From Frankia sp. AgB32 (lineage in GTDB: Bacteria > Actinomycetota > Actinomycetes > Frankiales > Frankiaceae), in NCBI RefSeq assembly GCF_023243045.1, contig NZ_JALKFX010000022.1:1-36526 (forward strand): a DNA stretch of 36,526 nt, written 5' to 3'. Within the stretch, counting starts at the first letter, position 1; every line of letters starts with the position of its first letter. The position numbers and the translations under genes were made by a program. Of the stretch, positions 1-36,526 are shown piece by piece. The notes beneath the pieces are model-generated. The model made no database searches, had not been told where the DNA came from, and saw only the letters and a program-made list of their open reading frames with translations.

Positions 1-221
1 GCCGGTCGGCAGCCAGGCGGTGACGCTGCAGCCGGTCGACGGCAGGGACGCCGAGGCGGAGGCCGGTGCGGCGGGGGGGGGGGGGGGGGGGGGCGCCCCC
101 CCGGGCCCCCCCTTCGCCGTTTCTGGGACGACTCCACAGCCCCGGAACGAGCGGACCCCGGCGCGGTGACTCCACCACCGGCCGGGGTCCTGGCCCGACC
201 TGTCTAGGAGGTCAGACCGTT
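1..221. other. Contig end with G/C homopolymer run, no supported gene
   Basis: The first 65 bases are ordinary GC-rich sequence with an open reading frame in frame 2 that could be the tail of a protein, but it runs into a long G run followed by C runs (about 67-118). The run is not plausible biology and looks like a low-quality contig end. From about 120 to 221 the sequence is normal and ends in a good ribosome binding site (AGGAGGT, 206-212) for the next gene. Confidence 0.6.
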
Positions 222-329
222 ATGAAGTGTGCCCTGTCGCCGATGCGCTCGGCGGACAACCTGACCGACGCGACGGTCCGCGAGGTCGAGCGGATCGCCC
301 GTGAGCTGATCGAGCGGGGCGGGAAGTGA
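222..329 (+). CDS. Small hypothetical AICE protein (35 aa)
   Basis: The ORF starts at an ATG 9 bases after AGGAGGT, a strong ribosome binding site, and its stop overlaps the start of the next gene (GTGA), so the two are probably translationally coupled. The predicted 35-residue peptide has a Cys near the N-terminus and an amphipathic, charged helix at its C-terminal half (residues about 14-33, rich in Glu, Arg and Ile). I do not recognise a family. Position at the head of a run of overlapping ORFs suggests it is a real small gene of the integrative element. Confidence 0.5.
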   Translation: MKCALSPMRSADNLTDATVREVERIARELIERGGK

Positions 330-739
330 CCGCCCTCGCGGCCATGGCCGCGCCGGGGCTGACCACCCCGGCGCCGGCTGGCCCGTTCGCTGCCGCGTTG
401 CACCTGGCCGCCGACCTGGTCGACCAGATGCGCGTGAGCGACCCAGACATCCGGGTGTCGGTCAGCGCGACGGACACCATCGGGACGGATCTTCCCGAGA
501 TCCGGTTCCTGTTCCACGGGACCGATCGGCAGGCGCTGGCGTCGTTGTCCGGTGCCACGTTCTCGTTCGACGTTCCGGTGACCGTGTCTGACCCGTCGCC
601 ACACATCAACGGCGGGGTGTGGGTCGGCGGGTTCGTGGTCCGCGACGGGGTCACGGTCTCGTTCCGGGCTGGGCTGAACGACCCGGAGGTCATCGCCCAC
701 GCGCGGCAGGTGTTCCCCGACGGCACCGGGGGCTGGTGA
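326..739 (+). CDS. Hypothetical AICE protein (137 aa)
   Basis: The GTG start overlaps the stop of the upstream small ORF by 4 bases and its stop overlaps the ATG of the next gene, so it belongs to one transcription unit with both. The N-terminal 25 residues are Ala/Pro-rich, then a region of alternating hydrophobic and polar residues suggests a beta-rich fold (for example the segments around IRVSVSATD and GVWVGGFVVRDGVTVSF). No catalytic motif is evident. I do not recognise the family. ATG at 344 is an alternative start. One GGGACGGAT box (482-490), the motif repeated at 7476-7606, lies inside the gene. Confidence 0.6.
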   Translation: MTALAAMAAPGLTTPAPAGPFAAALHLAADLVDQMRVSDPDIRVSVSATDTIGTDLPEIRFLFHGTDRQALASLSGATFSFDVPVTVSDPSPHINGGVWVGGFVVRDGVTVSFRAGLNDPEVIAHARQVFPDGTGGW

Positions 740-981
740 TGGCCGACCCGGTCGAGCGGGAGCCATCGGCCCGGGAGCTGGCGGCGATCGAACGGGAGTG
801 GCCGCTGATCGCCGCCGACCTCGCCGTCCTCGACGCCGAGATCACCATCCTCGCCGCCGATGCCGCCGGGCAGGTCTCCGACCTCGCCTGGCGGCGCCTG
901 GCCAACGCCCTCACTCAAGCCCGCACCGCCCGCCCGCTGTCCATCCGCCCCCGCCGATCCCGCGTTCGGCGCACCGCCTGA
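739..981 (+). CDS. DUF6284-like small protein (80 aa)
   Basis: The start codon overlaps the upstream stop (TGATG). The protein begins with a helical, acidic segment with the pattern EPSARELAAIEREWPLI followed by DLAVLDAEI, then a basic tail. This pattern (a Glu-rich AAIExExPLI helix, a LDAE helix and an Arg-rich end) resembles the small DUF6284 proteins common in actinomycete integrative elements and plasmids; that assignment is from memory of the family. Function is unknown. It is followed after 17 bases, with its own AGGAGGT site (984-990), by the membrane-protein gene. Confidence 0.6.
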   Translation: MADPVEREPSARELAAIEREWPLIAADLAVLDAEITILAADAAGQVSDLAWRRLANALTQARTARPLSIRPRRSRVRRTA

Positions 982-998
982 GCAGGAGGTGACATCCC

Positions 999-1790
999 AT
1001 GGCCACCATCAACCCCGACCCCCTCCGCCGTGTCGGCCGCGCCCTCGACGGTGCCCTATGGCTGGTCGCTCTGCTGGTTGGGGCGTACTCACTGGCCAAC
1101 GTGCACAGCGTTGCCGTCGGCCATCACACCGACGATCCGCAGGCGTGGCTGTTGGCGCCGATCGTCGACCTCGCGCTGTTCACGGGGATCACCGCCGACA
1201 GCGTTCTTGCTCGCCACGGCCTGCACCCCACCCGGTGGGGCACCGGCCTGCGCTGGTTCTGCGGCCTGGCCACCTGGACTCTTAACGTCTGGGACGCCGC
1301 CGCAAGCCTGGATGCCGGGGCGATCGTCGCGCACTCGGTCCCGCCGGTCGTGCTGATCCTGCTCGCCGAAGCCGCGCCCCGCTACCGCCACCAGTTCGCC
1401 ACCCTCACCACCACCCCGCCCGCCGACCTACCGGCACCCGCCCCCACACCAGCGACCGAAGCCGCTTCCCCACCCCCGGCCAGCACTCCGACCACCGACC
1501 CCACCCCGCCGACCAAGGACGTACCGGCGCCCCGTACCGGTACCTCACCGCGGCGCCGTACCGGTACGCCGTCCAAGCGCCGTACCGCCCGACGTACCGA
1601 CGCCGATCTGATTGCCGCACTCGCCGATGTTCCACGTGACCCGGACGGCACCGTCCCGGTACGCCGTGCCGCCGCCGCGCTCGGTTGCGGCCCCGACCGC
1701 GCCCGTCGGTTGCTCACCGCGCAAGGACTGCTCCGCCCGCGCACCACCGACGCCCCGACCGCCCCGACGCCGGTACTCACCGCCGTCTGA
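999..1790 (+). CDS. DUF2637-like membrane protein with Thr/Pro linker and C-terminal DNA-binding-like tail
   Basis: The ATG lies 8 bases after AGGAGGT. The first about 130 residues form roughly four hydrophobic segments (about residues 18-37, 48-67, 83-103 and 108-124), the layout of DUF2637 or Spd-type spread proteins that sit beside traB in actinomycete plasmids and integrative elements. A Pro/Thr/Ala-rich linker (about 140-180) leads to a basic stretch with four-residue repeats of the type RRTG, then a short C-terminal segment (about 205-255) whose VRRAAAALGCGPDRARRLL pattern looks like a helix-turn-helix. Such proteins are thought to help spread the incoming element through the mycelium. 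The C-terminal DNA-binding reading is inference. Confidence 0.7.
   Translation: MATINPDPLRRVGRALDGALWLVALLVGAYSLANVHSVAVGHHTDDPQAWLLAPIVDLALFTGITADSVLARHGLHPTRWGTGLRWFCGLATWTLNVWDAAASLDAGAIVAHSVPPVVLILLAEAAPRYRHQFATLTTTPPADLPAPAPTPATEAASPPPASTPTTDPTPPTKDVPAPRTGTSPRRRTGTPSKRRTARRTDADLIAALADVPRDPDGTVPVRRAAAALGCGPDRARRLLTAQGLLRPRTTDAPTAPTPVLTAV
1520..1599 (+). repeat. Iterated CGTACCG motif on a 12-base period
   Basis: CGTACCG occurs five times within 80 bases (starting at 1520, 1533, 1557, 1581 and 1593), with spacings of 13, 24, 24 and 12. In protein terms it encodes a degenerate four-residue RRTG/RRTA repeat. It may be purely coding, or a cluster of protein-binding sites inside the gene. Confidence 0.6.
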
Positions 1791-1805
1791 CCCCACCATC
1801 TCTGC

Positions 1806-1851
1806 CCGGGGCGCGGCGACCGTCTCGCCAAAGTCACCCGCCGCGCCCCGG
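1806..1851 (+). promoter_or_regulatory. Long conserved hairpin upstream of traB (copy A)
   Basis: Arms CCGGGGCGCGGCG (1806-1818) and CGCCGCGCCCCGG (1839-1851) are perfectly complementary over 13 pairs and enclose a 20-base loop beginning ACCGTCTCGCCAA. A near-identical element (7914-7963) precedes the integrase gene, with the same loop length. The traB ribosome binding site follows 10-15 bases later. No T run follows on this strand, so a simple intrinsic terminator is not the best explanation. Role unknown; regulatory element, attenuator or operator are all possible. Confidence 0.7.
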
Positions 1852-1878
1852 CCCTCCCCGCAAGGAGGCAGGACCATC

Positions 1879-4092
1879 ATGACCACCAACAACCCGTTCC
1901 CGCCGCCGGACCCGGACGGCTGGACCCCCGACCTCGACCCCGCGCCCGGCGCGGCGGAGGTCGTCGACCTCGACAAGGCCCGGAACCGCCGCACCGACAC
2001 CGACCAGCCCACCACCGACACCGACGACGCCACCGAGGACAGCGACAACGCGGACGAGGATGCCGAGTCGCTCACCGCCCGCCCGGAGCAGGTCGGGCCG
2101 CCGGTCGACCCGCCCGACGACGGGCCCCGTCCGGTCGGTGGGCAGCGGCGGGCACCGATCCTGCCCGCGTGGGCGCACTCCCGCGCCGACATCGCCGCGA
2201 CCGCCCGGCACGCTGTGGGCAACGCCGGCTACGCGGCCCGCTTCCACGCGGTGCGGACGCCGAAGTACGCGGCGAAGGTCGCCGTGTGGGCGCCCATCGG
2301 GTTCCTGCGCACCATCGGCCGGCTGCTTCGGTGGGCCACCGCCGAAGAGGGCAACTGGGCGTTGCGGCAGGACGCCGCCCGCAGGAACGACCCGGAGACG
2401 TGGCTGAAGCTGGACCGCCAGCGTCAGCGGCAGACCTCGACACGGTGGCCGATCCTGATCGGGGGCACCCTCGCCGCGTTGGTCGTCGCCGCAATGGTGT
2501 GGTTCGGACCGACCCCGGCGCCGGTGCGCTGGCTGGTTTTCCTGGCCGTGGTCGTGGCCTGCGCCCGGTTGGGCCGTCCGGCGGACCGGCCGATCACCGA
2601 CCGCGTCGCCACGGGGGAGACCTACCGCAAGCTGACCGCCGAACTCGTGCGCCGTGCGCTGACGTCGCTGGGTATCGCGGGGATCAACTCCGCGGTGGCG
2701 AAGAACCCCGGCGCCATCTCGTTCCCGGTGGAGATCCACCGTGACGGGCCCGGCCACCTGGCCATCGTCGACCTGCCCTACGGGGTCGAAGCAGGTGAGG
2801 TCATCGCCCGGCGTGGCCGGTTGGCGTCCGGTCTGCGGCTGCCGCTGGACCAGGTCTGGCCCGACCCCGCGCCCGGTCACACCGGCCGGTTGGCGCTGTG
2901 GGTCGGCTACCAGCCCGCATCCCAGATGCGTCAGCCTGCCTGGCCGCTGATCCGGTCCGGCAGCGTGGATGTGTTCAAGCCGTTCCCGTTCGCGACCACG
3001 CCACGGCTGAACGTCGTGACCGTGTCGCTGATCTTCCGGAACTGGCTGTTCGGTGGCCAGCCCGGCAGTGGGAAGACGTTCGCTCTGCGGCTGCTCGTGC
3101 TCGCCGCCGCCCTCGACCCGCGGGTAGAGATCCGCGGCTACGAACTGAAGGGAGTGGGTGACTTCGCCGGTACGGCGCCGGTGCTCTCGGAGTACGGCAA
3201 CGGGTTCGACGAGGACACGTTGGAAGCCTGCGCGGCGATGCTGAAGTGGCTGTACGACGAGTGCCGCCGCCGGTCGGAGCGGATCGCGTTCTACGCCGCC
3301 GCGGGCAAGGCCCCGGAGAACAAGGTGACGCCGGAACTGGCATCGCTGAAGGACTCCGGACTGCACCCGCTGGTGGCGTTCATCGACGAGATCCAGGAGC
3401 TGTTCCACTCCCCCTGGGGCAAGGAAGCCGCCGAGTACGCCGAGAAGGTCATCAAGCTCGGCCGCGCCCTGGGCGTGACCCTGCTGATCGGCACCCAGAT
3501 CCCCGACAAGGACAGCCTTCCGCCGGGGATCACCCGCAACGTCAACAGCCGGTTCTGCCTGTCGGTCGCCGACCAGGTCGCCAACGACATGATCCTGGGC
3601 ACCTCGATGTACAAGCAGGGCTACCGGGCCACCGCCTTCGAACCCGTCGTGGAAGCCGGGTGGGGCATCCTCGCCGGCTTCGGCAAGCCGTCCGCCGACC
3701 GGTCCTACCCCGTCACCGGCCCGGAGCTTGACCGCGTGATCGCCCGCGCGGTCGAACTGCGCACCGCCGCCGGCACCCTGCCGACCCCGGCGGAGCAGAC
3801 CCGCACCACCACCCCGTCCGCTGATGTGGTCGTCGACGTCGCCGCGGTCTGGCCAGCCGGTGAGGGCAAGGCGTGGAACGAGACCCTGTGCGCCCGCCTG
3901 GCCGACCTCCGCCCCGACGTCTACGGCGGATGGGAGTCCGTCCAGCTCACCGCCGCACTCAAGCCGCACGGCATCACCCCCGTCGACGTCGGCCGCCGCA
4001 TCGACGGTAAGGCCGTCACCCGACGCGGGATCTCCCACACGGCGGTCCTCGCCGTGGTGGCTGAGCGTGACCGTAAGCGGCGGGCGGACTAG
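1879..4092 (+). CDS. traB: TraB/FtsK-type conjugative DNA translocase (737 aa)
   Basis: The ATG follows AAGGAGG by 12 bases. The N-terminal about 100 residues are acidic and Pro-rich; two hydrophobic segments (about residues 190-230) would anchor the protein in the membrane. The P-loop GGQPGSGKT is at about residue 391-399 and the Walker B strand LVAFIDEIQE at about 498-507, followed by a GTQIPD sensor-like motif. The last about 80 residues form a winged-helix-like domain, as in TraB proteins that bind the clt repeats and in the FtsK gamma domain. In actinomycetes TraB alone pumps double-stranded DNA between hyphae. It is the transfer gene of this element. FtsK-like family membership is secure; that it works as TraB comes from context. 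Confidence 0.9.
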   Translation: MTTNNPFPPPDPDGWTPDLDPAPGAAEVVDLDKARNRRTDTDQPTTDTDDATEDSDNADEDAESLTARPEQVGPPVDPPDDGPRPVGGQRRAPILPAWAHSRADIAATARHAVGNAGYAARFHAVRTPKYAAKVAVWAPIGFLRTIGRLLRWATAEEGNWALRQDAARRNDPETWLKLDRQRQRQTSTRWPILIGGTLAALVVAAMVWFGPTPAPVRWLVFLAVVVACARLGRPADRPITDRVATGETYRKLTAELVRRALTSLGIAGINSAVAKNPGAISFPVEIHRDGPGHLAIVDLPYGVEAGEVIARRGRLASGLRLPLDQVWPDPAPGHTGRLALWVGYQPASQMRQPAWPLIRSGSVDVFKPFPFATTPRLNVVTVSLIFRNWLFGGQPGSGKTFALRLLVLAAALDPRVEIRGYELKGVGDFAGTAPVLSEYGNGFDEDTLEACAAMLKWLYDECRRRSERIAFYAAAGKAPENKVTPELASLKDSGLHPLVAFIDEIQELFHSPWGKEAAEYAEKVIKLGRALGVTLLIGTQIPDKDSLPPGITRNVNSRFCLSVADQVANDMILGTSMYKQGYRATAFEPVVEAGWGILAGFGKPSADRSYPVTGPELDRVIARAVELRTAAGTLPTPAEQTRTTTPSADVVVDVAAVWPAGEGKAWNETLCARLADLRPDVYGGWESVQLTAALKPHGITPVDVGRRIDGKAVTRRGISHTAVLAVVAERDRKRRAD

Positions 4093-4105
4093 TCGCCGGA
4101 GGACT

Positions 4106-4191
4106 GCTAGCGCTAGCGGACACCCCTGCTAGCGCTAGCAGATCCCCTAGCACCCCATACCAACCCTGGCCAGGGCTCTAGCAGATAGCAG
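4106..4191. promoter_or_regulatory. CTAG-rich palindromes after traB (operator or transfer-site candidate)
   Basis: GCTAGCGCTAGC occurs twice as a 12-base palindrome (4106-4117 and 4128-4139), exactly 22 bases apart, the second extended to TGCTAGCGCTAGCA. Further CTAG-containing pieces follow at 4147-4150 and 4178-4184 (CTAGCAG, then TAGCAG at 4186-4191), and CCCTGGCCAGGG (4164-4175) is another palindrome. TGCTAGC appears again at 4252-4258 inside the next gene. CTAG is normally rare in such genomes. The stretch lies in the 141-base gap between traB and the next gene. Confidence 0.6.
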
Positions 4192-4233
4192 CCCGCGGCC
4201 AACCATGCCCGAAAACGCCCCAAGGAGCGGTCT

Positions 4234-4473
4234 GTGACCCCCACCGCCGCACTGCTAGCCGCCCTCGCTCTACCCCTCACCTCCGTCACATTCGGTTACA
4301 TCTTGCTGTGCTGGGTCCGGCCGTTCGGCCCCTGCCCGCACTGCCACGGCACCGCCCGCACCGAGAGCCGTTTCACCCGCCGCACCCGCCCGTGCCGGCA
4401 CTGCGACCACACCGGCCTGCGCCTGCGCGTCGGCCGCCGCGCCTACAACACGCTCCGCCGGCTCCTGCCCTGA
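4234..4473 (+). CDS. Small membrane protein with two CxxC zinc-ribbon-like motifs (79 aa)
   Basis: The GTG start lies 7 bases after AAGGAG. The first about 28 residues are a hydrophobic segment ending in CWVRPFG, followed by CPHCHGTA and, about 20 residues later, CRHCDHTGLR, then a basic C-terminus. Paired CxxCxGxx motifs resemble half of a DnaJ-type zinc-binding domain, so the soluble part probably binds one zinc ion. Small proteins like this are frequent near traB in actinomycete elements, but I know no proven function. It is followed after 18 bases by another small membrane protein. Confidence 0.65.
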   Translation: MTPTAALLAALALPLTSVTFGYILLCWVRPFGPCPHCHGTARTESRFTRRTRPCRHCDHTGLRLRVGRRAYNTLRRLLP

Positions 4474-4491
4474 CACCCCGGGGGACCCGCC

Positions 4492-4761
4492 ATGACCGTC
4501 CTGCTCACCCTCGCCGCCCTCGCCGTGCTCCTGCTCATCCGGCCCGCACGGGCCGCCCTCGACACCATCGGCCGCGCGGTCCGGGCCGTCCGCCTGCCCG
4601 CCGCCGCGCTCGTGCTGCTCGCTCTCGCCGCCCGCGCCCCCGGTCCGGTCGGCGGCACCGCGACCACCACCCTCTACACCCTCGCCGCCGTCGCCGCCCT
4701 CGCCCTGGCCGTCGTCCTGACCGCCGTCGCCCTACGCCTGCGCGCGTCGGCTCGCCGATGA
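4492..4761 (+). CDS. Small hydrophobic membrane protein (89 aa)
   Basis: The ATG follows GGGGGA at a suitable distance. The protein is almost entirely hydrophobic Leu/Ala/Val, with predicted membrane segments at about residues 2-18, 34-48 and 58-80, and a short basic tail. It is most likely a Spd-like or other accessory transfer protein by position, but no motif supports a specific role. A 17-residue ORF (4758-4811) overlaps its stop codon; I do not call it. Confidence 0.55.
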   Translation: MTVLLTLAALAVLLLIRPARAALDTIGRAVRAVRLPAAALVLLALAARAPGPVGGTATTTLYTLAAVAALALAVVLTAVALRLRASARR

Positions 4762-4846
4762 ACCGGGCCGCCTGCCCTGACCCCGCCGGCGTCCACCGTG
4801 CCCGCCGCTGATCTCTCCACTTCCTGACCCGAGAAAGGGCCGCCCC

Positions 4847-5323
4847 ATGGCGAACGAGACCCCGTTGACCGTTGTTGGGAACCTCACCGCGGACCCGGAG
4901 CTGAAGTTCACCCCGGCCGGGGTGGCGATGTGCCGGTTCACCGTCGCGTCCACCCCGCGCCGCTTCGACAAGACCACCAACCAGTGGGCCGACGGCGACC
5001 CGATGTTCCTGACCTGCACCGCCTGGCGGACCGCCGCCGAGCATGCCGCCGACTCGCTGGCCAAGGGCATCCGGGTCATCGTCACCGGCCGCCTGCGCCA
5101 GCACCACTGGACCACCGACGCCGGAGAGCACCGGTCGATGTTCGGCCTCGACGTCGACGAGGTCGGCCCGTCGCTGCTGTTCACCACCGCCACCGTCACC
5201 CGCGCCGCCCGCGGCACCGCCCGGCGGGCGGATGACGCGTGGTCCACCGCCACCCCGGCCCGCACCGGTGGGGGCGCCGGTGAGCGGACGGAGCAGGGCT
5301 ACAGCGAGGAACCGCCGTTCTGA
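4847..5323 (+). CDS. ssb: Single-stranded DNA-binding protein (158 aa)
   Basis: Preceded by GAAAGGG 9 bases before the ATG. Residues 1-110 match the OB-fold of bacterial SSB: it opens with [21 protein letters not shown], a well-conserved start, continues with CRFTVAS and a [15 protein letters not shown] segment, and has [11 protein letters not shown]. The rest is a flexible Thr/Gly/Arg-rich tail ending in EEPPF, close to the classical DDxPF tip that recruits replication and repair proteins. It is a second, element-borne SSB, placed directly before the primase-polymerase gene, so it probably protects single-stranded DNA during replication or transfer of the element. Confidence 0.93.
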
Positions 5324-5346
5324 CCCGCCCCGCCCACGGCGGACGA

Positions 5347-5388
5347 GCGGGGGCAGGCCCGGTCGGACCCCAGTCGGCCTGCCCCCGC
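5347..5388 (+). terminator. Perfect 13-bp hairpin between ssb and the primase gene
   Basis: GCGGGGGCAGGCC (5347-5359) and GGCCTGCCCCCGC (5376-5388) form a perfect stem with a 16-base loop, 24 bases after the ssb stop. There is no T run, as is common for actinobacterial terminators. It could end the ssb transcript or separate the transfer and replication modules. Confidence 0.5.
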
Positions 5389-5432
5389 ACCGACCCGGTC
5401 CGATCCCCATCCCCTGAAAGGAGATCCGTTCC

Positions 5433-6374
5433 ATGACCACGATCGCGTCCGGCATGCTCGCCGTCGCGCTCAACGCCGCGTTCCGTGGCTGGCACGTCCT
5501 CCCGCTCCGCCCCGGCCGGAAGATCCCCCTCGCCCACAACGCCGACCACTGCCCGGCCACCGGCCCCTGCTCCGACGGGCACCGCACGTGGGAACAGCGC
5601 GCAACCCGCGACCTGGAGCAGGTCGAAGCGCACTGGTCGGCCCACCCGCACCACGGGGTGGGGATCGCGACCGGCCCGTCCGGGCTGGTCGTGGTCGACC
5701 TCGACACCCCCAAACCAGGCGACCCGCCGTTGCCCGCCGCCTGGCAGGCCGAAAAGGTCCGCACCGGCGCCGACGCCCTGGCCGTCCTCGCCCGGCGCGC
5801 CGGAGTGGAGATCCCCCGCACGTACATGGTCCGCACGGGCCGCGGGGGGTGGCACCTGTACTACGCCGCCCCGTCCGGCCTCCGGGTGGGCAACACCGGT
5901 CGGAGTCTCGGCCCGTGGATCGACACCCGCGGATGGGGCGGACAGGTCGTCGCCGCCGGAACGGCCGTGGCCGGACGGCCATACACGACCGTCCGGAACC
6001 TACCCGTCGCCCCGCTGCACCCCGCCCTGTTTCAGCCCTTGCTCACCCCGCCGCGCCCCGCGCCCCGGCCGGTCCGGGTGACCCTGCCGGCCGGGCGCCG
6101 GACGGCCTACCTGAACGCCGCGATCCGCCGTCAACTCGGCTACATCACCGACGCGAGCACCGGCACCCGGAACACCGCCCTCTACCGCTCCGCGGTGGCC
6201 CTGGGGCAACTCTCTGCCGGGGGCGCGCTCACCGACATCGAGGTCATCGACATGCTGAAACAGGCTGCCGACATCCACATCGGTACCGATGGGTTCAGCG
6301 CCGCCAGCGCGGACGCCACGATCCGTTCCGGCCTGCGTGCCGGTGCGGCCCGCCCCCGGCAGGTTCCCGCATGA
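5433..6374 (+). CDS. Primase-polymerase replication protein (313 aa)
   Basis: The ATG follows GAAAGGAG. The protein has the hallmarks of the bifunctional DNA primase/polymerase (Prim-Pol) domain: WHVLPLRPGRKIPL near residue 19-32, GVGIATGPSGLVVVDLD with the metal-binding D89-x-D91, TGRGGWHLYY with H141, and DTRGWGGQVVAAG. The C-terminal about 100 residues are helical, probably a regulatory or DNA-binding region. Prim-Pol proteins (RepPP type) define one class of actinomycete integrative elements and would start replication of the excised circle. It overlaps the following ATPase gene by 4 bases, so the two are coupled. Copy of the catalytic residues looks intact. Confidence 0.88.
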   Translation: MTTIASGMLAVALNAAFRGWHVLPLRPGRKIPLAHNADHCPATGPCSDGHRTWEQRATRDLEQVEAHWSAHPHHGVGIATGPSGLVVVDLDTPKPGDPPLPAAWQAEKVRTGADALAVLARRAGVEIPRTYMVRTGRGGWHLYYAAPSGLRVGNTGRSLGPWIDTRGWGGQVVAAGTAVAGRPYTTVRNLPVAPLHPALFQPLLTPPRPAPRPVRVTLPAGRRTAYLNAAIRRQLGYITDASTGTRNTALYRSAVALGQLSAGGALTDIEVIDMLKQAADIHIGTDGFSAASADATIRSGLRAGAARPRQVPA

Positions 6375-7639
6375 CCACCCGCCCGCCGGCCGATGGTGCG
6401 GCCATCCTCGACACGCTCCGGGCCGCGCTCGTGCGGTATGTCGTGCTGCCCTCGCCGCAGGCCACCGATGCCGTGGTGCTGTGGATCGCCGCCAGCCACG
6501 CCCAACCCGCGTGGGCGCACGCGCCGCGGCTGGTGATCCGCGCGCCGGAGAAGCGGTGCGGGAAATCCCGCCTGCTTGACGTCATCGAAGCCACCTGCCA
6601 TAACCCGCTCATCACCGTGAACGCCTCCACCGCCGCTATCTACCGGTCGATTGACGACGACCCGCCAACGCTGCTCGTCGACGAATCCGACACCATTTTC
6701 GGTGGGAAATCCGCGGACACCAACGAGGATCTGCGCGGCCTACTGAATGCCGGTCACCAGCGGAACCGGCCTGCGCTTCGGTGGGACAACGTCGGCCGTC
6801 AACTCGAACGCTGCCCCACCTTCGCCATGGCCGCACTCGCCGGAATCGGCGCCATGCCCGACACCATCGAAGACCGCGCCGTGGTCATCCGCATGCGCCG
6901 CCGCATGCCCGGAGAAACCGTCTCCCCCTACCGCCACCGCCGCGACCGGCCCACCCTGCGCACCATCGCCGAAGACCTTTCCGGCTGGCTCCGTCCCGAC
7001 CTCGCCGCCCTGGAACGCGCCGAACCCGCCATGCCGGTGGAGGACCGGGCCGCCGACACCTGGGAACCACTGTTCGCCGTCGCCGAGCACGCCGGTGGGC
7101 CCTGGCCGGACCGGGCCCGACGCGCTGTCGACGTGCTCACAGCCGAAGCTGACGAAGGGGAGGAATCCTCACAGCGGGTCCGGCTTCTGCTCGACTGCCG
7201 CCGCGCGTTCGGCGCCGAGAACGCGCTTCCCACCGCCCGGCTGCTGCAACTCCTCAACGGCGACCCCGAAGCACCGTGGGCTGAACACGGCCCGGCCGGA
7301 CTCACCGGCCGCCGCCTGGCCGTCATGCTCCGCGACTACGGCATCCGCTCCGCCAACATCCGCTTCCCGGATGGCGCCCAGGCCAAGGGCTACGACCGCG
7401 CCGCGTTCACCGATGCGTGGGCCCGCTACTGCCCGCCCGACGACCCCGAGGACCCGTCCGCGGGGGTCACGTCCCATCCGTCCCGACCGTCGCCGCCCAG
7501 CTCAGCGCGGGACGGATACCCGCCGTGGGACGGATCGATCCGTCCCGGCACACCGATCCGTCCCGGCCTGACCAGCCACAACGAGCGTGTGACGGATGGG
7601 ACGGATACCCCACCGGCACCCGCGATCGCCCCGGCATGA
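6371..7639 (+). CDS. DUF3631 ATPase/helicase-like replication protein (422 aa)
   Basis: The start overlaps the stop of the Prim-Pol gene (ATGA). A P-loop variant EKRCGKS is at residues 60-66 and a Walker B-like LLVDESD at 101-107; later comes TFAMAALAGIGAMPDTI and an Arg-rich RMRRRMPGE segment that leads into the DUF3631 region (about 190-370). DUF3631 proteins occur beside or fused to primases in plasmids, phages and integrative elements and are thought to act as helicase or helicase-loader ATPases. The last about 55 residues are low-complexity, and the DNA encoding them contains the symmetric GGGACGGAT array (7476-7606), so the tail may be shaped by DNA function rather than protein function. 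Confidence 0.85.
   Translation: MTTRPPADGAAILDTLRAALVRYVVLPSPQATDAVVLWIAASHAQPAWAHAPRLVIRAPEKRCGKSRLLDVIEATCHNPLITVNASTAAIYRSIDDDPPTLLVDESDTIFGGKSADTNEDLRGLLNAGHQRNRPALRWDNVGRQLERCPTFAMAALAGIGAMPDTIEDRAVVIRMRRRMPGETVSPYRHRRDRPTLRTIAEDLSGWLRPDLAALERAEPAMPVEDRAADTWEPLFAVAEHAGGPWPDRARRAVDVLTAEADEGEESSQRVRLLLDCRRAFGAENALPTARLLQLLNGDPEAPWAEHGPAGLTGRRLAVMLRDYGIRSANIRFPDGAQAKGYDRAAFTDAWARYCPPDDPEDPSAGVTSHPSRPSPPSSARDGYPPWDGSIRPGTPIRPGLTSHNERVTDGTDTPPAPAIAPA
7476..7606. repeat. Symmetric array of GGGACGGAT boxes (origin/iteron candidate)
   Basis: Nine-base box GGGACGGAT or its complement ATCCGTCCC occurs at 7476-7484 (inverted), 7509-7517, 7527-7535, 7538-7546 (inverted), 7556-7564 (inverted), 7598-7606, and imperfectly at 7589-7597. 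The middle pair makes the perfect palindrome GGGACGGATCGATCCGTCCC (7527-7546). Boxes lie at mirror-image distances from its centre (5.5, 23.5 and 56.5 bases on each side) and in mirror-image orientation, although the spacers differ. The array overlaps the 3' end of the DUF3631 gene. Confidence 0.75.
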
Positions 7640-7725
7640 CCCGCCGCCTGGCCCCCACCCGTGCCCCGCCCCGGCCGCGGACCGGCCCGCCCTCCACCGC
7701 CGATTCCCTGCCCCAGGAGCAGACC

Positions 7726-7908
7726 GTGCCCGCCGCCCCGACCCGGGTCCTCCTCACCGTCGAAGAAGCCGCCGAACAGCTCACGATCGGCCGCACCACC
7801 CTCTACGCCCTCATCCGCACCGGCGCGATCCCGTCCGTCCGGATCGGCAAGCTCCGCCGCCTGCGCCCCGCCGACCTCGCCGCCTACACCGCCCGACTCA
7901 GCGCCTGA
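7726..7908 (+). CDS. xis: Excisionase, MerR-type helix-turn-helix (60 aa)
   Basis: I chose the GTG at 7726 because CAGGAG precedes it by 6 bases and the resulting 60 residues match the usual excisionase length; an ATG at 7636, overlapping the stop of the DUF3631 gene, would add 30 Pro/Arg-rich residues. The core LLTVEEAAEQLTIGRTTLY followed by ALIRTGAIPSVRIGKLRRL is the standard excisionase/MerR winged-helix DNA-binding motif. Located one gene upstream of the integrase, it probably directs the integrase toward excision. Confidence 0.85.
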   Translation: MPAAPTRVLLTVEEAAEQLTIGRTTLYALIRTGAIPSVRIGKLRRLRPADLAAYTARLSA

Positions 7909-7913
7909 CCCGC

Positions 7914-7963
7914 CCCCGGGGCGCGGTGACCGTCTCGCCAACGCCACCCACCGCGCCCCGGGG
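7914..7963 (+). promoter_or_regulatory. Long conserved hairpin upstream of int (copy B)
   Basis: CCCCGGGGCGCGGTG (7914-7928) and CACCGCGCCCCGGGG (7949-7963) form a perfect 15-bp stem with a 20-base loop that begins ACCGTCTCGCCAA, nearly the same loop as copy A (1806-1851). One stem pair differs between copies in both partners: C1817-G1840 in A is T7927-A7950 in B. It lies in the 82-base gap between xis and int, upstream of the int ribosome binding site (AGAGGAG). Confidence 0.7.
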
Positions 7964-7990
7964 CCACACCCCCCAGAGGAGTCACCGACC

Positions 7991-9241
7991 ATGCCCCGCA
8001 AGCGCAAGGAAGGCACCCGAGCACCCAACGGCGCGTCCAGCATCTACCGCGGCGCCGACGGATCCTGGCACGGTCGGGTAACCGTGGGCGCGCGCGACGA
8101 CGGGAAGCCGGACCGCCGGCATGTGCGCGGCAAGTCCGAGACGGAGGTCACCCGCAAGGTTCGCAAGCTCGAACAGGACCGGGATGCGGGCACCGTCCGC
8201 AAGCCCGGTCGGCCGTGGACGGTGGAGCGGTGGCTGACGCATTGGGCGGAGAACATCGCCGCGCCGTCGGTCAGTGAGAACACCATTGCCGGCTATCGGG
8301 TCGCGGTACGCGTTCACCTGATTCCGGGCCTGGGCGCACACCGGCTGGACCGGCTGGAACCGGAGCACGTCGAGAAGCTCATGCAGAAAATGCAGCGGGC
8401 GGGTAGTTCTCCGGCCACCGCCCACCAGGCATACCGGACGCTCAAAACGGCGCTGAATGAGGCGGTGCGCCGCAAGCACATCACGGAGAATCCAACACTG
8501 ATCGCCAAACCGCCCAAGCTGGTGGAAGAGGAGGTGGAGCCCTACACGGTGCAGGAGGTGCAGCGCCTTCTGGTCGCGGCCGCGCGGCGGCGGAACAGCG
8601 CGCGGTGGGCGCTCGCGCTGGCGCTGGGGCTGCGTCAAAGCGAAGTGCTCGGGTTGAAATGGGCCGACGTCGACCTGGACCAGGGGGTGCTGCGGATCCG
8701 CCGGGGCCGACTGCGGCCGAAGTACGCCCACGGCTGCCGGGTGCCCTGCGGTCGCAAGGCCGGTTACTGCCGCGACCGGGTGGCGGTGCATCCGGACACC
8801 CGGGACACCAAGTCCCGGGCGGGACGCCGGCCGATCGGCCTGCCCGACGAGCTGGTGGCGATCCTGCGGCGGCACCGCGACGTCCAGGCCGCGGAACGGG
8901 TGCTGGCCGCGTCGCTGTGGCAGGAGGCGGGGTGGGTGTTCACCAACGAGATCGGCCGGCCGCTCAACCCGAACACCGATTACCACCAGTGGAAGGCGCT
9001 CGTACAGGCTGCCGGGGTCCGCGACGCCCGGTTGCACGATGCCCGGCACACCGCGGCCACGGCCCTGTTGCTGCTGGGGGTGCCGGACCGGATCGTCATG
9101 GGGATCATGGGGTGGTCCTCGGACATGCGCCGCCGCTACCAGCACGTGACCGACCCGATGTTGCGGGACACCGCGGACAAGATCGGTCGGCTGCTGTGGG
9201 AGGTACCAACCGCGGCAGAGCGCCCCGCCGGGGCCGAATGA
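7991..9241 (+). CDS. int: Tyrosine site-specific integrase (416 aa)
   Basis: The ATG follows AGAGGAG by 8 bases. An N-terminal arm-binding region (about 1-60) with GSWHGRVTVG precedes a SAM-like core-binding domain (about 70-170) and the catalytic domain. Catalytic residues are visible: R215 in ALGLRQSE, H349 and R352 in HDARHT, W375 in GWSS and nucleophile Y383 in RRRYQHVTD. A Cys-containing insertion (about residues 245-270) between the first Arg and the HxxR box is common in actinobacterial integrases. The gene reads toward the tRNA-Ser 3' end, 89 bases away, the typical arrangement for tRNA-targeted elements. Together with the excisionase it would integrate and excise this element. Confidence 0.95.
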   Translation: MPRKRKEGTRAPNGASSIYRGADGSWHGRVTVGARDDGKPDRRHVRGKSETEVTRKVRKLEQDRDAGTVRKPGRPWTVERWLTHWAENIAAPSVSENTIAGYRVAVRVHLIPGLGAHRLDRLEPEHVEKLMQKMQRAGSSPATAHQAYRTLKTALNEAVRRKHITENPTLIAKPPKLVEEEVEPYTVQEVQRLLVAAARRRNSARWALALALGLRQSEVLGLKWADVDLDQGVLRIRRGRLRPKYAHGCRVPCGRKAGYCRDRVAVHPDTRDTKSRAGRRPIGLPDELVAILRRHRDVQAAERVLAASLWQEAGWVFTNEIGRPLNPNTDYHQWKALVQAAGVRDARLHDARHTAATALLLLGVPDRIVMGIMGWSSDMRRRYQHVTDPMLRDTADKIGRLLWEVPTAAERPAGAE

Positions 9242-9329
9242 GACCGAAACTGAGACCGCAGGATCTCGCACCGGATCGTGTGGTCCGCCCGGCGGAGGCA
9301 GAAGCCCTGGCAGGCCAGGGTGATCGTTG

Positions 9330-9414
9330 CGGAGGATAAGAGATTCGAACTCTTGAGGGGTTGCCCCCAACACGCTTTCCAAGCGTGCGCCCTAGGCCAC
9401 TAGGCGAATCCTCC
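9330..9414 (-). tRNA. tRNA-Ser (anticodon GGA)
   Basis: On the minus strand the acceptor stem GGAGGAT pairs with ATCCTCC, the anticodon arm is CACGC-TTGGAAA-GCGTG with anticodon GGA, a long variable arm (GGGG-GCAA-CCCC) is present as expected for serine tRNA, and the T arm is AAGAG-TTCGAAT-CTCTT. The discriminator base is G; CCA is not encoded. It reads UCC and UCU serine codons. Its 3' end faces the integrase gene. Confidence 0.95.
9331..9360. other. Probable att core at the 3' end of tRNA-Ser
   Basis: The integrase ends 89 bases from the tRNA 3' end, and tRNA-targeting elements of this kind keep an identical copy of the tRNA 3' segment at each end. The core should therefore lie within the T arm and acceptor stem. 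The matching second copy is not in the window, so the exact limits cannot be given. Confidence 0.5.
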
Positions 9415-9499
9415 GTCGTGGAGCCTATCTGATCCACTTGGGTGCGTGGTCCGCGGGTGGGGTGGGGGACCTCGCCGTTCGTGATCCGTCAGGGACCGC

Positions 9500-9505
9500 T
9501 AGACT
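9500..9505 (+). promoter_or_regulatory. Possible -10 box of the SRP RNA gene
   Basis: TAGACT lies 6-8 bases before the likely 5' end of the SRP RNA. A clear -35 box is not visible. Confidence 0.35.
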
Positions 9506-9507
9506 GC

Positions 9508-9603
9508 GGGCAGACCCCTCGTGCGGCGCTACCCTCGTGAACTCCCCCAGGGCCGGAAGGCAGCAAGGGTAAGCGGGCTCTGGCGGGTGTGCGGGGGGTC
9601 CCT
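9508..9603 (+). ncRNA. ffs: Signal recognition particle RNA, small bacterial type
   Basis: The diagnostic apical part is present: GGCCGGAAGGCAGCAAGG then GTAAGC (about 9551-9575), with the GGAA tetraloop and internal-loop bases that bind Ffh. The ends pair (GACCCC at about 9513-9518 with GGGGTC near 9595-9600). Its place directly upstream of dnaX is the usual actinobacterial order. The RNA forms SRP with Ffh and targets membrane proteins. End positions are approximate. Confidence 0.88.
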
Positions 9604-9645
9604 TCGTTTCGCCGATCTTCTCGTCGAGCATGCGGAGCAGGACAC

Positions 9646-12318
9646 GTGAGCGCAGCGCTGTACAACCGGTACCGTCCCGCGACGTTCGCCCAGGTCGTCG
9701 GGCAGGAGCACGTGACCGACGCGCTGCGCAAGGCCCTGAGCACCGGCCGGCTGCACCACGCCTACCTGTTCAGCGGGCCGCGCGGCTGCGGGAAGACGTC
9801 CTCGGCGCGCATCCTGGCCGCCTCGCTGAACTGCGTGAATGGGCCGACGCCGGAGCCGTGCGGCGTCTGCGACGAGTGCGTCGGCATCCGGACCGGGTCC
9901 TCGATGGACGTCACCGAGATCGACGCGGCCTCCCACGGGCTCGTCGACGATGCTCGTGACCTGCGTGAACGGGCCTTCTTCGCACCAGCTTCGGCACGGT
10001 TCAAGGTGTTCGTGGTCGACGAGGCGCACATGGTCACGGCGGCGGCGTTCAACGCGCTGCTGAAGGTCGTCGAGGAGCCGCCGCCGTACCTGAAGTTCGT
10101 CTTCGCCACCACCGAGCCGGACAAGGTCATCGCGACGATCCGGTCCCGCACCCACCATTACTCCTTCCGGCTGGTCCCGCCGGCGGTGCTGCGGGACCAC
10201 CTGGCGTCGGTGTGCGTGCAGGAGGGCGTGCATGTCGAGTCGACGGTGCTGCCGCTGGTGGTGCGGGCCGGGGCCGGCTCCGTGCGGGACTCGCTGTCCG
10301 TGCTCGACCAGCTGATCGCCGGCGCCGATGATGACGGGCTGAGCTACGAGCGGGCGGTGGCGCTGCTCGGCATGACCGACGGCGTGCTGCTCGACGAGAC
10401 GGTCGACGCCCTCACCCGGCACGACGGCGCGGCGCTGTTCACCGTCGTCGACAAGGTGGTTTCCGCCGGGCACGACCCGCGGCGCTTCGCGACCGACCTG
10501 CTCGACCGGTTCCGCGACCTCATCGTGCTCGCGGCCGTCCCGGACGCCGCCGACCGTGGCCTGCTGGAGTCCTTCTCCCCCGACCAGATCGACCGGATGC
10601 GCGCGCAGTCCGCGTCCGTCGGCCCGGCGGAGCTGTCCCGCACAGCGGACCTGCTCCACGACGGCCTGGTCGAGATGCGCGGCACGACGAGCCCCCGGCT
10701 GATGCTCGAGCTCATCCTCGCCCGGGCCCTGCTGCCCGGCGCCTCCGCCGACCCGGCGGCCCTGCTGACCCGGCTGGAGCGGCTGGAACGCCGCGCCGTG
10801 CTCGACGGCCCGGAGCCGGCTGCCGGGCACGCGGTCGCCGCGCACGCGGCCGCTGGGCACCAACCCGCCGCCGTCCGCCACGCCCCGACTGCGGCCACGG
10901 AAGGTCACCGGCCTGCGCCGGCGGCGACGCCGGCCGGCCCCGGCAGCCCGGCCCCGGCTCCCGGCCACACCCCGTCGACCGGTCGGGGCGCCCCCGCGCA
11001 TGCCCAGGCCGCGGGTCCCGGCCCGGTAACGCCTGGACCCGCGGCCGGCGGTCCCCCCGGCTGGGCGCCGGCCTCCACCGGCCCGCGGGGCGCTGGCGAG
11101 CCGTCGTTCGGCGGCCAGCCGGCAGGTGGCGGGCGGATCGACGCGGCCGGTCTACGGCTGCTGTGGGACGAGGTGCTCGCGCTCGCCGCCCGCCGCAGCC
11201 GCAAGACCCACGCCATCCTCAAGGACCACGCCGCCGTCGCCGACGTGCGCGGCGACGAGGTGATCCTCGCCTTCGCCAGCGTGCCGATGGGCCGGATGTT
11301 CGGCCAGGGCAACAACGGCGAGGTGTTCTGCGCCGCCCTGACCGAGCGGTTGGGTGGCAGCTGGCGGGTCAGCGTCGCGCCGGCTGGCGGTTCGCCCGGC
11401 ACCGGCCGCGGCGGCGGCCGGCCCGCCGGCGGACCGACGGCGCCGGGCGGCGGGCAGTCGTCCGGCGGCGGCTTCGGCGGCCCCGGCGGCGGCCCGGGTT
11501 GGGGCGGCCAGGACCAGCATTTCGCCGCCGGAGCCGGACAGGGCGCGGCGGGCATGGCGCCGACGGGCGCCGGCCAGGGCAGCGCGGGGCCGGGAGCCAC
11601 GGCAGGGCCCGGGCCGTCCGCGCAGGCGACGGCCGGCGGATATCCCGGCTCCTCCGCGGCGGCGACCGACAGCCGCGCAGGCTTCGGCGGTGCCCCGGAG
11701 TCCTCCCGGCCGGCGGAGCCCACCGCCTGGTCAGGCGGCGATGACGGCGGCGGCGGCCGACCCGCGCCGGGCCACCACCCGTACCCGCCCGCAGCCGGTG
11801 GAACCCGGCCGGCCACCGCCTACCCGGACACCGCCTACCCGGACACCGGACGGCCGGCGAGCGCGGTCCAGGGCGGCGGCTCGGGCGGCACGATGGTCGC
11901 GGCCGAAGCGGCGATCCGATCACCCGCGGTGCCCGGCCGGGCGGCCATACCCGGCCAGGTGGACGGCTATGGCCATCCGGATGACGCTCGCCGGTCGGAG
12001 GACCAGGCGCATCGGCCTGGTCCGACGTCCGGTGTCGGCGCCTGGAGCGACGCCGGCCGCGACGGGGCAGGCCTGGCCCAGCAGGCCGGTCCGCAGCTGG
12101 CGAACGGTCACGGCGCCGGCTGGGAGGTCGCGGGGCAGCGGGCGCAGCAGCAACGGGACGCGGGGCAGGTCGTCGCGCCGTCGAGCGACGAGCCGTCCCT
12201 CGACGACGAGGACGCGCCCCAGCAGGCGGGCGGCGCCCGCGGCGGCGAGGAGGCGGCGATGTCCCTGCTCCGCACGGGCCTCGGCGCAACGGTCATCGAG
12301 CAGATCCCGACCACGTGA
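9646..12318 (+). CDS. dnaX: DNA polymerase III subunit gamma/tau (890 aa)
   Basis: The GTG start was chosen because the family consensus ALYNRYRPATFAQVVGQEHV begins 4 residues later and a GGAGCAG site precedes it; a longer frame upstream would overlap the SRP RNA. The P-loop GPRGCGKT is at residues 44-51, the zinc ligands Cys63, Cys72, Cys75 and Cys78 follow, then VVDEAHM (Walker B) and IRSRTHHYSF with the SRx arginine-finger motif. AAA+ and collar domains occupy about residues 1-375. A very long Pro/Gly/Ala-rich region (about 400-500 and 580-860) contains one folded-looking segment at about 500-590, likely the part that contacts the polymerase. As clamp loader tau it joins the two polymerases at the fork. 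The protein is longer than most DnaX because of these linkers. Confidence 0.96.
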   Translation: MSAALYNRYRPATFAQVVGQEHVTDALRKALSTGRLHHAYLFSGPRGCGKTSSARILAASLNCVNGPTPEPCGVCDECVGIRTGSSMDVTEIDAASHGLVDDARDLRERAFFAPASARFKVFVVDEAHMVTAAAFNALLKVVEEPPPYLKFVFATTEPDKVIATIRSRTHHYSFRLVPPAVLRDHLASVCVQEGVHVESTVLPLVVRAGAGSVRDSLSVLDQLIAGADDDGLSYERAVALLGMTDGVLLDETVDALTRHDGAALFTVVDKVVSAGHDPRRFATDLLDRFRDLIVLAAVPDAADRGLLESFSPDQIDRMRAQSASVGPAELSRTADLLHDGLVEMRGTTSPRLMLELILARALLPGASADPAALLTRLERLERRAVLDGPEPAAGHAVAAHAAAGHQPAAVRHAPTAATEGHRPAPAATPAGPGSPAPAPGHTPSTGRGAPAHAQAAGPGPVTPGPAAGGPPGWAPASTGPRGAGEPSFGGQPAGGGRIDAAGLRLLWDEVLALAARRSRKTHAILKDHAAVADVRGDEVILAFASVPMGRMFGQGNNGEVFCAALTERLGGSWRVSVAPAGGSPGTGRGGGRPAGGPTAPGGGQSSGGGFGGPGGGPGWGGQDQHFAAGAGQGAAGMAPTGAGQGSAGPGATAGPGPSAQATAGGYPGSSAAATDSRAGFGGAPESSRPAEPTAWSGGDDGGGGRPAPGHHPYPPAAGGTRPATAYPDTAYPDTGRPASAVQGGGSGGTMVAAEAAIRSPAVPGRAAIPGQVDGYGHPDDARRSEDQAHRPGPTSGVGAWSDAGRDGAGLAQQAGPQLANGHGAGWEVAGQRAQQQRDAGQVVAPSSDEPSLDDEDAPQQAGGARGGEEAAMSLLRTGLGATVIEQIPTT

Positions 12319-12339
12319 TGGGAACGTAGGCTCATCGAC

Positions 12340-12840
12340 ATGTCGAACCCGCAGATCCCTGCCGGTAGTGGCGCCCCCGCCGGGGGTGCGGCCCCCCTCG
12401 GGCAGATCCTTCAGCAGGCGCAGAAGATGCAGGCCGCCCTGATGGCGGCCCAGGAGGAACTGGCCGGCGCCCGGGTGGACGGCACGGCCGGCGGCGGCCT
12501 CGTACAGGCCACGGTCAACGGCGGCGGTGAGCTCGTCGACCTGACGATCAGCCGGGAGGCCGTCGATCCCGAGGACACCGAGACGCTCGCCGATCTGATC
12601 CTCGCCGCCGTGCGGGACGCGACGACCAACGCGCACCGGCTCGCCGAGCAGCGGATGGGTTCGATCACGGGCGGCGGCTTCCCGGGCGGGCCGGGCTTCG
12701 GCGGCCCCGGCGGCTCTGGTCCGGTGGGACCGGCCGGTCCGCTCGGCGGTCTGGGTGACCTCGGTGCGCTCGGCGATCTCGGTGGGCTTCTCGGCGGCGG
12801 CGGTGCGCGCCCGGCATCCGGCGGCCCCGCGCCGCGCTGA
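12340..12840 (+). CDS. ybaB: Nucleoid-associated protein YbaB/EbfC family (166 aa)
   Basis: Starts 21 bases after the dnaX stop. After a Gly/Ala-rich lead (1-20) comes [22 protein letters not shown], the long first helix of the family, then [22 protein letters not shown], the core beta strands, and helix [16 protein letters not shown]. The usual family length is about 100-110; here a Gly/Pro-rich C-terminal tail of about 50 residues is added, as in other Frankia-like proteins. EbfC-type dimers bind DNA and affect nucleoid structure. Order dnaX-ybaB-recR is conserved in many bacteria and supports the call. Confidence 0.93.
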
Positions 12841-12872
12841 GGCAACACCGACTTGAGGCAGGGGAAGCACCG

Positions 12873-13472
12873 ATGTACGAGGGCATCGTCCAGGATCTGA
12901 TCGACGAGCTCGGACGGCTGCCCGGCATCGGGCCCAAGAGCGCGCAGCGGATCGCGTTCCACCTGCTCGCCGCCGACCCGGTGGACGTCCGCCGGCTGGC
13001 GGTCGCGTTGACCGAGGTGAAGGAGAAGGTCCGGTTCTGCCGGAGCTGCTTCAACGTCGCCCAGGCCGAACTGTGCCGGATCTGCGCCGATCCACGCCGT
13101 GACCAGACGCTGATCTGCGTGGTGGAGGAACCCAAGGACGTCGTCGCGATCGAGCGGACCCGGGAGTTCCGCGGCCTCTACCACGTGCTCGGCGGGGCGA
13201 TCAATCCGATCGGCGGCGTCGGACCCGACGATCTGCACATCCGTGAGCTGGTCGCCCGGCTCGCCGACGGCACGGTAAGCGAGCTGATCCTCGCCACCGA
13301 CCCGAACACCGAGGGCGAGGTGACCGCCTCCTACCTCGCCCGTCAGATCGGGCCGATGGGGCTGCGGGTCACCCGCCTGGCCAGCGGACTGCCGATGGGT
13401 GGTGACCTGGAATGGGCCGACGAGGTGACCCTCGGCCGCGCGTTCGAGGGTCGCCGGGTCGTCGGCGCCTGA
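12873..13472 (+). CDS. recR: Recombination mediator RecR (199 aa)
   Basis: Length is exactly typical. Residues 1-50 hold the helix-hairpin-helix ([17 protein letters not shown]), followed by a four-Cys zinc finger CRSC...CRIC (about 57-72) and a Toprim domain (about 80-175) with [12 protein letters not shown] and [13 protein letters not shown]. RecR with RecO loads RecA onto gapped DNA. It is 32 bases after ybaB and probably in one operon with dnaX and ybaB. Confidence 0.97.
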
Positions 13473-13475
13473 CCG

Positions 13476-13494
13476 GCGCGCGACGGCCGCGCGC
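13476..13494. terminator. Bidirectional hairpin between convergent genes
   Basis: GCGCGCG (13476-13482) and CGCGCGC (13488-13494) are perfectly complementary with a 5-base loop. The hairpin fills the 22-base gap between the stop of recR and the stop of the leftward gene, so it could end both transcripts. Confidence 0.5.
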
Positions 13495-14316
13495 TCAGAA
13501 ACCGAGGATCGGCGCGTACGTCGAACTGGGGATCGACGCGAGGGTCAGCAGGACCACGCTGACGTCCAGGTGATCCGCGTCCTCGCTGAACACCGCGTGC
13601 AGGCCGCGGGTCTGGTAGACGCCGACGCCGTCCTCCCGGATCACCCGCACGCCGAACACCTTCGTCGCCCGAATCCACCAGATCCGCCCGGCGGCGCGGA
13701 TCCGGATCTGGCGGGCGTCGCGGCGCAACCCGGTCGTGGCGCGGGCGAACCGGTCGACGGGCAGCCGTGGCTGATCCACATAGCCGACGATGTCGTGTTC
13801 CGGGCCGTGCACGATGATCCGGGCCGGACGGGCCGCGGGGCCGGGCTCGACCAGGTCGAGCTCCTCGGTGATCTTTCGATCCCGCGGGTACATCTCGGCG
13901 GCCCAGACGCCCTCGCCGTGCAGGATCCGCTTGCCACGGGGACCACCATGCGGATGACCGTGGGGCAGCAGCCCGCCGATGATCTGTCCGGCGCCGTCGA
14001 GCCGCCACGCGACGGACACCACGAGGCCCGGTGGGACCTCGTGGCCGCAGTCGCTGGCGGCGAGCAGTCGGCAGGCGCGCAGGGCACGGCTCCGTCGGTC
14101 CATGCGGGCCGCTAGCGGCGCAGGCCAGGGGCCATGGGGCGCGATCGGCGCTGCCGCCGGACCGCCTCTGGCCGGCCGTGGCCGCCGCCCGTTGGGTTCA
14201 TCTCCCGCCCGGAGCTCATCCAGCGCCCCCTCCCAGGCTCGATCACCCTCCGCAAGGATGCTCACTCTCCGAAACCACCTTCGGTCGAGGTCGACCATAT
14301 ATGCAGCAGTGTGCAA
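13495..14316 (-). CDS. Unrecognised protein (273 aa)
   Basis: The ORF is convergent with recR. The N-terminal about 70 residues are charged then Pro/Ala/Arg-rich and may be mis-started; the coding signal is clearer from about residue 85, with segments VPPGLVVSVAWRLDGAGQIIGG, RIIVHGPEHDIVGYVDQP and QIRIRAAGRIWWIRATKVFGVRVIRE that suggest an all-beta fold. His-rich GGLLPHGHPHGG lies near residue 115. No enzyme motif, signal peptide or membrane helix is seen. I do not recognise the family; the conserved-looking C-terminal half makes a real gene likely, but the start could be at an internal codon, for example the ATG 74 residues in. Confidence 0.6.
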   Translation of the reverse strand: MHTAAYMVDLDRRWFRRVSILAEGDRAWEGALDELRAGDEPNGRRPRPARGGPAAAPIAPHGPWPAPLAARMDRRSRALRACRLLAASDCGHEVPPGLVVSVAWRLDGAGQIIGGLLPHGHPHGGPRGKRILHGEGVWAAEMYPRDRKITEELDLVEPGPAARPARIIVHGPEHDIVGYVDQPRLPVDRFARATTGLRRDARQIRIRAAGRIWWIRATKVFGVRVIREDGVGVYQTRGLHAVFSEDADHLDVSVVLLTLASIPSSTYAPILGF

Positions 14317-14802
14317 CGTATCGCTGCGCTAAGCACTCGAATGCTACGCCGTGCGGCCAGACGCCCATCATCCGCACTCGCTCACGCATGTGCGCGGGCG
14401 TCGGCGCGCGCGAATGGCCGAGCGTCATCGAAGCCGTCCGACCGCGCGTCGGCACCTGCGTCCGGGCTCGCAGACGCAACCGGCATCGCAGCGACCAGCC
14501 AAGGGAAGCTCTCTGCATGCGCGGGGCACTCCGACGGCCTCCGCCGGGTCCAGCGGCTGGCCACCCTCCCCCCGCGCCCCGGCCACCGGAGGCCGACCGG
14601 CAGGGTAGGGGCCAGTGGAGCGGTCGCGCGGCCGGACTGGTCCACTGGCGAGGCCGGCGGCCGCCCGTGGCCGGCCAGCCGCGATCGACGACCCAGTCGC
14701 TCGATAGCCCAGTCGCTCGATAGCCCAGTCGTTCGATAACCCAGTCGCGATCGATGACGTTGTCACCGGCTACGACGCAGCACACTCCAGGAGGTCCACA
14801 CC
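14317..14802. other. Intergenic region with a 16-base tandem repeat
   Basis: No convincing gene is seen. Reading frames here lack domain resemblance and lie on both strands. Part of the stretch is less GC-rich than its surroundings (for example TATATGCAGCAG near 14298-14309). The notable feature is the tandem repeat at 14692-14755. The ribosome binding site AGGAGGT (14789-14795) of the next gene lies at its right end. Confidence 0.6.
14692..14755. repeat. Four copies of a 16-base repeat, CCCAGTCGCTCGATAG
   Basis: Units start at 14692, 14708, 14724 and 14740: two perfect copies, then CCCAGTCGTTCGATAA and CCCAGTCGCGATCGATG. The block is bracketed by GCGATCGACGAC (14681) and GCGATCGATGAC (14747). 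It lies about 50 bases upstream of the next gene. Confidence 0.8.
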
Positions 14803-15270
14803 ATGATCATCAGCTCGCACGTCCCCGCGGGCGCGTTCGTGGGCATGGCGGTCCGCAGTCCTGCGGCCGCGCTGGCCGCCGGTTTCGTCTCCCACCTCGT
14901 CATGGACGCGATGCCGCACTGGGGCACCGGCCCGAACACCGAGTCGGAGTGGCTGCCGATCGCCCGCCGCGACGGGGTCGCCGGGCTCGCCGCCATCGCG
15001 CTGCTGGCCGCCGCGGCGCCGGCCGACCGCCGCCTGGCGGTGCTGGCCGGCATGACCGGTGCCTGCCTGCCCGACACCGACAAGGTCGGCCGGTACTTCG
15101 TCGGTTCCAGCCCGTGGCCGAGCCGCTTCGACCGGTTCCACGAGCGGATCCAGAACGAGACCCGCGACCGCCTGCCCCGCGAGATCGCGACCGCAGCCGC
15201 CCTGACCACGGCCGGCGTGTTCCTGCTCCGCAGGCTCGCCGCCGGCGCCAGGAACGGCGCGGCGGCCTAG
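14803..15270 (+). CDS. Small membrane protein resembling metal-dependent hydrolase-type membrane proteins (155 aa)
   Basis: The ATG is 7 bases after AGGAGGT. Hydrophobic segments at about residues 5-35, 57-80, 83-100 and 125-145. HLVMDAMPHWG (about 32-42) is the H-x3-D-x3-PHW motif seen in the DUF457/YdjM-like membrane hydrolase group, and ACLPDTDKVGRY (about 88-99) supplies further acidic residues. The enzyme activity of this group is not well established, so I call only family resemblance. The gene stands alone and converges on the alcohol dehydrogenase gene. Confidence 0.6.
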   Translation: MIISSHVPAGAFVGMAVRSPAAALAAGFVSHLVMDAMPHWGTGPNTESEWLPIARRDGVAGLAAIALLAAAAPADRRLAVLAGMTGACLPDTDKVGRYFVGSSPWPSRFDRFHERIQNETRDRLPREIATAAALTTAGVFLLRRLAAGARNGAAA

Positions 15271-15310
15271 CCGGGCCGCAGCCGGTCGATCTCCGACCCG
15301 ACGACGTCAC

Positions 15311-16321
15311 TCAGGGCAGCAGGACGGCGGCGCCGTTGACCCGGTCGGCGGCCAGATCCGCGAGGGCCTGGTCCGCGGCGTCCAGCGAATACGGCGTGAC
15401 GGTCACGGCCAGCCGGTGCTCGGCGGCGATGGCCAGGAACTCCTCGCCGTCAGCCCGCGTGTTCGCGGTGGTGCTGCGCAGGTTCCGCTCCTGGAACAGG
15501 TGCTCGGCGTAGACCAGTCGGGGGATGTCGGTCAGGTGGATGCCCGCGACCGACAGCGTCCCGCCGCGGTCGAGCGCCGCGAGCGCCACCGGTACCAGTT
15601 CCCCCACCGGGGCGAACAGCACGGCGGCGTCCAGCGGCTCCGGCGGCGGGTCGTACGCGCCGGCCACCGACGCCGCCCCGAGCTCCAGAGCCAGCGCGCG
15701 GGCCGCCGGCGCGCGGGTCATCACATGAACCCGCGCGCCCTGAGCGAGGGCGACCTGGGCGGCCAGGTGCGCGGAGGCACCAAAACCGTAGATGCCCAGC
15801 CGCCCGCCCGGCGGCAGTTCCGCCCGGCGCAGCGCCCGGTACCCGACGATGCCGGCGCACAGCAGCGGGGCGAGCTCGGCGTCGCTGTAGCCGGCGGGCA
15901 GCCGGTAGGCGTAGTCGACCCGGACGCGGACGTACTCGGCGTACCCGCCGTCGACGTCCCAGCCGGTGTACGTCGACGCCGGGCACAGGTTCTCCGCGCC
16001 CCGCGTGCAGTAGGCACACGTGCCGTCGGTCGAGGCCAGCCAGGCGACACCCAGCCGGTCACCCAGGCGGATCCCGCGCCGCTCGGCCGCCGGGCCGAGG
16101 CCGATGGCGTCGACCCGGCCGACGACCTCGTGCCCCGGCACGGTCAGCGCCCGGCGAGGCTGGAGATCACCCTCGGCGAGATGCAGATCGGTCCGGCACA
16201 CGCCGCACGCGTCGACCCGCAGCCGGACCTCGTCCGGCCCCGGCTCGGGCACCGGCAGGTCGGCCGCGCGCAGCGGCCGGGTGCCCATCGGGCCGGGCGA
16301 GGCGACCTGCCAGGCTCGCAT
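15311..16321 (-). CDS. Zinc-dependent alcohol dehydrogenase, AdhA-like (336 aa)
   Basis: The protein belongs to the zinc medium-chain dehydrogenase family: catalytic zinc ligands in CGVCRTDLH and PGHEVVG, and a nucleotide-binding segment [19 protein letters not shown] (about 166-184) in place of the more usual GLGGLG. The structural-zinc loop reads [16 protein letters not shown], so only three Cys are seen; the usual first Cys is replaced by Asp, which in some relatives (as in an archaeal enzyme using Glu) can still bind zinc. It starts 21 bases after the TerD gene stop and is probably co-transcribed with it. It closely resembles the AdhA-type enzymes of mycobacteria; substrate unknown. Confidence 0.88.
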
Positions 16322-16342
16322 GCGGCGACGTCGGGCCCGCGA

Positions 16343-16927
16343 TCAGACGCTGACGCCGTGGTCGCGCGCCAGGCCACCGAGGTCGTTGTGACCCTGGCCG
16401 ACCGCGCGGAACTTCCACTCGGCGCCGTTGCGGTAGACCTCCCCGAAGATCACTACGGTCTCGGTGGAGTAGTCCTCGGACAGGTCGTAGCGGACCAGCT
16501 CGTTGCCGGCCTGGTCGACGACCCGGATGTAGGCGTTGCGCACCTGGCCGAAGTTCTGGCTGCGGTTCGCGGCGTCGTAGATGGAGACCGGGACGACGAT
16601 CTTGTCGATCTCGGCGGGCACCGACGGCAGGTTGATGACGAGCGACTCGTCGTCGCCCTCGCCCTGGCCGGTCGTGTTGTCACCGGTGAGCGTGATCGCG
16701 CCGTCGGGCGAGGCGAGGTTGTTGTAGAAGATGAAGTAACTGTCAGCGAGAACCTTGCCGTCCACCTTCACGCCGATGGCCGACGCGTCGAGGTCGAAGT
16801 CCGTCCCGGTGGTGGTGCGGGCGTCCCAGCCGAGGCCGACGTTCAGTGCGGTGAGCTGGGCGGTGCCGGCTTCCGCCGCCTGCTTCGTGAGGCTGACGTT
16901 GCCACCCTTGGCGAGGCTGACTGCCAT
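16343..16927 (-). CDS. terD: TerD-family stress protein (194 aa)
   Basis: Length and sequence fit TerD/TerE: MAVSLAKGGNVSLTK start, LNVGLGWDAR, DFDLDASAI, YNNLASPDGAITLTGDNTTG with the acidic residues that bind calcium, and VYRNGAEWKFRAVGQGH near the C-terminus. An AAGGACG site precedes the ATG. TerD proteins are calcium-binding stress or tellurite-resistance proteins; actinobacteria often have several lone copies involved in differentiation or stress rather than tellurite resistance. Here it forms a pair with an alcohol dehydrogenase downstream. Confidence 0.92.
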   Translation of the reverse strand: MAVSLAKGGNVSLTKQAAEAGTAQLTALNVGLGWDARTTTGTDFDLDASAIGVKVDGKVLADSYFIFYNNLASPDGAITLTGDNTTGQGEGDDESLVINLPSVPAEIDKIVVPVSIYDAANRSQNFGQVRNAYIRVVDQAGNELVRYDLSEDYSTETVVIFGEVYRNGAEWKFRAVGQGHNDLGGLARDHGVSV

Positions 16928-17303
16928 TACGGTTCGTCCTTCCGTTGTGATCCTCGGCGACCGGGCGCCCCTGTCGTCCCGTGCCTGGACCACCTGATCA
17001 GACCATGTCCTGGACACAATGGGTATGGGGGTTGCGGTCGTGTCGTCACCCTGGCACACCCTGAGCGATCCGCCCAGCACCCCGTCGGCCGGATGACAAG
17101 GGGCCGCCTCGGCGCGCGCCCCCCCCCCGGCCGCGCGCGCCCCCCCGCCCCCCGGCCCCCCCCCCCTCTCCCCCCGCCCGCCGCGGCCCGGCGGGGGGGG
17201 CCCCCCCCCCCGGGGAGGCGGCCCGGGCGGCACCCTGCCGGGGCATGTCGGATTCCCCGCGAGGCGGCGCGGACAGGCGCCGGCGCTCGGTAACCTGACT
17301 GCC
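16928..17303. other. Divergent intergenic region containing a low-quality G/C run
   Basis: It must hold promoters of terD (leftward) and lysC (rightward). From about 17117 to 17223 it is almost pure C and G homopolymer, unlike any neighbouring sequence and most likely an assembly artefact. I see no gene. The lysC promoter could therefore be partly lost or garbled here. Confidence 0.6.
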
Positions 17304-18572
17304 ATGGCGCTCCTGGTCGCGAAGTTCGGTGGATCCTCCGTTGCCGACGCGGACCGCATCAAACGGGTCGCGGAGCGTGTCGTCGAGTCCCGCCGGGCCG
17401 GCAACGACGTCGTGGTCGTGGTGAGCGCGATGGGCGACACCACCGACGAACTGCTCGACCTCGCCGAGCGGGTCTCCCCGCTGCCCCCGGCCCGGGAGCT
17501 CGACATGCTGCTCACCGCCGGTGAGCGGATCTCGATGGCCCTGCTGGCGATGGCGATCACCACGCTGGGCGCCGAGGCCCGATCCTTCACCGGCTCGCAG
17601 GCCGGCGTGATCACCGACTCGGCGCACGGCAAGGCCCGGATCATCGACGTCACCCCGGGGCGGATCCGGGCGGCGCTCGACGAGGGGGCCATCGCGATCG
17701 TCGCCGGCTTCCAGGGCGTCAGCCAGGACACCAAGGACATCACCACGCTGGGCCGGGGCGGCTCCGACACCACCGCGGTCGCGCTCGCCGCGGCGCTGGA
17801 CGCCGACGCCTGCGAGATCTACACCGACGTGGACGGAGTGTTCAGCGCCGATCCGCGCATCGTCCCCGACGCGCGCCGCATCGACCGGATCTCCTATGAG
17901 GAGATGCTGGAGATGGCCGCCTGCGGCGCCAAGATCCTGATGTTGCGGTGCGTCGAGTACGCCCGCCGTTACAGCGTCCCCGTGCATGTCCGCTCGTCGT
18001 TCTCCTCGAAGCCGGGCACGTGGGTCACCGAGATTCCGGAGGCACAGCTCGTGGAACAGGCCATCATCCGCGGGGTCGCGCACGACCTGAGCGAGGCGAA
18101 GGTGACCGTCGTCGGCTGCCCGGACAAGCCGGGGGTGGCGGCCGCGGTGTTCCGCGCGGTCGCCGACGCGGACGTCAACCTCGACATGATCGTCCAGGTC
18201 GGCTCGGTGGCGGGTTCGGGCCGCACCGACATCTCCTTCACCCTGCCCAAGGCCGACGGGCGCACCGCGCTGACGGCGCTGGCGAAGGTGCAGGAGGAGA
18301 TCGGCTTCGAGCGGACCCTCTACGACGACCACATCGGCAAGCTGTCGCTGATCGGCGCCGGGATGAAGTCGCACCCGGGGGTGTCCGCGCGGTTCTTCGG
18401 CGCGCTCGCCGACGCCGGCATCAACGTCGAGATCATCTCCACGTCGGAGATCCGCGTCTCCGTGGTGGTGCGCGACACCGACCTGCCCACCGCGGTGCGC
18501 ACCCTGCACACTGCCTTCGAACTCGGCGACCCCAACGGTGGCGCCGTCGTCTACGCGGGTACCGGCCGATGA
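17304..18572 (+). CDS. lysC: Aspartate kinase, alpha and beta chains (422 aa)
   Basis: Full-length class with KFGGSSV (residues 7-13), the TAGERIS loop, [15 protein letters not shown] and IYTDVDGV in the kinase domain (1-245), then two ACT domains (about 265-345 and 350-415) with [14 protein letters not shown] and [15 protein letters not shown] that would bind lysine and threonine. It phosphorylates aspartate, the first step to lysine, threonine, methionine and diaminopimelate. Inside the gene a GTG at 18051 preceded by GGAGG (18038-18042) is in frame and would give a 173-residue beta chain, as in the alpha2-beta2 enzyme of Corynebacterium. The stop overlaps or abuts the asd start region. Confidence 0.97.
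18051..18572 (+). CDS. Probable separately translated aspartate kinase beta chain (173 aa)
   Basis: An in-frame GTG with GGAGG 8 bases upstream starts just before the first ACT domain. The predicted product is the regulatory part alone. Corynebacterial lysC is known to make a beta chain of almost the same length from an internal start; its use here is inferred. Confidence 0.55.
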
Positions 18573-18601
18573 GCGCCAACCCGGAACCGGAGGAACGGAA
18601 C

Positions 18602-19687
18602 ATGACCGGCAACGAGGCCGCGCGGCGGCCGTCGCTGGCCGTGGTCGGCGCGACGGGCGCCGTCGGCACGGTGATGCTCTCGCTGCTCGCCGGGCGCCCG
18701 GACGTCTGGGGCGAGATCCGCCCGGTCGCCTCGGCCCGCTCTGCCGGCCGCACCGTCCGCGTCCGCGGGGCGGACGTGGTCGTGCGGGAGCTCTCGCCGG
18801 AGGTCTTCGACGGGGTGGACGTCGCCGTGTTCGACGTTCCCGACGAGGTCTCCGCCGAGTGGGCGCCGATCGCAGCGGCCCGCGGCGCCGTCGCGGTCGA
18901 CAACTCCGGCGCCTTCCGGATGGACTCCGACGTCCCGCTGGTCGTCCCCGAGGTCAACGCCGAGCGGATCGCCGACCGGCCCCGGGGCATCATCGCCAAC
19001 CCGAACTGCACCACCCTGTCGATGATCGTCGCGCTCGGAGCACTGCACCGGGCGTTCGGGCTGGAGTCGATGTTCGCGGCGTCCTACCAGGCCGCGAGCG
19101 GCGCCGGCCAGGCCGGCATCGACACCCTGTACGACCAGCTCGCGACCGTCGGCGGCAGCCGCGAACTCGGGCAGACGGCGGGTGATGTGCGCAAGGCCGT
19201 CGGCGAGGACGGGCTCGGGCCGTTCCCGGCACCGCTGGCGCTGAACGTCGTGCCGTGGGCCGGCTCGCTGAAGGACGGCGGCTGGTCGTCGGAGGAACTG
19301 AAGGTCCGCAACGAGTCGCGCAAGATCCTGGGCCTGCCCGACCTGCGGGTCTCGGCGACCTGCGTGCGCGTGCCGGTGATCACCACCCACGCGGTCGCGG
19401 TGCACGCCCGGTTCGCCCAGCCGGTGACGGCCGAGCAGGCGCGGGCCGTGCTGCGCGACGCGCCCGGCGTGGCGGTGGTCGACGACCCGGCTGCGGGTGA
19501 GTTCCCCACCCCGTCGGATGTGGTCGGCACCGATCCCACCTGGGTGGGGCGCATCCGTCAGTCTCCGGACGACCTGCACGAGGTCGCGCTGTTCCTGTGC
19601 GGGGACAACCTCCGCAAGGGAGCCGCGTTGAACACCCTGCAGATCGCGGAGTTGCTCGTCGGCGCGACACCGGCCACGACGAGCTGA
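18602..19687 (+). CDS. asd: Aspartate-semialdehyde dehydrogenase (361 aa)
   Basis: I chose the ATG at 18602 because GGAGG lies 8 bases upstream; an ATG at 18569 overlaps the lysC stop and would add 11 residues. The NADP-binding VVGATGAVG (about 14-22), catalytic Cys136 in NPNCTT, and His263 in the RVPVITTHAVAV segment match the family. QAASGAGQAG and ELKVRNESRKILG are also typical. It makes aspartate semialdehyde from the lysC product, and the two genes are adjacent as in many actinobacteria. Length 361 is a little above the usual 340-345. Confidence 0.97.
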   Translation: MTGNEAARRPSLAVVGATGAVGTVMLSLLAGRPDVWGEIRPVASARSAGRTVRVRGADVVVRELSPEVFDGVDVAVFDVPDEVSAEWAPIAAARGAVAVDNSGAFRMDSDVPLVVPEVNAERIADRPRGIIANPNCTTLSMIVALGALHRAFGLESMFAASYQAASGAGQAGIDTLYDQLATVGGSRELGQTAGDVRKAVGEDGLGPFPAPLALNVVPWAGSLKDGGWSSEELKVRNESRKILGLPDLRVSATCVRVPVITTHAVAVHARFAQPVTAEQARAVLRDAPGVAVVDDPAAGEFPTPSDVVGTDPTWVGRIRQSPDDLHEVALFLCGDNLRKGAALNTLQIAELLVGATPATTS

Positions 19688-20093
19688 TCGGCCCGCGCGA
19701 ATTCTTATCGAGCCTTAAGCCGAGACGGCGACGAAGAGCCACAACCCGCGGTCAAGAACAGTCAATTGATTGCGTCAACCACGTCGTCTCGGCTGCGGCC
19801 CGTCACAGGTATCGCGCCGAGAGCAAGGAATGGGACTCTCACGACAACGTTGACCGGACGGTCGGCGTTGAAGAGGAAGACCGGATTTCCTCGCCTGATA
19901 TGCGAGATGCCGCCTTCGTCGGAAGCATCCGGCACATGCAACAGGCCGGGCATCACCGGGAGCGGCTGCACAATCGGGCTGGCGCCCGGCCGGGACAGGT
20001 CCGCCCCGACCGCACCACCGAAGATCGTTATAAACGATCAGCCCGCCCAGCGGAACACCCGTTGGGCGGGCTGACCATGAAGTCTCTCGTGGC
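19688..20093. other. Intergenic region between convergent asd and csp
   Basis: No gene is supported. The region is less GC-rich than its neighbours (for example GAATTCTTATCGAG near 19700 and CAGTCAATTGATTGCG near 19759). The cold-shock gene terminator lies at its right end. Confidence 0.55.
20023..20073 (-). terminator. Tandem hairpins ending the cold-shock gene
   Basis: CAGCCCGCCCA (20039-20049) and TGGGCGGGCTG (20063-20073) form a perfect 11-bp stem 20 bases beyond the csp stop (minus strand), followed by a second small palindrome GATCGTT-ATA-AACGATC (20023-20039). Confidence 0.75.
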
Positions 20094-20297
20094 TCAGACG
20101 ACGCGGACGGCGTCGGCCTGCGGACCCTTCTGACCCTGGGTCACCTGGAACTCGACCCGCTGGCCCTCCTCAAGTGCCTTGTAGCCGTCCATATCAATCG
20201 CGCTGTAGTGAACGAAGACGTCGGAGCCGCCGCCGTCCACGGAGATGAAGCCGAAGCCCTTCTCCGAGTTGAACCACTTCACCGTGCCCTGAGCCAC
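20094..20297 (-). CDS. Cold-shock protein, CspA family (67 aa)
   Basis: Complete cold-shock domain of normal length, starting [18 protein letters not shown] (RNP1 KGFGFI) with RNP2 VFVHYSAI and [20 protein letters not shown]. It binds single-stranded nucleic acid as an RNA chaperone. The stop is followed by a strong terminator and the gene appears to have a long structured leader (20298 to about 20412). Confidence 0.97.
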
Positions 20298-20754
20298 GTG
20301 CCGTTCTCCCTGCTGGTGCAGTCAGGACCCGCACCACGCGGGCCCCGGACCGAACGCCAGGAAGCCACTAGAGATCCTGGCGCTGTTCCGCCGCGTCTCG
20401 GTTGAGACGCGAACTGGCGAACTCCGGCCAAGGACGACGCTACACGGATGGAGAGCTTCGCGGGAGTCCTCCGAGCAAGGAAGTCCACTTCATACCCCGG
20501 TAACAGAAGAACGCCGCCGACCCACGCCCGGGTGCGCCCAGGGGTGCCGTCACGCAATCCATCGAGCTGGCAGGCGATTTACCGGCGGGACTGGCGGGGC
20601 CCACGGGCCGGGCGGACCATGGCCCGGACGTGGCCCCCAGACGGGTGATCCGTCGAAGACTTTTCCTCCGACCACAGTCGAGTACACAACCGAGCCCACG
20701 GTCGAGCCCACAGCCGCAGCCGCCGCCGCGCCGACGGACCGGCGGCGGGCGCCG
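20298..20754. promoter_or_regulatory. Leader region of csp with two perfect 8-bp hairpins; nothing else recognised
   Basis: In the direction of csp, CGCGTCTC-GGTT-GAGACGCG (20393-20412) and CGCCAGGA-N12-TCCTGGCG (20356-20383) are perfect inverted repeats within about 120 bases of the start codon. Cold-shock genes often have long leaders that change fold with temperature. The rest (20413-20754) is GC-rich, shows no gene, and separates csp from the CHAD gene. Confidence 0.5.
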
Positions 20755-22323
20755 TCAGGACAGCCAGCGGCGGTACCGCCGCGCGGAGATGTCCGGCCAG
20801 ACGGCGAAGAAGTCGCGCTCGGCCAGCCGCGCCCGGCACTCCTCCAGCCCCAGCAGCACCCCGAGGGTGAACGCCGTCGGATGGCCCTCGGCCTGCGCGG
20901 CGATCCCCCAGGCACGCAGCAGTCCCTGCGCGACCGTCGCGTCCTGGTGCAGACCCAGCAGCTCCTGCGCCTGCTCCGCCTGGCCGGCCAGCGCGGCGGC
21001 CTGGCTGCCGTACAACGGGGTGACGATCTCGGCCGCGTACCGCAGCCGCTTTGCCTGCTTGCGGGCGGAGTGCAGCAGGACGTCCCGGTCCGCGCCGATC
21101 GGGAGGGCACCCGCGGCGGCCACCTTGCCCGCGAGGCGCCGGTCGGCGCGGAGGACCAGCTTCGGCAGGACCTTGTCGGCTGGCCGGGCGGCAATGCCGG
21201 TCAGCGGCTCGCGGACGAGGGTGAGCAGGTCGTCGATCAGGGCGAAGTACCGCTCGCTGCGCAGCATCGCGAGCGCCTCGGCGCGCCCGGCGGCCATCCC
21301 CGCGCCGAGGTGCGCGTTGACGACGTCCCGCACGGGCCCGGCGACCAGCTCGGCGGGCATCCGCGCGAGCCGGTCGTCGAAGTAGGCGAGCTGAACCTCG
21401 GCGTCGCGGGCGCCGGACAGCGCGCCGGCGAGATCACGCAGTTCGCCGTCGAGGCGATCGACCGTCGCCGCCGGGAAGAGCGGCGCGAAGATCCGCAGCG
21501 CGCTGCGGGTCCGCCGGCAGGCCACGCGCATGCGGTGGACGGCCTCCGGCTCGTCGAGGCGCACCCGCGGGTCGGCCGCCAGCAGGGCGCGCACCTGCTC
21601 GATGAGGTAGGCGCGGACGACCTGCCCGGCGGGCTTGGCGCGGCGCAGCTTGCGCGGGGCGGCCGGCACGTCCGGCCCGGGCCCCGCGGTGAGCGCCTGG
21701 CCAAGCAGCCGGCCGAGCTTGGAGGAGTCCGCCGCGGCCTGCGCGCCAGCCGCCAGCAGCAGCTCGCCCACCTCGTCGAGGATGTGCGACCGATCGCCGA
21801 CCAGCTCGACCTCGATCTCGCGCCAGGTGCTGACCGTCGTCGACTCGCCCAGGGTCTGCGCGGAGACCTGGTCGTCGACCACCTCGGCCAGGTCCGTACC
21901 GGTCGCGTCGCGAAGCCGCCGGGCGGTACGCAGCGTGCGCAGCCGGGCGACCGGGCGCAGCTCGGCCCCACGGGTGTGCACGGCGACCAGGTCGACGAAC
22001 TCGGCCGGCGGGGTGTGCCGGGCGCCCTTGGCAACGACGATCTCGCCACCGCTGGCATCCAGCGGGAGGTGCAGCTCGTCCCGTTCGCCGACCCGGACCG
22101 GCAGCTTCAGGTGCCAGCCGGCGTCCACACCGCCGGTGCGGCGGCGCAGCGTGATCCGGTTGCGGGCGAGGCGCAGGTCATCGGTGTCGAAGTAGATGGC
22201 CTCGAGGCTGACGGGCCGACGGGTGCGTGCGGTCGCGACGCTGGCGATCGCGCCCAGCTTCGGCAGGACGAACGTCGGCTCGACGGCGTACTTGCGTTCG
22301 ATCTCCCGGATTCCGGTGGCCAT
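20755..22323 (-). CDS. CYTH-CHAD domain protein (522 aa)
   Basis: I chose the ATG at 22323 because AGGAAGG precedes it and the CYTH motif follows at once: REIERKYAV gives the E-x-E-x-K signature of the triphosphate tunnel family. The CYTH domain covers about 1-215, with alternating charged strands such as ARTRRPVSLEAIYFDTDDLRLA. The CHAD domain (about 230-515) is helical and rich in conserved His and Arg, for example VHRMRVACRRTRSALRIF and SARKQAKRLRYAAEIV. CHAD binds polyphosphate, and CYTH-CHAD proteins are linked to polyphosphate or triphosphate metabolism. Exact activity unknown. Confidence 0.93.
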   Translation of the reverse strand: MATGIREIERKYAVEPTFVLPKLGAIASVATARTRRPVSLEAIYFDTDDLRLARNRITLRRRTGGVDAGWHLKLPVRVGERDELHLPLDASGGEIVVAKGARHTPPAEFVDLVAVHTRGAELRPVARLRTLRTARRLRDATGTDLAEVVDDQVSAQTLGESTTVSTWREIEVELVGDRSHILDEVGELLLAAGAQAAADSSKLGRLLGQALTAGPGPDVPAAPRKLRRAKPAGQVVRAYLIEQVRALLAADPRVRLDEPEAVHRMRVACRRTRSALRIFAPLFPAATVDRLDGELRDLAGALSGARDAEVQLAYFDDRLARMPAELVAGPVRDVVNAHLGAGMAAGRAEALAMLRSERYFALIDDLLTLVREPLTGIAARPADKVLPKLVLRADRRLAGKVAAAGALPIGADRDVLLHSARKQAKRLRYAAEIVTPLYGSQAAALAGQAEQAQELLGLHQDATVAQGLLRAWGIAAQAEGHPTAFTLGVLLGLEECRARLAERDFFAVWPDISARRYRRWLS

Positions 22324-22497
22324 GCGCACTGCCTTCCTGTTCTCACTCGTCCCGCCTGCCCGCACACGATCGGGCGATGCCGACGTCCCACCTGGACGCG
22401 ACGTCGGGTGACGGGCGGCCGACCGCCGGGCGTCGCGAGCACGGGAGGGAGGGTCATCGACACCTGCTGGACAACCGGCGTTTTCTGTCCGTTTACC

Positions 22498-23376
22498 CTA
22501 ACGTGGGGCCGGGATCCAGGACACCTTCCCAGCGAGAATCACGTATCCGACGAAGGCGACGGTGTCGATGAGGCCGTGCGCGATGACCAGGGGCAGCACC
22601 CGGCCGTTGCGCTGGAACAGCCGGGCGAACAGCAGACCCATCGCGAGGTTCCCGGCGAACCCGCCGAGCCCCTGGTACAGGTGGTACGACCCGCGCAGCA
22701 CCGCGCTCGCGACCAACGCCCGCGTCGGGCTCACACCCAGCTCCCGCAGTCTGACCAGCAGGTAGCCAGTGACGATCACCTCTTCGGCGAGTCCGTTCTG
22801 CCAGGCGCTGAGCGCCAGTACCGGTACGCGCCACCACACGGCCGGCAGGTTCGACGGCGCGACGGTGAGGTTCGCTCCGCTGTGCCAGGCGAGCAGGTAG
22901 AAGCCGAGCCCGATGCCGCCGACCCCGGCGGCCAGCAGCGCACCGCGCGCCGGGTCCGCCCGCGGCGCGCGTCCGTCCAGGCCGATCGCCCGCCGTCCGC
23001 CGCCATGCCGGGACAGCAGATACACCGCGAGCAGGACGGGCACCACCCCGGTGAGCAGGTCGGCCAGCTGCAGGGCGAGATCGAGCCAGGGCCGCCCGGG
23101 CGCCGCGGACGTGTTCAGCCGGGCGACCTGGGAACGCACCGACTCCGGCCGGGTCAGGACACCGATGTAGCGAATGACCGCGAACAGCGCGGAGGCGCCG
23201 AACGACAGCCCCAGCACCAGGCCGACCTCGATCGCGAGCTGCCGTCGGGTGAGCGGCTCGGGCCCGGCCTGGCCCGCGGTCTGGTCCGGGCCCTGCTCTT
23301 GGCCCTGGTCCTGGTCCGGGTCCTGGTCCGGGTCCTGGTCCGCCGCAACCGCCGGCGTCGTCACGGCGTCGCTCAT
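22498..23376 (-). CDS. CPBP-family intramembrane metalloprotease (292 aa)
   Basis: After a hydrophilic N-terminus with Asp-Gln-Asp-Pro repeats (about 13-30, encoded by tandem 12-base repeats), about eight hydrophobic segments follow. Catalytic motifs are NGLAEEVIVTGYLL (Glu pair near residue 196), LRGSYHLYQG (His) and IAHGLIDTV (His and Asp), as in the CAAX protease and bacteriocin-processing (CPBP) family. The third position of the usual EExxxR motif here reads EEVIVTG, as in other actinobacterial members. Substrate unknown. It lies downstream of cydB, but two strong hairpins separate them. Confidence 0.88.
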   Translation of the reverse strand: MSDAVTTPAVAADQDPDQDPDQDQGQEQGPDQTAGQAGPEPLTRRQLAIEVGLVLGLSFGASALFAVIRYIGVLTRPESVRSQVARLNTSAAPGRPWLDLALQLADLLTGVVPVLLAVYLLSRHGGGRRAIGLDGRAPRADPARGALLAAGVGGIGLGFYLLAWHSGANLTVAPSNLPAVWWRVPVLALSAWQNGLAEEVIVTGYLLVRLRELGVSPTRALVASAVLRGSYHLYQGLGGFAGNLAMGLLFARLFQRNGRVLPLVIAHGLIDTVAFVGYVILAGKVSWIPAPR

Positions 23377-23484
23377 CGCTCGACGGTAGCCGACGCCGAC
23401 GTACGGCCGGACCGTGCGCCCGGTGATCCATCCGGATCTGATCGCGGCCCACCAGGAAGATCATGGTGTCTCGAGGAACCACCT

Positions 23485-23549
23485 GGCGGTCCGGCGGGGC
23501 AGGGCCGGACCGCCCGCGGGCCCGGTGGGGTGGGGACGGCCACCGGGCC
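23485..23549 (-). terminator. Two tandem perfect hairpins after cydB
   Basis: GGCGGTCCGGC (23485-23495) with GCCGGACCGCC (23504-23514), and GGCCCGGTGG (23519-23528) with CCACCGGGCC (23540-23549). Both are perfect stems (11 and 10 bp). They directly follow the cydB stop on the minus strand. Confidence 0.8.
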
Positions 23550-23556
23550 ACGCTCG

Positions 23557-24549
23557 TCAGGTGGTCGGTTCGGGCCGGGTGAACAGCCGGTAGAGCACGA
23601 TGATCGGCGGCAGGACGATCGCGAGACCGCCGGCCACCGCGTAGAGCATCGCGTGGATGTTGGTCGTCGGCGCCGCCGCCGAGTCCGCGGTGACCTGCCC
23701 GACGATGAGATCGGGGTACTGGGCGACCGCCCAGCCCCACAGCATCGCGCCGACGGCCAGCCCGGCGGCCAGCCGGGCGACGACGAACTGTCGACGGGCC
23801 AGCGCGACCAGGGTCGCGGCGCCGCCGATCACGGACAGCCCGACCAGCGGCATCGACCGGTCCAGGAACCGGTGGGCGACGACGGGCGCCTGATCCCAGA
23901 ACAGCGGCAGGAGCATCATCGCGAGGGCGCCGCACACCACGGCGCCACCGGTCGCGCGGCGGCGGAACTCCGGTACCAGATGCTCGGTCGCGGGTGAGGC
24001 CGCCGCGTCCCTGCACAGGTAGACAGCGGCGAGGAAGGCGGTCGCGGCGACCGCGAACAGCCCGCAGCCGAGACCGAAGCTGCTACGCAGCGGCTCCATC
24101 GGGTCGTCCGGCGACATCCGGCCCGTCGCCAGCGACGCGCCGGCGACCCCGAGCGCGAACGGCGTGATCGTCGACGACACCGCGAAGACGTGCCCCCACC
24201 AGTGGTCCGGCCCGGCCGCGCCGGCGCCGTAGGCGCGGTAGACGTACGCGGCGCCGCGCAGCACGATCCCGACGAGCGCGGCGGACAGCGGAATCTCCAG
24301 TGACGAGCCGACCAGGCCGTAGGCCGGCGGGAAGCCACTGAACAGGGCGACGACGATGAAGACCAGCCAGACGTGGTTGGCCTCCCAGACCGGACCGATC
24401 GCGTTCGAGATCAGCTTGCGCTGGTCGCGGGCGTCCGGGCCACGGGCGAGCAGGTCCCACACGCCGCCGCCGAAGTCGGCGCCGCCCAGCAGCGCGTAGG
24501 CGGTGAGTCCGATCACCATGACGATCAGGAGCAGGTCGGCGGCGGTCAT
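23557..24549 (-). CDS. cydB: Cytochrome bd ubiquinol/menaquinol oxidase subunit II
   Basis: Nine or so membrane segments; starts with LLLIVMVIGLTAYALLGGADFGGGVWDLLA, and NAIGPVWEANHVWLVF and FSGFPPAYG are family hallmarks. The length of 330 is normal. Its ATG overlaps the cydA stop by 4 bases, so the two are co-translated. Subunit II structurally supports the haem-bearing CydA in the plasma membrane; the complex reduces O2 to water with high affinity, useful in low-oxygen conditions. Confidence 0.97.
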   Translation of the reverse strand: MTAADLLLIVMVIGLTAYALLGGADFGGGVWDLLARGPDARDQRKLISNAIGPVWEANHVWLVFIVVALFSGFPPAYGLVGSSLEIPLSAALVGIVLRGAAYVYRAYGAGAAGPDHWWGHVFAVSSTITPFALGVAGASLATGRMSPDDPMEPLRSSFGLGCGLFAVAATAFLAAVYLCRDAAASPATEHLVPEFRRRATGGAVVCGALAMMLLPLFWDQAPVVAHRFLDRSMPLVGLSVIGGAATLVALARRQFVVARLAAGLAVGAMLWGWAVAQYPDLIVGQVTADSAAAPTTNIHAMLYAVAGGLAIVLPPIIVLYRLFTRPEPTT

Positions 24550-26522
24550 CGGGTCTCTCCCGGGTCGTTGCGGCCGGCGGTGTGCGCACCGGAGTCGGGA
24601 CGGCGGCCGGGAAGGGCGTGCTTGCCGGCGTGACGGCGGCCGAACAGCCCGTACCGGCCGGGGCCGCCGCGGCGCAGCGAGACTCCGGGCCGACCGCCAC
24701 CGGACGTGCCGGCGGAGTGCGGCTCGGAACGCGGCCGCGGGATGGCGGGGGACGCGGACCGCTCGCCGGCGGGAGCGGGTTCGCCGGCGGACGGGACCGC
24801 GGGTGCGGGTGTGGATGCGGGTGCGGGTGTGGATGCGGGTGCGGGTGTGGATGCAGGTGTGGACGTGCCCGCGGCGCCGCGGGTGGTGGTCGGATCGGTC
24901 GCGGGAGCGGGCTCGCCCGGCCGACGGTCGGGGACCAGCACCGGCTGCGCGCCACTCGGGCGATGGCCGCCCTGGTCTGCTCGGGCGGTGTGCCGGGCGG
25001 CGGGATCGGCGGCGGGGTCGTACGCGGCAGCCGGCGCGGACTCCTTGGAGCCGGACCTGCCATCCTCGCCGTCGCTGTCGCCGCCCTGCTCCGGCCGGGG
25101 CTTCGTGGGATCGGTCCCACGGCCGTCACCACCATCGCGCGGCCGGGGCGCGCCCGGAATGGACGGACCGCTCGGCAGGCCCGGGCGAAGCTGCTCGCCG
25201 CTGGGACCGCCGGTGGCCATCTTGCGCAGGATGAGCACCAGCGCGCCCGCGAGGCTCAGGTACAGCACGAGAGTGCCAGCGAAGATCGGCTCGGCGCCGT
25301 CGCCACCGGTGACGGCGTCGACGACCCGCATGTGGCCGCCGACGATCCACGGCTGCCGGCCACCCTCGGTGACCTCCCAGCCGGTGAGCATCGCGAGTAC
25401 CGCGGCCGGGCCGGTCCCCGCCGCGGCGATCAGCCATGGGCGGCCGGTCGGCAGCAGGGGTGTCTCACCCCGCCGGCGCCGGCGCACCACCACGAGACCG
25501 GTGAGCAGGGACAGCCCGATCAGTGCGGAACCCGCGACGATCATCACCGTGAACGCGCCGTGCACCAGCGTGCCGTCCGGCCGCTCGTCGGGCGGGGCGG
25601 AGTCCAGCCCGGTGATGACGTGCCGGGTGCTGAAGCCCTCCAGCAGGGAGAGCATGCCGGGGATCTCGACCCCGTAGCGGACGTTCCCGGTCTTGTCGTC
25701 GTAGATCCCGCCGAGGGTGAACGGGGCGTTGGAGCCGGTGTGGTAGAGGCCCTCCATCGCCGCCAGCTTGAGTGGCTGGTGGTCGCCGGCGTTGCGGCCG
25801 GCCCAGTCACCGGCGATGAGCTGCAGCGGCGCACAGACGAGCACCACGGCGAGCCCGATACTCAGGCCCCGCTGGTGGTAGGCATCGCGGCGGCCGCGCA
25901 GCATGCCCACCGCGTAGATCGCGGCGACCGTTCCGCCGGCGCACATCAGCGCCGCGAGCAGCATGTGCGAGATCTGCGGCAGGAAGGACGGACTGGTGAA
26001 CGGGGCGAGCGGCTTCTCCTCGACGACCTTGCCGCCGCGCTCGACGATGCCACGCGGCGTGTTCATCCAGGCGTTGACCGTGATGATGAACAGGGTCGAC
26101 ACGGTGCCGGAGATCGCGATCGGCCAGAGGGTGAGCCAGTGGGCCCGGGCCGACAGGCGTTTCCAGCCGTAGAGGTACATCCCGACAAAGATCGCCTCGG
26201 CGAAGAACGCAAAGCCCTCCATGGTGAACGACAGCCCGAGGGCACCGCCGTACTTGGACATGAACGCGGGCCAGAGCAGCCCGAACTCGAACGACAACAC
26301 CGTTCCAGAGACAGCCCCCACCGCGAAGAGCACAGCGAAGGCACGCGACCACTTCTTCGTCAGCGCCAGCCAGACCGGATCACCGGTTCTGAGCCACCGC
26401 CACTGCGTGTAGATCAGCATCCAGGGCAACCCGACACCGAACACGGCGAAGCAGATGTGGAACGCGAGGGAGAACGCCGTCTGGGCACGAGCGAGGTCGA
26501 CGGCGTCGGCGGCGAGAACCAT
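24546..26522 (-). CDS. cydA: Cytochrome bd oxidase subunit I with a long disordered C-terminal tail (658 aa)
   Basis: I chose the ATG at 26522 since AAGGAG lies 8 bases upstream; a GTG two codons earlier is too close. Haem-ligand His22 in SLAFHICF corresponds to the E. coli H19, and ISHMLLAALMCAG carries a second haem-ligand His. GWEVTEGGRQPWIVGGHMR marks the C-terminal part of the Q-loop region and quinol site. After the last membrane segment (about residue 430) comes a 220-residue hydrophilic tail rich in Pro, Gly, Ala and charged residues, including three perfect ASTPAP hexamers. Ordinary CydA is about 440-520 residues, so this tail is unusual. It is the first gene of the cydAB operon. Confidence 0.95.
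   Translation of the reverse strand: MVLAADAVDLARAQTAFSLAFHICFAVFGVGLPWMLIYTQWRWLRTGDPVWLALTKKWSRAFAVLFAVGAVSGTVLSFEFGLLWPAFMSKYGGALGLSFTMEGFAFFAEAIFVGMYLYGWKRLSARAHWLTLWPIAISGTVSTLFIITVNAWMNTPRGIVERGGKVVEEKPLAPFTSPSFLPQISHMLLAALMCAGGTVAAIYAVGMLRGRRDAYHQRGLSIGLAVVLVCAPLQLIAGDWAGRNAGDHQPLKLAAMEGLYHTGSNAPFTLGGIYDDKTGNVRYGVEIPGMLSLLEGFSTRHVITGLDSAPPDERPDGTLVHGAFTVMIVAGSALIGLSLLTGLVVVRRRRRGETPLLPTGRPWLIAAAGTGPAAVLAMLTGWEVTEGGRQPWIVGGHMRVVDAVTGGDGAEPIFAGTLVLYLSLAGALVLILRKMATGGPSGEQLRPGLPSGPSIPGAPRPRDGGDGRGTDPTKPRPEQGGDSDGEDGRSGSKESAPAAAYDPAADPAARHTARADQGGHRPSGAQPVLVPDRRPGEPAPATDPTTTRGAAGTSTPASTPAPASTPAPASTPAPAVPSAGEPAPAGERSASPAIPRPRSEPHSAGTSGGGRPGVSLRRGGPGRYGLFGRRHAGKHALPGRRPDSGAHTAGRNDPGETR
24799..24852. 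repeat. Three perfect copies of an 18-base repeat in the CydA tail
   Basis: GCGGGTGCGGGTGTGGAT occurs three times in a row (24799, 24817 and 24835) and then decays; it encodes ASTPAP hexamers on the minus strand. Confidence 0.85.
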
Positions 26523-26573
26523 GCGCACGGCTCCTTCGAAGGACCGCGGGAAGAAATCGACCGGGATTCAGCC

Positions 26574-26598
26574 GACCTTCTACCCAACGTAGAAGGTC
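26574..26598. promoter_or_regulatory. Palindrome upstream of cydA, GACCTTCTAC-N5-GTAGAAGGTC
   Basis: Perfect 10-bp arms (26574-26583 and 26589-26598) with the spacer CCAAC, about 52-77 bases upstream of the cydA start. The core CTTCTAC-NNNAC-GTAG recurs over the blaI promoter. Confidence 0.75.
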
Positions 26599-26881
26599 CA
26601 AGGTACGTATCGGGTTGATCCGGTCGGCCGTCGCGCCTCCGTGAGGTCCACGACATGCGCAACGCCGGCCGGCGGGGCGGTGCATCGCGCGTCCCCACCA
26701 CCTGCATACGCGGTTCGTCGCCCCTTTCCCACGCCTTTGCGCTGTGATCCGCCCGGCAGCCGCCAGGAGTGCGCCTCCGCCACCTCTGAAGCGGCACCAA
26801 CGGGCGCATTCGAGGCAATGCTCCACTGTCGCCGAGAACAACCGGACCCCGCTCCGGGGGCCGTTCGACCCGACCGCAGAA

Positions 26882-26895
26882 TTACGACTTCGTAA
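26882..26895. promoter_or_regulatory. Palindrome TTACGACTTCGTAA
   Basis: TTACGA and TCGTAA flank a 2-base centre. It lies in an AT-richer pocket (about 26878-26905) of the long intergenic region and could bind a dimeric regulator. Target gene unknown. Confidence 0.4.
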
Positions 26896-27333
26896 AGAAT
26901 TCCACCACTTGGCTGCGGGCTGGATCACAGCCCCCCGGAGAATGCCGGCGAATGCAATCGCCGACGCCTCGGTCGGGCGCATTCCGCCGGTAGCCGCCCC
27001 GGCTCGTTCCACCCTGGAGCGGCACGGGTGGACGGCATGGGCGGAACGGGCCGAGACGGTACCGAAACGGGCCAGGCGAAAGGTCTCACGAGGTGCCGGG
27101 AAGGGCCACCGTCCGGCCTGCGCGAAGAGCGTCGGCGGGCTTCCGACGACCATGAACGCGACTGCGGAACGCCACCTTCTAGCTACGGCCAGACATGACG
27201 TCGATGACGACGCCCGGCTGGTCCGGGGCGACCGCGCCACCCCCGCCCCACCCGCGCGACTCCCGCGAACAGGCAGGTCAGTGGGTTGTGATGCAGCAGG
27301 CGCCCGCGACGTCGGGCATTCGACACCGCACAA

Positions 27334-27352
27334 CTTCTACGCGACGTAGGAT
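27334..27352 (+). promoter_or_regulatory. blaI promoter with overlapping operator
   Basis: CTTCTAC-GCGAC-GTAGGAT contains the same palindromic core as the cydA site. TAGGAT (27347-27352) is a good -10 box and ends 6 bases before the ATG at 27359, so the transcript is probably leaderless. A clear -35 is not seen. A repressor bound here would block its own promoter. Confidence 0.7.
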
Positions 27353-27358
27353 TGACTC

Positions 27359-27889
27359 ATGGCGCGCCTGGGTGACCTCGAACGGTCGGTCATGGACGTG
27401 CTGTGGTCGAGCGACGGGTGGTTGACGGCTCGCGAAGTCGCCGCCCGCCTCGACCATGAGCGCGATCTCGCTTACACCACCGTGCTGACCGTGCTGGAAC
27501 GACTGGAACGCAAGGGTTTCGTGCGCCGGCAACGAGCCGCGCGGGCCCACCGCTACGCAGCGGTCGACAGCCGCGAGGCAGTCGTGGCCGAGGCGATGAT
27601 GGAAGCGCTCGGCAACGCGGACGACCGTGGGTCGGCGCTGGTCCGCTTCGTCGGGTCGGTCTCCGCCGAGGAGGCGGAGATCCTGCGGCGGGCACTCGAA
27701 CCCCCTGCCGCACCCCAGCCCGGCGGCGCCGCGGAGCCCGCCTCCGCCGGTTTCGCCGATCTGACGGAGGCCGGCGGCGCCGGCACTTCCGTGGCGGGGG
27801 CCGGGCCGACGCCGGACGACCCGGGCGGCGCCGCCGCGACGACAGCAGGCACCGACCGAACGGTTCAGATTCCCACCGACCGGGGGTAG
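27359..27889 (+). CDS. BlaI/MecI/CopY-family transcriptional repressor (176 aa)
   Basis: Residues 1-70 form the family's winged helix: GDLERSVMDVLWSSDGWLTARE, AYTTVLTVLERLERKGFVRR and AHRYAAVDSREA. The dimerisation helices lie at about 75-120. The C-terminal 55 residues are Pro/Ala/Gly-rich, an extension beyond the usual 120-140 residues. The -10 box lies only 6 bases upstream, so translation likely begins at the first base of the mRNA. It is followed after 13 bases by an M56 peptidase, matching the BlaI-BlaR arrangement and the Rv1846c-Rv1845c pair of mycobacteria, which is known to control beta-lactamase and respiratory genes. Confidence 0.94.
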   Translation: MARLGDLERSVMDVLWSSDGWLTAREVAARLDHERDLAYTTVLTVLERLERKGFVRRQRAARAHRYAAVDSREAVVAEAMMEALGNADDRGSALVRFVGSVSAEEAEILRRALEPPAAPQPGGAAEPASAGFADLTEAGGAGTSVAGAGPTPDDPGGAAATTAGTDRTVQIPTDRG

Positions 27890-27902
27890 CGTTGCCGACG
27901 AG

Positions 27903-29102
27903 ATGACGACTGCGGCCCTTCTCGCCCTGTTTGCCGGTGTGCTGGCCTGGCCCGTGCCAAGCCTTCTGGCCGCCGCGCGATGGCCGCATCGCTGCCCCCG
28001 GGCGGCGATCGTCCTCTGGCAGGCGATCGGCCTGGCCGGCGGTGTCTCCGCGCTGCTCGCGACGGTCGCGTTCACCGTCTCTCCGCTGGCCACCCGCACG
28101 CCGGCGGCGATGGTCGACCACGTCGGCAACGTCGCGGCCGGCGAGCCGCTCGCCGGCCTGCGCTGGATCAACCTCGTCGGCCTGACCGTGGCCACCGCGC
28201 TGGCCGGGCGCCTGTTCGGGGTGCTCGGGGCATCGACCGCGGCCACCCTTCGCGAGCGGCACCGCCACCGTCACCTCGTCGACCTCGCCGGCCGTCGCCA
28301 CCGCGGCCACGGCACCCACGACTCCGCTACTCACGACTCCGCTGCCCACGACTCCGCCGCCCACGACTCCGCCGCCCACGACTCCGGAGATCACGGCGAC
28401 CGGGTCGCGGGCAGTTCCTGCTGCCTGTGCGAACACCGCGACCAGGCCGGCATCCTGCTGCGGATCCTCGACCATCCGATCGCCGTGGCGTACTGCGTGC
28501 CGGGCGTGCGCCACGCCCGGGTGGTGGTCTCCCGCGGGCTGCTGAACACCCTGGATGCCGCCGAGCTGGACGCGGTGCTCGCCCACGAGGCGGCGCACGT
28601 CGCCGGCCGGCACGATCTGGTGATCCAGCCGTTCGTCGCCTGGGAGCGAACCTTCCCGTTCCTGCGCCCGGCCCGCGAGGCCACGGCCGCGGTCTCCTTA
28701 CTGGTCGAGATGCTCGCCGACGACGCCGCGGCGAGGCGGTCCGACCGTCGTTCCCTGGCCCGCGCGCTCGCCCGGCTCGGCATCGCCCGCGCCCCGGTCC
28801 CGGCCGGTGCGCTCGGCATCGCCGGGCACGGCGGCGGCTCCCCGGCATCCCTCGCCCCGGCCACCGTGACCGCGGCGTTGCCCAGCACCACCAAGCCCCC
28901 CGGCTCCGCTGCCCCCGGCGACGCCGGCAACGCGGACAGCGATGCGGGGCTGGCACCACCGCGTGGCATCACCAACCCCGTCGTGTCCCGGATCGCCCGC
29001 CTGCTCGACCCACCAAGCGTGGTCTGGTGGCAGCCCGCCGGCGCCTATCTCGCCGCGCTCGTCGTCCTCGCCGCTCCGCCGCTGATCGTCCTCATCGGCT
29101 AG
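27903..29102 (+). CDS. M56-family membrane metallopeptidase, BlaR-like (399 aa)
   Basis: Membrane segments at about residues 5-25, 40-60, 90-110 and 375-399. The zinc motif HEAAH is at H228 to H232, with an acidic residue downstream in LVEMLADDAAA. Between the third helix and the peptidase domain is a His/Asp/Ser-rich insert with five copies of the pentapeptide HDSAx (about 139-162). Such peptidases pair with BlaI-type repressors and cleave or inactivate them on sensing a signal; the extracellular penicillin-binding sensor domain of BlaR is absent here, so the signal is unknown. One codon, 266, is the rare Leu codon TTA. Close to blaI (13 bases), so co-transcribed. Confidence 0.88.
   Translation: MTTAALLALFAGVLAWPVPSLLAAARWPHRCPRAAIVLWQAIGLAGGVSALLATVAFTVSPLATRTPAAMVDHVGNVAAGEPLAGLRWINLVGLTVATALAGRLFGVLGASTAATLRERHRHRHLVDLAGRRHRGHGTHDSATHDSAAHDSAAHDSAAHDSGDHGDRVAGSSCCLCEHRDQAGILLRILDHPIAVAYCVPGVRHARVVVSRGLLNTLDAAELDAVLAHEAAHVAGRHDLVIQPFVAWERTFPFLRPAREATAAVSLLVEMLADDAAARRSDRRSLARALARLGIARAPVPAGALGIAGHGGGSPASLAPATVTAALPSTTKPPGSAAPGDAGNADSDAGLAPPRGITNPVVSRIARLLDPPSVVWWQPAGAYLAALVVLAAPPLIVLIG
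28317..28386. repeat. Five tandem 15-base repeats in the M56 gene
   Basis: CACGACTCCGCT-like units start at 28317, 28332, 28347, 28362 and 28377; they encode HDSAx pentapeptides in a His-rich loop. Confidence 0.85.
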
Positions 29103-29267
29103 CAGAGTCGGGCATCTGCTTCCCCACACCCACCAGCCGTAGGCAACGCCGCGGCGAGTCGGCAGACTAGGCCCTGGCGGCGGGGCGGTGGTCCCGTCCG
29201 AGCATGCCGGTGACACCGTGGTCGCCGTGTCCGGTGTCTCGGTACAACGACATCCCCCGGAGGCGGC
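29103..29267. other. Intergenic region before ppc
   Basis: No gene or clear terminator seen. The ppc ribosome binding site GGAGG (29259-29263) is at the right end. Confidence 0.5.
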
Positions 29268-32096
29268 GTGACGATCGAACGCAGTGCGGCGGCGGACCTC
29301 GACGGGCCCGGGGCGGACCCGGGCGCCTTCGCCGGCGGGGTCTCCTCCGACGCCCGGCACGCGGCGGTGCGCGCCGGGGTCCGCCGCCTCGGCGATCTGC
29401 TCGGGCAGGCCCTGACCAGGCACGAGGGTGCGGACACGCTTGCGCTCGTCGAACAGGTCCGCGCGCTCGCGCGGCGGCCCGACAACGGAGCCGAGCTAGG
29501 CCGGCTGCTCGCCGGCGTCGACGACCCGACGGCGATCGTGCTCGCCCGCGCGTTCACCGCCTACTTCCAGCTCGCCAACATCACCGAGCAGCTCCACCGC
29601 GCCCGCGAGCTGTCCGACCGGGCCCGCGGCCCGCTGGCGGAGACCTTCGCCCGGATGGGTGACGCGCTCGGGGCCGGCACTCTCGACCGGTCGCTGGCAG
29701 CGCTGATCGCCAGCCGGCTCGAGCTGCGGCCGGTGTTCACCGCCCATCCGACGGAGGCCAGCCGCCGCTCGGTGCTCGACACGCTGCGACGCATCGCCGA
29801 GCTGCTCGACGCCGACAGCCCGGACGGCGCCCAGCCCCGTCCCGCCGACCGGGACCGGATCGGCCGGCGCCTCGCGGAGATGGTCGACGTGCTGTGGCAG
29901 ACCGACGAGCTGCGGGTGGAGCGGCCGAAACCGGCCGACGAGGCCCGCTCCGCAGCCTACTATCTGGAGCTGATCGCCACCGAGGTGCTGCCCGACCTGC
30001 TGGAGGAGCTCGATCTGTCGTTCGCCCGGGTGGGCATCGCGCTGCCCCCCGGCGCCCGTCCGTTGCGGTTCGGCTCATGGGCGGGTGGCGATCGGGACGG
30101 CAATCCGAACGTGACCCCCGCGGTCACGATGGAGGTCCTCGTCCTCCAGCATGATTTCGGCCTGCGGCTGCTGACCGCGTCGGTCGAGCGGCTCATCCGC
30201 GAGCTGACCGCCTCCACCCGGGTGGTGCGGGTGAGCGAGGAGCTCGTCGCCTCGCTGGCCGCGGACCGGGAGGCGCTGCCCGAGGTGTACGACCGGTTCG
30301 TCCGGCTCAACGCGGCCGAGCCGTACCGGCTCAAGTGCAGTTACGTCCTGGCTCGGCTGGTGGCAACGCGGGAGCGGCTGGCCAGCGGATCGCCACACGT
30401 GCCGGGGCGGGACTACCCCGCGCTGTCCGGGCTGGTCGAGGATCTGGCGGTGATGCGCGCGTCCCTCGTCGAAAGTGATGGCGATCTGGTCGCGAACGGC
30501 GAGCTGTCGCGCGTCATCCGCACGGCCGGTGCGATGGGGCTGTCGCTGGCGACCCTGGACATCCGCGAGCACGCCGATGCCCACCACGCGGCGCTGGCCG
30601 CCGTGTACGACCAGCTCGGCGAGCTCGATGTCCCCTATGCCTCGCTCGACCGGGACGCCCGGCGAACCCTGCTGTCCGGTGAGCTGGCCCGGCGCCGACC
30701 GCTGCTCGGCAGCGCACCGCCCCCGCTGCCCGGGGAGGCGCTGCGCGCGCTGGACCTGATGCGGACGATCCGCGCGGCGCTCGACCGGTTCGGCGGCGAC
30801 GTGATCGAGAGCTACATCGTGTCGATGACGCGGGATGTCGACGACATCCTCGCCGTGACGGTGCTCGCCCGGGAGGCGGGACTGGTCGGGATCGGCCTCG
30901 GCGGCCGACCGGCCTGGGCCCGGATCGGCTTCGTGCCGCTGTTCGAGACGGTCACCGAGCTGCGTTCCGCCGGCCGTCTGCTCGACGGGATGCTGGCCGA
31001 TCCCTCCTACCGCTCACTGGTGGGTGCCCGCGGCGACGTGCAGGAGGTCATGCTCGGCTACTCCGACTCGTCGAAGGACGCCGGAATCACCGCCTCCCAG
31101 TGGGAGATCCACAAGGCGCAGCGCGAGCTGCGGGACGTGGCCCGCCGACACGGCGTGGTGCTGCGGCTGTTCCACGGCCGCGGTGGTTCGGTCGGCCGGG
31201 GCGGTGGCCCGAGCGGCGAGGCGATCATGGCGCAGCCGTTCGGCACCCTGGACGGCTCGATCAAGGTCACCGAGCAGGGCGAGGTGATCTCCGACAAGTA
31301 CACGCTGCCGCAGCTCGCCCGGCACAACCTGGAGATCGCCCTGTCGGCCGTGGTCGAGGCGTCGATTCTGCACCGTTCGTCGCGGCTGACCCCCGCCGTG
31401 CTCGCCGGCTGGGACGAGACGATGCAGGCGGTCGCCGACTCGGCCCGGCAGACATACCAGCAGTTCGTCGGCGATCCGGCGCTGGTCCCGTTCTTCCTCG
31501 CCGCCACCCCGGTGGAGGAGCTGGGCAATCTCAACATCGGTTCGCGGCCGTCGCGGCGGCCCGGCGGCTCCGGCGGCCTGGCCGACCTGCGGGCAATCCC
31601 CTGGGTGTTCGGCTGGACGCAGTCGCGCATCATCCTGCCCGGCTGGTTCGGAGTCGGCACCGGTCTGGCCGCAGCCCGCGCCGCGGGCGCCGGGGACACC
31701 CTCGCCGAGATGTACCGCTCGTGGCACTTCTTCCGCACGTTTCTCGGCAATGTGCAGATGACGCTGGCGAAGTCGGACCTCACGATCGCCGAGCGCTACG
31801 TCTCGACCCTGGTCGGCGGGAACGGAGCGGCGATCTTCGAGGCGATCCGTGCCGAGCATGCCCGCACGGTCACCGAGGTGCTCGCGGTCACCGGCCAGCG
31901 CGAGCTGCTGGAGAGCGCGCCCACGCTGCGGCACACCCTCGAGGTGCGCGACGCCTACCTGGCACCGCTGCACGCGCTGCAGATCTCCCTGCTGGCCCGG
32001 GCCCGGGCCGCCGGCGAGGGCGCCGATCCCCAGCTCCGCCGCGCGCTGCTGCTGACCATCAACGGCATCGCCGCCGGTCTGCGCAACACCGGTTGA
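29268..32096 (+). CDS. ppc: Phosphoenolpyruvate carboxylase (942 aa)
   Basis: The GTG start follows GGAGG by 4 bases. All active-site motifs are present: VFTAHPTEASRRSV with His160, GYSDSSKDAG with Lys603, FHGRGGSVGRGGGPS, and RAIPWVFGWTQSR, and the C-terminus ends in the obligatory GLRNTG. Length fits the bacterial enzyme (about 880-970). It fixes bicarbonate onto PEP to give oxaloacetate, feeding the TCA cycle and, through aspartate, the lysC-asd pathway of this window. It stands alone in its strand with no clear partner genes. Confidence 0.97.
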   Translation: MTIERSAAADLDGPGADPGAFAGGVSSDARHAAVRAGVRRLGDLLGQALTRHEGADTLALVEQVRALARRPDNGAELGRLLAGVDDPTAIVLARAFTAYFQLANITEQLHRARELSDRARGPLAETFARMGDALGAGTLDRSLAALIASRLELRPVFTAHPTEASRRSVLDTLRRIAELLDADSPDGAQPRPADRDRIGRRLAEMVDVLWQTDELRVERPKPADEARSAAYYLELIATEVLPDLLEELDLSFARVGIALPPGARPLRFGSWAGGDRDGNPNVTPAVTMEVLVLQHDFGLRLLTASVERLIRELTASTRVVRVSEELVASLAADREALPEVYDRFVRLNAAEPYRLKCSYVLARLVATRERLASGSPHVPGRDYPALSGLVEDLAVMRASLVESDGDLVANGELSRVIRTAGAMGLSLATLDIREHADAHHAALAAVYDQLGELDVPYASLDRDARRTLLSGELARRRPLLGSAPPPLPGEALRALDLMRTIRAALDRFGGDVIESYIVSMTRDVDDILAVTVLAREAGLVGIGLGGRPAWARIGFVPLFETVTELRSAGRLLDGMLADPSYRSLVGARGDVQEVMLGYSDSSKDAGITASQWEIHKAQRELRDVARRHGVVLRLFHGRGGSVGRGGGPSGEAIMAQPFGTLDGSIKVTEQGEVISDKYTLPQLARHNLEIALSAVVEASILHRSSRLTPAVLAGWDETMQAVADSARQTYQQFVGDPALVPFFLAATPVEELGNLNIGSRPSRRPGGSGGLADLRAIPWVFGWTQSRIILPGWFGVGTGLAAARAAGAGDTLAEMYRSWHFFRTFLGNVQMTLAKSDLTIAERYVSTLVGGNGAAIFEAIRAEHARTVTEVLAVTGQRELLESAPTLRHTLEVRDAYLAPLHALQISLLARARAAGEGADPQLRRALLLTINGIAAGLRNTG

Positions 32097-32431
32097 GCGC
32101 CGCCGGCCAACCTGGCTTGGCGATCAGCAATGGCGGGTATAGATCGGATTCCGCTGGAACCGCGGACAGCCGGGAACAGGTCACCCCGGTATCGGACAGA
32201 CCGGAGGTGCTCGGCCGGTCGTGGAGGTGGTGCGCTGATGGCACGAACAGGGCTCGACACCGCTCTCCACTGTCGCGGGTCGGCCCGCCACGGAACGCTG
32301 CTGCGGCGACCGTTACCGCAGATGGTCACTGGCGGAAAGTGATGCCGCCCGGAAACGCCTGACGAGCGGCATAGAATTAACAGTATCGAAACCGATCGTT
32401 AATTACAGTTGAACACGCCCGCTGCACCGTG
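32097..32431. promoter_or_regulatory. Intergenic region with AT-rich promoter and AATTAAC-N16-GTTAATT palindrome
   Basis: The first 240 bases show no gene. At 32372-32377 TAGAAT is a good -10 box; AATTAAC (32375-32381) and GTTAATT (32398-32404) form a perfect 7-bp palindrome with a 16-base spacer that itself contains TATCG-AAAC-CGATC. This is strikingly AT-rich for this genome and probably an operator for the small gene downstream. Confidence 0.5.
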
Positions 32432-32695
32432 ATGGAACGCACGTCCGATTCGGTTACGAGCCATCAGGGCGTCGGACCGATCCAGACGACGAACCGGCAG
32501 GTGATGGACGCCATGGAAGCAATCGTCAAGATAGCAGCGTCAATCGACGAGATTCCCACCGTCGAGGAGACGGACGCGATGCTGGACGAGCTGCGGCGGC
32601 TCCCCCGGAATCCGTCGACGGTCAAGATGATTGACGATCTGCTCGAGATCCGGACGCTACTCGGCGCGCCGCTCTCACGAACACGCGCCGAGTAG
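32432..32695 (+). CDS. Small unrecognised helical protein (87 aa)
   Basis: Start is uncertain: ATG 32432 has no ribosome binding site, and ATG 32504 and 32513 are alternatives that would give 63- and 60-residue forms. From about residue 25 the protein looks helical and regular: VMDAMEAIVKIAASIDEIPTVEETDAMLDELRRLP and STVKMIDDLLEIRTLLG. Base composition is less GC-rich than neighbouring genes. I do not recognise the family. It lies behind the AT-rich palindrome and ends 19 bases before the convergent CsbD-like gene, so it may be a stress- or regulator-controlled small gene, or a spurious ORF. Confidence 0.5.
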   Translation: MERTSDSVTSHQGVGPIQTTNRQVMDAMEAIVKIAASIDEIPTVEETDAMLDELRRLPRNPSTVKMIDDLLEIRTLLGAPLSRTRAE

Positions 32696-32714
32696 CGGGT
32701 TATCCGGTCAGCAA

Positions 32715-33044
32715 TTACTGCTGCGAGCCGAACGGCTGGCCCTGCTGACCCTGCTGGCCCTGACCCTGCTGGCCCTGCTGGCCCTGCTGGCCGCCACCGA
32801 AGCGCTCGCCACTGACGTCGCCCTGGTTCGCGCCCACGCCGACCAGCTCCTGCAGGCGGTTCTGGACGTAACGCTCGCTGTGGTGCGTCTTGTCCGCAAT
32901 GCGCGCGACAAGGTCGTTCACGCTGGTGGCCGAGTCGACATCCGCCGTGCTGACCTGACCGAACTGGTCAAGGATGCGGTAGCGGATCTGCCGCCAGTTC
33001 TGGCGAAGCTGCTGCTCGACCTGCCGCTCCTGCTGCTGGTCCAT
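32715..33044 (-). CDS. CsbD-like small protein with Gln/Gly-rich tail (109 aa)
   Basis: AGAGGAAGAG precedes the ATG. Residues 1-70 have the helical, acidic-basic pattern LRQNWRQIRYRILDQFGQVS, then DVDSATSVNDLVARIADKTHHSERYVQNRLQEL, which follows the layout of CsbD/YjbJ general-stress proteins (W..IR..I...WG.LT..D....D.LV.KI....), although the GKLTDDD core is altered. The last 35 residues are low-complexity QGQQGQ repeats. CsbD proteins are induced by stress; function unknown. The resemblance is by pattern only. Confidence 0.6.
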   Translation of the reverse strand: MDQQQERQVEQQLRQNWRQIRYRILDQFGQVSTADVDSATSVNDLVARIADKTHHSERYVQNRLQELVGVGANQGDVSGERFGGGQQGQQGQQGQGQQGQQGQPFGSQQ

Positions 33045-33452
33045 TCTTAACTCTTCCTCTCGCCGATTGACCTGCCTGCGCCGAGGGCGCGGCGCGAGGT
33101 TACCGCAGCCATCGAGGTCCCCGTCAAGCGCTGGCGCCAGCGCGGCACAAAAGGATTCCGTGCGCCAATCGGACAACAAACAAAACATGTTCCCATGGTC
33201 GCCGGCCAAGGGTGTCGAGGCAAGACTTACGGCCATTTCGGATCGACCGCAGAAGAAGCCGACATTCCAATCATCCGCAATTCTCGGGTGCCCACGAAAA
33301 GCGACCCCCAACCACATGTCGGTGAACGCCCGGCTTTCCGCGGACAGGCGGGTGGACACGGCGGTGCCGGCGCCAGCTGGGCGCCGGTACCGCCGTGCGC
33401 GGATACTCACCCGGTGCGCTCCTCCGCCCGCGGGCACCGAGCGAGCCGGTCG
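33045..33452. other. Intergenic region with hairpins; no gene seen
   Basis: It holds a perfect 16-base palindrome GCGCTGGCGCCAGCGC (33128-33143), an AT-richer segment (about 33150-33190, for example ACAACAAACAAAACATG) and the methyltransferase terminator at 33360-33394. Frames crossing it lack a start and domain resemblance, so the promoter of the CsbD-like gene is probably here. Confidence 0.55.
33360..33394 (-). terminator. 15-bp hairpin after the methyltransferase gene
   Basis: Arms 33360-33374 and 33380-33394 pair over 15 positions with one G-T wobble and a 5-base loop AGCTG, about 60 bases beyond the methyltransferase stop on its strand. Confidence 0.7.
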
Positions 33453-34226
33453 TCACTCCCGGCGAGCCACCAGGAACAGCCGACCCGAGCCGACGACAAA
33501 CGGTGTGCCGTCCGGGTCGCCGTGGCGGCTCAGGTCGACGAACCCGGCCTCGGCCAGCAGTGCACCGAGCTGGCCGCTGGTCCAGACGTGGTGCACCGCG
33601 GTCGCGTCGAGGCTCCGCGAGCCCTGGGCGAAGCGGTAGTGGCTGAGCAGCCGGCTGGTCGCGACGTCGTACTCGGTCGTCGACTCAACGGTGATGTCTC
33701 CGGTGTGCATCGTTCGCGGCGCGCTGGTGAATCCGGGCAGCACCGACTCGGCGGCGCCACCCACATCGATCACCAGCCCGCCGCCTGGGCGAACGGCGCG
33801 GCCGAGCGCGGCCACGAACGCCCGGGTGCCGGCCGGGTCGAGATAGCAGAAGCTGTTGCCCAGACACACGGCGGCGTCGAAGACACCAAGCGGCGCGAGG
33901 TCGCGCATGTCGCGGTGCTCGAAGGTCACCGCGGCCTGCCGGCTGGCCGCAGCCCGCCGCGCGTTGCCGATCGCTTCGGCGGACAGGTCGACCCCGGTGA
34001 CCTGGTAGCCGCGCGCGGCCAGCGCGAGGCTGTGCCGCCCGCTGTCGCACGGGACGTCGAGGATCCGCGAACCCGCCGCGAGGCCGAGCCGGGTCTCGAC
34101 GAACGCGACGTCGGCCGCGGTCCACTCCGGGGTCGCCGCGCGACGCCAGAACTCGTTCGGAAGACAGGTGAAGAAGTCCGCGTACCACGCGGACGGGATG
34201 TTCGTGCTCAACGCAGGTTGCTCCAT
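33453..34226 (-). CDS. Class I SAM-dependent methyltransferase (257 aa)
   Basis: A Rossmann fold is visible: SRILDVPCDSGRHSLALAARGY (motif I, with PCDSG where GCGTG is common), VTGVDLSAEAIGNAR (acidic end of strand 2), FEHRDMRDL, FDAAVCLGNSFCYLD (motif IV-like) and RPGGGLVIDV. Family is secure; the methyl acceptor is not known. It is divergent from the protein-kinase gene with a 321-base gap. Confidence 0.9.
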   Translation of the reverse strand: MEQPALSTNIPSAWYADFFTCLPNEFWRRAATPEWTAADVAFVETRLGLAAGSRILDVPCDSGRHSLALAARGYQVTGVDLSAEAIGNARRAAASRQAAVTFEHRDMRDLAPLGVFDAAVCLGNSFCYLDPAGTRAFVAALGRAVRPGGGLVIDVGGAAESVLPGFTSAPRTMHTGDITVESTTEYDVATSRLLSHYRFAQGSRSLDATAVHHVWTSGQLGALLAEAGFVDLSRHGDPDGTPFVVGSGRLFLVARRE

Positions 34227-34547
34227 GATCCCGATGGGATGTCACGTGGACTGGGAGAACTCGATGTCCAACGGGTCACCGGGAGAACAGAGCATGCGCG
34301 ACCAGCACCGTGGAGACCACGGTGCGAATCCTCACCGGCGACCCGGGACCAGGCCCGGGGCAGGCATTGGCATCCTCCGGAAGCGCGGCCGCCGGGAGCC
34401 CCCCGGCGGGATGTACCCACAACGTTAGGAGGTGCGGCGCCGGTCCCGCAACGCAATTTCGCGCCGTTCCTGCCCCGCCCCGAGGATTCGCGCCACCTCC
34501 GCCCGTATTCTCTGGACAAATCAATCCGGATCGGGAGGGCGGCGACG
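34227..34547. other. Divergent promoter region
   Basis: No gene is seen. It should contain the promoters of the methyltransferase and kinase genes; CATGCGCGACC and TAGGAGGTG (about 34427) are unremarkable motifs, and the kinase ribosome binding site is GGGAGGG (about 34533). Confidence 0.5.
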
Positions 34548-36350
34548 ATGCAGTCCCTACGTCCCCACGATCCGGAAATGATCGGCAACTACCGGCTGCT
34601 GCGGTGCCTTGGCACCGGCGGCATGGGCCGGGTGTATCTCGGCCGAAGCGCCGGCGGGCGGACCGTGGCCGTCAAGGTGATCCGCTCCGAGCTGACCGGC
34701 GATCCACGGTTCCGCGAACGGTTCCGGCGCGAGGTCGACGCCGCCCGCCGCGTCGGTGGGATGTGGACGGCGCCGGTGCTCGACGCCGACCCGGACGGCG
34801 AGCACCCGTGGCTGGTCACCGCGTTCGTCCCGGGGCCATCCCTGCAGGAGGCCATCCGCGAGCACGGCCCGCTGCCCACCGCGAGCGTACGGGCACTGGG
34901 CGCGGGGCTCGCCGAGGCCCTGATCGACGTGCACCGCGCGGGACTCGTCCACCGCGACCTCAAACCGTCCAACGTGCTGCTCAGCCTGGACGGGCCGAAG
35001 GTCATCGACTTCGGCATCTCGCGCGCGGTCGACGCGACCGCGCTGACGAACACCGGCGCGGCCGTGGGTTCCCCCGCGTACATGGCGCCCGAGCAGATCA
35101 GTTCCGGCGACGTCGGGCCGGCCAGCGACATCTTCGCCCTCGGCGCGGTGCTGACCCACGCCGTCACCGGCACGGGTCCGTTCCAGGCGCCGAGCGTCCC
35201 CGCGATGATGTACGCGGTCATGTCCCGGGAACCGGATCTGGCCGAGGTGCCCGCCGAGTTACGCGGACTGGTCACGGCCTGCCTGCGCAAGTCCCCCGCC
35301 GAGCGGCCCACGCCGCAGGCGGTGCTGGCCAGCCTGGGCGCGACCGACGGCGCGGCGGCGCTGATCGCGCCAGGCTGGCTGCCCCCGGCGCTGGTCACGG
35401 CGCTCAGCCGGCGCGCCGTGACGCTGCTGGACCTCGACGCCCCGCCACCGACGTCCCCGGCGCGGGCCGTCTCCGGGCCCGGACCCGGACCCGGGTGGAG
35501 TACGTACGATCCGGCGACCGCGGTGCCGACCTACGCTCCGGTGGCGGCGCCGCCCCCGAGTAGCCCTGGCCTCTCTGCCACCGGTCACCCGAGCGGCCCC
35601 GGTCACCCGACAGGTCCTGGCCAACCAACAGGTCCTGGCCAACCGTCAGGGACCGGTCCATCTCCGCATCCGCTGGCCTCGCCGGCACCGACCCCGCCGC
35701 CGCCGTCGGAGCGGCCGCCCAGATCCCGCCGGTCGCTGCCGCTCCCACCGCTCGCCGTGGGCGTGGGTGTGGTCGGCGTGGGCCTGGTGGTCCTGCTCGT
35801 CGTCCTGCTGTATCTCCTCAGTTCCGGGAACGGCCGGAATGACGCGCGCCCCCGCGTCACCTCGTCCGCCGCGAGCGGCGGCAGCACGACGGTGGAGACC
35901 GGCCCGGACGTCGGTGGTTCCGGGCCGACGACCGAGACCTCCACGCCTACGGCCGGTTCCGGCACGGACGGCGCGGTCCCGGCCAGCTACGTCGGGACCT
36001 GGCGAGGCACGATCACCACCGGCCGCGGCCTTACCGAAGCCGTCGTGGTGACCTTGCGCGACGGGCGCGTCGGCGACATCGTCGCGCATTCGGAGGTCAG
36101 CGTGGCCGGGCTGGAGAGCCTCAGCACCGAGCCGATCCGCTGCGTCGCCGACCTTCGGCTGGTCAGCACCGCCGACGGCGCGACCCTGGAGGACGTTCCG
36201 ACCGGCAGCCCCGATCCCACCCTCCTCGGCCTGCCGGTATGCACCCACGGCGGCCAGGTGTCGCTGCGCCTGCAGGGCGGGGGGATGCGGTACAGCTCTG
36301 ATGCCCCCGGCTCCGGCAACCCCGAGGGCATCCTCGTTCGCACCCCCTGA
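34548..36350 (+). CDS. Membrane-anchored Ser/Thr protein kinase (600 aa)
   Basis: The kinase domain spans about residues 14-270: glycine loop GTGGMGRVYLG, VAVKV with Lys43, HRDLKPSN with Asp137, DFGIS with Asp154, and APE. A Pro/Gly/Ser/Thr-rich linker (about 300-395, with GHPxGPG-type repeats) leads to one transmembrane helix (about 400-424) and a C-terminal extracellular domain of about 175 residues (TWRGTITTGRG ... LQGGGMRY), without PASTA repeats. Typical of actinobacterial receptor kinases; ligand and targets unknown. Codon 238 is TTA, one of the rare Leu codons. Start chosen for the GGGAGGG site; a longer frame upstream lacks support. Confidence 0.93.
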   Translation: MQSLRPHDPEMIGNYRLLRCLGTGGMGRVYLGRSAGGRTVAVKVIRSELTGDPRFRERFRREVDAARRVGGMWTAPVLDADPDGEHPWLVTAFVPGPSLQEAIREHGPLPTASVRALGAGLAEALIDVHRAGLVHRDLKPSNVLLSLDGPKVIDFGISRAVDATALTNTGAAVGSPAYMAPEQISSGDVGPASDIFALGAVLTHAVTGTGPFQAPSVPAMMYAVMSREPDLAEVPAELRGLVTACLRKSPAERPTPQAVLASLGATDGAAALIAPGWLPPALVTALSRRAVTLLDLDAPPPTSPARAVSGPGPGPGWSTYDPATAVPTYAPVAAPPPSSPGLSATGHPSGPGHPTGPGQPTGPGQPSGTGPSPHPLASPAPTPPPPSERPPRSRRSLPLPPLAVGVGVVGVGLVVLLVVLLYLLSSGNGRNDARPRVTSSAASGGSTTVETGPDVGGSGPTTETSTPTAGSGTDGAVPASYVGTWRGTITTGRGLTEAVVVTLRDGRVGDIVAHSEVSVAGLESLSTEPIRCVADLRLVSTADGATLEDVPTGSPDPTLLGLPVCTHGGQVSLRLQGGGMRYSSDAPGSGNPEGILVRTP

Positions 36351-36526
36351 TCATCTCCGGCGCCGGTTCCGGCGCCGGGGATCGGCGATCAGGGATCGGA
36401 TCGGGTCAGGGCGTGACGCCGGTGCCGGCGCGTTCCTCCCGGGTGGCCTGTCGGACGACGGCCGGCCGGTCGGCCGCGGCCCCCCCCCGCCCCCCGGGGG
36501 GCCGCGCCCCCGCGGGCGGACCCCCC
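36351..36526. other. Contig end with terminator and G/C-run artefact
   Basis: CCGGCGCCGG is directly repeated (36357-36366 and 36369-36378), each self-complementary, making a hairpin after the kinase stop that may terminate it. The last about 47 bases are C and G homopolymers like those at the left end and are probably artefact. Confidence 0.6.

Follow-up and report, generated by a model that had tools for sequence, protein, structure and literature searches.

A conserved hexaloop hairpin recurs upstream of genes in actinomycete conjugative elements and plasmids, with a probable role in their control

The targets of ANTAR are paired hairpins located in leaders, with hexaloops that carry A1 and G4. 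In IncI-type plasmids, the loops of the replication control (UUGGCG/CGCCAA) act by pairing with a complementary RNA. Phage phiC31 reportedly has terminators without poly-U, which are GC-rich inverted repeats between the early genes of this Streptomyces mobile genome. The joint switch-on of replication, transfer and integration in integrated actinomycete elements is, to our knowledge, known mainly at the level of transcription.

The SAS/ESAS sequences of cluster K mycobacteriophages occur in multiple copies, each ahead of the start of one of a set of non-structural genes, which does not include all of these genes (PMC3203893). The SAS is a 13-bp box, GGGATAGGAGCCC, found at the start within two deviations, and about half of the copies have inverted repeats, which are 17 bp long, conserved in sequence and separated by a variable spacer (PMC3203893). 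Their role is given as unknown, and one in translation initiation is suggested (PMC3203893). The STAXI motif consists of tandem pseudoknots near ssb, integrase and other DNA-handling genes, its function being left open (PMC2864571).

The DNA studied here, hereafter the window, is a stretch of 36,526 nucleotides from Frankia sp. AgB32 (contig NZ_JALKFX010000022.1, positions 1 to 36,526). A first-pass annotation had noticed nearly the same hairpin at two places of the integrative element located at 1-9241. The features around these hairpins are the following (R3 is a covariance model described below).

999..1790, + strand: gene 5' of hairpin 1, 263 aa, phrog_25954 (function unknown); its stop is 15 nt before hairpin 1
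1806..1851, + strand: copy 1 of the hairpin, ahead of traB, with its lower stem at 1806-1818/1839-1851; R3 match of 69.8 bits, E 9.9e-10
1824..1833: apex of copy 1, pairs 1825-1832 and 1824-1833, hexaloop CGCCAA at 1826-1831
1862..1868, + strand: Shine-Dalgarno-like AAGGAGG of traB, within the 27-nt hairpin-ATG gap, read from the sequence
1879..4092, + strand: TraB/FtsK-SpoIIIE-like DNA translocase gene, 3' of hairpin 1 (phrog_1358, 7.9e-20)
7726..7908, + strand: small helix-turn-helix gene, 60 aa, 5' of int (HTH_17, 9.6e-14); its stop is 5 nt before hairpin 2
7914..7963, + strand: copy 2 of the hairpin, ahead of int, with its lower stem at 7914-7928/7949-7963; R3 match of 56.6 bits, E 2.9e-7
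7934..7943: apex of copy 2, pair 7934-7943 kept, 7935/7942 an unpaired T.C, hexaloop CGCCAA at 7936-7941
7976..7981, + strand: Shine-Dalgarno-like GAGGAG of int, within the 27-nt hairpin-ATG gap, read from the sequence
7991..9241, + strand: tyrosine integrase gene, 3' of hairpin 2 (Phage_integrase 4e-23; phrog_1)

The sequence and our scripts bear out the two near-identical hairpins. The first consists of CCGGGGCGCGGCG, a 20-nt loop and CGCCGCGCCCCGG, with 13 perfect pairs, and the second of CCCCGGGGCGCGGTG, a 20-nt loop and CACCGCGCCCCGGGG, with 15 perfect pairs. The loops share 18 of 20 bases, and together the hairpins form a 47-nt direct repeat (D7) of 91% identity. The double change that had been reported, C-G at 1817/1840 against T-A at 7927/7950, is present in the sequence. 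The homologous copy L039 has a G-U at the position of this variable pair, and the change thus has a one-step intermediate. Both hairpins lie directly before their gene, as had been claimed, each ending 27 nt ahead of the ATG (1879 for traB, 7991 for int). The traB product matches Pfam FtsK_SpoIIIE with an E-value of 0.0034, a match that stays below Pfam's cut-off, and the product of 7726..7908 is excisionase-like, judging from its domain and position. A tRNA-Ser (GGA, 9329-9414), which is likely an attachment site, and a bacterial SRP RNA (9510-9606) directly follow int. At the left end of the window, a run of 21 G (73-93) is possibly an assembly artefact or a variable tract.

Folded with its flanks, the hairpin at 1806-1851 reaches -41.6 kcal/mol (z -3.9; none of 200 shuffles as good) and that at 7914-7963 reaches -42.0 kcal/mol (z -3.3; 2 of 200 shuffles as good). 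Perfect arms of at least 12 bp with loops of 3-25 nt occur at four places of the element, and 29 of its 30 dinucleotide shuffles have no such place, the remaining one having one. Besides the twin hairpins, the four places are 4104-4141 and 5347-5388. The former is a second type of hairpin (CTGCTAGCGCTAGC inverted repeat), right after traB, which recurs at L165:8444-8481 and L167:9456-9503, the L167 copy with a two-sided change. The latter, located between ssb and the primase-polymerase gene, has a stem of 13 bp and a loop of 16 nt; its layout is the same, without CGCCAA, and no strong hairpin is listed at the matching place of L167. An exact 16-base pattern around the loop is found in the window's genome at the two window sites only. 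In another stretch of this genome (L397:4880-4917), a hairpin before a related integrase keeps the stem and lacks the hexaloop.

The first-pass annotation proposed a search of related elements for the motif, and covariance models do find it in many of them. Model R1, built from 7 near-identical copies of three genomes, matched 11 of the 35 genomes of f1, the family of the window's genome, at E<=0.05; most of these matches have the loop core, and in some the loop is shortened. It also matched one genome of another family, f18. Model R2, based on a MAFFT alignment of 17 copies, matched at E<=0.02 30 of 393 genomes of Actinomycetia, including sites without the loop core, and 16 of the 41 genomes of f18; its matches below about 38 bits include such coreless sites (e.g., L200, L201, L204, L206, L207 and L209), and L224 and L229, at contig edges, were left out when the matches were re-read. 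With model R3, built from 52 copies, 24 of the 393 genomes were matched at E<=0.001, all from f1 and f18, under strict filters by which weak matches are lost. Weaker matches come from two genomes of family f17 (L202 and L203, R2 E 0.006, R3 40.4 bits in L375) and from family f37 (L210, R2 E 0.018, R3 43.0 bits in L396); all three sites have the loop core and a gene behind. None of 40 non-actinobacterial control genomes was matched at E<=0.02.

The motif is also present on plasmids of Streptomyces sp. ITFR-6, NBC_01102, 11-1-2 and NBC_01304. In phages, a blastn query returned ten records, all at E 10. The loop pattern occurs in at least 120 stretches of viral contigs; in those listed, a descriptor scan picked up two hairpins, of which L306 is convincing (although without an R2 match at E<=0.05) and L312 is weak. 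Scanning the genome contigs for the exact pattern, which proved too loose, gave at least 116 stretches, and none of those listed has the full hairpin. In 41 of 47 loci, traB, an integrase or a primase-polymerase gene lies within about 9 kb of the motif; the exceptions are L205, L355, L357, L365, L379 and L396, of which L355 and L357 are plasmids. Some elements (L362, L365, L353) have several copies, whose stems differ and whose loop cores are identical or alike.

Compensatory pairs beyond the one first seen are numerous. Among 52 copies (49 distinct), 11 of the 13 stem pairs show two-sided changes and 99.0% of the cells pair, in an alignment (A4) that was fitted to the stem of the model and favours it; the shuffled mean is 4.5 such pairs and slid controls give 2-5. 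Two-sided cells number 56 against 10.0 in shuffles, and none of 500 shuffles is as high. A4 consists of sense rows at a stricter E-value, and alignment A3, which mixed sense and antisense matches, was not used. In the MAFFT alignment of 17 copies behind R2, 5 of 13 pairs are two-sided and 98.6% of the cells pair. Judged from these alignments, the motif behaves as a conserved structured RNA, with compensatory changes in excess of both shuffles and slid controls. The non-Watson-Crick cells of the stem are 5 G-U, 8 A-C and 5 other; G-U is no commoner than A-C, so the wobbles do not show that the pairing is that of RNA.

Anchoring 61 distinct copies on GCCA reveals two extra covarying pairs, which enclose a loop of six bases (54 and 55 of 61 copies pair, against 39.9 and 33.4 in shuffles). 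Counted over the 31 distinct apical 12-mers, each pair forms in 27, compared to 20.6 and 15.7 in shuffles (0 of 5000 as high), and RNAalifold places the same two pairs on A4. On these 12-mers, a third possible pair (12 of 31, p 0.37) and two shifted registers are unsupported. In the 61 copies, the hexaloop is CGCCAA in 51, GGCCAA in 5, CGCCAC in 3, GGCCAG in 1 and UGCCAG in 1, counts that select for GCCA, 8 of 83 copies without this central core having been left out (GACCAA and UACCAA loops are among them). The motif is a GC-rich lower stem of variable sequence, mostly of 11-14 bp, followed by an internal loop, an apical helix of 2 bp and a hexaloop CGCCAA with the core GCCA and few variants.

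The first-pass annotation had envisaged an operator for a shared regulator. A plain DNA operator is unlikely, since the stem sequence varies while the pairing and the hexaloop are kept. The free stem sequence, together with the kept pairing and loop, suggests that what is recognised is a folded single strand, of which mRNA would be the simplest case.

The traB genes of f1 give another view of the distribution. Of 57 traB-like matches, 30 were examined, and a hairpin with a CGCCAA-type loop stands right before traB in nine of them, the window included (one loop is CGCCCA). Among the 12 matches with the best E-values, the hairpin is present in ten (nine among the 30, plus G018:C5 in L439), one (L429) has a like stem with the loop GUUCAUC, and one (L410) is without hairpin. 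The thirteenth match, L413, has the loop GUUCAUC again. These GUUCAUC-loop stems (L413:1392-1433 and L429:1390-1433) are present as a single copy per scanned region (L435, L436). In the remaining 17 examined loci, no R3 match was found at E<=0.1.

The tie to traB and int that had been noticed in the window is real, both genes being preceded by the hairpin, but it is not exclusive: the genes 3' of the motif encode, by Pfam, FtsK/TraB, integrase, primase-polymerase, SSB, DnaB-N/DUF3987 (helicase-like) and C-5 cytosine methylase, and, by eye, small zinc-ribbon-like proteins. A conserved uncharacterised family, A5, of about 90-170 aa (MRxYIGxQ...EFIELALG) also has the hairpin ahead of its gene (L362, L363, L369, L371, L388 and L353); three members compared with Pfam and NCBIfam, and two with PHROGs, gave no match. 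In L362, L363, L369 and L371, the copy is in the leader of this apparent first gene and no long frame ends within 60 nt upstream, and in L388 it starts 5 nt after a stop codon.

The place of the hairpin relative to start codons is kept, as had been anticipated, although not before traB and int only. In 80 copies, the hairpin-to-start distance is 23-69 nt, with a median of 35.5 and 67 copies at 25-45 nt, and is partly so by construction, because, outside the annotated plasmids, a script picked the start within a range of 18-75 nt. Annotated distances are about 23, 67 and 84 nt on pSITFR-6c (L353), 57 and 67 nt on the 11-1-2 plasmid and 33 nt on NBC_01304. In a divergent gap of pSITFR-6c, a like hairpin (L353:10309-10349, loop CUGCCAGG), seen in the descriptor scan only and without R3 match, lies 33 nt before the first gene of an operon.

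On the 5' side, an open frame of 100 codons or more ends no further than 10 nt from the hairpin in 46 of 81 distinct copies, compared to 2.8% of random same-strand positions. A host RNase might cut the few unpaired nucleotides that separate the stop codon from the hairpin, or the stem itself, and so give the downstream cistron its own mRNA with a protective 5' hairpin. This processing or stability site, which we consider rather unlikely, would fit the location of the hairpin between co-directional genes and the fixed gap from the stop codon to the modelled stem, which is precisely 6 or 7 nt long in 36 of the 81 copies and often reads UAGAUA, UAGCUA or UGACUU. However, such a site alone would leave the sequence conservation of the hexaloop and its separate covarying helix unaccounted for, and for 19 of the 81 copies the 60 nt upstream contain no such stop.

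The stem is strong and GC-rich, comes right behind a stop codon and has a pyrimidine-rich tail, which would also suit a conditional terminator or attenuator devoid of U-tract, of the kind reported for the early genes of phiC31; an antiterminator that reads the loop would relieve it. We regard this as unlikely. There is no T-run, and a terminator scan reports neither window hairpin (its loop limit of 8 also excludes both); the strong + strand stems of phiC31 do not include a CGCCAA-loop hairpin, the best R3 match on either strand having 25.3 bits and an E-value of 0.21. Moreover, some copies sit in leaders, and a plain terminator does not need a conserved loop. An intrinsic U-tract terminator finds no support in the same scan or in the C-rich tails.

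The orientation of the hairpin was compared with that of the next gene. By plasmid annotation, this gene is on the same strand at all the sites tested (three in L353, three in L354, two in L355 and one in L357). For 73 sites, the strand of the best-supported downstream gene was determined automatically; it agrees with that of the hairpin in 50 cases and disagrees in 7, the other 16 being undecided. The 7 comprise three plasmid sites at which annotation puts the gene on the same strand, L371, which is same-strand by its lead-gene homologue, L376:10001 and L366:10464, which are ambiguous, and L393:14839-14883, where the hairpin is inverted before a traB gene. Among the 16, L374:3355-3403 is inverted before a lead gene and L376:12538 is ambiguous. 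The orientation rule is thus strong, with at least two exceptions.

These two inverted copies would suit a hairpin that acts as DNA, for example as a cruciform or as a single-strand site for replication or transfer, such as a priming site of the element's primase-polymerase. The absence of G-U preference in the stems is consistent with such a role, and primase-polymerase clusters, whose members were confirmed by Pfam, occur in 19 and 9 of the 47 loci. We nevertheless find it improbable, given the tight link to stop codons, the link to the gene strand in most decided cases (50 of 57 by script, and 4 of the other 7 by annotation or homology) and the several copies per element before unrelated genes. 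Less probable still is a selfish palindrome of the REP type, or an inverted repeat maintained by mutation, with no role for the element. Several intergenic copies per element are compatible with it, and template switching can correct GC-rich palindromes and mimic covariation, but the copies mostly have one orientation to the gene, the loop is conserved despite varied stems and the spacing to stop codons is fixed.

Copies located both in leaders and between genes point to an action on the downstream gene, and the motif probably helps to control genes of actinomycete conjugative elements and plasmids. The reading that we favour, to which we give slightly less than an even chance, is that the twin hairpins are two instances of an mRNA element that acts in cis and is conserved in the TraB-type integrative elements of actinomycetes and in related plasmids; its hexaloop would be read by a shared trans-acting factor. 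The hairpin would be transcribed and lie in the mRNA just past the upstream stop, or in the leader of apparent first genes, typically 25-45 nt ahead of the downstream start codon. The factor, presumably an RNA-binding protein of the element or of the host, would recognise the hexaloop and favour or hinder expression. Several genes of one element could thereby share one post-transcriptional control, of translation or of mRNA processing. The "conserved regulatory element" of the first-pass annotation stands as regards conservation (copies, kept pairing, kept place before the start), while its regulatory role is what we infer.

An RNA switch, the other reading first suggested, finds no backing in the pairing of the linker or loop with the Shine-Dalgarno region. 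In the fold of 1806-1851, a C/U-rich stretch 3' of the stem looks complementary to it; over 77 copies, pairing with the own Shine-Dalgarno region is no better than with those of other copies (for the linker, -5.46 compared with -5.76 in permutations, p 0.96; for the loop, -5.44 compared with -5.70, p 0.93), and sequestration was rejected as a specific switch. A complementary RNA borne by the element (antisense or kissing loop) was rejected too, the longest complement being 8.83 for own cores (70) and 8.84 for other cores (560); the 12-13-nt loop complement of L365 is a further sense hairpin (L199:400). As for a common regulator, clustering of the open reading frames of the 47 loci gave no protein family present in all the elements, the best being traB (27 of 47), followed by integrase (23), the primase-polymerase clusters and ssb (15).

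Going further, the mRNAs for transfer, replication and integration might form an RNA regulon, marked by the same hexaloop hairpin and switched together by one dedicated RNA-binding protein, encoded by the element or the host, as the element leaves its quiet state; the motif would then be a previously undescribed RNA family. We hold this extension as possible and decidedly tentative. A shared mRNA hairpin in front of many of these genes would add a post-transcriptional layer to the joint control of element genes. The motif might also serve as a marker for finding such elements, and a simple genetic test would be possible, in which the hexaloop is changed and expression and transfer are followed.

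The motif is apparently undescribed so far. At the gathering threshold, Rfam 15 recognises only the SRP RNA and tRNA in the window, and in seven loci searched at E<1 its matches are limited to tRNA and to mir-941, the latter by chance and outside the hairpin. A literature search, mostly among papers outside subscription, gave no paper that describes the motif in its title or the opening of its abstract. A word search of the main text of an article on AICEs of Frankia found no occurrence of hairpin, stem-loop, inverted repeat, palindrom- or intergenic (PMC3218068).

Several described systems share part of these features. Like the phiC31 terminators, the motif is a GC-rich inverted repeat between genes, but no CGCCAA hairpin was found in the phiC31 record. 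The IncI-type loops have the same six letters in a hairpin context, whereas the elements studied here have no enriched complementary partner. The ANTAR targets are also hexaloop hairpins in leaders; here the hairpin is single and has C1 and C4. Like STAXI, the motif is structured and lies near ssb and integrase genes; unlike STAXI, it has no tandem pseudoknots, and no Rfam match is found here. The SAS box is absent from all 80 linkers within two mismatches, one linker having it at three. SAS/ESAS is the nearest kind, of which the motif is not a member: both are repeated before start codons in mobile actinobacterial genomes, but SAS/ESAS has a conserved stem and a variable spacer, whereas the motif described here has a variable stem and a conserved loop.
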